This document shows positions 1-64,000 of a stretch of 64,000 nt of DNA, one piece after another. Within the stretch, counting starts at the first letter, position 1. Each line of letters starts with the position of its first letter. The notes beneath the pieces are model-generated. The model had not been told where the DNA came from. It did not search any database and was given only the letters and a program-made list of their open reading frames with translations. The DNA is taken from positions 265,827 to 329,826 of the forward strand of contig NW_001799588.1 in NCBI RefSeq assembly GCF_000165425.1, written 5' to 3'. Origin of the DNA: Paramecium tetraurelia (lineage: Eukaryota > Ciliophora > Oligohymenophorea > Peniculida > Parameciidae). The position numbers and the translations under genes are program-made.

Positions 1-107
1 GAGCTCATATGCAAAATGAATGGAAATGATATATATATATATTTATTCTTAATGCATCAATATTTTGGTATAGAAATTATATGATAACTATCAGTCCAGT
101 TTCAATT

Positions 108-3100
108 TCATATTGCTACGATAATTAGCATAAGTATAATTGATGTAAATAATAATTGAAATGAATCTTCATGTGGCGTTTCGTTAGTTACTTGTGTTGC
201 CACGCACTTTTCACATTTAAGAGTACTGGGATTCCACCTATATGTTGAATGACTCTTGATGTAACATCTACTCTCTGAAAGTTAATGTGGGAGTCCTACA
301 ACACACTCATTTTTAGATTTCTAAATACATACAGTAACCTAACTTTCATCAAAACTCAAGACAGGAGAACAATTAGGACTGTTCCTGCATTCTATTTTAG
401 TGCATTTTGTATTATTAGTATCATTATTTGTATTACTAGTTTATTCGTAAGTAAAATGACATACTTTGGATTTCTTGGAACAAGCCTTTAAACTGTTATT
501 AGCATCCTCGCATTAAGTCATTTTCGAACATTTCTATCCCTCGAAAACGCATATTCCATCGATTCCATCAGAATCACAAGAGGTTTCAGTAGTATATTCA
601 GAACAATTAAGTTTATTAAGACAACTGAAACCATTAGAAATGCAGCCAGATTATAATTTAGAGCAGGCTTCAGTTGTTGTCTCGATGTAATCTGTGCAAT
701 CTTTGGCTCGACACTATTTGGTACCTGAGGATTGCTTTAAGGGGATGGCAAATACACAAGGACCATCAGTACCTTCATAGCATTCTTATTCAGAATATGA
801 AGAGCAGAGCTTTTTATCAACACAATAGATTGTATTCGTAGTGCAATTTAACTTTGGGTTGAATGTGGAACAATATTGATAAGTCATGTAGGGGACTAGA
901 GGAATATCAACGCATTACTATAGTCTACAAACAGGAGGGGATTAAGATTCATTCCAAAAGCAAGGGCCATCTATTCCTGATGAATTGCAACCATATTTAG
1001 TCTTATATGATTGACAATTACCTATTTCAATGCAATTTTAACCGTCAGAAGTACAGGTATCCGAGTATTATTAACAGTTCTCTTTGGTGCTACCTAAAAT
1101 ATCAGAACACATTTGGAAGATCTAGCATTTTGGTTCTTAATTAAGTTATTCAATGACCCATCCACATTCACCATCTGTGCCCTTTTTACAACTTGTGGAA
1201 TTTGTATATTCAGAGCATTTTTAATATGAGATACAATTAATCCCATTGCTAGTACACTATTCAGAATATTGTTGACATTCTGATAGAGTAGTCTTTTTTA
1301 CATCAGAACACTACGAAAAAGTGACACAGGTTTGGGTGAGATTCATCCAAAGACATGATTTTCCTTAGTAATCTTGAGTACACTTAGTTTTGGTTAAGAG
1401 ATCCTCACAAGAATATTCTTTATAAGTACAACCTTTTCCTGAAGTTACACAATGTGGGGATATTTCATAGCAAAAAAGATCCTCATTGTATGAAGAAGGT
1501 GCATCCTTACAGTCTTTGTCTCTACAAACAAAGGGTTCATGAACACATTCTTTAGAATATCCAGAGGAGAGAGGATCGAGACATGCATGGTCAAGTTCCC
1601 AAACGCATTTTTTAGAATATCCCAAGGAGATAGCACTGAGACATGTTAGTTTATTTTAGTATTAGTTGCAATGACTAATCTCAATACATCCATTTCCTGT
1701 GGTTGTACAATTTTGGTTCAAAGCTTAGCATTCTTCATGTTGTTTCAATAGAACACTTGCATCTGAACAAATCCAATCTCTGCATGATTTTGTTTAGAAA
1801 TCCCAACTACATTTCATATTGGAATTCATTAAACATTAAGAATACTTTGTGATTTGCATACACACCTTAATGGTATTTAAGCATCCTTATATAAATTAGC
1901 AGTCAGGTCTTTCTTTACATAGTTATGAAGATGATATCATTTCACAAGTCCTATTATCAATACATCCATATCCTGTAGTCTTACATCCAGGTTTAAATTG
2001 ATTACATTTTTCATCTGTATTATAATTATTTGGTGCATCAAAGCATTATAATTATTTGCATTACTTCATAGTCTCATCAACTCCCTTACATGGTTTATCA
2101 ATAGCATCAAACAACATACAGGTTTTGACAGTTCCATAAAATTATGAACAATTTCGTTTGGTCAGACATTGAAATCCATCACTAACACATCCTTCCAAAA
2201 AGGAATTGCACTCTATAGTATTTGTACCCCTTGTGATATGACTACATTCCCTATCTATACAACTAGTGTTGTTAGATGCAGATGCAAAATTCCAACAAGG
2301 CTTTGTACCTTTTTCTCCTTTGAATTTGCTGCATTAGGCCTGAGTTCCATAATAACTAGAGCATGGTTTTGTATCTTCTATGCACCCACTTCCTTTGTTC
2401 ACACAACCTGGCAAGAATGTATTACAATCAGAATCATTAACTGCATCGAGATTGTCAGAACACTATCTATCTCTGCATACATGAATATCAACAAGACTAT
2501 CTGAATAACATAATCTTCCATTTCCCTTAAATTTAGAACATGTTTAAAGATTTCCAACATAACTTGAGCAGGGTTCCAAAGAAGAAATACAACCTTTGCC
2601 ATTGGTTACACAACCATCCAAATACGAATTACACTCAATGTCTGTAGTAGATTGCTAATCATGGAAACATTCTCTAACTGAGCATCTTGTAGTTAAATTC
2701 TATCCTCGACATTTCTTTTAATTGCCTACAAATCTCAAACAACTGGATTAAGTGCCTCTAAAAGTGTTACATGGTTATGTTGAATCTGTGCATCCTCTAC
2801 CACTAGTCACACATCCTTTTAAAAATTGATCACATTGAAGATCATTCAAGGCTGTCTAATTATCCGAGCATATTCTGGCTCTACATTACATACTATTATT
2901 GTTTGGATCCTAGAAACAAGTCTCACCACTTAGAGTAGTCACATTGAGACATTATTCACTGCTAAATCCAAAGTATTGTGAGCAATAATTCTAAATAGTG
3001 ATGCATTTGATCCCATCATATGTACAATTTGGAGTCTACTTGTTATTTACAGTTTTGACAATATATTTTTCACATATGTCTAAACTATAAGTATGTTATA

Positions 3101-6100
3101 GATTTGAACATTCCTTTAATATACAATTGTTGTCCAATCCAGAAGTATTTCTGATATTATACCAACATTAATTATTGCTTGCATCAGTCAATCCCTAACA
3201 AACCTAATTAGATCCTAAATAATTATTGCAACTCGCCCTTTCTGAAATACATCTCGTACCATTGAATCTACAAGTAGCTAAATGTTTTTAACAATTTTCT
3301 GGTGAAGGATCTTAGATCTCGTTCTCGCATGATGCATTAACACAAATTGAACTCTAACCCTGATACCAACAATACTAATTGGTTTTTGTTGTGACAACTG
3401 TACATGCTTCCTTAGAAAATCCAATATATTGTATGCAAGTATCTTTTGCATCTTAACATCTGAATCCATTATATCTACAAGTACTCAAATGCTCCTGACA
3501 TATCTCTGCTGAATAGAATTGTAGATTGTCTGAACAACTGCGATCTGCACAAGTCGAACTTTATTCCGTGTACCAACATTTTTCCTTCTTTTTATTCGTG
3601 ACTTCCTTACAACCACTTGCATTAAAACTAACATAATCACTGCATTTATCTTTTTCATCAACGCACTTTTTATCACCATTAAATCTGCATGTCTCTAAAT
3701 GACTTCTACAGTTCTCATCCGAAGGAGTTGTAATATTATCCGAGCATTCTCTAATTTTACATTTTTTATTTTCAGAACTCCACCAACAACCAGGTATTAA
3801 TTTACACTCACTGTCACTCACAATTTTAGGATCATAATCACTACAATTATTCAACTTCTTAATACACTTAGATCCAGTAAAAATACAACTAGAATCATGA
3901 GCTTAACAAATCTCATTTGAATACTCGTTCAATACTTCTAAACATGTTCTATCCTTACATTTCCTATTCTAATCAGACCAACAACCCTTTCCTGTCTTGT
4001 CTTTTGCATCTTGACATCCCTATTCAGAAAAATCGCTATAATTTGAACAACTATCCCACTCTACACACTTACCATCTCCATTGAAAATACAGTTTTTTCT
4101 ATAAGATGTGCAATCCTATTATGATTTAACATTTTGCGCATCTTTGCATTTACGATTGGTGCAATATTAATCATTGTCACCATAGATGCATTAGTCCCTA
4201 TCTACATTAACCAATATTTAGCATTATTCTTATGAGTATCCATAATAATAATCACAACTATCTTGTTTTTCAATGCATTTTCCACCATCAAAAGCACAAA
4301 TAGATAGATATTCCTCGCATTCTTTCAATGACAAAGGGTTTTATACATCTGAACACTTACGATCTTCACAATAGTCTATCCTTACACATAGTAATCCATT
4401 TCCCCTATATTTAGAACATGTATCCTCATCCCCTTCATAAGTATTACAAGTCTCAACTGCATCTTGACATCCCTTCCCATTGAATACACACCCATACAAG
4501 AACTTATCACATTCCTAATCATTCTATGCATCAGTGTTATGAGTGCATTATTTATCCACACATTAACCTGAAAATCCTTAATCATACCAACATTTCTTTC
4601 CATTTCCAACAAATTTAGAGCAAGCATCTATTGAATTTCCTGAATATTACGTGCATGGAGCTGTTGATGCTATACATCCCAATCCCTTAGTTACACATCC
4701 AGATTTAAACAAATTACATTCGTAATCTTCCAATGCCACTGAATTGTCATAGCATTCCAGAGGTCTACATTTCCCTGATTCTCCAAGATTTTGTGAACAT
4801 TTGCTATTCAATGCATAACACTATTAGGAATTTCCATAAAATTCTCCACATTCTGCATTTTCATTCACACAACCTTATGATCCTGTGAATTTGCATCCTT
4901 CCATTGTATCATCACACTCTTTTTAAGTACTAGCTGATTTGTTATCTTAACATATTTTAGATCGACACTTTTAAGTCGCTGAATAATAAAGACATGGCAC
5001 TTTACCATTACTACCCTTATAATAAGTACATGTATCTTCATCCCCAACGTATTCTTCACATGGAGCTGACACATCCACACATCCTTAACCATTAAAGATA
5101 CATTAGGGGTAAAAATAATTAACAATCCTTATTAGATCTATATTGCTAACCAGCATGTTTGCATTTTTTATCAGCACAACCTGAACCTTCCCAAAAACAT
5201 TCGACATTTGATGAATGTCCAAGACATGTTCCCTTGGTAAGGAAAAACCTACATTCATTAGTCACACATTATTCTGCCCACTAACATTTATCACTTGCCA
5301 AACAAGTCACCTATTATTATGTATTTGGACAAGTATCAGCCGTGACACATTTAGTACCATTAGTCAAACAATAAGACTGAACACTCTTGCACTCTTAATT
5401 TGTTTTGAATTCTGCATTCTCACAAACATTCAATGCACAGTATCCATTTTCACCTATTTTACATTTGCCCTCTGTTCCTCTGTACTTATTGCACTTTTCA
5501 GCATCCCCTTTATATTTATTACAACTGATCAAAAATGACGTACATTCAACACCATTAGAAATACAATTAAATTGATATTACCCACACTCGCTGTCTGTTG
5601 AAAATTGGCCATCAGAACAAATCCTAGCCTTACATTATTGGGACTCCTCTGTATTTTAAGCTGTGCATCTCCCATCTGCTCCTATTCTTCTTTCACATTC
5701 ATTTTTAGTGCCTGTATATGAATTACAATTCAATAGAATAGCCACACAACCAATCCCTGTAGTTTTGCATTTAGAAGAATAAGACTTACAATTCTTCATC
5801 TGTAGAATATTATTTTGGTGCACTTTCACACCTCCTAGCTTAGCACTTACCCTTCAAACCTTCTTCACACTTACCACTACTCCCTATATATTTCAAACAC
5901 TATTCTCCATCCCCTGTATAAGTATTACATGATTTCAATGCTTAATCCGTACATCCAATACCTGTTGTTCTGCATCCTTTTCTAAAAGACTAGCATTATT
6001 GATCAGCATAATATGTCAATGGGGCATTTGCACAATCCTTAGATTAGCATTTATCACCTTTTTATTCACATAAGCCATCACTCCCAATCATACCATCACA

Positions 6101-6700
6101 ATTTTTATCATAATAATAACAATTCCCCCTTTTGTCTACACATCCTCTCCCATTAGTTACACATCCTTTTATAAAGGAATCGCAAGCATCATCAGTAATC
6201 AGCAACTAAGATGCTTCATTACATGTTTAATCTCTGCACACTTTGTCTTCCCAAACACATTTCCTTGAGCCGGAGGAACTTATTACTGTACTACACAATT
6301 GTTCCTATTCATTTTTAAAGCATTCTCTTGGTTTTATACATTGAATTCCATCACTTGTACATTGTGTACTAATTAATTAGCATTCATTATGAGTAGTATA
6401 AACATAGCTAGTGCAACCACTAAAATGAATACAATTCTAGTTGTAGTAAGCACACCCTATTTTGTTACTACAATCCTCTTAAGTTCGGCCTTTGCAATAA
6501 ATGCTCTCTGGTTTAGTCGAAATCGCTTACTCTTCTGGCTTCTCTTAACAGCTCTTATTCAACCATGAACATTTCGTGTTTTATTAGCAGTCATTTTAAG
6601 ACAATAAATTTTAACATTTGCAGGCTTCTGATACCTTGATTTGACAGTGAGTTGATACCAAGAAACCAAATAAGACTAAATGATACAAACTAGTGCTCAT
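108..6700 (-). CDS. Giant Cys-rich GPI-anchored surface antigen-like protein (two frame breaks)
   Basis: About 2,196 residues of cysteine-rich repeats with the periodic Cys spacing of Paramecium surface (immobilisation) antigens. The start at 6700 gives a signal peptide (MSTSLYHLVLFGFLVSTHC) followed at once by Cys modules with recurring pieces such as CRFNG, GCWW and STDSEC. The C-terminus is a hydrophobic stretch ending LLFTSIILMLIIVAI before TGA at 110-108, as expected for a GPI-addition signal. I read every codon. No TGA interrupts the frame from about 5100 down to 110, but the Cys pattern continues only if one extra base is skipped near 5791 (in GAATTGT) and another near 5102 (in CTAATG). 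No GT-AG intron fits either place. The gene is therefore a recent pseudogene, a sequence with two errors, or a frameshifted allele. Family assignment rests on composition and periodicity. Confidence 0.8.
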
Positions 6701-7908
6701 TCTATTTAATTTAATAATTATTAAGCTAAGAACTTTAAGAATCTGAGTGTCAAAAAGATCTCCCTTTTACATTTAGGATAACCTTAATATAAATCGTCAA
6801 AATTAACTAATCTTGTTTATCTAAAAGAGCTAAGTATATATAATGTATTTTTATATCATCAATCCCAATACAGTTTTTAATAGATGGATTTAACTAGTTG
6901 TATATTTATAAGCAAAAGATTTTTTATGTAATCCATAAATTGTTGTTTTCTTTATAGATTTACAAAAAGCAATATATTAAATTTTTATATGAAAATTTTG
7001 GATTTAATTAAGTACTTAACTTATTTGAATTACCAAATTCAAATAATTATAATAGTAGGTTTATGTAATGAATGATTTAAGTTTAGAATTCTTTCATCAT
7101 CTCCCCTTTAGATATTATTCATAAATCATCCCTTAATGTCATATGTAATGCTAGTATTAATAGGATTTTTATGAAACCACCTTGATTATCTTCTAAACTT
7201 TATAGATTTATATATGAATTAAATTTACTCTTTTGATGTAACAATCCATTATGAAAAATGGATGAATATTTCTAAATATCATACAGGGATTTAACTATTT
7301 GCTTTTGTAATATGCATCAACTCAATGCCTGTTCCATCTATATGAGACTAGAGGGATAGATTTTTCATGTGTATCTATACTATTGATATAGAATTAGAAT
7401 AAAAGTGTATCAAATTAGCAACTTTTTTAATATATGTTAGATGAAGTATAAATAATTATTGTATTTGCTATTGTAGATAACTACTTATGTTGTGATTGCA
7501 TAGATTTTAACTCAAAAAAAATAAAGTTAATTCATTATACTAAATGTAGATTCGATTTTTCAATAACAAATCAAGAGTATTTCTTTAGTAAGATAAGTTA
7601 GTAAGGAAATTTATATGGTAATCTTCAAAATTTAAGCAATGATTATATTATTTCTCGTTTCAGTAGTTTTAGGATAATTATCAATCTTTTAAAATACATC
7701 ATCAATGGATTCAATTAAAGTGGTTATAGTAATTAAAATTGATGAAATGAATAAAAATTGAATGATGAAGTAATTAAAATGATGAAGTTTAAACAGTTAA
7801 TTGGATAGATGACAATATATTTTTTGAGAAATTGAGTAATTTGTATTAGAGAATAGAAATTGGTTTATATATTAATAAATTCCCAAAATATTATGTTGGG
7901 AAATTTGG
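6701..7908. other. AT-rich stretch without a recognisable gene
   Basis: About 1.2 kb between the surface-antigen start (minus strand) and the CDK pseudogene. It holds the upstream region of the antigen gene. It is very AT-rich with scattered TGAs in all frames, and I see no coding pattern or repeat. Surface-antigen genes commonly have long upstream regions, so regulatory sequence is possible but not demonstrated. Confidence 0.5.
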
Positions 7909-9134
7909 ATGTAAAAATATGCAGAACAACTACTAGCCAGTTGTCTGCATAGGATCTCGACGAGACCTACATCATCTAACGGCCTGTAGGATAGGGAAAA
8001 TATGGGTGATTCAATTCTCTATTAAGTAGATAGGTCTTTAGGGCTTAAAACAAATTGAACAAGTAGATTGTTGCCTTAAAAAAAATAAAATAAGAGAAAG
8101 AGGCCAATGGAGTAAGACCTATTTAAATCAATAGTTTCCGCGAACGGCAATGAGAGAAATTCATCTGCTTTCATCAATAAAGCATCAAAATATAGTGAGT
8201 TTTCAAGAAGTCGTCGTATAATCTAGTAAGGATAAAGCAGTAATTATGGTAGAGAACACATATTTAGTACTGGAATACATGGACACGGACCTGCATAATC
8301 TGTTATAGAGACGAATAGTTTTTAGTTTAGATCAAGTTCGATATTTGATGTATCAAATACTTGAAGCACTTTCTTATCTGCATTCCAGGAATGTGTACCA
8401 TAGGGATTTGAAGCGTAAGTCCACAACAATATTTTAAAGCCAATAACATACTCTACAACGTCAAGGGATAAGTAAAGATCTGCGATTTTGGAATGGCCAA
8501 TGAATATTCAAAAAAGAGACCATAAACCAAGCGGATATTGGTTCCCCAATACAGAGCTCCTGAAATCTACCTAGGCGGTGTATTTTGCTTCGTATTTAAC
8601 AAGAATAGTAGTACGATTGTTCGGTTGATGTGTGGTCAGCTGGCATCCTCTTTCTTGAGCTAATAGTAAAACCAAGTCCCTTTGTGTTGGCAAAATCGGA
8701 ATCTCAATGCTTTTCAAAAATAATCGATCTTTGTGGAACTCCTACGGAAGGTTTGAATTTTATTTTTTCTTTTATGGTGATTGGTCAGATGTGAGTTCAC
8801 TTCCCCTTTACCATGAATTAATTAATGAACCGAAGGAAAGGACATTACGCAAGTACTTGCACGCTCAATAAAATGCCATGCCTCAACTCATCGATCTTAT
8901 TGATAAAATGCTGACTCTGAATCCAGCAAAGAGGATTACTGCCAAAGAAGCATTGAAACACTAATACTTCCAAACCAGAATCTTTGTCATGTGATTTATT
9001 ATATCCCTTAAGGCAGGATGCCCGTAATCGAATAGGATGCACAGCCACCAAAGGACCCTCCCATTCAAAAGAAGGTTAAACAGGAGCAACAAAAACCTTT
9101 ATTACAGGGTATCAAAATTAATAAATGTATGTGA
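7909..9134 (+). pseudogene. Decayed cyclin-dependent-type protein kinase
   Basis: Nearly all CDK subdomains can be recognised but lie in different frames. In order: a degenerate glycine loop (about 7990-8010), the lysine segment ALKKIKQEKE (about 8073-8100), PRTAMREIHLL (from 8140), HRDLKPNN across a 25-nt intron at 8415-8439, DFGMAN, APEIYLGG, a 29-nt intron at 8580-8608, DVWSAGILFLEL, LCGTPTE, SSLPLYHELI and the C-lobe end [15 protein letters not shown] count at least six single-base insertions or deletions (about 7995, 8058, 8070, 8133, 8970, 9005), and the intron expected after GTPTE (about 8750) has lost its AG. The tail is recognisable to TGA at 9132-9134. The longest intact piece starts at ATG 8150 and lacks the ATP-binding lobe. 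PRTAMREI and the overall pattern suggest a transcription- or splicing-class CDK (CDK10/11-like); the subfamily is inferred. Confidence 0.8.
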
Positions 9135-9188
9135 TTATATATTATATCTATATAAATATTAAGTATTAAGGATTTTATTTAATTATTA

Positions 9189-10004
9189 TCATATACTATT
9201 ATTGTTGCTGTTTTTCACTAAATATTATTAATTAAAAAAAAGATATTTTCTTCAAAAATCACTGATTGGTGTTGTAACAAATTCCAGCTTTATTCAGCAA
9301 TAGTAATGTAAGTGCTCTAATCTGGAGAGAGATTAACCGGTTTCTCGTCTTCATACGAAAATTCTTTAATAATTTTGGTTCTATTACTACTTATTCAGAT
9401 TAATTACTATATTTGCAAAGCATTTAAATATATCCTCTTTGGTTTATACTGATCAATCCTGTTAAATAGTACTAATACCTTTCATTAATTAAACTTGATT
9501 GAAGACACATTTTTAATTCATAAGATCAGCTTTAATTTGAACCCAATTTTGTTCTAAGATTTCTCAACAACTCTAATATATACCTCCCTAGTTTCTAAAA
9601 TCTCTAATCATCAATTAAATACTTCAAAAAAAATATTTCAGCTGATTAATGATTAAACAATTCTTCTTTCCTTTTTTTTAGCAATGTATCTTGATTTTTT
9701 TAGTGAATAAACAGCCTCGTATTTCAAATAAAGATAATCTTACCTAACAAATAAATCTATTGATAGACTTACTAATACTTTGATAAAAGTCTTAGTGTGT
9801 TTTTGATCTTGTTCAAAGTAATACTTTACATAACTGATATTCAACCAGAGATATCCGAGACAAAAATATTTATTCCCAATACATCTGTTTAGATTATCAG
9901 GATTTTAATAATATAATTCTAATTGGTTTTATATTGCAAAGTAGGAAATTTGACTAATATCTTTGTAAATTCAACTTAATAAATGCTTTTAAGGATAGTT
10001 ACAT
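9189..10004 (-). pseudogene. Unknown helix-rich protein gene with broken frame
   Basis: Reading from ATG 10004 with a possible 22-nt intron (GTT...TAG) gives a continuous protein-like sequence containing NPDNLNRCIGNKYFCLGY and KHTKTFIKVLV. The frame then changes near an A8 run at about 9681 (or across a 28-nt intron with an unusual GAG end) into KYLIDDQRFQKLGRYILELL, which meets an in-frame TGA at 9538-9536. Past that TGA the same frame continues convincingly (ERIDQYKPKRIYLNALQ, then YEDEKPVNLSPD, using introns of 20 and 27 nt) to TGA at 9191-9189. The two halves clearly belong together, so this looks like a gene disabled by at least one stop and possibly one frameshift. The helical character suggests a TPR-like fold, but I recognise no family. 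It starts head-to-head with the histidine-kinase gene, about 80 bp away. Confidence 0.55.
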
Positions 10005-10082
10005 GAGTTTGTGATCATGATTTCAAGTCATTTTCAAGAATACATTTCAATTTCACATGGAGTACAACTCTCATCTTCATAA

Positions 10083-12973
10083 ATGGCTAATAATCTAGTA
10101 TTTGAAATGTTGAAGTACTTTCGAACTGTACTGTTTTATGAATAAAATTTTGTAATCATTTTATAAATGAAATAATTTGGAATAAATTTGCTAACAATCG
10201 TTACTCTGATAAATCCATCCTTCTCCATCTACCAGAATTTACTACTTGCAATCAGTATCTGTATTATGCTATTTAACCAATACTTACGTTACCATCAATA
10301 TTTCAACATCAAAAAATTAGCTCATGTAATGATATACTTAAAATGGATTACGATGTATGCCTAGCTATCTCAAAGTTGCACATAATAGCAAATATGTGCT
10401 CAACTCATTTTGCTCACAGAACTTGACTTGTTTGTTAAGACAATCATTGGGATTGGATCTTCAATCAATTCTATCCTACAACCAAATATTTATGGGTTTT
10501 ACATTACGATTCCATATATGATAGTGATTTTAAGTGTTATTTTCTATGATTATTGGAAACACCTTCAGAAAAATGAAAATAGCAGTACTTAACAGCAAAA
10601 AGCTAAGTTTATCAATTCTAAATAATTGTCAAATTAGTTTGATTAATAGTCTTCTAAAGTCCAAATCCAAGGTAATTGTTTAAAGTCTCCTGGCTTAGAA
10701 GGTCCTGATCAATAAAATAGTCCAATGATTTTGGATATGCAATGTAATGAAGAAGAGGATGTTCTTGCTCACATGTAAAAATTGGACATCTATAATCTAG
10801 GGCATGGATTCACAATCAATCTATACTAGTCTATAATCAAAATTTCGAAATCACATACCAAAACTTCTACTTAGGGAAACTTACGAATCCGTAGTGTTCA
10901 GGAGTCAATTAAAATTATGATTATGAGCAAATCTTTCTAGAATGCGTAATAGAAATAGGAAGTAGAGAAGTCAACGAGTTATTTGGGAATTCAGAAGTAG
11001 ACTTGGATTAAGAAGAGTACAATAACCTTTTTATAAATAATAGCTCCTTGGTATTAGACAGCACTGTACACAGTAGATATAAAATCAAAGGTGGATTGTA
11101 AAAAATAAGATAAATGGTCTCGGCTTTATTTAACAATTATTAAAAGTATGAATATAAATATATTATAGATGGAAATTCTTTACCTTTACACTTTTCAAAA
11201 TAAAAAGCAATGAACTTGACTTTAAGAATATTGGTATAAAAGTGCTAGTCACTGAAGTGAAATCAAAGCTGTATACTCTGTTCATGTTTGAAACAGTGCA
11301 AAAAGAGAATTCAAAAGGAGTATTAGATGAACCGGTTTAATTTTTAAATGTTTTCTAAACTTTTCTTTCTGAATCCAACAATTACATTAATGCTATTCAT
11401 TTATTACTTCTATTATGCTCTCACGATCACGAAAAGAACTCAGGTAAAATTTCTAAAGAATACCTAAAACAAATGAGAATGAGCACTTAAAAACTTATGA
11501 TTTTTTTGGGAACCATGAAAGACCTCTCTCTTCAACTCACAAATCAATTGACTTTTAGAAACTCAACCTTCAAACTCACCGATTTATTAGATGAACTCCA
11601 ACTCATATACGAGGATTGTTTAAAAATTAAGGAGATCTCAATCATTCAGATAATCGAAAATGATATGATAGTTTTCAATGATTAAGATCGAGTAAACTAT
11701 ATAATCCTATTTAGACTAAACAAATTCTAAAATGTCTATTCGAAATAGCTATCAAATTTACTGTTGCCTCGAAAATCAGAATTGATATTCATTAGGTATC
11801 ACCAAATAATTATCAATTTTAAATCAAAGACATTCCATTTAGAGAAGAAAGCTTAAAGTCTCAATATCAAACAGTTCTTAAGAACACAGCATAATTAATG
11901 AAAACTAATTGCAAAGATTTTGACATGAGCAATCTTTTGGAATTGTAAGCGGCAGCAATTCTAGCCTTCTCTCTTTCTGGATCTCTCAGAAAACCATTAG
12001 AAATAAGCTTTGATAACCAACTTTAAGGCACTTTCACTTTTACTGTTGAATCACTTCCAATAAACGGTAAACATGGTAATCACAATCAATAAATCAAACC
12101 TAAGCGTGCCTTTGAAACATCACTCTCTATGTTATTAGCATAGGCATAAGACAGTTCTCATTATAAGTATGAAGAATCAAAATACATGTCTTTTACTTAG
12201 ATATCAAAATAATATTCACTCAAACCAGATGTCCCATTTGATTTACAGAGTGCTCATTTTTCGCAAATATCCAAAATCAAATAAGAGTCTCCCCAAATCA
12301 AACCTCTAGGTTCTTAAGCTTAAATCAATTCTGGTGGAACCAATAAAGTGCAGGATTCCCTGTTTCCGAAAAGCTTAAACAATTAGAATCCTTCAAAAGC
12401 GATCAAAAGTGATTCTGCAATCAATGAATCTTCCAAACCTATGACGAGTGCTTTGGATTTTGGAGAAAGTACGAATCCAAATATTGATCTCCAGGAATTG
12501 AGTCCAAAGTTTTTACATTCTGTAATAAAGTTCAAATTAACTAATTAATGTTGTTCAAAAGTCATAATTGCAGATAACGATTATCTGAATGTTTAAGTAC
12601 TCTAAATACTACTCAATAAATATGAGGTTAAATCTGATAAAGCATTTACACAGCAACAGACTCTTTAGTTAATAAGAAGTAAGTCACTCAATCCATGCAG
12701 ATGCAAAAATGGGGCTTATTTAATTTACTTTATTGGATGTCTCCTTGCCGGTATGTATTTCCACATATATAGCAATCAGCAGTGGATTTGATCAAAGAAA
12801 TCAAATAACTTTTTAAATCTTTGTTAGTAGACAAGGGCTTCATCATTGCCATGGCTAGTTATAGCGATATGGATTTGAAATTGAGTTGTTTCAACTCTGG
12901 AATCGATTATTTCATTACAAAACCTTTTGATTTATTTGAATTAACTGCAATTCTTTAATATATATAGTTTTGA
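10083..12973 (+). CDS. Hybrid histidine kinase-like sensor with degenerate kinase and intact receiver
   Basis: A 924-residue protein after removing introns at 10775-10800, 11146-11168, 11692-11714, 12679-12700 and 12751-12772; the frame closes exactly. The N-terminal ~170 residues hold several hydrophobic segments (membrane sensor). A PAS-like stretch follows (SILVYNQNFEITYQ), then a HisKA-like helix pair and an ATPase-like region. The C-terminal ~120 residues are a response-regulator receiver: VIIADNDYLNVQ, phospho-acceptor Asp in LLDVSLP, and Lys in DYFITKPF. The kinase half looks inactive. The H-box reads SESNNYIN, without the SHELRTPLN histidine. The N-box reads ILKCLFEIAIKFT, without its asparagines. 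No G-box glycines remain before GTFTFTVES. An upstream in-frame ATG at 10017 is an alternative start, but the divergent neighbour begins at 10004, so I prefer 10083. It may act as a phosphate-accepting partner of another kinase (inference). Confidence 0.8.
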
Positions 12974-13041
12974 TCAAACCTAATTTATATTAAGTAGCAT
13001 AATATTAATTTTCTATTATATATTCACTTATAAAAGTCTAA

Positions 13042-14045
13042 ATGTATAAGGACCTTGATATCAATGAATTGGAGAAGCTGAAAAAGGAGGAGGCAATGCT
13101 TTCCCTTAGAAAAGCCACGACTAATATAAAGGTGAGTCATAGATTTTCTATTCAAAGGAACGATTTGGATAATCCAACTAGGACATATTGGAGGAAGAAT
13201 TTAAGTAGAAAACAGTTGGTTTGGTAACGAGGGAGGAATTCAAAAGGAAGAGAGAAAACATAGACAGAATTTATGTTTAAGATCTTTAAAAAAAATAAGA
13301 GGAAGAAGAAAAAAAGAAATTGGAGCTAAAATAAAAAAGAAAGTAGGAATATAAATTGAAAACAGCCTTGTTGAGCTTCGAATCAGAATAATAAGAACTC
13401 TATGATAAGAAAAATTATGGGAAAGATAGCAGCGTTGATACATTATATCTTCCAGACATGAATCGAGAAAAAAAGATAGAAGAGCTCACTAAAAGATTCA
13501 CTGGTATAATTCCTTAAATTGATTAGTCGTTAGAAGAATATTAGAAAAATATGGAATTGCAAAGGGATTAACTAATTGATATTAAATTTTAATATTGGGA
13601 TGCATAAACCTTTACAAGAACTCTAAGAATCACAAAAAAGATTACCATCAAAGAATTTCTGGAATTAGCAAGAAGAGAGATTATTAGAGACTTCGGATTT
13701 GTACGATTTATTAGTTAGATTATTTAGTTGACTGAGTTTAGTCCTGATGACTTACTATTTGTAGCCAACACAATGATTTTGCCTCATAAACTGAGTTTTC
13801 ACGATATAATTGCTTATAAGGTTAAGAATAGATCTGGAAAGCCTATATTCTCATTTGAATAGAGGAAGGTATCCTAAATTTGATTTATTTGATTTTTTTA
13901 GGTTTAAGCTAAAGGTTAGGAATACGAAGTTGAGGTTGAAAATTCAACTACTTGCAGGATTATCGAAAAATTTAGGTATGAAAAAATCAAGCACATCTAT
14001 CCGTGTTCTAAATGGGAAGTTGTTGATATTAATAAGTACTAATGA
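13042..14045 (+). CDS. FAM50/XAP5 family nuclear protein
   Basis: A 314-residue protein; introns at 13132-13157 (GTGAGT...AAG) and 13869-13901. XAP5/FAM50 proteins are conserved eukaryotic nuclear, spliceosome-associated factors. Family landmarks appear in order: KTVGLVTREEFKRKR near residue 55, a charged coiled coil, LLSFESEQ, the DTLYLPDMNREKK segment, IKFQYWDAQTFTRTLRI, IIRDFGFVRF, the hydrophobic patch DDLLFVANTMILPHKLSFHD, NRSGKPIFSF and the C-terminal YEKIKHIYPCSKWEVVDINKY. The first intron is supported because only its removal restores the conserved KERFG...LEEEFK register. Human FAM50A is about 339 residues, so the length is normal. The match is spread over the whole protein, so I am confident of the family. 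Confidence 0.93.
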
Positions 14046-14092
14046 AAACTTTTGATGAGTTATTATTAAATTTAACGAATAAATTTTTCATA

Positions 14093-14430
14093 ATGTCTAC
14101 TGAGCAATAGCAAACAAAATTACATAGACTGCAAAACTACTATCATTAATTTGAAAAGGGTGAAATCACTGGAACTCAATTGAAATCTCAATTACAAACT
14201 AATTTAAAAATCAGATGGAATCCAAATTTAGAGAACATGATCCATCAAGTTGATCCATCATATACTGATTTTGTTAGATCAGTCAATAAAACCAACAAGT
14301 ATGTGCCAAAATAGACAACTACTCAATTGACCGAATAAATCAATTACCCAAAGAAAATAAGAACTGAACATATGTATTTTATAAATTTAATTAAAATAGA
14401 GGCCATGCGGATTTACTTAAGTGGGATTGA
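14093..14430 (+). CDS. Small hypothetical protein, 103 aa
   Basis: It begins 47 bp after the XAP5 stop on the same strand. One 26-nt intron at 14374-14399 moves the frame to the ending EHIGHADLLKWD and TGA at 14428-14430; without splicing the frame runs on into intergenic sequence. The N-terminal half is helical and Gln-rich (QQQTKLHRLQNYYHQFEKGE), the middle carries LKSQLQTNLKIRWNPNLENM, and there is no signal peptide or membrane segment. The exact closure of the frame after splicing is the main support. I do not recognise the family. Confidence 0.72.
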
Positions 14431-14556
14431 TTAAAAATTATATGTATATAAAATAATACTAAGCATAATATACAATTAAGTTCCTTTAATTATAACAATT
14501 TATAATGGCAATTAACATTCTTATAGCTTATTTTTATTTCAACTTATAAAAAATAA

Positions 14557-15373
14557 ATGAAAAATCATTACATTCCAAAAAGTTCAGAAAGATATGGCAA
14601 ACTCGTTTTACCCATACGTCATTCACTTCCCGTTGGACTATTCTCTAGTTAGAATTCTCTATTCGCTTCCATTATCTCTGTAAAGAACAGGGAGGAAAAC
14701 AGTAAAAGCCAAAAAAAGAAGAATTCATAAACACATTTCGAAGCATCAACCCAAAGAGCGGTAACACCAAATAGTTAAAACAAATGCATACCATTTACAA
14801 CAAAGTATCATCTAAGTAGTCAACCACAAAAACAAAAAAAGAAATCTAATTTAATAAATAAGGAATCAATTTAATCCAAGATTTCGAATCTTATCTGTTA
14901 AAATAAAAGCGCAGATTTTAATAATATGAGTTCTTAATGCAGGGATGGAGATGAATAAGAAATAACTAAAATTTTTAATAATCTCAAATGTATTAGTCAA
15001 CAGATTAATGCAATTAAGGCTAATTAATTATCACAATAGATTTTATCACAATGGTAAAAAGTAATGACATCCAATTGTGAAAAACTAGTAGAACTAAATA
15101 AATCAAAAAAGAAATCTGAGATGGAATGTCCATAATTAATAAAAAGCAACAGTTCATCGTCCTAAATAAATGATGCCTCTGGGCTCAATCTTGAAAAATT
15201 GCTAGCTGAAGAAAGGAGAAATAGACTATTAGTAGAAGAATAGACTAGCAAAATAATATCAAGTCAGGAATCTGAAATTAAATCATATGTAAATATATAC
15301 TCTATATAATTAGATTGAGAAAATAAAATAATTAGAATAGAGATTGATCGAAAAGAATTCTTGGCAAACATGA
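14557..15373 (+). CDS. Hypothetical protein with C-terminal coiled coil, 263 aa
   Basis: The start ATG at 14557 is the first Met in the frame. One intron at 15289-15313 (25 nt, GTA...TAG) joins ESEIKSY to IEKIKQLEQRLIEKN, ending at TGA 15371-15373. The first ~90 residues are basic and Ser/Lys-rich, the middle is Gln/Asn-rich, and the last ~70 residues form a charged heptad-like helix (LEKLLAEERRNRLLVEEQ). No catalytic motif is visible. It is probably structural or scaffolding; function unknown. Confidence 0.75.
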
Positions 15374-16027
15374 TTATAAGAAAATATGTGTAGTATTATT
15401 TATTCCTCAATTTTATTTTATTTCAACAGATGATGGTAAAAATTTAAATCTAAATTTTGTAAAACTTATTTATTTCTTCAAAATGCATAAAAAAATTTAA
15501 TAATAAGGACTAAAAATCCCACTCAATCTTAATTCAAATAAAATGAAATAATAACACTAATGTGTCTTGAGAGAAATCTAAAATAAACAAACTAGAAAGT
15601 TGATATAATTTAGGTAAATACAAAATCGTTTATTTACAAGGAATTAAAGAGAAACTAATAAATATAAATGTATTAATACATTTTTCATTTTTTACTTTAC
15701 TTTGAAGGCGTTTCTAAAATGACTAATTATTTGGACTTTATCATTATGCCTAATTACAAAGAATGATCACAAACGAGAAAATACTATCATTTCAACAAAT
15801 TTAAACTAATTTCAAAGGGAGAATTGGTTGAAAAATAATAAATTTAATAAACAAGTTTATTGGTTCTAATAACAGTATGAGAAATAAATTTAAGTTGATT
15901 AAGGTTTGTATCTTAGCATTTAAAGAATTTCTAAACTCTCTTCAACTTGAGTGTTTTGAATAAAACCCTGAGTCATTATATTTGTCAACATAAGATAAAT
16001 TTTATTTGAAAAAATAAGACTCAAAAA
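15374..16027. other. AT-rich gap, no gene seen
   Basis: Roughly 650 bp with stops in every frame under the ciliate code and no conserved-looking stretch. It is unusually long for this gene-dense region, so it may contain eroded remnants, but I found no match that I can name. Confidence 0.5.
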
Positions 16028-16579
16028 ATGAACTAACTTGAATTAAAAGCTGTTCACTCTCTGCTTAAACTAGCAAGAGAGGAAGAAACAATAACTTAGA
16101 GAGATTGGGAACCTTAATCTCCCATGCACCTTGATTAGATCTCACCTCAACCAAAAACTCTTAATTACAATAGAAGAAAAGTCAGGGTGATTCCTAATCT
16201 TCAAGGCAGACAAAGGTCTTCAGTTGAGATGAACTATGATTGTTAATAACATTCAGAATTACCATAAAAAGAAAATTCGCTTTAGTAAATTATAGAAGAG
16301 TATATGAAATAAATACGGTAAACTCAAAGATAAATAGAATCAATACACAAATAAAAATTTGATCTGAAGTCTGGTTGGATGAACTTCAGTTCAATAATTC
16401 TCGAAAACAAATAAAAATTAACTTAGAAACACAAAAGGTCTTCATTAGAATTATAATTGAAAGAAAATAATCAACAAAAAGTATAGTAACAACAATCATT
16501 CAAAAAGACGTCGCTTCAAAAAGTATTAAATAATGAATCTTTTTTTTTACCAAAATTGAGATCAACATATCTAAAATGA
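16028..16579 (+). CDS. Gln/Lys-rich hypothetical protein, 183 aa
   Basis: A single uninterrupted frame from ATG 16028 to TGA 16577-16579. The protein starts MNQLELKAVHSLLKLAREEE, then carries a basic Arg/Lys/Ser/Gln-rich body (RRKVRVIPNLQGRQRSS and many Gln encoded by TAA/TAG) and ends LPKLRSTYLK. There is no membrane segment or known domain. It ends 24 bp from the convergent RBX1 stop. Low-complexity composition makes homology assignment impossible by eye. Confidence 0.7.
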
Positions 16580-16602
16580 TTCATTTAATATTTCAAGTTT
16601 GC

Positions 16603-16905
16603 TCAATTTGTTTTCTTTTCCTCTTCCCATTATTTATTATCCAATGGACAAGTATTTTTAGTTTTGAGCCATTATCTTATGCAATGTTCATGATAGGCAT
16701 GTCCACATTTTCCTTATTAAGTAATGCAAACCTCCTTTTAATCTTTTCCTTCACATTCAATACATCTTTCCATTATATGATTTTTGCAAATAGCACAATG
16801 TTCAACTTTCAAACTCCAAGCTAATATTAAAAATGTGTATATACACCAAAATGCAACAGGGTACCATTTCTTAATCTCAAATCTTCCTTTTTCTTCTTAT
16901 TACAT
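16603..16905 (-). CDS. RBX1: RING-box protein RBX1 (cullin-RING ligase RING subunit)
   Basis: A 92-residue protein after removing an intron at 16821-16844. It matches RBX1/ROC1 throughout. The N-terminal strand that threads into cullins is [19 protein letters not shown]. The RING-H2 zinc ligands are in order: [30 protein letters not shown] and TKNTCPLDN, followed by QWE. All the Cys/His ligands expected of the RING-H2 domain are present, including the extra Cys set that holds the third zinc in RBX1. Human RBX1 has 108 residues; the difference is the shorter N-terminus. The protein recruits E2 enzymes to cullin scaffolds. Splicing is required to join VAFW to SWSLKVEHC, which fixes the intron. 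Confidence 0.95.
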
Positions 16906-17019
16906 AAGTATTAATTATTAATAATATATTATTTAAAAATTGACTCTAAATAACACTTGAAAAATATTTCTATTATTACACTTTTTAATAATATTATTTC
17001 TAATTTATAGACTCATCAC

Positions 17020-18385
17020 TCATAATGTGTTTAATACTTTTTCTATTGTATCGAAAGCTGAATTAAGTTCTTATTCATTAATGATTAAGGGTGGGGTTAA
17101 TCTAAGAGATGATAAGATTTAAGTACCTCATAATGGTTTTGTGTGTAGGTTTGCAAAGAAGTCCTTCTTTTGCCAATCTAAGACAGAAATCCCAGGCAAC
17201 ATCCCCTTTTCCCTCTTAGAATTGAATGGCTCCCATTAATCCCCTGCTTCTAATTTGAGTGACATTATTGTATTTCTTCAAAGCAACTAATCTTTTCTCC
17301 ATCACTTTGCCTAGGTTGTTGGCATTTTCAATCATTTTTTCTTCTTATAATACTTCTAAGGCTTTAATGCACAGACTGGCTGCCAAAGGATTGCCACCAT
17401 ATGTGGATCCATGCTCTCCTGGCTTAATTTGCAACATGATCTAATCATCAGCCAAAACTGCAGATATTGGATAGAATCCTCCTGATAATGCTTTGCCCAA
17501 CAACACCATATCAGGCCTGACATTTTCCTATTGGATAATTCAAGTATTAGATACATATTCAACAGCTAACATTTTGCCAGTTCTGCCTAAACCTGTTTAG
17601 ATTTCATCTACAATCATCAACACATTGTATTTATCACATAATGATCTTACTTATTTCAAGTAATTTGAATGGGGAATTATTACTCCGTTTTCTCCTTGGA
17701 TAGCTTCAAAGAAAAAGGCAGCATAATTTGGATTAGCTTTAAACTTAGATTCAATTGCTTCAACACTATATAGAATATGCAATTTTCATTACTTGTTGTA
17801 ATCGACGAGATCAAAGTTCAAGCCACCGAATGGTCCGAATTTGTTATATCTTTCGGGATCATCACTACTACCGCATGCTGCGATAGTTCTACCCCAGAAA
17901 TTGCCATTTGCAAAGAGAACTCTTGCTTAATTTTCAGGAACCTTTTTTACATTGTATGCCCATCTTCTGGCAAATTTAACTGCTGATTCTCCTGCCTCCA
18001 CTCCTGAATTCATGAATAACACTTTATCATATTTGAATAGCTAGGTTATGTACTTCTCAGCCTCTCCTAGTTTATTGTTATAAAATCTAGTTTTTCATAT
18101 TTTATCATACGCTCTTGAAGTCAAGGTTAATTGAGAGGCTTATTGTATTAATTCTTAATAGATCTTGTCATGACAGTGACCTTGATTAACTGCTGAGTAT
18201 GCTGCTAAAAAGTCCATATACTTGTTTCCTTCTTGATCCCAAACATATATTCCTTTTCCTTTGGAAATTACAACAGGCAATGGATGATAATTATGACATC
18301 CATATTAGTTTTCTAATTGTACAAAGTATTAACTATTTTTGACCTGTGAGAATTTGGCAATCGATTTGAACATAAGATTTTTCAT
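17020..18385 (-). CDS. OAT: Ornithine aminotransferase (mitochondrial)
   Basis: A 420-residue PLP enzyme of class-III aminotransferases, the usual OAT length. Introns at 18087-18110, 17766-17792, 17528-17554 and 17102-17126 all restore conserved blocks. Landmarks in order: [86 protein letters not shown], the PLP aspartate in VDEIQTGLGRTG, the Schiff-base lysine in [17 protein letters not shown], the phosphate-binding [11 protein letters not shown], and [14 protein letters not shown] at the C-terminus. It transfers the delta-amino group of ornithine to 2-oxoglutarate, linking arginine and proline metabolism. The first ~20 residues ([16 protein letters not shown]) look like a mitochondrial presequence. 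All key residues are present. Confidence 0.95.
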
Positions 18386-18444
18386 TTGATAAATTAATAC
18401 GTAATATTTTGATAATGAAAACTTCACAAATTAATTTTTAATAG

Positions 18445-20407
18445 TCATAACACATGATCTTAATTGGAATTGATGAATTTTTTCTTATCTTCAATGTACA
18501 GCGCTAATATTTCTAATCCTTGTATTGGCAAGATGGAGTTTGTGATTTCATTTGGTGGGAGTAAATAGAGGTGGCTATTTCCTACATATGCAACCCCAAT
18601 CTTATTCTTTTCTGAAAAATAATCTATGTATTCCTAAAACACGGTATTCTAATGATATGGTTAAAATCAGAACCTAAGTGGCATCGGAAGGACAGAGAAT
18701 GAATTTGAAAGCCTCGTTGGCTAACTTCTTGGCATCAGTAAAGTTTCCCTTATAATTCACTTATATTTATGGAGACATAGTTATGGGAGCCTATATTTAT
18801 TAATAGTAAATCCAATTACTTCTGATTCTTAACATTTGGCATCCACTCCAACCTTATGACTCTTGCTTCTAAACATAAATCCACTCCAAAATGTATCCCA
18901 ATCTTATCGCTACTATTATTGTGGATTAGTGTCGAAGTTTAAAAACCCATCCAGAATCTCTTGGTTTCCATTAAGATTGGTATTCAGTTTGATTTTCATA
19001 TCTTAATCTTGAGGTTGAATTTATTAGGGAAGATTAAATTATGTTGGATCTACGAATTGATGATACATCCTTCGATCTTGTTTAGGCATCATGAATTGCT
19101 ACTATTTTGGCTACTGGAACATGACTTATTAAGGGATGAAGAGTGGCTAATAGTTACACTAAAAGGGTTATGTGACTTGGGGTATCATCATCATATTATT
19201 TGGTAGTGGTTGTTATGGGATCATTTGGATTGGTTGATATTGTTGTGGTGGTTGTTGTTGTTGTTATTAGATGAGCTTCGTTGGAAGTGAGACTATTCCC
19301 ACTTCGCACTTTGAATCGCCTAAGAGGTCTACTAAATGCTATTGTAGGTAGTTTCTTATCTGGATTGCTTGTTTTGTGTCCCTGAATTATAGAAGAGTGT
19401 ATGATTTATAATTTGGATCTTGTTGAATGTGATTCCATTGGAGAGGTTGGCATTAATGATTCTGGCATATCTTTTAATTATGATTTAAAAAATTACTTCA
19501 AACAAAAACGCATGATCAACTTTTTTATTTAAATTAGGAGGAAAAAATATAAATAATAGTGATGAAAGTTTAGAATGTTACTCATTTGATAAACTAAAAT
19601 TTGTAATAAAATTTACTTATTGCCAACAATATTGTGTCTTTTTATAGGGTCAGAAAAATAAATTTTTATTTAAGTAGAAAATTATTATTAAATACTATCC
19701 ATTTCTTCATAGGCAGAAATAGCTTAATCTATCTAAATTCAAATAAAAAAAAAGTTTATACAGTAAAAAATTTTATATAACTGTTAAATATATTATGCTT
19801 ATTAGGATACAGATCAACCCTCTCTATAGGGCCAAATTATGAAAAAATCTATAATTTTCACATTCTATTACCTAGCGAATCTTCAATTCATCATAATTCT
19901 TGGATATTCCACTAACAAACAATTCTCTAACAAAAAGTTGAGTTTATATTCTTGGAGATGGCTCCAAAGGAGTAATGGGTCCATTAGTTAATACTTGTTT
20001 GTTTTTCTCCTAAGATCTGGATCGAGATCTAGACTTGCATTTAGTAAAAGCTTGTTTATCGATTTAAGGCTTCACAGTCCAATCCCCGATTCTACCATCT
20101 TGAATTGCCTTATCAGCCGCATCATTATCAGCAAAAGCAATAAAAGCATAACATGAAATATGTAAAGGTAATCCTTTAGTCAATTAACTCCTATACCTGT
20201 AGGTGTTTTTCTGATGATCCTGATGTCTAAAATGTTTCCATAAGTTTAAAAGGTTTATTGCAATTATTAGGTTGTGACATTTAAAGGTAAGTTGGCGACA
20301 TGGATTTTTTGTCTAGCAGAAATAGCTTAAGTAGGGTTTGGAACAGGTAAGGGATACTATATGAGTGGATTTTGAAATTGATGAGAAACTAAAGAATTAT
20401 TGAGCAT
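18445..20407 (-). CDS. Spen-family RNA-binding protein: three RRMs plus SPOC domain
   Basis: A 594-residue protein; seven introns (20174-20196, 19849-19871, 19733-19761, 19594-19616, 19471-19496, 18791-18819, 18649-18673) make the frame close exactly. RRM1 is IHVANLPLNVTTQQLQQTF...NILDIRIIRK...CYAFIAFADNDAADKAI. RRM2 is ELFVSGISKNYDELKIRQIF...PIERVDLYPNKHNIFNSYIKF. A third, divergent RRM runs from LFIFFPPNLNKKVDHAF to YTLLQFRDTKQAIQIRNYL. A Gln/Pro/Met-rich linker follows, then a SPOC domain: WDTFWSGFMFRSKSHKVGVD ... IDYFSEKNKIGVAYVGNSHL and LYLLPPNE. Spen/RBM15/FPA proteins with this order recruit chromatin and RNA-processing complexes through SPOC. It is short compared with animal Spen, closer to RBM15 or plant FPA. 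Confidence 0.88.
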
Positions 20408-20577
20408 AGAAATTTAAAAATATTAATATCATTTTGATATTTTATACTTCCTCTTAAATTTGTGAATTGCAAGACTCCAAAATTAAGTGTCTTAATACAA
20501 TATACGTACATCACAGACTCGATTTGTTTTTCATGAAATAACATTCCCTTTTTTATATATATATATAAATAAATTAA

Positions 20578-23500
20578 ATGAATAACAACGATGAAATTAT
20601 ATAGAAGTTGGATGTGATAGTTGCAAATTACTTAAATCAAAAGGATCATAATGGTTAACTTTTGACTGAAAAATATTCGGAGACTTACATATATTCTTTA
20701 GTTCAGAAACATTTATTTGATTATGAAGCAATTTTTACAGCATCTTAAAAATCTGTAATTGATGTCTTTGATTTTATAACTTCCCTCTTGAAAGTAAATT
20801 TACCTTCATTCAAAATAGTTTACTTCAGAACCCATTGAAGATACCTTATTCATAATTGTATAAGCCATAGATTTCTTCAAAGCAATCTGCGAAGAATATC
20901 AAACCTACACTATCAAATTTTCTGACCTTTCAAGTTATCTCTGCAAATACAATCCCAATTTGGATGAGGTATATATCCCATTTGATTTTAATAGAAGGAT
21001 GTCCCTTTACAAAACAGAACCATCACTTATCACAAATATCCTCCTTTGAAATAATTCAATAAGCCACAAAGCAGACAAGTAAGAAGCATTGATTTGGAAG
21101 CACCAACAATCCTTGGAACTTTGGGTCATTACATAAAAAGAATCAACAAAGACAAAATATACATAGACTCCCAGAAAAACCAAAATAGTTCTATTCTAAG
21201 AATGTAATATTAGGAGTCTGAACTCAAAATTCTAATCCTCCATCAATACAGTGATTTCATTAGCATTTACAATCCTGATTGCACATTGTAGAGCAGATTG
21301 AGACCCAAGGCTCAACAATTGAGAAATATCATCCACGACTTTAATTGGTCTGAAGAACAATAACGAATAGGAATTGTGTTTAAAGACGCATGGATTTGTT
21401 TCATGGATTAGAGTGACTAATTTGAATTGGAGAAGTATTTTACTACAAAGGTCGATCAACATAGGATCTACTATGTCCAAAATAAATGGATGACTGTGGG
21501 AGTTGATTCAAAGATATCAATATGGAATTTGGAAACTGAGAATAGTTGTGTTATTTCTCATGATCAAATTAAGAATGTTGTAAATATCATTGAAATAACC
21601 TATTTATAATTAGTGTGCATAGCTTGTTAGGATAAATTGACCATGTGGGACTTATGGGAATACAACAAACCCAAATTACTCTTTAAATTATAAGTCAATC
21701 ATAGCCGATTGAATAACATAGTATTCTTTTAAGAATATCACCTAATTATAACCTCTGGCTTTGACACCAAGGTTAATCTCTATCAATTGCATAAGAAATA
21801 CAACGACGGAGACTATGTTGGCTAATTGGAAGGTCATACTGCAATAGTTACTGCAATCTAGTGTGTAGAGAAATCCCCAATTGTAATAACTACTGATGAT
21901 CGATTGATTGTAAAATTATGGGATATCAGAATTATGAAATGCATACAATCTTTTGATTTAGAAATGAGACAATCTATCAATTACATCACTATAATGCAGA
22001 ATCTATCTAGTGTATGTTTTGCTACCAATCGATTAATAGTAATGGCTTTTGAAGGTCACAATAAAAATCTTTCTTAACCTAAACCTTAAAAGTAGAGGAC
22101 TTTGCACTTATTCCCTAAATAAGTGGAATTGGATGCTATAAAAAAATAATTGATTGTTTCAACCAATAGAGATATCCGAATAATCAATTTATCCAATGGA
22201 TAAACGGATACCATAATTAAGGCTATGATTGGTCAAACCGATGATATGATCAATCAATTTAAACGTATTATATGTCAATATTCAAAGCAATTCAATAGCA
22301 TAAAAAGATTGTACTTGGAACAACAAAGGGACTTATCAAAATATTCGATACATATTCTGGTGATCTTATCAAAGAATACTAAAATAATAGTAATAAAATT
22401 ACTCATCTGTCTATTGACTATCAAAACAGAATAATATCGACCTCATCACTGGATGGTTAGTTACATATCTATAAGGAGAATAATTTGAATTTTGAATCCC
22501 TAAGGAAAGCTGAAAATGTCCATAATGGCATTGATTATTGTTATGTCTCATTGTTTCATGATTTGATTATTACAGCTGGTGTTGACATTGTATGTTTATG
22601 GAATCTGGAATTCACTAAACCAGTCTCCACCATTAGAACAGAATCAGCCCCAAAAGGTGTTCATATTCTGGATGGCTAACGCATAATTATCATTGGGTGT
22701 AAGACTAATACATATTTCCTCCAATTTGACAAAAGTGAAGAATAGTACTTTTATCAGCAACTAGGATTCATCCCATAAAGTTGCTGTGCTTTCACTGATA
22801 AAAATGGTACTGTTCTATTAGGATCTAGAAGAGGCTTGATTTGTAAACTCTCATTTACCATCAATAAATGTCAGAAGGCGTAGTTTCACCCCTTCAGATA
22901 AAATTGGGAAGACTATAGCATTGGTGTCAATAATCACAAAGTAACTAGATTTGTTGTCAATACTACTCATGAACTGAAACTGGATTCATAAATAGAAGCT
23001 CACAAAAAAAGATTATCACACATAGATTTCATTTCTTTGGAAGGTGATAATGTAATAAAGGAAGGTCAGTAAAAGGTAATAACCACATCTAAAGATGGCT
23101 TTTTAAAGATCTTTGATTATCCATCCTTTGATTTAATGTGTGCATTGAATGTTAATCATGTTCTACCACTTAAATGGTCGATCACAATAGATGAACATGA
23201 AATCATGAAATTTAAAGTGGCTTTTGCATTAAAAGTAATTCATTTTATTAGGTCTCAACCTAATCTAACCATAAGTCATCTAAGAATGCTTGAACCTAAC
23301 TCAATATTTAAAAATTTACTGGGTCAAAAGAAATTCTTTAAATAAAATACAAATGAAAATAAAGTTCAATTGTTGTAAGACTTTTATGAACCAAGGGATT
23401 TGGTATTCCAAAAAGTTAAGGGATTCTATAAAAATGAATTATAAGGATTTTCCTTAAAATAAATTGAAGAAAAAAAGAAAGCTTTACTACAAGCCAAAAT

Positions 23501-24212
23501 GTTTGAAAAGGATTATAACGAATAAAACTTCTAATCAGAATAGAAACAAAATGAAGATATAGGAAATAAAGAATTTAAAAGTTGGTAGTAGTTCCTTCAT
23601 CCAAATTTCAGGAAAAATGGAGTACAAGGAGAAATTGAATAGATTGAAAGATTACATATGGTTCATCAATTCGAAAAAAGATTAGATCAAGTCTTAACTA
23701 AAGAAGATGATACAAATATTAAGCCAAATGTTTCAGGAAGGAGGTATTCAAAAACTAAATAAGAAATCTAAAACAAAAGTGCAAACAAGTCTTCAAGGTT
23801 AAGATCAACTCTTCCTTTCTTTCAATATGCTAGTGACAGAAAATTAGCATCGATTCCTGCCTCAACTGATACTTCTCAAAGATCTACTCATGTTGGGTAT
23901 GATACTATGAGAGAAGAATATTCAAAAAAGAGAATCTAAAGAGTTTAATTTTTGTCGTAAAATATTGGCCAATTGATCTCTGACTTGGATTAGAATAAAA
24001 AAAAGTAAGGGCTAGAAATAGGTGAAAACACTATGAGAAAGACTAGTGGATAAGTATTTAACTAGATTGTTAATAAATTGAATGAGAAACTCAGAGATTC
24101 AAAGTTTAAGAAATACTCTAGAAGTATGTGTAAGTAAGATCTAGAAGGAATTTTAATCGATGCTCATCTAGATTCAATGCACTCTAAACAATCCTTAAGA
24201 AAATTGCCTTGA
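20578..24212 (+). CDS. Large WD40-repeat protein, 1186 aa
   Basis: Introns at 20804-20828, 20969-20994 and 22265-22287 (the last ends AAG) restore one frame of 1,187 codons ending at TGA 24210. The N-terminal ~250 residues are helical without a motif. The next ~650 residues are WD40-like blades with typical GH...WD or W-L endings, e.g. GVDSKISIWNLE, DKLTMWDL, LEGHTAIVTAI, DDRLIVKLWDIR, GTTKGLIKIFDTYSG, TSSLDGQLHIYKE, GVDIVCLWNLE and TTSKDGFLKIFDY. The C-terminal ~300 residues are charged, Gln/Ser-rich and probably partly disordered or coiled. No enzyme motif is visible. WD40 proteins of this size in ciliates are often ciliary or scaffold components, but I cannot assign a specific one. Confidence 0.85.
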
Positions 24213-24345
24213 TTTTAGAATTTATATTAATTTTAATTCATTTCTATATGTATATGATAAATCTAAAGATTATTATGTAAATAATTCTTTATTCATCTAA
24301 TATTTATAAGAAATAACACATTATTTTAAATTTATTGTTATTATA

Positions 24346-25963
24346 ATGGGATAAACCTGTTCGTGTCAACAGAAAATTGATGAGGACTAATATCTTGAAG
24401 ATTCTCAACATTAAGCCAACTAGCAAAAGCAAACTGAACTCTCTCCAAATGCAGATAAGATTGAAGGGGAAGAATAAGAATAAGAAAAAGAACAATAAAC
24501 CGTTGACATAGATCCAATACAACTGAAATCATATGAAATTGAGGATAATTGTCCATAAGGCCTTTAACCACTTTCATTTTAAGCCTAATAAGAATTCATT
24601 GATTAATTTCCTGCTATTGTGAAAAAATAACTGTAGAAACTACCAAAACTTGAAATTAGGGTGTCATTATCACCAAATTATAAAAGAATCCCTCTAATTG
24701 ATACGCCGTAATCATTATATCTTAATACTTAGTTATTAATTATAAAGTGGAGATGTTTATGTAGGATAATGGGCTGAAGGAAAACCCTTTGGTTTAGGCA
24801 AAATATATTATCTTGATCACCAAGTTTATGAAGGCCAAGTTATTGATGGAGTTCCTGATGGAGAAGGCAGAAAAATATTCAAAGATGGTTCATATTACAG
24901 TGGTATTATACATACTATAATTCAAAAGGGCAATTTAAAATAGGAGAAATAAGCGGAAAGGGTAAGTTCACAAGATTGGATGGTTTCAAATACGAAGGTG
25001 AACTCCTAAACGGTTTACCTGATGGCAATGGAATTGAAACTTGGCCAGATGAAACCACTTATTAAGGAATGTACAAATTAGGTAAAAAACATGGAAAAGG
25101 TACTTTCACGTGGGGTAATAGGAAAAATAAGAGCACAGGTAAATTAGAAACATATACTGGCTAATTTAATAATGATTTATTTTATGGATCAGGAAGATAT
25201 GAATGGTCTGATGGTAGGATCTATGATGGAGAGTGGGTCGATGGAAAAATGGAAGGGGAAGGATAGTTCATATGGCCAGGTATTTAGTTGTTTTTAATCT
25301 ATTTTAGATAAGAGAAAATACACTGGACATTATTTGAAAGATTTCAAATCTGGTTACGGTGAATTAGAATGGCCTGATGGAAAAAAATTGGCAGGTTAAT
25401 GGAGAATGGGCAAATTGAATGGAATCGTCACTCTCACTATCAAAGGTAAAGTTAAGGAAGGATAATCTGAACCGGAACCTGATAAAGTTTTTATATCAGA
25501 ATGGGAAGACGGAAAAAGAATGAGATGGGTGGATAATTTAAATCATAGTGGAATACACAGCAATATTAGTTTTATAAGGAATTTTGATGAACATTAATTT
25601 CAATAAAACACTAGCCAAATGTTACATACACAAATAAAATAAGATGATATGTAGTCATATTAATAGAATTCTGTATTAAATAATTCTAAAAACTAACAAT
25701 AACAAACAATTTTTTAATAAAATTCATATACCAAGTAACAGTAATAATAATAATAATAACAACAATAATATTAATAACAAAAATAATAATAGTAAAATCA
25801 AAATAATTAATCTATAAAATAAAATTAATATGAAGTAGCCAGCTACATTATTGAGGAGAATTAATTTTAATAGTATAGTGAAACTAAGAAATAACACTAA
25901 TCTCAAAGTATAATAGGTAAGGAGAATAATTAACAGAACTAAAAAGAAAAAATAGGTATTTGA
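24346..25963 (+). CDS. MORN-repeat protein with poly-Gln tail, 512 aa
   Basis: Introns at 24708-24732, 24903-24928 and 25280-25307 give one exact frame. After a ~120-residue Gln/Glu-rich N-terminus come about eight MORN repeats: GDVYVGQWAEGKPFGLGK, YEGQVIDGVPDGEGR, KYEGELLNGLPDGNG, YQGMYKLGKKHGKGTFTW, YTGQFNNDLFYGSGRY, YDGEWVDGKMEGEGQF, YTGHYLKDFKSGYGEL and LAGQWRMGKLNGIVTL. The last ~130 residues are dominated by Gln encoded by runs of TAA/TAG (notably 25740-25800). MORN repeats bind lipids or act as rigid scaffolds at cortical and ciliary structures. No kinase (PIP5K) domain follows, so this is a stand-alone MORN scaffold. Confidence 0.9.
25740..25800 (+). repeat. TAA/CAA trinucleotide run encoding poly-Gln
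   Basis: A dense run of TAA, TAG and CAA triplets inside the MORN gene. Under the ciliate code it reads as an almost unbroken glutamine tract; under the standard code it would be a wall of stops. Useful as direct evidence for the code and as a site prone to length change. Confidence 0.85.
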
Positions 25964-26570
25964 TAATAATTTATATTTATATTAAATATATACTTAACTA
26001 TTCTGTAGATTATGTTAATGAAAAGTGGTTATTCTTATGATCATGCTTTGGATTTTCTATTAAATAGTAGATTAATTACATTTGTTGAGTTTTTATCTTA
26101 GATCTCATTATTATTTTTATAATTTTCTTATGAATAACATATAAATTGATGAAATAATCAGGAAATGTGTAAGTTGTTATTTTTTCAGTTGGATTTTTAA
26201 GTATTTTCTTTGAATCACTATTTGTTTAAGTTTTCCTTCTCATGTTTCTTTTAAATGGCAGTAATGAATTGGATTTATGGTCATTTAATTTTGAATAAAA
26301 CTACTATACAAAAGATTTCATCACATCATCTTCAATTAAATTTATCTATTAAATTTAAGCATTAGTAGGAGTATAAATATTTTGTTGAATTAAATTCTTC
26401 AGCCAAATCAATTTTTTTATGGTTTAATTTCAAAAACGAAAGTACTTTAGTTTATTGTTTGATTTTTCTAAATCTTCTCCTAATGGAGCTTATTATTATT
26501 AGTCCATTATAAAATTAGCCTCCTTTACAATATTATGATCAGATTCTGAATTTTAAATATTCTTAAGGTT
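25964..26570. other. Possible downstream remnants of the broken minus-strand gene
   Basis: On the minus strand several protein-like pieces occur in changing frames: MDQQQQAPLGEDLEKSNN near 26500, LSFLKLNHKKIDLAEEFN, then IEDDVMKSFVQQFY and EKITTYTFPDYFIN near 26150. No intron set that I tried joins them. They may be the decayed 3' part of the gene ending at 26571, or a separate broken gene. Confidence 0.35.
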
Positions 26571-27181
26571 TCAAGTGTTTAATTTTTGAATAGTTTCTGA
26601 TTTCAATTTAATGTTCTCTTTGACAACGGGATCAAAATTAATATGCATCAAACCTTATCTACAGAAATACTCCACAAGAGCATAAAATTTCATTTCACCA
26701 AACTTGAAGTGTATCTTATGTTTTTATTAACTCTATCTTAGTTCTTATTACTCTTTCTAAATAATTTGTGCTAAAAACATCTAATTTTGGAGGTCTTAAA
26801 GAGTCAGCATAATTTTTGACAGCCATCATTTTTAGAGTAATACAGCGCTTTTCTTTTTCTCATATTCATTCTACTGTTTAAGGATAGCCGTTCCAACAGG
26901 TGTAAAATTTTCTTTTAATTCTGTATCAATTAAACAGGTATCGGTTGATCCGTTATGCCAAACTCTCAATTCATATTTCATAAGGAAACCATGTTACCAA
27001 GCTTTCTCGCCTAATAATCTGCCTGGCATTTTTTTCAATATTTTTTCTCCAGGTGATCCAAAAAAGGATTATATTTAATCGATCTAATTTAATGTGACTC
27101 TTCTTTGCAGAATTGTTTTCTACAAAATTTTCGAGTAGAATTCTTTTCACAGCCTTCCTCACGCAATTTAAGATACATCAT
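26571..27181 (-). pseudogene. Unknown protein gene, frame probably broken
   Basis: From ATG 27181 a plausible 26-nt intron (GTAGAA...GAG) leads into FFGSPGEKILKKMPGRLLG, KYELRVWHNGSTDTCLID and ENFTPVGTAIL, which looks like genuine protein. A one-base shift in an A-rich tract near 26865 is then needed to enter RCITLKMMAVKNYADSLRPP, followed by a 19-nt intron and FKFGEMKFYALVEYFC to TGA at 26573-26571. No family is recognised. The A-run shift has no GT-AG solution, so I treat the gene as damaged or affected by a sequence error. The segment downstream (25964-26570) shows further scattered coding-like pieces. Confidence 0.45.
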
Positions 27182-27573
27182 TGCATTGCTGTTAAAAGAT
27201 GTATGAATACGAGTACAAATAGAAAATATATTAATGATTTATGTAATTATCTTCATTAAGAGAAAGATCAATAATGATGATAAATATACCTATACGAATT
27301 GATTATGATTACAAAGCTATTACACTCTAACGGATAATTTATATTTTCAGAAAAATTTTACTAAATAAATTCATATTTTTATATTTCAATTAATAAAAGC
27401 GATGTGCTAGGACTATAATGAATTCATATTTAGATTATGATAGAATACTAGAGATAATGTCATGATTATATACTGATATCATATTTTTTAATTTTCTAAT
27501 TTAATATAAATCTATTTAGTAATAAAAATTAATTATGATAATTTTATTATAATTATCTTTATAATTAAAATAT
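27182..27573. other. Intergenic, AT-rich
   Basis: About 390 bp between the start of the broken minus-strand gene and the LRR gene. It must contain both upstream regions. No open frame or repeat is evident. Confidence 0.5.
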
Positions 27574-28748
27574 ATGCCACCCAAAAAAGAGGAAAGAAAA
27601 CCATTGGAGCCCATTTTCCAAGAAATCCCATTGTTTTATGAATACATTGATTATTCAAATGAGCAGATGGAATAATTAAATGAGTATTTGAATTACTTCA
27701 AACCAGAATTGAGTGCTATAATGAAAAATAATATTTTCGAAAATATGGAACTACTTAGTCAAACGATAAGGATAGCTATCCATCCTTCATTTATTAAACC
27801 AAATTAGATCATTGATTTGAACGATTTCGATGAAAACACAAAATTTAGAAACCCTGAAGATCTCGACGGAGATTAAGTACCATAAATGATTCAAATAAAT
27901 TCTGTAATTTTGATTATTTATTGTAATATAGATAAAAATAGATCTTTATACATTAAAATTATTGGATTATTGTGCTGGCATAAGCGGATTGACAACAATC
28001 AAATTATCAAATAATAGTTTAACATCCAGATAATACCAATAGTTAGCAGCAATAATAAACAATCCTGAAAACAAAATAAAAAAGCTGTTTATTGATTGGT
28101 AAGAAGTAGATGAAAGCTTCTTGTAATAGGTGTAGCAAGTCGAGTTTTTAACATTAAGATCTTGTTAATTAAGTATAATTTAGGTCTTAGCATTTAGCAA
28201 ATAAGTAAATATAATCTTTAACGTCGGATGTGTAAAATTTGAAATGCTTAGATCTTTATGATAATAGATTATCAAGAGAAGCCTTGAATTTGATAGGGAA
28301 AATGTTAGGTTAAAATGGTTCTATGGAATTTCTTGGTCTAGCTAAAAATGGAATACAATCTTTCGATGATCTATAAGGAATAACTTAGAACATCGGTAGA
28401 TTTCAAATGAGTCAAGAAGAATATGAGGAGTATAAGACGAAAGAAAAGGAGAGAGATGCAATTATTGAAAGAAATAAGAAAGTGAAGAAAAAGGGAACAG
28501 AAGAACCTGTGCCATTCTTAGAATCAATACAACAAATAGATAACAACTGGTATCTTATTAAGAATTCGAAATTGTGTTTGATAAACCTATCGATGAATTA
28601 GATTGATGATTAATCTAGAGATGCCATAGAAAAGTTCTTATTATAAACAGGTGAAAACTTCTAATTGGTTTTGATGAATAATAGATTTGATGATCAGAAA
28701 GCTTTGCAGAAAACAAAAAAGAAGTTTGGAAAGAAATTAGTATTATGA
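27574..28748 (+). CDS. Leucine-rich-repeat protein (LRRC71-like), 373 aa
   Basis: Introns at 27904-27931 and 28173-28197 give an exact frame. The N-terminus (MPPKKEERKPLEPIFQE) is basic. LRRs of the ribonuclease-inhibitor type follow: LTTIKLSNNSLTS, IKKLFIDWQEVDESFL, VEFLTLRSCQLTNKQIQSL, LKCLDLYDNRLSREAL and MEFLGLAKNGIQSF. Next come a charged coiled stretch (EEYKTKEKERDAIIERNKK) and a last repeat-like segment (LCLINLSMNQIDDQ...FQLVLMNNRFDDQ). The arrangement of LRRs with an IKKLFIDW-type insertion resembles LRRC71, a ciliary LRR protein; this is a resemblance, not a proven orthology. It ends 19 bp before the next gene on the same strand. Confidence 0.82.
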
Positions 28749-28767
28749 TTATATTTATTTTAACTCA

Positions 28768-30077
28768 ATGAAATCAACAAAAGCAAGACAAGTTACAAAT
28801 ACATCTCAAATTGAAACTACACTGAACAATTAGAGTATTTCTTCTCGTAAGGTTCCAAAATTGCCATACTTATACATAAAGCACAATCAAGTTCTATCTA
28901 CATCTCGAAAACTCTTGATAGATGAGAATTCTGTTCTCATTCAGTTAAATGGATAGAAAAAGGAGCTGCTAAAACTGATTTATGATCGATAATTGGATGA
29001 AGCTATAGATAGTAAGTCAGTCTTACAATAATGTAGCAACAAAGAAATTAGTTTAGTAATGCATTGCCTATGATCTGAATATATTCGGAAAATCACTTCA
29101 CATACTTGCGGACATGTATATATCCAATAGGGAATTTGCTAATGGATTGTACATTTACAACGTGCTTAGAGTTTTGGGGGACGTTTAAAACAATTAAGCA
29201 CTTAAAATTGAAGCTCTGATTCAAATGGGAGATTTATGCAAACTATAATAATAGTATCAACTCAGCAAGATATTTCTGAAGAAAGCTCTTTAGTATGTTT
29301 GGTATTTGAATGATACTGAAAACGAAGCAACAATTTATGATTATTTTGGAGTTCTTTATTACGTGTAAGGAGAATTAAGATTGGCGAAGGAATATCATGA
29401 CAGAGCTATGAATTTTATAAAAGAATCTAATGATAGTGCAGCACGTAAACATGGAATAGAATATGTGAAGACATACATTAAAAGAATAAATTATTAATCT
29501 CAAGTCATGAATAATATGGTATTGTCTAAATTAGGATTGATCTAAGGCAATGAAACAGAAATTAAATTAAATACACTCCTGGATTTCAATATTTTGACAG
29601 AATAAATTTTATAGGATTATGAATTTCAAGTTGAAATGTCAACACCAAATAGACCGCAAAGATGTATAACTAAAAATGGAGTGCTTCAAAATGATGTTGA
29701 CATGTTTGAAAATGTAAAAGAATTGCATGAACGATAAAAAAAAAGAAAGTTTTTTGAAAAAAAAATACCAGTAATGCATCTAACTCGATCAGTTTTCAAA
29801 TAAACTATTGAAGAACAACTTGAATAAAGAATGAAAACAGATAAACAAAAAAATGTATAAATATTCTTTTCATTAGTCTGTGGAAGAATATAAGAAGTAG
29901 TTATAAAAATTTCATACTTATAAAAACTTCCCTGAAAAATTAGAAAAAGTCAATATTAATCATTTGTCTCCAAACAGAAATCTTATTGGTTTTAAATATA
30001 GTTTCAAACCTATGCGCCATTCATTACTTGATCTATTTGGCGAGATTGAATAATATACCTATTTACATTCATCCTGA
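28768..30077 (+). CDS. TPR-like repeat protein, 420 aa
   Basis: Introns at 29022-29046 and 29855-29876 restore one frame to TGA 30075. The centre is made of paired helices with TPR spacing: FGKSLHILADMYISNREF, LKIEALIQMGDLCKLQQQY, FLKKALQYVWYLNDTENEA, YDYFGVLYYVQGELRLAKEY and HDRAMNFI. N- and C-terminal ~120-residue flanks are charged and lack motifs. The start lies 19 bp after the LRR gene stop. Such proteins usually mediate assembly; a ciliary role would fit the neighbour but is not shown. Confidence 0.8.
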
Positions 30078-30284
30078 TTTTCTGATTTTCTTCATTAGTA
30101 CACAAAATAAATATTATTAATATTTCAAATATGAGATTTCAATTGAGTAAGTTCACTCTATTCTTATTTTATATCATTTAATCTATGGAAATTCTTATTT
30201 ATTGATTGATTTAATTGCATTCTGAATAAGGATGTAATCTAGAAATGAATGAATGTCTATTATATTAAATATTTAATTTTGGAT

Positions 30285-31002
30285 ATGAGAAGATTAATTG
30301 TCAACCAAACAAGAAGTAAGACAGTTGCAGCTCGTCCAAGTGCTAATTTAGATAGGATCAATAAATGGTTGTAAACTCTTACAGCTAAAGCCAATACTTT
30401 AGAGAGCAGATTTTACACATCATAATTAAGTTCCTTGTTTAATTTCTATTCTAAACCAACCACAGGTGCAGCCTAAGTAAGAGCTTAATTAAATGGTAGG
30501 AAATTGATTGGAATTACTGGAAAGAATAAATTACAACAGAAGGATTGGTTGATAAGGTATAAAAGGGTCACGAGACTCTCCTTAATAAAGAATTTGATGT
30601 TGAACGCATTTGTCATCAAGTTGTTTCCAGTTAAAGCAAAGAATTAGAAGACTTAGAAAATGAACTCACTTTCCATAGTGCTGTCTGGAGCAATTACTAT
30701 TTGGATTAACATTTGGCTTTACTCGATTTAGAGTAATATGGAGACAGAAACAGTTACGTCAGTACTCTAATTATATTTATGCATTAGTTCATGAGGATTA
30801 CGATTTTTATCCTGGATTAGAAGCAGATTTAGAAGAATTAACAGAAACTCATAATTGGATTCCAGGATCAAAGGATGACATCAACTTGAAGGGTTACATG
30901 GTTTCTCAATTCTAATGGGGAAAGAAGATCATTTCATTTTACAGACATCCTTGTGATGACTTCAAAGCTGCAAGAGGTACCAAAAATATCTTGGGTAGAT
31001 GA
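30285..31002 (+). CDS. Unknown protein with one apparent frameshift
   Basis: ATG 30285 opens with MRRLIVNQTRSKTVAARPSA, a basic Ser/Arg-rich leader that would suit mitochondrial import. A 29-nt intron at 30496-30524 (GTA...AAG) leads to TTEGLVDKVQKGHETLLNKE and a charged helical middle, ELEDLENELTFHSAVWSNYY. Near 30735-30742 the frame must change by one missing base, from LALLDLEQYG to RQKQLRQYSNYIYALVHEDY, after which the protein continues strongly (DFYPGLEADLEELTETHNW, FYRHPCDDFKAARGTKNIL) to TGA 31000-31002. No intron explains that change. About 228 residues if repaired. The family is unknown to me; the leader suggests a mitochondrial protein (inference). Confidence 0.6.
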
Positions 31003-31449
31003 GATTTATACATGCAAAATATTATAAAACAATATAATATGCTTAATACAAAATATTTATTATTTATCTAATTAAGATATACAGATTTTATTATTAGCAT
31101 ACTTATGTGATAAGATTTAATTATTCAATTAATTGTATTAGTATAAAAGGAATTCAAAAATTAAATAATGTTTTTTTTTTAGGTAGTTAGATTTAAGATA
31201 TTTCAATAATATTTATTGTCTGCAAGTATAGCAACTTCATTTTTATATAAAGGAAACAAATATATAATAACACTCTTAGAAATATATAATAATTATATCT
31301 TGTGAGATATTAGTTATAATATTATATACCATCAATTTTATGATATTTAATATTCCTTTCATAAAATGTGATCTAGATCTCTCCCTTCTCTGTTAGTATT
31401 GTAAATTCTATGAAATTCTTCATAATTATTATAAATTGAATTAATTATG
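31003..31449. other. AT-rich convergent intergenic region
   Basis: Lies between two gene ends (plus-strand gene at 31002, E2F stop at 31450). Only AT-rich sequence with stops in all frames; presumably both 3' untranslated regions. Confidence 0.5.
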
Positions 31450-32184
31450 TCATTTTTCATTTTTATCATACTCAATTGGGTAATTGTCGTCTTAACAAAT
31501 GTAGACTTAGATTTCATTATGTTAACACTGCACTTTTGAACTATTTAAATAGACTTAGTAAGGAAATTCAGGATTATCATCCAAGACTGTTTCTACTAAT
31601 GTACCTTTAGGAGCAGTTATAATAAATAAAGTTTCACCTTTATGATCTATTTGCTGAGTTTTTAAGAGCTCCTTAAAATCTTCTTGTGTTAGATAAGTGT
31701 ATTTCGCAATATCAGGTTCTGTCTGAATCTTCTCTTGTAGATTTTTTTATAAGTGTTCAATATAAAAGTCATAAGTCTTTTCTTCATTTTATAGTTATTC
31801 TAGTTCTTATTTGATCTATTATAGTTCTTTCTCCAGATGTGGATCATCTGTGGCACCAACCCATTTAATTTTGTTTTTTGAGATTTTTTCAATAAAGCCT
31901 ATACCTTCCAAAACATTTGTAATGTCATACATTCTTCTCTTTTGCACTCCCAAGACATTGACAGCCATATTCAAATCAATTGTGAGATCATTTGAATTTT
32001 AGATTAGTTCGACAAACTTTTTTGTTAAGACAGACAAAGAATTATCGTGTCTTGCTTTTGACTTTCCACTGCTTTTTAGTTCTTCGTCATTCGATTCATT
32101 GAAGGAATTCTCATCATTAGAGTACTCTTCCTATAAATTTTTTTTTTCCGACTCCAATTTAATTTGTTTTCGCTTCATATTCAT
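31450..32184 (-). CDS. E2F-family transcription factor, 244 aa
   Basis: Intronless frame. The winged-helix DNA-binding domain (about residues 45-115) is typical: [38 protein letters not shown] and [20 protein letters not shown], including the RRxYDI DNA-contact signature. A leucine/Gln-rich dimerisation helix follows (LEKELQQIKQELEQLQNEEK), then a marked-box-like beta region ([33 protein letters not shown]). There is no obvious C-terminal retinoblastoma-binding motif; the protein ends in an acidic [13 protein letters not shown] tail. E2F proteins act with DP partners to control S-phase genes. The spacing of the [16 protein letters not shown] helix fits E2F rather than DP. Confidence 0.92.
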
Positions 32185-32762
32185 GCAATTATTAATTTTT
32201 TATTTCGCATTATAAAGAACTCTTGATTTACCTTCATATAGATGTGAATCGTAAGGCAATAGTGAATTTTGGAACACAAAAGAAATAATATTCTTCACCC
32301 AAAATAAACGTATATATAAATTCGCTAATCTCGAGACAACTAAATTAAATAATAATAATCCAGAGTATAAATATTTCTGAAAAAAAATAATTTCACTTAT
32401 GTTGAATTTATGAAAATTTAGACCTGAAAACATTCTTGACATTTTTTCTGAATTTATTAGACATTCCATTATTTCCTAAAAACAAGCTTTGGTAATTAAA
32501 ATTATTTACTAAAAAATTAACAATAATTTTAGAAAAGGTAGTAATAATTATAAAATAATTTTATTTCTTTGTATTATTCACGTTTGGTATATATAGGTTT
32601 CTATTTATTTTAACAGACTTTTCTTTTAAGAGCTCAAATTAAGTCAACAAAAAACTTCTCTCCTTAATAAAATACCAGTTTTTTTTAATTGTTAGAAACT
32701 TCTGGATGAGTTATGAATAATATTGATCTACTCAAATTTTATTTCATTTTAATTGTCTTATT
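32185..32762. other. Divergent intergenic region, no gene seen
   Basis: Contains the upstream regions of E2F (minus) and the coiled-coil gene (plus). AT-rich. An 89-codon standard-code frame on the minus strand (32200-32469) lacks any conserved character and I do not accept it as a gene. Confidence 0.5.
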
Positions 32763-33482
32763 ATGTAGATGTAGACATCTGATGCTCAATTTGAATTGAT
32801 TTACCAAAACCTCTGTAAGGATGATAGGTTTTGCTTTGATTTAAGAATGCAATTCGAGAAAATTTTAAAAGCTGAGCAAGAGAGATATCGTGCATACAGT
32901 GATCTCGCTAACTTTCTGAGCGGACTAGCTAAGGAACCTTTTTAAGAAACAATATCTATAATTGAAATGCTGGAAGAACTCGCAAAGAGCATATAAGAAG
33001 TGAATTTAAAATACATGGAGAAATATAACGATGACTAGGATAAAGGACTTATTAAATTGTTGAAATCAAAAATAATACCCAGCTTGGTAGATGGACAGAG
33101 ATCTGTTGAAGTTTAGAAGAAGGCATTAAATGAATACAAAGAGAAAGCCATAAGATTAAAGAAATTGGAGTAAAAGAAGGAGGAATACATGATGAAGAAT
33201 GACGATAAGTTGCTCAACATAGAGAAGCAAGTATAGGAGGCTAGGAGAGAGAAACTGGAGAAGGGATAAACATTTAACTTCACATATTAAAACTACGTCG
33301 AAGATAAAAATGATGAGTTAAAAGGCCTGTTCAAGCACTTCTTCAATAGGCTTCTGGTGATATCTACGGCAGGTCTTCAGCATTACTCATTGGCCATCAA
33401 TAAGGTTCACACAACAAATGAAATTAAGGAAATTGAATTTTAATTGGGAGAATTGGGTATTATAAAGAGGAAAAAAAAGTGA
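32763..33482 (+). CDS. Coiled-coil protein, possibly BAR/FAM92-like, 239 aa
   Basis: An intronless frame from ATG 32763 (a second Met follows two codons later) to TGA 33480. The sequence is almost wholly helical: FEKILKAEQERYRAYSDL, IEMLEELAKSIQEVNLKYME, LIKLLKSKIIPSLVDGQRSV, VQKKALNEYKEKAIRLKKLE and FKHFFNRLLVISTAGLQHYS. The pattern of long helices, a central proline-interrupted LKSKIIPSL segment and a late aromatic helix resembles BAR-type proteins such as FAM92/CIBAR, which act at ciliary bases. This is a fold-level guess only. Confidence 0.75.
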
Positions 33483-33665
33483 TTATGATTTATCAAAATA
33501 TAATAAATTTTATAAGCTTCTTTTAAAGGAATGTAGGGTAAATCTTAATTATCTGAGATTCTTGGTTTGAAAATAATGAATTTGAGAGGGTGCAGAATAT
33601 TGAGATAATTTGATAACAAGAATATTAATTCTTTTATTTAATGAAAAAATTAATAAAAATACTAA

Positions 33666-36500
33666 ATGAACTCAATTTTAATGGAGATTGATCAGTACTC
33701 AGCTCGTGCTGTCAATGAGGATTAAGCCCTAATGAGTAAGAGAGGTGATTAAGAACAAAGAAAAGCAGAGTTCTTTCAACGTTGTTTATAGGATCGTAAA
33801 GTTCATACAGATTTATCCTAATCAGAAAAATTTATATTTGGAGACAAAGCCATATATATGGGAAGATTCAAATTGGAATAGAGATTGTAGGATATCGATG
33901 AAGTTTTTTTGCCTTTTGACAATATTGATTTGGATGAAAAGGAACGTAATGAAAAAATGAAAGAGTTATCAAAATCTTCTTAATCTGAAAACTAAAGGAT
34001 TGATATTAGTAAGAGGAACAAGAGGATCGAAAATTTTTGGTTGATAATAAGTCCAGATAGTTCTATTAAAATATTGTGGGACTTCTTCTGTATGATATTA
34101 ATTCTCTACGAAATCATAACAATACCAATAAGAATCAGTTTCGACATAGAAGTGAGTGCGGAGTTTGGTTATGTGATAACAGCAGCGTTTATATTTGATA
34201 TTTTGTTAACATTTAATACAGCAGTATATTTGAATGGAAATATCAATTATTCATATAAGGCAATCGCACTGGATTATTTCAAATTGTGGTTTTGGATAGA
34301 TGTTGTGGCATCATTTCCTTATGATATGGTATTCAATACAGTATTGACAGGGGAAGCTGAAGACGAAGCGACTTAGTCTTCTTAAAATTTAAAAAAGAGT
34401 ACTTAAATTTTAAGAGTATTAAAATTCTTTCGATTTGTTAAAGTCATACGTTTGTTAAGATTGGCAAAGTTGAAGGCAATAATGGATAAAATAGAGGAGT
34501 ATTTTTCAGACAGTTCTATAATTTAAACAATCGGGAGTTTTTTAAAGCTGTGTGCATTTGTCTTATTTTGGTCTCATTGGCTTGGATGTATATTCCATTT
34601 TATAGGGTAAAGCGAGGATACAACATACAATTGGCTGTCTATTTATGGATTGTATGATGAGCCTTGGGAAATTAGATATGTAAATTCAGTATATTGGGCA
34701 GTGACTACAATGATTACTGTAGGCTATGGTGATCTATCTCCATAAACACCATTAGAGAGACTATTTGGAGTGTTCTTTCTTCTCATTGCTTGTGGTGTGT
34801 TCTCTTTTACTATGAACACCATCGGTAATACAATGCAATAACTAAGTTAGAAGTAAGATTAGTATCAGAAGAGGATATCTGAAATAAATATATATATGGC
34901 TAAAGTCAAGATTCCAAAGCAATTATAAAATAAGGTTAGAAGATATTTATAGTATATCTGGGATTCTCATCGTAGTGTAAATTTGGAATCAATTTGTTAA
35001 AATCTCTCATTATCTCTAAAATACGAGTTTACCATATAAGTGAATGGTACAATATTGGCTAGTTATAAATTGTTGTGTGAGACATTTTCAAGGAAGTTGC
35101 TAATTGAATTGACTCAGATTCTAAAAGAATAGACAATTTAACCAGATGAATATGTCTTTATAGAAGATGAGCCTAAGAATGAACAAATTCTATATTTTAT
35201 TTAGGAAGGTCAAATAAATATTGTGTTAATTAAAACTAGACAAATAGTGGCTAGGTTGAGTAATAAGTAGATCTTTGGTGAAATTAGCTTCTTTGGTAAT
35301 ATTGGCAGAACAGCATCAGCTAAAAGCAATGGTTTCACTGATGTATTTGTTTTGAAAAGACAAGATTTTGTGGCTCTATTGGACAAGTTTCCAGAAGACA
35401 GGGAACGATTTAATTATATCAATGAAGAAGTCAATAAACGATAATTGTAGGTGTTGAATATTCATTGCTATGCTTGTGATTTACCAGGACATGTTATTAG
35501 AGATTGTCCCTCATTACATTTTGTGATTGATTTGTATGTGTATTAAAAGACCAAAATCAGATGCATCAAAGCCATAATGAAAGATTTCGTAAGGAAAGAT
35601 CGAATGAATTATAATGCTTTGAAGAATAGGGAGGATTTGGAAAAAGAAGCTAAGAGACTGTAGATGAATATACCTACTCATAAATTCTTGATGGAGGAAT
35701 GCAATGTGGATGATCAATTATCTTAGGCAGTGGAGGATGAATCCATAAAAAAGGGATTCAAATTAAGATCTAAGTTTAAAGAAGACAGGAATAGAAGAAG
35801 AAATTGGGAATAAACTTTTAAGAAATCTGCCCAGAAGATTCAGTAGATCTAAATTAAGCAATCAGAGATATTTAGTATTACCAAAAGTCTTTCTTAAGCA
35901 CTATTATCTTCTCATGCTAGTGGGGAAACCAGTCTCAATCACATTGCAATTAATTAGTTCAAATCTCCAAATGAGAGTTCAGAAGATAGTGATAGTGGAA
36001 CCATCCAATAAAAGATGGAAGACATTATGGCTGACTATTAGATATTCAAATAAGAAGTAGACAAGTACAATGGGAGTCAACAATTGGAGATCAAGAAGAA
36101 CTTTGTGTTGCTGAATGAATTTGAATGTGGCTAAGATTTCAATATATTTTATCCTCACAACAATCTCTCTGTTGTGTTGAAAGAATTCCACAAGTATCAA
36201 TTAGGTAACTCTGTCAAACCTAAAATCGATACTGAATATGATACCAATGTATTTCAGGAATACATGGAATATTATGTAATAGACATAGAAGATGTGAATA
36301 GATTTAAATTGGAAGTCAAACCATCTTAAATCAAACAATTTCTACCTTTCACAGAACTTCTCTAATCATCATATAACCGTTAAGTAATAATAATTAATAT
36401 TATTTCTTAGAAAAAAAAGAACTTTGGTTTGTTAAAACATCCAAAAAGATCGTTTAAATAAGTTGTTAGAGCAATTATATTGGCAAGAAAATTTAAATGA
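33666..36500 (+). CDS. Voltage-gated K+ channel subunit with cyclic-nucleotide domain and C-terminal zinc knuckle
   Basis: A 935-residue protein; one intron at 36384-36410. The N-terminus is cytosolic and Gln-rich. S1 starts near residue 130 (LWDFFCMILILYEIITIPI), S2-S3 follow (FIFDILLTFNTAVYLNG, FKLWFWIDVVASFPYD), and S4 is LRVLKFFRFVKVIRLLRLAK with a basic residue about every third position. The pore helix and filter are SVYWAVTTMITVGYGDLSP (GYGD at residues 353-356), which indicates K+ selectivity. S6 is FFLLIACGVFSFTMNTIGN. A C-linker and CNBD follow (EDEPKNEQILYFIQEGQ, FGEISFFGNIGRTASAKS). Right after the CNBD is a CCHC zinc knuckle, CYACDLPGHVIRDC (Cys601, Cys604, His609, Cys614). The ~320-residue tail is charged. 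Ciliates have many EAG/CNG-like K+ channels; the zinc knuckle is the unusual part. Confidence 0.92.
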
Positions 36501-36845
36501 TTAATTATATCATAACATTATTAATCTATATCAAGATTCTCTTAATCCTGAAGTTCCTGATATCACTTAAATATTCACCCTCTCTCCAACTTAATAAATA
36601 ATAATAATCAAATCTATTGATTACTGAATTCAAACTAACCTTGTTAATTGCTATCATATACACTTGAAATTCTAATTATTAGATTCGAAATTAAACAAGT
36701 TACAAGTTAGAAGTACTGACAACAGAATTACTAAGTGAAGAATGGAAATTAGAATTAATTTAAAACTTACTTATTAATTCATTGATTTCTAAATAGTTTT
36801 GGATTCTGAACCATTATTAAATAATTAATATATTGTTTTATTAAT
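36501..36845. other. Short AT-rich intergenic stretch
   Basis: About 345 bp between the channel stop and the next start. No open frame, repeat or conserved pattern found. Confidence 0.5.
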
Positions 36846-37813
36846 ATGTCTCTCCTTCTTTTGAATGCAAGCAATAGAATTGCATAAGGATTCTTAAAAG
36901 TTGCTGCGGAAAGTGGCAAATATGAGAAGATCATCTGTGCTGACATTTTCCCAACTTATTTCACAGTCCAAAGACTCCTCAAATTTAAGTCATCATTATC
37001 AGCAAACATAGAATTGTTCAAAGTCGGAGATCGTTAAGATTTACATGATGTAATCAAATAAGCCAACAATGTTCTATATGTCAGTCATGATTATTACTAA
37101 ACCACAGCATCCAAAAAGAATTTATTGGTTGCTACCTTAGATTTGGTCAAAAATAGAAACTATAAGACTGTTGCCTATGTTGCACCAGTTGAACATGATC
37201 ACCAAGAGGAAATTGATGAATGGAAACATCTAGAAGTAGAAGGACGTCGTTTCATTCCTTAATTAGTTGGTATCAGATCTGACATTACCTTTGGACCAAA
37301 TAGCACATTCACTAATAAATTAGCATAAAGAATTTATAATGGTGAAAGCATCTACTTCTAAAACACTGGACAATCATGTGCTCCCATATTCACTGGCGAT
37401 TTAGAATAAATTGTGGCCTAAGTTCTAGCTGGCTCACATGCAGGCAAATTGCTCTTAGCTAAGGGACACAAACACATTGATTTCAAATCAATTATTCATT
37501 TGATTGAGGATAGTCTTGGAAGCGCATATAAAGCCAAATTAAATCAATCCTTTATTGAAAAAGTAAATGTCTATTCAAATTCAATTAGGTCATCCATCCA
37601 ACCAATAATTGCATCATAGGCTAATAATTATATTGTCCATCATACATTAATTTAACTAAATTGATTGCAAATTATAAAGCTTTGGAAAACACTGGATATG
37701 ACCAAGTTGTCGGTGATAAGCTAGTTGATATTGAAGAGTATCACAAGAACAATAAAACAGTTATTGATCAATCATTGAAAGCAGATTATTAATTAAGCTA
37801 CTTAGTTGGTTGA
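36846..37813 (+). CDS. NAD(P)-binding epimerase-like (atypical SDR) protein, 313 aa
   Basis: One intron at 37563-37588 gives an exact frame ending at TGA 37811. The N-terminus ASNRIAQGFLKVAAESGKY, with EKIICADI after it, has the beta-alpha-beta feel of a Rossmann fold, although the classical GxxGxxG is replaced by NRIAQGF. Further pieces fit an atypical SDR: NVLYVSHDY, KTVAYVAPVEHDH, and a C-lobe like that of epimerases (VGIRSDITFGPNSTFTNKLA, APIFTGDLEQIVAQVL, ITFGPN being reminiscent of the P-x-N loop). There is no YxxxK catalytic pair, so a structural or regulatory role is possible, as for complex I subunit NDUFA9. Identity beyond the fold is uncertain. Confidence 0.72.
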
Positions 37814-38650
37814 ATAAATAATAATCTACATAAATCGAATAAAAATATAAAATATTCAATTTTATTATATTTTTAATAACATTAAGATTAAATTAAATTT
37901 ATTAATTATATAATAATAGTTGGTTGTAGTTGTAGTAATCTATTTTGTGTATTAGAATATAGTTGAAAATAGGTAATCCTATGAAAATGAGCAGTTATAG
38001 GATTGAATTATTTTTCACTATCATCTACTTAGAAAAGCTAAATTTTAAATAATTATTTCAAACATCAAAAAAGAAAGAAATCTCATAAAAATTCTAGATT
38101 ATTCATCTTTGAAATACTATTAATCGTAGTATTTACAAATAATCGAATTTCATTGGTATATAATGATGGAAATCGGTTAGGTAGTTGAATGTACTGATTT
38201 TACTTGCTTTTTCAAAATACTGTAGCTAAGAATTAGCAGTGATATAAATACTATTGAAAATGTATGTGGAAGATTTAAATAAGATTTTCATAAATTAAGG
38301 AAGTTAGTTATTTTATAAGATTTCTACTGATAAATATTTTGGTTTACACATGATTTAAAAAATTAATATTTTTCTTATATTTATTTCAGAAATTTATTTA
38401 ATATGAGATTTTAATGAGACTAAATTATTGTTAGATGGTAAAATAAATAAGATTTGTAGTAGATTAATATATTCTTGAAGGAAACCTAAAAATATCGAAT
38501 GGTTTCTTAAATAATTGTGATATATCAATAAATTTATAAATAATAATTATTATCATTGAATGAAATAAGAGATAAGCAAGACTTCCTTCTAAATGTAATG
38601 TTAACGAAAACATTTCATTAAGGATAAGCAATATCATCTTCTTATGGAGG
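37814..38650. other. AT-rich region upstream of the kinase
   Basis: More than 800 bp without a convincing gene. Just upstream of 38651, the kinase frame stays open for about 35 codons (CNVNENISLRISNIIFLW) back to a TGA without a Met, so a 5' exon may be hidden here. The remainder shows no coding pattern. Confidence 0.45.
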
Positions 38651-39983
38651 ATGATCGCATAAAAATATCGGAGGTAAGACAACATCCACCTAAAAGAGAC
38701 AGTAGATTTTCAATACTCTAAATATCTCCTTGATCTAAATTTCGAAAGCTTGATTTATTGGAAGACAGACCAGGATTAACTTGTTGCCTTTGGTATAATG
38801 TATAATAAAACTCTGAAATGGTTTCATGCTGATTCTTCTGATTTATAGCATCTATATAAAAACCTATGTGGGAGAGTTTTATTTGGAAACATTTCTTCCA
38901 TTTATGAGAATAAAGAGATATTGGGTTCTGGAGCTTCGTCAAAAGTATACAGAGTTTTAAATAAATTAACACATTGCCTCTACGCTTCAAAATGCATTCG
39001 TAAAGACTACATTTACAAGAGAGAAGACAAAGAACGATATGTAAACATTTAATTGATTTAGAATCGCATGATCCAAGAGATTGATTTAATGAGGAGATTG
39101 GACCATGAAACCATTGTGAAAATGATTGATATTTTTGAAGGTGAAAAATCGTTCTATATCATACTTGAGCTATTATAGGGTGACTCTCTGCATACGTTTT
39201 TTAAAAAACACTCATTAACACTTACACAGATTCGATAGATCATTAGTGTATTCATATATTCATATGATAGAGGTGCCTTTAAGCATTATGCTATCTAGAC
39301 CTAAATAATATAATTCATAGGGATTTGAAATTAGAAAACGTAGTTTTGAAAGAACAAGGAAAAGTTGAATCTGTTAGGATTATTGATTTTGGTCTTGCAA
39401 TTTATTCATCCAACAATTAAAGACAATTATGTGGAACTCCTGGATATATAGCTCCTGAGATGTTTATTGAAAAATACCCTTACACTACCAAAGTAGACGT
39501 TTTTAGCTTAGGAGCCATATTCTATAAACTATTATGTAAGAAACCTTTATTTCATGGGAACACAAGCGAGGAGATTTTAGAGAACAATAAAAAGTTCCTT
39601 TGGAATAATCATCTCAAAAATTGTTCTGATGAAACTATTGATTTGATAAAGTAGATGCTTTAAAGAGATCCAAATAAAAGAATATCAGCCTACCAAGCGC
39701 TGCAACACCCATTTTTTGGGGAAAGATTTATAGGTATTGATAGGATTCGATTTAAGTAGAACAAGGAATAGCTGAAGAGAGTTCTCATGAAATTGTGAAA
39801 ACATTCCCACTTATAAAACCTATGTAAATAATTAACTCCAATGACAATATTCCAGAGATTAAGATTTAAGCTATTAGGGGAGGTTAACAAAGCTTTGATT
39901 AAAGCTTAGGATCTAATTATTTCCCATCATTTGATGAGGGTTATTAGAAACCAAAAAACGGAAGCGATCATATTATTGAATGA
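38651..39983 (+). CDS. Ser/Thr protein kinase (CAMK-like) with N-terminal PH-like segment
   Basis: A 427-residue model; introns at 39248-39270 and 39734-39759. The first ~90 residues (SLIYWKTDQDQLVAFGIMY and NKTLKWFHADSSDLQHLY) look like a PH-type beta sheet that may begin in an unseen upstream exon. The kinase domain is complete: glycine loop LGSGASSKVYR, Lys in YASKCIRK, the helix-C glutamate region MIQEIDLMRRLDHETIVKMI, HRDLKLENV, DFGLAIY, LCGTPGYIAPEM, DVFSLGAIFYKLL and the terminal RDPNKRISAYQALQHPFF. All catalytic residues are present, so it should be active. The C-terminal ~70 residues after the second intron are unstructured. Many Paramecium kinases share a PH-like front end with a CAMK-type catalytic domain. 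The start codon is the least certain part. Confidence 0.85.
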
Positions 39984-39989
39984 CTTTTA

Positions 39990-40703
39990 TCAAAATACAA
40001 ACTTAGTATTCATAATATTATATATTCTTGTTTGCTATTTATCGCTCAATTGCGATTTGTAATAAGGAATTTAATTATCAAGTAATTTATTGCATATCTT
40101 TTATGCTCTATCTTTATTATCATCATTCATCAATATAAATTAAATTGATTAATTTAGTCTGGCTGACTTTATTTTCTATCTATCTTACAACCTCTCCTTT
40201 GCTCTTTGACTTCCCTCTTTTCCTTGTACCTCATTCAATTTATTTCTTTCTTCTTGAAAATCAATGACTTTTTAATGGAAAACTTATGTGAAATTTTAAT
40301 CTTAGGCTGTTTCATTAATGAAATCTTTTAATTTTCGTTCAGCATCCAATCTTAGCTCAGTAATTTGTTTCAAAATTTCTTTATCAGAACAAATTCTTCT
40401 TTACACTTATTATTTCTAAATTCCATTAATCAAACGTAATTCATCTATCTTATCAAAAGTCTAAACAAGTGTTCGTAGTTTTTATTAGATCTTCCCAGGC
40501 TTTAGAGAGATGCTTCTGACTTTTTTACACAATAGATCTTAAACAACTTGTTAGTATTCCTTGTGCAAGCAATGTTCCCAAGCCAAATCGATTTAACTTT
40601 TGGAACAATCAATTATTTGATGATCTTGGAGAATCTTTAAAAATTTTGATTTTTATGTAGGTTTCTCGATTCTCAATTAAGCCAACAAGTGATATGTCTG
40701 CAT
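39990..40703 (-). CDS. Coiled-coil hypothetical protein, 237 aa
   Basis: A single uninterrupted frame from ATG 40703 to TGA 39992-39990, only 6 bp beyond the convergent kinase stop. The protein begins MQTYHLLAQLRIEKPTQKSK and is helical and charged, e.g. EILKQITELRLDAERKLKD and VIDFQEERNKLNEVQGKE. There is no signal peptide, membrane segment or enzyme motif. Clean length and packing support it as real; function unknown. Confidence 0.72.
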
Positions 40704-40903
40704 TTATAAATAATAATTAGTTATAGATAAACTTATACCCTCGTATATAATTTATTTTTATATTGTATATAATTTCAAACATATTACATCATCACTTGTT
40801 TTGTAATTCATTAGTTAATAATCACTCAAATTTACTTTAAATTGTTAATTAATAATTTACTGAATTAATAAGAGTTATTATAATATTTTAATAAAGAGCA
40901 AAA

Positions 40904-41709
40904 TCAAGTATTCTTCTATAAGATAAATTTGGCATACTCCTTTAAATCCTAGATGTCTTCAGGTGATTTCATTTCACCCCATTCTTTTAATCTTCTTTTT
41001 AATTTCTCAATATGTCTAAACTAATTAATTAATATAGTTACTATTTCTATTAAATAAGCTTGTCTGTTAAATCACTTGGGAAATGATAATCCATGTCTAC
41101 TTTAAAAAATAGATCTTGTTTCATTTATTCCATTTCATGGTTGATGTATGGTTATAGGACATCTGTAGGAACTTGAATTTAGATTTTCTTCGGTTCATCA
41201 GTTGATTAATTCTAGTTATTTAAATTCAATAATTTTTTGGTCTTAGCTTTTAGATTATTGCGTTAAAAAAACTAAATTTTTTATTTTAATTGCATAGGTT
41301 TAATAGTTTCTTCTATTAAATATGGTTTACTATCGATTCTTTAAGAAGGCTATTCAATTTTAGGTTCAACCCTTATTTAATAATTGAATTTCAAATTGGG
41401 TTTTTTTCTCTTCTCTGGTAATATGTAATGTTTATTGAAATGCCAATGACCATCTGGAGTATGATGTTAATTTGTTGGTGATCGAGAATGATCTGTATGA
41501 TATCTTTATTTTTCTGAATTGATCCTTACTAAACGATTCATCTGATCCCTTTCTCTAATGAAGGGAACAAATGATGATATATTCTTTACGTCCTTGCTAA
41601 ATTCTTTAACTAACTTGAAACGAGGTAAATATAAATTAGAATCTTCTTAATCATTGAAATACTCTGATATATTGTTTTTGAAGCTATGTATATAATTGTT
41701 GGATAGCAT
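40904..41709 (-). CDS. Hypothetical protein, 259 aa
   Basis: One 26-nt intron at 41016-41041 joins KLIQQKQ to HIEKLKRRLKEWGEMKSPED; the frame then closes at TGA 40906-40904. The N-terminal half contains FKNNISEYFNDQEDSNLY and SFVPFIRERDQMNRLVRINS. The middle has HHTPDGHWHFNKHYILPEKR, a His/aromatic-rich stretch that resembles short conserved ciliary-protein motifs but which I cannot name. The C-terminus is a charged helix. Function unknown. Confidence 0.72.
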
Positions 41710-42420
41710 ATAAAATTAAAAATGAATGATGATTTTATTGATAAGAAATTATTTATAAAAAGAATTAATTAGATGTGTCGAATTCACTTTAATAATTTTA
41801 GATTAAATGACCCAGACAAGAAAATAATGATTTAAATATAAAACAATTACTTAAGAGTACAAAAATAAATAAGATAGAGATAAAACTTAAAAAAATAATA
41901 AACAATTGATAAGATCCATAATTATATTTTGAGAAAGTATTTTTTAAAGATTTATAAAGATCTAAAAATAAGATAGTCATAATTTACTTAAAGGAGTTTT
42001 AGCAACTGTTTAAGTTTGTCTTACAAATAGATAAAGATCAATTATGTTCATAGTTATTTTATAAATATAGTTCTAATTATACATTATGAGTATCCACAAA
42101 GTTAATTGCAATTATTTTAAGTATGAATTTATTGGCCACTTGGGTCTTACAGGATCATTATAATTAACCTATTACTTATGTTTATCTATTTGGTTGATGC
42201 AAATGATTTCTATTATTTAATTAATCTTCTCCTTACACTCAAAAAAGAATCAAATTTGAGCATACTTATTAATTTAGTTTGCACTTAGATGTTCTATACT
42301 TTATGAATATCTTGCGCTCATTCTCTCAACAAGGCCATAACATTCATTGATAAATATATTTATTTTATAATAATATAAGCATAAGAGTATTGAATTTTGA
42401 TAATTTTAATAATTTAATAT
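41710..42420. other. Intergenic with a possible small minus-strand gene
   Basis: At about 42060-42330 the minus strand shows short protein-like runs (MSARYSQSIEHLSANQINKY, then CKTQVANKFILKIIAINFVD in another frame), but no set of GT-AG introns that I tried joins them. It could be a small gene with unresolved introns or a relic. The rest is AT-rich with no signal. Confidence 0.35.
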
Positions 42421-42706
42421 ATGAGTAGAGGTACAAATCTCTTTGTAGCATTTTCTATATCTGGAATAGTCTGGATAGTTACTCTATTCTTATCAACTGG
42501 ATATGTGAAGTATTTAAGAAAATAAAAGTAGTGAAGTTGCCAAATCCATGCCAACATATGCTTTGATTTTATATTTCTCTTATGCACTTTTTAAGGTCGG
42601 AGGCGATTTGGCACGTTTAAAGGATTATCCTGAAGAGGCTTAATCGTTATAAAAGGAGGTTGAGGAGGCAAAACGCTTCTATAAGGAGAAGGGATTAAAA
42701 TTGTGA
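42421..42706 (+). CDS. DPM3: Dolichol-phosphate mannosyltransferase subunit 3 (DPM3)
   Basis: An 87-residue protein; a 22-nt intron at 42510-42531 joins two hydrophobic segments. Two transmembrane helices (LFVAFSISGIVWIVTLFLST and MPTYALILYFSYALFKVG) are followed by a conserved amphipathic C-terminus, DLARLKDYPEEAQSLQKEVE then KRFYKEKGLKL. The order (short N-terminus, two helices, coiled tail ending in a G-L-K/R-x motif) and the length match DPM3, which tethers the DPM1 catalytic subunit to the ER membrane for dolichol-phosphate-mannose synthesis. That product feeds N-glycosylation and GPI anchors, the same anchor type predicted for the surface protein at the start of this window. Confidence 0.88.
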
Positions 42707-42740
42707 AACATTAAATATTCATATATATTTTTATAAAATT

Positions 42741-43440
42741 TAATGGATATCTATCACCTTCGTTTGGAAAATTATGAACCGAAACAATCCTTCTATGTAA
42801 TGAATAAAATACTTAAACTATTAATCGCTTTGCAAATGATTTTGGTTTTTTTCAGGATTTTTGTAAGAAATTAAGAACCATTTTTTTTGTCTGATTGTTT
42901 AAATGCATGTATGATGATGCTCACTTATTGTTAAAAAGTATGATACTAGAGTAAAATATTAGAATTATTGTCTTGCATTAATCACAATGTTTTATATTTT
43001 CTCATTGATATATTTGAATGCAATCTTCTTTTTGTAGTTTGTTGAATATAAACTGCCCTTTTTTATTGATTATACTAAAAATTTTACTTTGATGCTGGTA
43101 TTATTTCACTTCAATTTAGATTTTCTCAACTCTGCTTTATGTTTTTGAATCAATAATGTTATACTAAGTTTATAAGGAATTTAAGGGAATAATTTATGAC
43201 ATTAATCAAGAATATCCAGAGAGTGATTAGTAAGATTAACTACACCATATAGCTGAATTACTGTCTTAAAATTAAGAATAATAAGTCTAACAGATTAATT
43301 AAGAGTAATAATAGCAGGCAGAATAGGAGATTGAAAATTAATCAATTTAGGAACCAAATATTGCTGCTGGGTCATTACAAAGAAGGGTGCATAATCAAGG
43401 ATCAAGAACCTAATAAGAACTTTAAGAATTATAATCATGA
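42741..43440 (+). CDS. Four-helix membrane protein with Gln-rich tail, ~216 aa
   Basis: Introns at 42938-42962 and 43098-43119. Hydrophobic segments: ILKLLIALQMILVFFRIFV, a short MMMLTYCQK region, NYCLALITMFYIFSLIYLNA and FTLMLIFSTLLYVFESIMLY. The cytosolic tail is polar and Gln-rich (QEQQQQAEQEIENQ) and ends at TGA 43438-43440. The start is uncertain by two bases because my codon count from 42741 leaves a remainder; a later in-frame Met (near 42800) is an alternative. I recognise no family. Confidence 0.68.
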
Positions 43441-43583
43441 TTTTAACTTTTTATGAATATTTAAATATCTATTTTTAGATTTCAATATTTAATTGAAAGA
43501 TAATTGGCATGATATGTATGAATTTAAAATGAGTCAATTATGACAATTTATAATTCTTATAAATTAGTTTATCAAATAAAGAA

Positions 43584-46500
43584 ATGCAATAAGAAAGTCG
43601 GAAAATTTTTATAAATCGTAGAGATCAAAATATATTGTTTCCTTCAAATGCAATAAAGACTTCGAAATATAATATGCTGAACTTCTTTCCAAAGGCAATT
43701 CTATTGCAATTTATGAGAATTGCAAATATTTACTTCTTAGTAACAGCAGTTTTGCAGAGCATGCCTTTGCTTTCTCCGTTAGCCCCATTTTCTGCAATAA
43801 GTAAATGTAGAATTATAATTTTTTAGGTCCTCTTGTGTTTGTTTTGGCTGTGTCATTATTTCGTGAAATGTTAGAAGATTATGTATATAATTTGATAGTA
43901 ATTAACTTTAAGCGTAAACATCGAAACGATGACATGATTAATGAGCAAGTAGCCCTTTTATATAACAATTATGTATTTTAAAAAATATAGTGGAAAGAGA
44001 TCAGGGTTGGTGATATTGTATAAGTTTTGGAGGATTTCACAATACCAGCTGATTTATGTATCCTACGTACAAGTGATGAGAATGGCTAATGTTTTTTGGA
44101 AACCTCAAATCTTGATGGGTGAGTTACAATACTAAACCTAGTGAACGCAATCTCAAAACTAAATACGCAATAGCAGAAATCTAGGAGTAGATGATCCATG
44201 GGAAGTTCAGCGATCTTGCCGGAGAACTGCAATGTGACAAGCCTAACAATCGGATTCACAAATTTCAAGGAATGCTTCAAGTAGATCTAAAACAGTACCC
44301 AATTAGTAACAACAACATTTTATTGAGAGTATAAATATAGCAGTATTCTTTAGGGGACAACGATCAAGAACACCAAATGGGTCGTGGGTTTGGTAGTATA
44401 CACAGGACATGATTGTAAAATAATTAAGAGTTAGGGTAAGATGAGGTATAAGACAACTCACATTGAGAGAGCTTTAAATATCATAGTCGTTGTAATATTG
44501 ATACTGTAAGCAGGTGCTTGCATAGCATTGTCCTTCTTCACTGCTTACAACTACAATCCCTTGAACTTCGAAGGCAAACCCTAGTTCATTTACATATATC
44601 CCGATTAGGATAAGAATGGACCAGTTGTAACTGCAGTAATCAGTTATTTCTCTAATTTCCTTCTTCTCAATTCGATGGTCCCCATTTCTCTCATCATCTC
44701 TTTAGAAACCTTGAAATATTTGCAGACCACTTGGATGGAATTTGATGACCAAATGCAAAGTGAAAATCAACCTTTTAGAGTACTCAATACGATGATTCAC
44801 GAGGAATTAGGAAAGATTGAGTATGTCTTCACAGATAAAACAGGGACTTTGACTTCAAACAATATGGAATTTAGGTAATGTTGCATAAAGGGCATAGCTT
44901 ATTCAAATGGAGATTTGCTAGAGATTTTTAAAAGTGATAACATAATGAACGATTTGGAATTGGATAAATATATAAATTTCTTCCTCTGTATAATAATTTG
45001 TCACAATGTTATTGTTGATGAAAAACTGAATGAGTTCTAAGGTAGTTCTCCTGATGAAGTGGCTTTGGTCAAGGCAGCATTCAATCATGGATTTAAATTC
45101 CTTAAAAGAACCAACAATTCAATCTTCATTAAAGTGCGAGAGTAATTATTAGTATATGAGTATATTTGTGAATTTGAATTTACATCTGATAGAAAAAGAA
45201 TGAGTATGGTTGTTAAGGATATGTAGACAGAGTAATTGCTGTTGTTTTGCAAAGGAGCCGATAACATAATCTGGAGGAGATTAGACATGAGAAAACATTA
45301 GGAATAGGAGTTACAAATGAGTTAAGTCAGTCTTAAGAAATATTCCAAGGAAGGTCTCAGAACACTTTGTCTGACTTATAAATAACTTGATGAAATATAC
45401 TTTTAGGATTGGTAAAAACAGTATCGAGCTCTTTAAAATGAGGTGGCACTTGATCCAGAGGCAGCTAATAAATTGAAAGAGCATGAATCCATTCTGGAAC
45501 ATGAATTGATGCTTTTAGGAATTACTGCATTGGAAGACAAGCTCTAAGAGGATGTCCCTGAAGTCATTAAATCTCTTCATGAAGCAGGGATTAAAGTCTG
45601 GATGCTTACTGGGGATAAAATGGAAACTGCAGAAAATATAGGTCATTTATGTCATTTGATTGATGAGAGTACTAAATGTTTTAGAGTTAATCAGGAGGAT
45701 TAGGAGAGCATATTGTAATTATATTTAAATATGTTTAGAATGAGATTCAAAAAAATAAGCAGGAGCATATAGACTTATGAGAAAATTACGAAGAAAACAA
45801 ATAGAGTGAAGAAAAATTAATTGTTATAATAACAATTATAATGGTTAAGAGAATAGTCGTCTATTAATTCACAGATCAGATCGGTTCACAAAATGAAAAT
45901 TAATTAAATGTCTGTAAAATCAGAGGGTAGTGAGAATCATAGTGCAAAAGAAATTAAAAGGACTTTTGCTTTGATAGTTGAAGGAGATTCGATTTATTAT
46001 CTGTTGCATTCTGAGAAAATTTAAGAAGAATTTTTAAAAATTATTCCAAAATGCAGAACTGTAATTTGTTGTAGATCCACTCCTAATTAGAAGGCAGAGA
46101 TTGTTGGTTTGGTTAAAAAGAACCTAAAATCAATTACTCTGGCTATAGGAGATGGTGGAAATGATGTTAGCATGATATAGGAATCTCATATAGGTGTAGG
46201 AATTTTGGGAAAGGAAGGAAATTAGGCAGCCATGAATAGCGATTACTTCTTTTGTTAGTTCAAACATTTATGGAGATTATTATTTATACATGGAAGATGG
46301 AATCTATATCGAACCAGTTATTTTGTAAATTACTTTTTTTTTAAAAATATTTTATTCACTTTTCAACAATTTTACTTTGCATTTTTTAATGCATTTAGTA
46401 GTTAGTCTTTCTATGAAGATGGTTATTTGCTCAACTTCAATACATTAATCACAGCAGTTGCCCCAGTTTATTATGGAGTATTTGATCAAGATTTAGATGT

Positions 46501-47161
46501 TCAAGATTCATTTATTAAATCATAGTTGCCAAGAGTATACAGTGAATTCAAGTATCATAAATTGTTTGGGAGAAGAGCATTTGCAAAATGGTATGTAAGT
46601 GGATTGTTGTGCAGTGCTCTGGTCTTCTTTGTGACAAAACAGATATACTTGATATAGGTGAATTCAGAAAGTGGGAGAGTTGATGGATTATGGTAACTAA
46701 GCATTTCCAGTTATTGGTCAAGTGTTTTCATAGTATTCATGGTCATAATTAGTGATTCAAACTAATTTACATGGGTTACTTTCCTAGCTTATGGTCCATT
46801 AAGCATATTAGCATTTTTCCCTGTTTTTACATTGGCTTGGAATGAATTCTAGAGTGAGACAAAGCATTATGCATTTGACTGGTTGGGAAATGCTAAATTC
46901 TTCATTGTTATAACTCTAATAGTGGGGACTGTTTTCATTTTTAAAAGAGTAGTGAACATTTGGTAGTAGCTGGAGTACCCAACGGTGATTGATAAAGTGA
47001 GGAAGGAGAAGCAGGAGTTGGACGAAATTGTGGAGCAGTCGTTGCCCCCTGGATCGAGCAGATAGGAGTTGAGTGAATTAGAATTTCCGATTTCGATTGA
47101 GAATTAAGTTTAAGGTGTATATAATCTCTCGCATAACATGGGATAATAAAGAGATATGTGA
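43584..47161 (+). CDS. P4-type ATPase (phospholipid flippase)
   Basis: A 1,167-residue protein; introns at 43801-43826, 44119-44141 and 44329-44353. Motifs in order: an N-terminal FPSNAIKTSKYNMLNFFPK segment typical of P4-ATPases, the actuator motif DGERNLK, TM4 VPISLIISLE, phosphorylation site DKTGTLTSN, nucleotide-binding FKFLKRTNNS, FCKGADN and SDRKRMSMVV, KVWMLTGDKMETAENIGHLC, and the hinge GDGGNDVSM. Ten membrane spans are plausible, with the P4 C-terminal domain FNAFSSQSFYEDGY. These enzymes move aminophospholipids from the outer to the inner leaflet, usually with a CDC50 partner. The one oddity is DGER in place of DGET in the dephosphorylation loop, read across an intron. The active-site Asp is present, so it is probably functional. 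Confidence 0.93.
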
Positions 47162-47190
47162 TAAAATTTATTTGCACTATTTATATTAAA

Positions 47191-49772
47191 ATGATCCGCC
47201 CACGTTATGAAAGCCAAAAGGACCATCCTTTGTAGACAGATGTGGCCTGTTTCTTAATGGTCATTGAAGTTCAGAGGTTACTGGATGAAAACACTTAATT
47301 GAAGGTGGAAATGCAGGAGATCTTGTCACGACAACTTGACAGAGCCAATTATGAACAATAGATTAAAGATCTGATGGAACGTCTTCGTTAACTGCAAGGG
47401 TATGTTGGAATTGTAATCTGTTTAGTTTGGTAGCAGATCTTACAAAGGAAAATAAGCAGCTCAAATAACGATAAGCTGATTAAGATGCTGAACTAGCAGA
47501 CTTAAAATAATTTGTTGAAGAAAATAACCTGGAGGAGAAATAGGAATAGCAAGAGGCAGCTGCCAAGGAATTAGACGATCTCAAAGATTAATTAGAAAGA
47601 GATCAAAAAGACAGGGTATGATATGTACTTATTAATAGGATGATCAAAAGGCTTTTTATGAAGGTTTACTTGCAGATAAAGATGATTTGATAGCTGAACT
47701 CAGAAGACAATTAAAAGATGCCGATGAAAAATTCAATAATTATCGTCGAGAAAAGGAGTAGATAATCAAGGAAAAAGATTATGATATCAAGAACAAGGAA
47801 AGAGAGATCAAGGACTTACTAAGGAGATTAGCTGAATTTGAGGCAAAATTATAAGGTAAAAGACCTGATGAAATTCAGCGAGATATGGATAGATTAAAAA
47901 AGGAATTGGCTGATAAAGACAAAGAGATTGATAAATTAAAAAAGAAATTAGGAGATCTAGAAGCTTAATTAGCTCTATTAAAACAATAATTATAGGATGC
48001 TAAAGATAAGCTCAAAGATGCTTTGTCTTAATTGGCAGAAGCAAAGAATTAGGCAAATTAGGCAGCCAAAGATAATGATGCTAAAAATCAAAGGAGAATC
48101 AGGGAACTAGAATAATTGGTTGAGTAATTGAAGGCTGAAATTGACAGATTAAACGCTTTGATAGATAAATTGAATTAAGATGTTGCATCTGGAATTGAAA
48201 GAGAAAAACAATTGAATGATAATTTACAAAGTAATCTCAATATTCTAAATTAGAATAACTAAGTGATAACGGGTCAGTTTCTGCAGCCAGATAAAATAGA
48301 TAAGCCAAATAAGCAGAGCAAGCTTAATAATAATTAACCTAGGCTTCTTAGAAGTTAAAGGATACTGAAAAGGATAACAATGAACTCAAAAAGAAATCAA
48401 ATGAATTGGATAGATAATTAGAAGAAGCTAAAAAACTAATTAAATAATTATAAGATGAGATTGCTGCTTTAAAGGAAAAATTATTGTTGGCTCAGACTGA
48501 AAATGACGATCTCAGAAATTAATTAAATGACTTATAAGATTAGTTGACTGAAGCGTAGTTGGATAAGGATTATCTCTAAAAATCACTTAAAGATTAAGAA
48601 GATGAACTCAACAGAGTTAATGATTAAATATAAGATTTGAATAACGAAAAAGAATAAGCACAAGCTGCTGCTTTAGAAGCAAAATCATAGCTTCAGAATT
48701 TGGAAGATGAAAAAGCTTAAGAGGATGCTGATAAAGAAAAAGATTAAGATAGATTAAATGAATTGGAAGATAAGATAGCTGATCTTGAAGATTAAATCGA
48801 AGACTTGGAAAAAACAAGGAATCGTTTACTTAATTAAATTCAAGATTTAATAGATAAGCTACACGATGAAAGAGAATTGTGTGAATATTATCATAAACTC
48901 TGTTCTGATTAAGAACACTAAAATAAATTATTATAAGACTAAGAAAACAAATTAAAGGAGTAAGTCTAAAAATTGAATAATGATATTGAATAGATGGAAG
49001 AAGATCATGATGAAGCATAGAAGAGACTAATAGAATTGGCTTCAGAATAAGAAGCTCTTAAGGAGTTAGCTGCTTCTAATTAAGATAACGTTATTGATAA
49101 AGAGGCTTATGACAACTTATTGAATTAGTTGGATGAGAAAAATAAAGAAATAGAGGATCTAAACGAATTATTAAGAAGATATGAATAATAATTCAAAATG
49201 TTAAGAGCTGAATTAGCCAGAGTGAATTTAGCTTAACTAAAAGATAAAAAAACTAAATAAGATACTGAGGCCTTGTTAACCAAAATCATGATTATGTAGG
49301 CTGAAAATGATCGTTTATAATAGGCTGCCAAATAATTATCATCCCAAGTTGCTTAACCTGAGGGATTGAAAAAGGGTGGAAGTTAGATTAACGATACTGC
49401 ATAAGGAAAACTAGAATCTTTACAAAAGGAAAATCTCAAACTTGAGGATCAAGTTAGTGAGTATGAAAATAAGATTGCTTTATTGACTATGGAGTTGAAG
49501 AGGTTGAAAGACTCAAAGTAATTGCATATTTATACTAATTATTTAGGCCTGAGATTCTGCCAATCAAATCCAATGGTAGCGATGAGCAATAATATTAATT
49601 ACAAGTTCAATAATTATAATAACAAGTGTAATAATTATAGAACGGTGGACTATTGTAATCAAATGGATAGCCTCTATCGAAAGAGGATAGAAGACTATCT
49701 GATTTGTTATGCCTAGTGACAATCATGGCTGCTGAAATAGAGAACCTTAGAACTCTCGTTGCCTCGCATTGA
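47191..49772 (+). CDS. Long coiled-coil protein, 826 aa
   Basis: Introns at 47400-47425, 47616-47638, 48231-48253 and 49518-49546 give an exact frame of 827 codons. After a short N-terminus (MIRPRYESQKDHPLQTDVAC) almost the whole protein is heptad coiled coil rich in Lys, Glu, Asp and Gln, e.g. LKKKLGDLEAQLALLKQQLQ, EIAALKEKLLLAQTENDD and LNELEDKIADLEDQIEDLEK. A Gln-rich part and a short C-terminal domain, DRRLSDLLCLVTIMAAEIEN, end it. Such proteins build cytoskeletal or basal-body structures in ciliates. No motor or kinase domain is present. It lies 29 bp after the flippase gene and faces the B-box gene end-to-end. Confidence 0.85.
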
Positions 49773-49815
49773 GATGAATAAATATAAGATACATTATTAA
49801 TATTTTGAGTATACA

Positions 49816-50999
49816 TCACTCCTCGTAAAAGAATTAGGGAACTACACCTTAATTAATTGTTGTTGAATTGTCACTGAATTCTTGGCTAAATGTAGGTTCT
49901 TAAAATAGAAACTCGTCAGTCTCAAACTTTCCATTTGCTCCATAATAGCTTAAGCAACTTTCATTGGGAGTCAAAGCTATAAACTAAAATGTAGAAATAC
50001 CAATCGTATAAGGTTTGTCATACTCGATCTTGATTGCTTTTGTGAAATATATTTTTCCAATATGGTTTACAAACTCCATGTCATTTTTAATAACAAAATT
50101 GTCTTAATAAATTATTTTTTTGCTAATTTTAATATAATAATACCTATTAACATTTGATCCTTCAAATATTTGCACTTAAAATACCAACTCCTTTTCTGGC
50201 CAAGATGTAATCTCATACAACCCAACACCAGAAAGCCAAATATCATGTTTCTTTTTGGATCTCAAACAAATGGCATCAGTCTCTTTCAAATTCCATTATT
50301 CATAGGTTAATTGATATCTATTTTGGCTGCTCAATATCTTCACTTATTTTTTTATCGGATTTTAACAGGTTTCATACAGTTTTTTCAAATCAGTTAAACA
50401 CTAATAAACCATAAAAGATTTATTACCTTCTCCAGCCAATATTTGCTCTCTCTTTCAATAACCTCAGCCGTTTTTATGAGTTTTTGTGCCTGCTAATTTA
50501 CTTCAGTGTCTCTCAATATCCACAGTTGTCCATCGCAGGTTTTTAAAAGGGGTTCAATTTTCTCAATTGCCTGCTCTATCTACCCTTTTGTTAATTTTTC
50601 CATATTCAACATAGAGATTGATTTTTCAAATGCGTCTCCAACAAACAAATCGGCTTCCAAATCGAGCAATTTAATTTGCTTCTCTATTTCCTTCTCTAGT
50701 TTGTTGAGGATTTCTTTTATTTCAATTAGGTTTTATCTGAAGGTTTGTTTAATGTTGTGATGTTTTCCAAATATTTCATTGCCCTTATTGTGCAGCTCCT
50801 ATTGATTCTTGGGATTATTGGCCTTATTAAGACTTTGAACGATTGTTTTAAGTGGGAATACATTCTTCACATGGGCTTAATGAGACTTCAGTAAACAAAA
50901 TGAACAGATCAATCCTTTGTTTTAACAATCGACTTCTAAACAAAACAAATTGAGTGGATTATCTTGATGTTCTTTGTCTTCACAATACAAAGCTTACAT
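49816..50999 (-). CDS. B-box-like zinc finger, coiled-coil and PHR-like domain protein, 385 aa
   Basis: One 26-nt intron at 50401-50426; the frame closes exactly. The N-terminus has Cys/His residues arranged like a B-box zinc finger (LYCEDKEHQDNPLNLFC, CQNKGLICSFC, SHQAHV). About 200 residues of helix follow (LIEIKEILNKLEKEIEKQI). The C-terminal part (KKKHDIWLSGVGLYEITSWP, KPYTIGISTFQFIALTP, CLSYYGANGKFETDEFLFQE) fits a PHR/SPRY-like beta sandwich. In Paramecium this B-box-coil-PHR layout resembles TRIM-type proteins lacking a RING, so ubiquitin-ligase activity is not implied. Its start codon is 8 bp from that of the next gene on the other strand. Confidence 0.8.
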
Positions 51000-51010
51000 T
51001 TAATTAAATG
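50997..51010. promoter_or_regulatory. 14-bp perfect palindrome between two divergent start codons
   Basis: CATTTAATTAAATG reads the same on both strands. It contains the ATG of the minus-strand B-box gene (50999-50997) and of the plus-strand coiled-coil gene (51008-51010), leaving only 8 bp between them. Each gene's 5' leader and promoter must therefore lie inside, or antisense to, the other gene, unless one true start is further in. Confidence 0.7.
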
Positions 51011-52716
51011 TTAAAATTATTCAACAAAGAAAAGAAGAAAGCACCTTAAATTCAAAATGTGCTTACTGTTGAGGAATTTTTCAAGAGAGACGAATATGAG
51101 ATCAATGAGGAGTTTTGGAAAATGAATGCCACTTAACTCGAAGAAACTTGCAAGAAACAAGAAAAGTATATAAAAAAATTGAAAACCTTGTATGTGGCAG
51201 TATGATTGATTTGTCATTAATTCAATAGCATTTAGATTATCTTGAGCAATTGTTGATAAAGCATGAGGAGGAGAAGAAGAAACTAAGAACAGAAATAGAA
51301 GAATGGCAAATAAAAAATTGTAATATTTAAATTGTATCATAAATATATAGAAAGCAATTTTGAACTAAAACAACAGATTGAAGCCTAATATAAATAGATG
51401 TACGAATAGTTTTCTACTCAATCTCTGCAATAGAAGTAACCTCAAATTATGGAGGAACACAAATAGGAGCCACAAAATGTAGACTTGTTAGATTTAGTTG
51501 AGCCAAAGGAAGAGGAAATCGAAAGACTGCGATTATAGTGCATAAAAGTATGCGAAGAGATGAGAAGATTGCAAGAGGATAATGATGATTTAAGCACTGC
51601 TTTGGAGGTAGAGAAATAGCATAAAGAGTAATTAAGACAATAATTTGAATAATAAAAAGGCTAATTGTAATAAGAGATATCTGAGTTACAGATTAAAATT
51701 AAAAATATACAAGATGAAGGATAGTTAAATACTTAAAAATTAGAAGATAGAATAAGGAATTAAAGGGATTTAGAATTAAATGCATCTGATTTAAATACAA
51801 AGATTCATGAGTTGGATAGTAAATTGTTATAAGAAAAAATTAAGGTTGATTCAAAAAACAAGGATTGTATTCGATTGGAAGATTAAGTTAATGAATTAAA
51901 AAGTTAGATTGAGTAAATGTCGAATTAAATAAATATTTAAAAAAGTAAATTGCAATTATTAGAATCAAAAAGATAGAAGGATAAAGTTACAATCAATGAG
52001 TTAAAAAATAACATCACTCTTTCACAGAATAACATTGAATTAATCTAGTTTCAACATAAAAATGAGATTTAAAATTTGAATTTGCAATTCAATGAATTAT
52101 AATTAAAAAGCAATCTATATGAGTAACTCAAAGTGCAGTATGATTAACTGCAAAATTAGTTAATGGACAAGAATGTAAAGGTGCAATAATTATTTCATCA
52201 GATTTCAGACATGGAATAATAGATAGAATAAAAGAATAAGTATAAAATTAAGTCTATTCAAGATAGTAATAAAGTAGAGATGAGAAACAGACATAGAAGG
52301 AAGTTGAAAGAGAAAACTTGATCTAGCATCTCACTCTTAAGAGAGAGAATGCCAGAGTGGAAATTGAGTAGTTGAATGACAAGATCATATCTTTAATGAA
52401 ATTAGTGGATTCCATCAAGAACAAGGCTTCGTAAAACAATGACATTTAACAAATTATTAAGCATAATTCAGATATTCTAAACAAATCTGAAGTATTGCAG
52501 AAAAGCAATCGAAGAGTATAGTTATTTCCGACACTCCACAAGTGTTTAACTGAATTAAGAAAATTGGAAGATAAATGTTACAAATTATACATTTAGACTA
52601 TGATTTCTGACTTTTAGAATAAGGACTCTAATATTTAGATAGAAAGGTACTTAAATGATATCGGGAGGAGATCTCAAGACATTCTAGATCTATTAGATGA
52701 AATGGGTTTGAAATGA
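51008..52716 (+). CDS. Coiled-coil protein, 541 aa
   Basis: Introns at 51200-51228, 51320-51350 and 52274-52296 restore one frame to TGA 52714. The N-terminus is KLFNKEKKKAPQIQNVLTVE, and the rest is nearly continuous coiled coil (IERLRLQCIKVCEEMRRLQ, LEDRIRNQRDLELNASDL), ending YLNDIGRRSQDILDLLDEMG. No globular domain is obvious. The 31-nt intron at 51320 is among the longest here. Probably structural. Confidence 0.82.
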
Positions 52717-52772
52717 AATAATACATTATTATTAACAATCATTTGTAGATTTATATTATTATTAAGTGATTT

Positions 52773-53151
52773 ATGAAATTAGTCAGATTTCTCATGAAAC
52801 TCAAGAATGAGTAGGTGATTGTAGAATTGAAGAATGGCACAGTGGTTTTAGGTACAATTACTGGAGTAGATGTAAGAATGAATACTCATTTGAGCAAAGT
52901 GAAATTGACATTAAAAGGAAAGAATCCAGTAGGGTTAGATTAATTAACAATAAGAGGTTTAGAAAAGATAATTAATATGAATAGGAAATAATATCAGATA
53001 TTTCCACTTATCCGAGAATTTATAGATAGACAATCTATTGGTGGATGAATCAATATCTAAATCTAAGAAGGTGAAAGCAGGAATGGAGAAGAATGATCCA
53101 AACTTTAAGAGAAAGAAGAAGAACAAGGTCACTCGTTTACCAAGAAGATGA
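52773..53151 (+). CDS. SNRPD1: Small nuclear ribonucleoprotein SmD1
   Basis: A 116-residue protein; a 28-nt intron at 52957-52984 (GTTTAG...TAG). The Sm fold is clear. Sm1 runs [20 protein letters not shown] then [20 protein letters not shown], and Sm2 is [20 protein letters not shown] then NLLVDE. These match SmD1, including the RGNNIRYF signature. The C-terminus is lysine/arginine-rich ([15 protein letters not shown]) rather than the RG-repeat tail of animal SmD1. It forms part of the heptameric ring on U1, U2, U4 and U5 snRNAs, so it serves the splicing of the tiny introns seen throughout this window. Confidence 0.95.
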
Positions 53152-53275
53152 CAAAGGATTTTATTTATTCAACAATCAAATATCAAGTTAAAATTTGTTA
53201 TTCTCTTTCCATTATTCTATAATTGCAAATGTTAGAATTTATATGTATAATGACAATAAATAATTTAGATTATTA

Positions 53276-56200
53276 ATGTTTCAAGAAGTACTTTCATACG
53301 AATAAAATTTATCTGCTTCTTAAGATGTAACTCGATATGATCCCTAATAAATGATACCAAAGCAAGCCTTGATGAAAATAGTAAGTGCAGCATAGGATAG
53401 GCGGTTTGCTGAAGAAATTGATGAATTAGAAAAACTTTAGGGTATATCAAGTATAGAAAGTGGATTAAAAACCAATTTTACTTTTGGTCTAAAAGGAGAT
53501 GATTTTGAATAAAGAAACTTATAATATGGCGATAATTTAAAGCATTTTACTCTTCCTAATACCTATATGTAATTGCTTTTTCAAGCTTTAGAAGTTTAAA
53601 TTAGTATAATTATAGGATTGCATGATTCGAATATTATTAGGGGCTTCTATAGTTTCAATTGTCATAGGAGTTTTTACAGTAGATGATGATCATCGTTCAT
53701 TTGCTTGGATAGAAGGATTTGCTATATTTATGGCAGTATTGATATCTTGCAATGTGACAGCGATTAATGTATATAACAAATGAAAAGGTTAGGATTATTG
53801 GAAGTAAAGCCAATTCTAAAATTTACGTCAAATGGAAGAGATGAGAAGGACGGTAGTAGTTTGGAGAGACGGATGCAGGATGGATTTAAGTTATAGTTTG
53901 GTTATGGTTGGAGATATAATTTAAATTTGTGAAGGGATGGAAATTCCAGCAGATTGTATTGTAATAGAGGCAGCAGATTTGACGGTTGATGTATATTATT
54001 TATACTATGTAAAAGGAAAGTGAAATGACAGGTGAAACTATACCCATAAAAAAAGATACATATGATAATTGTATTAAGTAAAGAAATAAATTGAAGAATC
54101 GAAAGAGTAGGCTGAGCAAATATGATGTTCCATCTCCAGTTATGTTGGGTGGTACAAAAGTATTGTCAGGCGAAGGTAAAATGGTAGTAGCAGTGGTAGG
54201 TGAATCAAGTTCTATTGGTAAAATTTATTATTAGCTTACAACTTAAGAAGAAGAACCAACACCGTTATAACTTTAATTAGAAGAATTTGCTTTATAGATT
54301 AGGTAGTTTGGACTCATTAGTGCAGGTTTGATTTTATTTGTTTTTCTAATGAGATTTGGAATAGATAGAATTAAAGAAGGTTCATTTGAGAAAGAACATA
54401 TTAGGGAATTGGTGAATTTCTTTATAATTTCAATTACAGTGATTATCGTTGCAATACCAGAATGCTTACCACTAATTGTAACACTTAATTTGGCTTATTC
54501 TACGAAGAGAATGTTACAGGATAACAATCTAGTTAGAAAGTTGGCTGCCTGTGAAACTATGGGAAGAGTAGATATGGTATTAACTTGTAAGACTGGAATC
54601 TTAACACCGAATAAAATGTCTGTAGTCTAGTTGTGGAATGAAGAATTGATGGATATTGATGCATATAAGGAGAGATTAAATTTAAGCACATACTTACCAG
54701 CTCATATGCATGAATTGTTTATTTAATCAGCCATAGTAAATGGAACACCAGTAATTAGAGGAGAAGGATAAGGAAATAAAACAGAAGTAGCAATGCTCTT
54801 GTTTGCAGAACAATTTGGCATAAATTATGAAAAGGAAAGAAATACACATCTAGCAACCAAGAAGATTCCTTTTTCGAGTAGGAGGAAAAGGATGTCCACG
54901 ATTATTGGAGACAAAAGATTAGTTATTAAGGGAGCTGGTGAAATCATTCTAGAAGGGTGTAATAAATTACATTCTAAATCAAAGGGGATTATACCTATCG
55001 ATTCTTCCATTAGAACTAGTATCGAATTGGCCATACAATAAATGGCTTCTTAGGGTCTAAGCACTATAGCATTAGCCTACAAAGATATTAAAGGCAATTA
55101 GGATCTTGAAAAAATAAATGAAAATGGAGTTTATCAAATAGAAACTGTAGATCTTACTTTGATTGCTATAGTTGGAATTAAAGATATTCTAAGAGCTGAA
55201 GTACCACTAGGCATTGCTGCTTGTAAAACTGCTGGAATCAAAGTAAGAATGATTACAGGAGATAATAAATTAACTGCTTTAGCGATTGCTAAAGAATGTG
55301 GTATATTAATTGATGAGAATCAATCCCTAGTTTTAGAAGGGGCAGATTTTTTAAATAGAATTGGAGGATTAGTCTGTAAATAGTGTCAAACATCAAAATG
55401 TGATTGTCCAAGAGATCAAAAAAGTGCCTATTAATTAGACAAATAAATAAGAGTTGATACAATTAAATATGGGGCAGAATTTGATAAGATTTATCCTTTC
55501 TTAGATGTTTTAGCTAGAAGTAGATCTGAAGATAAGTACGCACTTCTAGTAGGTTTATAAGAAAGAGGATATGTTGTAGCAGTAACTGGAGATGGAACCA
55601 GTGATGGTAAATTGTTCATCATATTATTTTATTAGTCCCTATTTTAAAGAAGGCTGATGTGGGTTTTGTTATGGGAATAGGAGGAACTGAAGTAGCGAGG
55701 TAAAGTGCCTCTATTGTTTTGCTGGATGATAATTTTAATTCCATTTTAAAAGCAGCCCTATGGGGAAGAAACATATATGATTCAATTAAGAAATTTTTAC
55801 AATTTCAATTGACAGTCAATATTGCAATTTCAGTCTTGACGCTTTTGTCTGTAATTGTAATCAAACAAGCTGTGCTAGAGCCTATCTAAATGCTTTGGAT
55901 TAATCTGATAATGAATACATTTGCATAACTAGCTCTGGTCACAGAATCTCCAACCCCAGAGTTATTAAAGAGAAACCCTCAGAACATAAATGAAGACATG
56001 ATATCCCCCAAGATGTTTAAAAATATTTTAGGATAAGCAATTTATCAAATGGTTGTAATAATGGTACTAATATTTTATGGGTAAACATTCATTCCAGAGT
56101 TTAAGGGAGAAGAAGATGAATCAATAGTATTTAAAGGTAAGTTATAATACAAATATTCCAACACATACTTCGATGAAACTAATAACCTTCACATCTGTCC

Positions 56201-56784
56201 TAATTATACGGATTATTGTAATCTGATATCTTTCAATACAGATTATTACATTGATGGATCAGAAAACTACCAAAGCTTTTATAAAGAGACATATATACCT
56301 TCAAGATAGTTTACAGTTATCTTCAATACTTTTGTAATAATGCAATTATTCAATTTTATTAATGCCAGAAGAGTAAGAAATGAAATAAATATCTTCAAAG
56401 GAATATTAAGCAATACGTTCTTCCTTACTACAGTTTTTGGTATTCTTGCTTTATAATTAATAATTGTTACTTTTGGTGGAATAGGATTCCACTGCTATTC
56501 ATTTTATGGACTCAATATAGAACAGTGGTATTTAATTGTATTCATATAGGTTAATTTGTCTAACCTTTGGTGTTGGAAGTTTAGTTGTAAGACTAATACT
56601 CAGAGTAATTCCAGACCCGAAAAATCGAAGTCTTACTAGACCTGATCAAATGAATAACAGTTAAAATCTAACATTTCCAACTGTTACTATGCACGATTAC
56701 AAATATTAGGTTTAATCACTTAGTCTAGAATCAGAATCAGAAAACGAAAACCTTAACAATCCAATTTAAGAGTATCAATCATGA
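53276..56784 (+). CDS. PMCA-type Ca2+-ATPase homologue with Cys in place of the catalytic Asp
   Basis: An intact 1,128-residue frame; introns at 53594-53615, 53769-53792, 53991-54015, 55607-55635 and 56528-56549. The plasma-membrane Ca2+-ATPase layout is complete: [54 protein letters not shown]4 [69 protein letters not shown] and [20 protein letters not shown]. Four landmark residues are changed. DKTGTLT reads CKTGILT (codon TGT at 54586-54588, residue 414), PEGLP reads PECLP, TGDGTND reads TGDGTSD, and TM6 LIMDT reads LIMNT. Without the Asp no phosphoenzyme can form, so classical pumping should be impossible. The C-terminal tail is short and acidic, with no clear calmodulin site. A regulatory pseudo-ATPase is my inference; a decaying duplicate is the alternative. 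Confidence 0.9.
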
Positions 56785-56853
56785 TTATTTTTAATCAATT
56801 ATAAATAACTAAATTAATCCTCTTAGTTATTAATAAAATTCTAATTTAATATT

Positions 56854-58073
56854 ATGATGTAAGAGGGGAATGAAAGAAAAATATCAACAATCACAAAGAA
56901 TGACAATGTTTTAGATTTAGTTAAGATCAAAGTCAGATTGGATGAGCATTTTTACATATTCTCTCGTTTCATGATAAGCAGAATGTTAACATTATCGAGA
57001 ATCAAGAAATTGGATGCAATATAGATAGCTAAGGACATAAAAAAATAATTGATAGATCGGAATTCACTTGAGATCAATTCAAATGAATTAGAGGCTATTA
57101 TATTTCAGACTATGATTAAATTTGGATATTAGAATAACATCCAAAAGTATCAAATGGTTTCCAAGTACTAAATCAAAAAATCGTAGCTTCTACCGACACA
57201 GAACTCCTATGATCATCATCATTTTTGGTGCCCCAAGCATAGGAAAATCACTGTTAGCAAATAACTTAGCTGAAAGACTTAATATCTCTAATGTCTTGCA
57301 AACTGACATTGTGGAAATGGTTATGAGAAGTATTAATCCAGAATAGTTCAATTATGATGGAAATGAGGATTTCATTACCAAATTTAAGAAAGTAAAAGAA
57401 TTAACATTAATTAAGAGAATTGCAGACTGATTCGAAGAGGAGTGTCTACAGATATTTCCAAATGTCTATCTGAAGGCAAAGCAGTCATCATCGAAGGAAG
57501 TGCAGCAATGCCAGAATATTATTTAGAAGCTATTGATCAATAAGATCCTGAAGATGATCAACAATAATTACAATTGATTACAAGTTTCACCTAAAATGAA
57601 ATTAAACTCAAGAAACCTTAAAGAAAGGACTTGTTACTTTTTAACTAATAGAAAAAATTGAACACTCAATTCAAAATCATCTTCCCCTAGCCTGATTAAG
57701 ATTTAGAAGATGATCAATAGATTCAAAAACATCTGAAGTTATGCAAAGATTTGGATAAAATTGTAAATTCATTATTCATTTTATTAGGACCAATCACATT
57801 CAATGATTCTAGGTTTCCTACCTATATTATCTAGAAATGATCATCTATACAATATAGAAAACAATACGAGTAAAAAGATACCCAAAGATTAAATAGAGGA
57901 AAAGCTTAATCAATTTTAATCTATTCAAAATGAATTATTGCAGCAAAGAAGCAAATGCATTCTATTACCTATTAATTTACATAATTTAGAAGAAACCTTA
58001 GTAATATTTATTTATTATTCAGGATACCATGCACGACATCATTTTATAAAAAATCTTAGATCAATCAAGTTGA
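56854..58073 (+). CDS. 2-phosphoglycerate kinase-like P-loop protein, 375 aa
   Basis: Introns at 57165-57186, 57392-57417 (3' end GAG), 57813-57834 and 58001-58022 (3' end CAG) make the frame close exactly. The N-terminal ~100 residues form a helical ATP-cone-like domain (LSRIKKLDAIQIAKDIKKQL). It is followed by MIIIIFGAPSIGKSLLANNL (Walker A GAPSIGKS near residue 120), NVLQTDIVEMVMRS, RRGVSTDISKCLSEGKAVII and EGSAAMPEYYLE, the order found in archaeal-type 2-phosphoglycerate kinases and their eukaryotic relatives. The ending LLPINLHNLEETLDTMHDII also fits this family. The substrate in ciliates is unknown to me. It lies 69 bp after the ATPase gene. Confidence 0.78.
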
Positions 58074-58664
58074 TTTTATGTGTGAATTATCTATCTATAT
58101 CAAATATAAAAAGTTATCATAAAATACTGTCATTCGAATTTAGAAACTGCCAATTCTTATAAGCTGTCTTCTTGTTTTATTTATAACCCTTTGATAAATT
58201 GAAACTATCATCAGTTATTTGCTTTTAATTTCTGAATCATCAAGTTGCTATTGGTTTCGCTTAGGATCCAACTAAGAAAATAATTTATCTTAAAATTTAT
58301 TTAATAGTTTTCCAAGTAAGAATGGCAATAAGATATGAAGAATCGAACAATGATTTTGTAATAATTATATTTCAGGATCATAATTAAATAAATATAAATT
58401 CTATTAATTTTTATAACTTATGATTTAACTTAACTATTAATAAAACTTAAAACTTCATATTTTATTCGTCAATATGAATCTTTTATTAAGAAAAAGATAT
58501 AAAACTATTAGATGAAATATCTACCAATTTTATGGAGAAAAATAATAAAAGATAACTGATACTATTTTTATAAGTTTAAATCATATTTAAGAGGAAGAAT
58601 ATAAGAATGAAATTTTAATATAATGATATTTCATTATTTAATTCGATTTATTCTTTTAATTATC
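58074..58664. other. AT-rich convergent intergenic region
   Basis: Almost 600 bp between two gene ends. The frame entered by ignoring the last intron of the preceding gene stays open to about 58430 but has no conserved character, so I read it as 3' untranslated or relic sequence. Confidence 0.45.
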
Positions 58665-60059
58665 TCAGACTATTTTTAATTTTTACAAATTTTCTATTTA
58701 TTTTTTTAACTACAAGATATCACCTTCCAACTCGCCAATTTCATACTTGCTTCGTTTTAATTCTCTATCTAACTGTTTAATTTTATCATTCAACTTAGAA
58801 ACAGTAGATTCTAGTTCATAATTGCTTTCATTAGCAATAAGTAATCTTTCCTTTTCTGTTTTTAACAATTATTTCAATTTATCTCTCTCATTTTTGAAAT
58901 ATTATTATTCCTCTTCTAAGTCTACTTATTATTATTTAACTAATTATTCCATTTATTAAATGTAAAGTTTTTGTTGTTCGAATTAAGAGACTAAGCAACT
59001 ATAATAACATTAATACTACTCACTTAATTATTATAAGTATTATTAATATTATTATGTTTTCTACATTTCAATCATTAAATCTTCATTCTTTTTTTGTAAT
59101 TCTATTTCATGGTACTTTTAAAATTATTAATTATCTTCTTCTAATTATTAAATTTGTTATTCTTGGTTTCTACATCTTGTATTCATCAAATTTAATTCTA
59201 ATTCCAGCCTATCATATCTATCCTATATTTCCTAAATTTATTTTTATTTTTCAGCTTTAGTTTTTTCCATTTCTGCTTGTTTTGTTCTTAGGATGTTGGC
59301 ACTTTACGTTCTATTATTTTCGGATAATTCTTAAATTTCCATATAATGCTATTTTTCCTTTTCTTTCATTTCTTCAGCTAAAATTCTTAATTTCCTTTCA
59401 GCCTCGATCAATTTTCCTTAAACTTCTTTACTTAATAGAATAGCATTTTAATCTTCTTACTATTTAGAAGAAATTTCAGAATTATGATTTTTTGATTTTT
59501 GCTTTATTTATTTTTACGATTATTGTTGTTCATGTGTCTCTTTTTTAGAACTTTATACCTAATTTTCTACTATTTAAATATCAGATTGTATATTTTCTAA
59601 ATTCTTCATTTAGACCATATGATTATTATAGGCATTAAGCTACAGCTGTGAAGATAATTATGATAGCTAATGTTAAAAATTTTGCTCCATTTAATTAAAA
59701 GTGTTTCTTAAGAATGATTTTGAAACTGCTTCTAAGTGAAATTCTTTAGACCTACTTTATAATAGAGTATTTTCTTAATTTATTAATTTTTCTTATTCTA
59801 TTTTTATCTTTCCCATTTCTTTCAACTCTCCTTAAAGTTAATTAGCATCGTAAACTTTGAAGTACATCTAATCTCTCATTAAATTATTATTTATCTTTGT
59901 TGCCTAATATACTGTTTCAGAAATATCAATTAAAATTATTGAATCCTAATTTAGGTTATTTTTTTTTTTTTGTAATTCTTCTTTGATGTTTTAGTATTCA
60001 CAATCAAGATATATTATTTCCTTATTAGGAATCTCACAAATGATTTTGCAATTAGCCAT
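58665..60059 (-). CDS. Coiled-coil Gln-rich protein, 464 aa
   Basis: A single intronless frame from ATG 60059 to TGA 58667-58665. The first ~80 residues look globular (MANCKIICEIPNKEIIYLD, VYQATKINNNLMRDQMYFKV). The rest is coiled coil with many TAA/TAG glutamines, e.g. AERKLRILAEEMKEKEKQ, ELELNLMNTRCRNQEQQIQ, and the terminal SKLNDKIKQLDRELKRSKYE. No catalytic motif. The globular start followed by a coil resembles SAS-6-type cartwheel and centriolar proteins in layout only; I do not claim that identity. Confidence 0.78.
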
Positions 60060-60735
60060 TAAATATTTATGATTATAGAATTATGATTTGTTATCAAATT
60101 TTTTTGAGATTTTAATAGAATTTCTGTTATATTTATACTTTTTACCTATTTTATCATAACACGAGTAGTCAAATATAAATCTAGTATTTTTATTCAACTC
60201 AATACTACTCAGATATCATGACAATCCTTCTTGTAATAATCGTCATCATATTGGTGCCTCTAGTTTTCTTTATACAATTCAGTGTATTTGTTTTGAAAGG
60301 CTTCAAGTTTCATTCATCGTTAATTCTAATTAGTGATCCCCTTTATATAATCAGAAATTCAGATCTGAATTGCTGCAGTGTTGCCAAAAAAATTATACAA
60401 TTTTATAATTTTAAAGAATCTATTAATAACCAGTCTCATTTAGATTTATTTAGAATTGAATTAGTTTCAGATACATTTTTTCGATTATTCACAATTAAAA
60501 ATAATTCCTCTCCTTATTTTTTTTATTTTCAAATGATATGAAACTTTTATATAAAATAACATAGCTAAGCCAAGGTGAAAAATTGCGATAATTGCAATTA
60601 AACCATGAGTCTTCTACATATTTTTTTCTAAGCCTAAATAAACATAGCAGGCTAATTTTTAGAATTACATCTTGTTTCTTTATAATATATTTTCTCTCTA
60701 TTATTTTATAGAATAAAAATAGATTTCACAATGCA
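60060..60735. other. Unresolved region with short open stretches
   Basis: A 107-codon plus-strand frame (60218-60541) is hydrophobic and looks like the antisense of low-complexity sequence. On the minus strand a start MYLKLIQFQINLNETGYQQ and a possible 26-nt intron give about 50 codons, but no full gene. I leave it unassigned. Confidence 0.35.
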
Positions 60736-61242
60736 TCATCGAGCGTTGGAATTGCAATTTATTTTGTAAATATAATCTTAATTGTAAAAATAGAAAATCA
60801 ACATTTACATACTCAAAATAATTTTGGATTTGACATATTATAAAATTTATTTGATCTACTAAGAATTTTTTAGAGGGAGTTTTACTATTGTGGAATCCAC
60901 ATATCCATGCTATTATTAATACACTCTTTGGAATTTCTTATCTAAAGCAATCTTAAAATTGTCTCGGTTTTCTACTTGTCCATTATCCTTTAATAATATA
61001 ACTTCTATAACTAGTTTTGACTAAAACTGTTATTATGAGGGAGCATCCATGAGTGAGTAATTAAAAATAATCATAAAATCTTGAAAATTGATATCAATTA
61101 CTCTCTAGATTCGATTCACCAATTTATCACTTTAAATTAAAAATTCCTCTCCTTTCATCACAGACTATAGGCCTTCAACAAGATATAAGAGATGCGGAAG
61201 TAATTTTTTATGCTAGCTTATTTATTTTTTTAACATAATCAT
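60736..61242 (-). CDS. Unknown protein, C-terminal part clear, start uncertain
   Basis: An uninterrupted frame of 169 codons from the ATG at 61242 to TGA 60738-60736; the frame stays open further upstream to about 61370 without a Met, so an earlier exon is possible. The protein contains KKLLPHLLYLVEGLQSVMKG, DKLVNRIQRVIDINFQDFMI, EVILLKDNGQVENRDNF and KKFQRVYQQQHGYVDSTIVK. The LLYLVEG piece recalls the ERCC4-type nuclease fold (MUS81/EME1, FAAP24), but the catalytic ERKxxxD motif is absent and the evidence is one short match. Function unassigned. Confidence 0.5.
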
Positions 61243-61926
61243 AATCTCAAAATAAAAGCTTGAGCTCTATATTAAATTTTTATTCCTATTACATTCATTG
61301 CTCTTATCTAGAGATGAAGAAGTAATGTTAATTTAAATTTAGATAAACAATCAAAATAGTTTAAAATAACAGTTTTCAATATGATTTTATTGGTATCCCA
61401 AAAATGTTTCAAGTCACGGCTCTAATAAATTTTGGGTTGACATTATAATAAGTTATGTAATAATTGAAATTAAATTAGAAATCCTAAATTTTTATGTTTT
61501 AAATGTAAAATGTAAAAGTAGATTTGTAGATCAGAATTAGAAATAACCCATTACAGCAATAGTTTTTTTTATAGTAAATTTGTTATGGCCTCAGATATGA
61601 AGAAGAATCATAAAATGGTAAGAAAAGCTATTAAAAATTTAACTTTATAATTAATTTGATACTTCATAAAAATTTAAAATGATCTAAACACTAAGTAATA
61701 ATTCATTGTATATCAATAGATTTTGAGTACCTGTTTAAATTAAAAATAAGTGACTTTGATAAAAAAAGATGTTGAGCATTGTTAATTGTTTTAAAGAAAT
61801 CAGTGTTTTAGTAATTGCAAACTTGTTTATAGATATTAATGAAAGTTCTGCCTTCTTATCTTTTTGAATTCTTCTTTTCTGTAAAATAGTTCTTGTTAAT
61901 AAGTTTATATTATAATTAAAATAAAA
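61243..61926. other. AT-rich intergenic stretch
   Basis: Holds the possible 5' extension of the minus-strand gene (to about 61370) and the upstream region of the SPRY-like gene. The rest is AT-rich without a recognisable feature. Confidence 0.45.
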
Positions 61927-63134
61927 ATGGATAACTCTGAAACAAAAGAAATCTAAGAAAAATAATTTATTTGCATTGATCCAAAGTGTGATTAACCAAA
62001 TCGATTATTCAAATCTAAAAATGAGAATCATTCTCATAAATCTCATGATCATCAATTATACTCTGAATTCTAAAAACTAATTCGTGCACAATTTCCATAA
62101 TAGATTCGAGAATAAATAAATCAATAATTTAGCAAGGATGAATTAATCAAAGCAATCTAAACTAGATCAGTGTAAATGCATGAGTCTGTCAAAAATTTTG
62201 AAGAAAATCTAATAAAGTATATGTAACTCATTATGAATCTTTAGAACTATCGAAGCCTATGATATTTTGGGGGCCGATAAAGTTTCTATTAATCAAGCTT
62301 TAAGTCAATTAAACGAACAAAATCCTCCTTAACAACTTAATATTTAAGGGTTGATTCATGTACTCAAATTCAATAAATTGGGTCCCTAAAAGGTTTTGGA
62401 AAAATGGAAAAGAGAAGGCGAAATCATCCTAAAAGAACTTAGCACATAAGCAGACGCAGCCTTAAAAACTTTAGGGAATGTTACCATTGCAAGTTATATG
62501 CACATTCAACATCTCCAAAGTCCTTTGATTTTATAAAAGTAATAATGAAACTATCAATAGAATGCACTTTGCTTGGAGTTAAAGCTATAAGGCAAGTTCA
62601 GTTACAATTAGAGAAGAGGCAGCCTATGAGAAGGGAAATTCCATGGGATTGGTGTGTATCTAATAGATTTTGGAAAAGGATCAAGTCCAGAGCATTACTG
62701 TAGATGTCAAAGAAAGAGCTGGAGTAATATTATATTATAATGCATAGAATCTATACATAGGAGTACTAGATATTAATGAAAGAAAGTAAAGAGGTAGAAA
62801 GGCTTTCAGTTTTCATGATTGGAATGAATCAGGACATGGCTTATATTTAATCTATCATGGAGGATGTATAGAATTCTCACTCTAAAGTAGATGTTTTTAG
62901 TTCTAATGATCCATCAATAAATACAAAGAAAGCAGGTTTTACATTTGATTAAAATGATAAGATCATCCTCACCTGGAATGGTCCCGAGCATTCTGTCACT
63001 ATTCTTAAAGTTGGAAGTAGTCATGTAATAATCATAATGTATTATATCAGCAATTTACTTTTAAAGTTAATCCTGATGGACAATACCATTTTGCAGCAGG
63101 CTTGTTCAAATGTGAAATAAGATTGCTTGAATGA
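61927..63134 (+). CDS. TRIM/SPRY-like protein, 368 aa
   Basis: Introns at 62217-62244, 62539-62560, 62866-62890 and 63025-63050 give an exact frame. The N-terminus has a small Cys/His cluster (FICIDPKCDQ, NENHSHKSHDH) like the end of a B-box. The middle is helical. The C-terminal ~140 residues form a beta sandwich with TRIM/PHR-type features: KAFSFHDWNESGHGLYLIYH, GGYVFSSNDPSINTKKAGFT, FDQNDKIILTWN and FTFKVNPDGQYHFAAGLF. It is probably a paralogue-type relative of the B-box/PHR gene at 49816-50999, since both join a zinc cluster, a coil and a sandwich. The ligand is unknown. Confidence 0.78.
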
Positions 63135-63270
63135 TCTATTTAATTCTAATGATTAGATATATATGAAAGTATATTTTTTATAAATTCTATCCCAATAATT
63201 GTTATGTCAAAAATTATTAAAGAATTTGTTTGTAATTTAAATGCAATACTCATATTTAATAATAAATTTA

Positions 63271-63681
63271 ATGAAATCTAAAGGTAAATCGAATAAGTGT
63301 AAGTAATAGTAAGCTGACATCTACACTAAGAAAGACATTCTTTCAAGAATCAAAGTAACTGAAGACATTACTGAAATACTTGAATATACTACTAATGAAG
63401 ATAACGATATTAGACTTGCTGCAACATCCCAGTTGTGTCCTTGTAAAGTTTAGGAAGATGTTCCTGAATTTTGGGATAGAGTTTTCTAATTAGTAGATGA
63501 CCCATAATCAAAAATAAGAGCAAGAGTTCTGCATATTATTTGTGATGGCTCACCCAACAGACTTTAAAATGAAGTGATGGATGCTTTATATAAATTTAAC
63601 AGAGATTCTGACCAGGAAATAAGAAGACAAGCACATAAAGTACTTGCTAAAGCATAAAAGGGTACTTGGAATGTGTTGTGA
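63271..63681 (+). CDS. Small HEAT-repeat protein, 136 aa
   Basis: An intronless frame. After a basic N-terminus (MKSKGKSNKCKQQQADIYTK) three helical HEAT units follow: ITEILEYTTNEDNDIRLAAT, VFQLVDDPQSKIRARVLHII and ALYKFNRDSDQEIRRQAHKV, each with the D-x-x-I/V-R turn typical of HEAT repeats. This is a compact stand-alone repeat protein; partner unknown. It faces the end of the next, minus-strand gene 27 bp away. Confidence 0.82.
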
Positions 63682-63707
63682 TTACTAAAATTAATTCTTA
63701 TAAAAGA

Positions 63708-64000
63708 TCAAAATTAATTATATTTGCTTATTTTTCTTTATGTATCTTCAGATTATTTGTAGCTATTCCTTGGTTACTCCTTTCTTATTGTATTTGAATG
63801 ATACTAATGTTCATACGAGTTATCATTTTCTTATTCTTGTTCGTTATTTTCAATTTTGAATTATTGTTATGGATAATTTATAGATAATCTATTTGATTGA
63901 TAAAGACTCTTATTGTAATATGGATCTACTGGTTAAATTGTCAATGCTCTGCTAACTTTCTTGATGGGACTTATTTTTGTAGATGGAAACAATGCTTCCT
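63708..64000 (-). CDS. C-terminal part of a Ser/Asn/Gln-rich protein (truncated by the window edge)
   Basis: From the window end the minus strand is open for about 97 codons to TGA 63710-63708: TKISPIKKVSRALTIQPVDP, YYNKSLYQSNRLSINYPQQQ, then a polar tail ending RKISKYNQF. The N-terminal part lies outside the window. No domain is visible in the piece, which is probably a disordered tail. Confidence 0.65.

What the first reader, a model, noticed from the sequence alone, without database searches (positions are those of the whole stretch)
53276..56784. Intact PMCA-like Ca2+-ATPase whose catalytic Asp is Cys (DKTGT changed to CKTGI)
The frame is perfect over 1,128 codons and six exons. The phosphorylated Asp is replaced by Cys (TGT at 54586-54588, two base changes from GAT), the hinge TGDGTND is TGDGTSD, PEGLP is PECLP, and the TM6 calcium-site motif LIMDT is LIMNT. 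Losing the acyl-phosphate residue while keeping the whole fold suggests a non-pumping pseudo-P-type ATPase with a scaffold or regulatory role, or a duplicate at the start of decay. I know of no described regulatory pseudo-PMCA in ciliates, but I could not search.
Basis: partly seen in the sequence, partly recalled or inferred. Interest (0 to 1): 0.8.

Follow-up and report, generated by a model that had tools for sequence, protein, structure and literature searches.

The report
Paramecium calcium pump lacking catalytic residue
A full-length Paramecium calcium-pump gene has lost the one amino acid such pumps need to work, yet two species share the loss and the protein is still being preserved, which suggests a second, non-pumping job.

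Summary
Window 53276-56784 (+) is an intact six-exon, 1,128-codon PMCA-type gene of Paramecium tetraurelia whose phosphorylated Asp is Cys (codon 414, TGT 54586-54588). It is not a sequencing error: the P. octaurelia orthologue has the same CKTGI, while 117 of the 120 listed homologues have DKTGT. The gene is a genome-duplication twin of a DKTGT gene on another contig, with the same neighbours. Differences between the two species avoid conserved sites (11 of 179, against 88 of 364 at variable sites), and an indirect calibration gives dN/dS near 0.2. So it is not simply decaying, though it changes five times faster than a true pump, and P. tetraurelia has also lost a calcium ligand. Best reading: a young pseudo-pump with a non-pumping role (role inferred, untested); slow decay is the main rival. 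A census of 96 P-type loci found a stronger case outside the window: a twin pair derived from Na/K-type pumps with the main catalytic motifs gone, yet dN/dS 0.058.

The parts
53276..53593 (+). exon 1 (start ATG 53276)
   Evidence: protein identical to P0001
53616..53768 (+). exon 2
53793..53990 (+). exon 3
53991..54015 (+). intron 3, 25 nt, ends AAG instead of TAG; the same AAG end is in the C207 duplicate
54016..55606 (+). exon 4 (TGE actuator motif, TM4 motif, phosphorylation site, N domain, hinge)
   Evidence: motifs
54028..54036 (+). TGE of the actuator loop, kept (codons 228-230)
54457..54471 (+). TM4 motif PECLP (canonical PEGLP): Glu kept, Gly to Cys; P. octaurelia has PEGLP
54586..54588 (+). 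codon 414, TGT = Cys in place of the phosphorylated Asp
55060..55062 (+). codon 572, Ser in place of the conserved Arg of the LRTI motif of the N domain (Ile in P. octaurelia)
55585..55605 (+). hinge TGDGTSD (canonical TGDGTND; P. octaurelia TGDGTGD)
55636..56527 (+). exon 5 (TM5 and following membrane helices, by the model)
   Evidence: helices
55914..55916 (+). codon 847, Asn in place of the TM6 Asp (LIMNT); P. octaurelia keeps Asp
56550..56784 (+). exon 6 and TGA stop

Best explanation
A young pseudo-P-type ATPase. A PMCA-type (P2B) gene duplicated in a Paramecium whole-genome duplication lost its ATP-driven cycle (Asp414 to Cys with Thr418 to Ile, the LRTI Arg572, the hinge Asn752) before P. 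tetraurelia and P. octaurelia split, while its membrane body and cytoplasmic domains stayed under purifying selection. Shown: sequence, shared loss, duplicate origin, continued constraint. Established knowledge (recalled): without the Asp no aspartyl-phosphate can form, so it cannot pump by the known cycle. Inferred, not shown: the retained body does a non-pumping job, most likely occupying a PMCA place in membrane assemblies such as the ciliary CaV-PMCA association reported for other Paramecium PMCAs, where a partner that cannot pump would tune calcium removal by competition or act as a structural subunit.
For: CKTGI in two species' assemblies, 82-83% identical over the full length. Duplicate origin: the SmD1-like gene upstream (100% over 62 aa) and the P-loop gene downstream (90-96% in three pieces) also flank the C207 copy; tree 100/100 for (P0001,P0002) beside (P0004,(P0005,P0006)). 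By parsimony the tet/oct differences postdate the shared Cys: 11 of 179 at sites conserved in at least 95% of 33 canonical rows against 88 of 364 at sites under 40% (Fisher p 6e-8), with near-equal mutational opportunity per site (2.13 and 2.06). A canonical tet/oct PMCA pair with 37 of 1,093 differences and omega 0.038 puts dS near 0.37; the window pair, 196 of 1,128, then gives omega about 0.2, while neutrality at dS 0.4 would give about 56% differences. Omega 1 on the window branch loses 11.7 lnL units. PMCA profile TIGR01517 807.5 bits, cut-off 507. Asp-less P-type proteins are demonstrably kept in this genome: pseudo-P2C pair, omega 0.058. CaV-PMCA association: PMC4588038 passage, citing a personal communication.
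Against: Protein change is about five times that of a canonical PMCA between the same two species (17.4% against 3.4%). Conserved sites still change (11 of 179, against 0 of 179 in a canonical pair), and the DKTGT-bearing twin shows the same pattern (12 of 179), so nothing marks this gene out as better kept than its twin. The twins' synonymous distance is uneven: 1.62 for this gene pair but 0.59 for its flanking genes on 224 codons and about 1.0 for two canonical pairs; if 0.6-1.0 is the true dS, the dN of 0.28 means omega 0.28-0.47 rather than 0.17. Likewise the tet/oct omega would be 0.8 if dS were only 0.1. The two species do not keep the same remnants (P. tetraurelia lost the TM6 Asp and the TM4 Gly). 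No orthologue of this copy appears for P. pentaurelia or P. primaurelia among the 120 listed hits, so it is lost there or hidden in a 90% cluster. No expression or functional evidence; the assembly role is a guess by analogy, and I do not know which numbered PMCA this is.
Confidence: 0.57

Rival explanations
1. Slow decay: a redundant whole-genome duplicate that lost catalysis and is drifting towards loss; the present constraint is residual, for instance selection only against misfolded or toxic membrane protein, or dosage constraint.
For: Threefold raised omega in both duplicates (0.18 and 0.22 against 0.064), higher still if the flanking-gene dS is taken; continuing loss of ion-site residues in P. 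tetraurelia; the P. octaurelia C207 duplicate has also lost both hinge Asp residues and the DKYA Lys (TGEGTNV, SRPEDMY); no orthologue listed for P. pentaurelia or P. primaurelia.
Against: Omega well under 1 in every fit except the extreme dS assumption of 0.1 (0.8); fourfold avoidance of conserved sites; one in-frame 6-nt indel and no frame break between two species.
Confidence: 0.31
2. Still an enzyme or transporter: Cys414 serves as an alternative nucleophile (a thiophosphate intermediate), or the protein is a passive calcium path that no longer needs ATP.
For: The rest of the motif (KTG, LT), TGET, TGDN and KGA are kept, and P. octaurelia keeps Glu in PEGLP and Asn/Asp in TM6.
Against: The LRTI Arg and hinge Asn are lost with the Asp in both species; P. 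tetraurelia lost the TM6 Asp; the HAD hydrolase profile PF00702 falls just under its cut-off (25.9 against 26.4 bits; P. sonneborni P0003 scores 54.9, but P0002 scores 26.5 and the DKTGI twin P0006 26.0). Recalled: Asp substitutions in SERCA and Na,K-ATPase abolish phosphorylation.
Confidence: 0.06
3. Sequencing or assembly artefact.
For: This assembly does hold possible 1-nt errors elsewhere: the canonical copies L013 and L014 have frame breaks, mostly beside short homopolymer runs.
Against: Two base changes in one codon, shared with P. octaurelia; frame intact throughout; identical protein in public records.
Confidence: 0.01

Closest known systems
PMCA / P2B calcium ATPases (mouse PMCA 9gsf, human PMCA1 6a69)
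   Same: Best profile (TIGR01517), best fold matches (9gsf_A E 1.6e-69, 36% identity), same order of Pfam domains, TGE and KGA motifs kept.
   Different: Phosphorylated Asp is Cys, LRTI Arg is Ser or Ile, hinge Asn is Ser or Gly; TM6 Asp lost in P. tetraurelia.
DKTGT point variants in a 2014 survey of P-type ATPases (PMC3896382; passages read)
   Same: Full P-type proteins with a changed DKTGT; [quoted passage not shown]
   Different: There called possible sequencing errors or non-functional or highly specialised; its supplementary table could not be opened, so this gene may be among them. Here the loss is shared by two species with evidence of selection.
Degenerate P4-ATPase-like domain of Plasmodium guanylate cyclase beta (PMC6592433 passages)
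   Different: A P4-type domain fused to a cyclase; here a free-standing P2B protein.
Human TMEM94 (PMC12134183 passages; PMC13322241 seen only as a listing with the start of its abstract)
   Same: P-type-like protein argued not to run the phosphorylation cycle.
   Different: The proposed Asp D417 is present and TGES is absent; its status is disputed, since the other paper calls it the ER Mg2+ ATPase.
Paramecium pseudo-P2C pair found here (L106 on C197, L027 minus strand on C207)
   Same: Asp-less P-type protein kept in the same genome.
   Different: Related to Na/K-type pumps, DKTGT, PEGL, TGES and hinge motifs all lost, loss shared by both twins, omega 0.058.

Membership tests
Functional PMCA (P2B Ca2+-ATPase) | Sequence and fold of the PMCA family | tested here: met
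   TIGR01517 807.5 bits against cut-off 507; AlphaFold2 model mean pLDDT 78, best PDB match PMCA 9gsf_A
Functional PMCA (P2B Ca2+-ATPase) | Phosphorylated Asp in DKTGT | tested here: not met
   CKTGI in both species
Functional PMCA (P2B Ca2+-ATPase) | Calcium ligands Glu (TM4), Asn and Asp (TM6) | tested here: not met
   P. tetraurelia: Glu and Asn kept, Asp847 is Asn; P. octaurelia keeps all three. Ligand roles recalled.
Functional PMCA (P2B Ca2+-ATPase) | TGE(S/T) dephosphorylation loop | tested here: met
   TGET in both species
Functional PMCA (P2B Ca2+-ATPase) | Calmodulin-binding autoinhibitory tail | not tested
   Residues 1076-1128 are low-confidence in the model; no motif search done
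Functional PMCA (P2B Ca2+-ATPase) | ATP-driven calcium transport | not testable with these tools
   needs expression and assay
Pseudoenzyme (P-type pseudo-ATPase) | Loss of an essential catalytic residue with the fold kept | tested here: met
   the model's alignment largely dictates its fold
Pseudoenzyme (P-type pseudo-ATPase) | Maintained by selection after the loss | tested here: met
   Site test free of calibration and an indirect dS calibration; no direct tet/oct codon comparison was possible
Pseudoenzyme (P-type pseudo-ATPase) | Expressed, with a non-catalytic function | not testable with these tools
   no transcript, proteome or phenotype source at hand
Whole-genome-duplication ohnologue | Conserved neighbours on both sides of the duplicate | tested here: met
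Decaying pseudogene | Broken frame, or omega near 1 | tested here: not met
   intact frame in two species; branch omega 0.18, omega 1 rejected by 11.7 lnL units; see the Against line for the dS uncertainty

The most novel reading that the evidence does not exclude
Paramecium has turned P-type pumps into non-pumping membrane proteins more than once: an old pair derived from Na/K-type pumps that lost its catalytic motifs before its twins parted and is now as constrained as true pumps, and the young PMCA-derived protein of this window, caught early, with the catalytic site gone in the ancestor and the calcium site only now going in one species. Pseudo-P-type ATPases would be a real protein class with conserved roles, probably as partners of ion channels or active pumps in the ciliate membrane.
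Probability: 0.5. Interest if true: 0.82.

Novelty: new variant of a known kind. Interest (0 to 1): 0.62.

Why it matters
P-type ATPases are defined by the phosphorylated Asp, and pseudoenzymes of this superfamily seem hardly described: a 2023 review of pseudoenzymes has no occurrence of ATPase, P-type, transporter or pump in its main text (PMC10211241, term search), and six phrases for inactive P-type pumps match no paper of the held library, which lacks most subscription journals. A young case with a DKTGT duplicate and an orthologue in a sister species lets one ask in what order a pump loses its parts and what is kept. Paramecium genes can be silenced by feeding (recalled), so a role is directly testable, and the old pseudo-P2C pair is a ready positive case.

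Tried and rejected
Frame intactness as proof was set aside: table 6 has one stop and long chance frames are common. The AAG end of intron 3 as a broken splice site was rejected: the duplicate has it too. A genome-wide DNA pattern led nowhere: it gave 45 matches against 38 for its reversed control and, as I saw later, was not the window's own codon choice. The idea that the two duplicates split the pump (one losing catalysis, the other the ion site) is suggestive only: P-domain against TM4-6 changes 10:2 and 9:9, Fisher p 0.12. A direct tet/oct dN/dS could not be done because I had no P. octaurelia DNA; it was replaced by the site test and a protein calibration. A published tet/oct dS was sought (searches; passages of PMC10195154, PMC8354472, PMC11334263) and not found; PMC8354472 names a table S6 that could not be opened. 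Window against L014 and L009 against L014 dS (4.3 and 4.5) look saturated and are not used. A second structure model (pseudo-P2C) had mean pLDDT 65 and is not leaned on.

Full report
WHAT IS THERE. The window is Paramecium tetraurelia macronuclear DNA: its protein at 53276-56784 is identical to a public P. tetraurelia record (P0001). Reading table 6 and removing five short introns gives 1,128 codons in six exons. Intron 3 ends in AAG, and so does intron 3 of the duplicate gene, so the splice signal is inherited, not damaged. An open frame is weak evidence under a one-stop code (a 334-aa antisense frame covers part of the same gene); the better evidence for integrity is alignment to the P. octaurelia protein from end to end with a single two-residue indel.

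THE CYS IS REAL AND SHARED. A protein search gave 985 relatives at E 0.001 or better, of which 120 were listed. Among these 120, 117 carry DKTGT, one DKTGI (a P. octaurelia paralogue, P0006) and two CKTGI: this gene and P. octaurelia P0002. P0002 is 82-83% identical over its full length. Both also share I for T in KTGT, V, I and V for three Ala at or after the hinge, and have lost the Arg of the LRTI motif and the hinge Asn. Private to P. tetraurelia are PEGLP to PECLP and the TM6 Asp to Asn; P. octaurelia keeps PEGLP and LIIDT. So catalysis-linked residues went first, by parsimony in the common ancestor, and ion-site residues are going in one species only.

ORIGIN. The gene has a twin on contig C207 (L009, protein P0005) with the SmD1-like gene upstream (100% over 62 aa) and the P-loop gene downstream (96%, 90% and 93% in three pieces) on either side; it is a whole-genome-duplication pair. 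A 16-row tree places (P0001,P0002) with 100/100 support beside (P0004 of P. pentaurelia, (P0005,P0006)), and both beside a slow canonical group (P. sonneborni P0003 and the P. tetraurelia copies L013 and L014). The twin keeps DKTGT but has PDSFP for PEGLP and HGG for KGA, and the P. octaurelia twin has also lost both hinge Asp residues and the DKYA Lys, so it may be dead by another route.

SELECTION. (a) Site test, free of calibration: with conservation taken from 33 canonical rows (38 rows aligned, chosen by me from the 120 listed, less the five fast ones), P0001 and P0002 differ at 11 of 179 sites conserved in at least 95% and at 88 of 364 sites conserved under 40% (p 6e-8). The bins between are not strictly graded: 35 of 228, 29 of 141, 17 of 131. 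Mutational opportunity per site is near equal (2.13 and 2.06). The control pair P0013/P0015 (canonical, P. octaurelia and P. pentaurelia) differs at 0 of 179 and 33 of 361; the twins P0005/P0006 at 12 of 179 and 77 of 363. So constraint persists but is leaky, and no tighter than in the DKTGT-bearing twin. (b) Codon models on P. tetraurelia DNA: window against C207 twin dS 1.62, dN 0.28, omega 0.173 (bootstrap 0.127-0.211); canonical twins L013/L014 omega 0.066, dS 0.99; L034/L036 omega 0.038, dS 1.02; flanking genes omega 0.066, dS 0.59 on 224 codons. These pairs should be of one age if all stem from the same duplication, so dS is uncertain; with dS 0.6-1.0 the window pair would have omega 0.28-0.47. 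A four-gene branch model (1,125 codon columns) gives 0.183 for the window branch, 0.22 for its twin, 0.064 for canonical copies and 0.042 for the inner branch, whose dS of 1.8 is high; giving both twins one omega costs only 0.17 log units, fixing the window branch at 1 costs 11.7. The window branch includes time before the Cys. (c) Protein calibration of the tet/oct interval: a canonical pair (L034 and P0014) differs at 37 of 1,093 residues, which with omega 0.038 implies dS about 0.37; the window pair, 196 of 1,128, then has omega about 0.2 (0.27 at dS 0.3, 0.8 if dS were only 0.1), and neutral drift at dS 0.4 would give 56% differences. Genome-wide, aurelia ohnologues average Ka/Ks 0.05 (PMC10195154, passages). 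Verdict: constrained, about five times looser than a true pump, not neutral.

WHAT WAS LOST AND KEPT. Of 15 highly conserved sites changed in both species, 10 lie in P-domain core windows holding 67 of 179 such sites (p 0.023); I set these windows after seeing the list of changes, so the p-value is only indicative. TGET, TGDN and KGA remain. The AlphaFold2 model (mean pLDDT 78; the alignment largely dictates the fold) matches PMCA structures best (9gsf_A, E 1.6e-69). The HAD hydrolase profile drops just under its cut-off (25.9 against 26.4 bits; P0002 26.5, P0006 26.0, P0005 52.7, P. sonneborni 54.9), while the PMCA profile TIGR01517 stays far above its own.

OTHER ASP-LESS PUMPS IN THE GENOME. 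The PF00122 scan, whose counts are lower bounds, gave 117 hits, which I merged into 96 loci. I looked for the phosphorylation site in fetched stretches of all 96. DKTGT is in 89 (85 by the first pattern, 3 by a looser one, 1 after refetching a mis-cut stretch). The seven without intact DKTGT are the window gene, L106/L067, the minus-strand gene of L027, L107/L064, L015 (DQTSI), L104/L091 and L105/L095 (DKTCT). The first four of these lack the Asp itself. L106 and the minus-strand L027 gene are twins on C197 and C207, nearest to Na/K-type P2C proteins at 24-29% identity: DKTGT replaced by GLNEV, PEGLL by PVGLL, TGDGVND by TGEGLTD, the TGES loop gone. Of 117 sites conserved in at least 90% of 18 other P2-type rows (chosen by me from the 120 listed), 48 are changed in all three pseudo-P2C sequences compared. 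Yet the twins have omega 0.058 at dS 0.99 over 999 codons, and P. primaurelia (P0121) and P. octaurelia (P0122) have close relatives (77 of 1,028 and 50 of 1,004 differences to the nearer twin). The loss is shared by both twins, so by parsimony it predates the duplication, and selection since is about as strong as on canonical pumps.

HOW IT MOST LIKELY WORKS. Shown: no phosphorylatable Asp, constraint kept. Established (recalled): the P-type cycle needs the aspartyl phosphate; Asp substitutions abolish it. Inferred: the protein persists as a non-pumping membrane partner. The only physiological hook I found is a review statement, citing a personal communication, that ciliary CaV channels of Paramecium co-precipitate with PMCA18 and 19 and that silencing these prolongs backward swimming (PMC4588038, passages); I could not tell which numbered PMCA this gene is. 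A partner that occupies such a site without pumping could tune calcium removal. This last step is a hypothesis only.

NOVELTY. DKTGT point variants have been tabulated (PMC3896382, passages) and a degenerate ATPase domain is noted in Plasmodium GC-beta (PMC6592433, passages). Searches for pseudoenzyme or inactive P-type ATPases, with and without Paramecium, listed no described pseudo-PMCA or pseudo-P2C in ciliates; the held library lacks most subscription journals.

Noticed in passing
L106 (G000:C197:166800-171000, minus strand) and L027 minus strand (G000:C207:185000-191900): Twin P2C-like pseudo-P-type ATPases with DKTGT, PEGL, TGES and hinge motifs lost; omega 0.058 over 999 codons; close relatives in P. 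primaurelia and P. octaurelia. A stronger case than the window gene.
   Followed up: partly
L107 (G000:C43:219000-223000, minus strand), also L064: A second, more distant Asp-less P2C-like gene (INKEAV in place of SDKTGT); whether its frame is intact was not resolved.
   Followed up: partly
L015 (G000:C210:79000-84600, minus strand), beside canonical L013: PMCA-like gene with DQTSILTQN for DKTGTLTQN and CCDGENN at the hinge; L016 on C194, beside L014, looks like its twin and keeps DKTGT.
   Followed up: no
L104 (G000:C67:91000-94800) and L105 (G000:C218:251300-255000): Two similar P-type-like loci with SVIFDKTCT, the Gly of DKTG being Cys in both.
   Followed up: no
L013 (C210) and L014 (C194), minus strand: Both canonical PMCA copies most like P. 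sonneborni P0003 show 1-nt frame breaks in this assembly (two and one), mostly beside short homopolymer runs; sequencing errors or real, unresolved.
   Followed up: partly
P0006 (P. octaurelia protein): The octaurelia twin keeps Asp (DKTGI) but has TGEGTNV for TGDGTND and SRPEDMY for SRPEDKY, so both duplicates may be dead pumps in that species.
   Followed up: partly
window 53276-56784 and L009: Synonymous distance of this gene pair (1.62) is much higher than that of its flanking genes (0.59, 224 codons), though all should share one duplication age.
   Followed up: no
window 53991-54015: Intron 3 ends AAG rather than TAG; the same end is kept in the C207 twin.
   Followed up: yes
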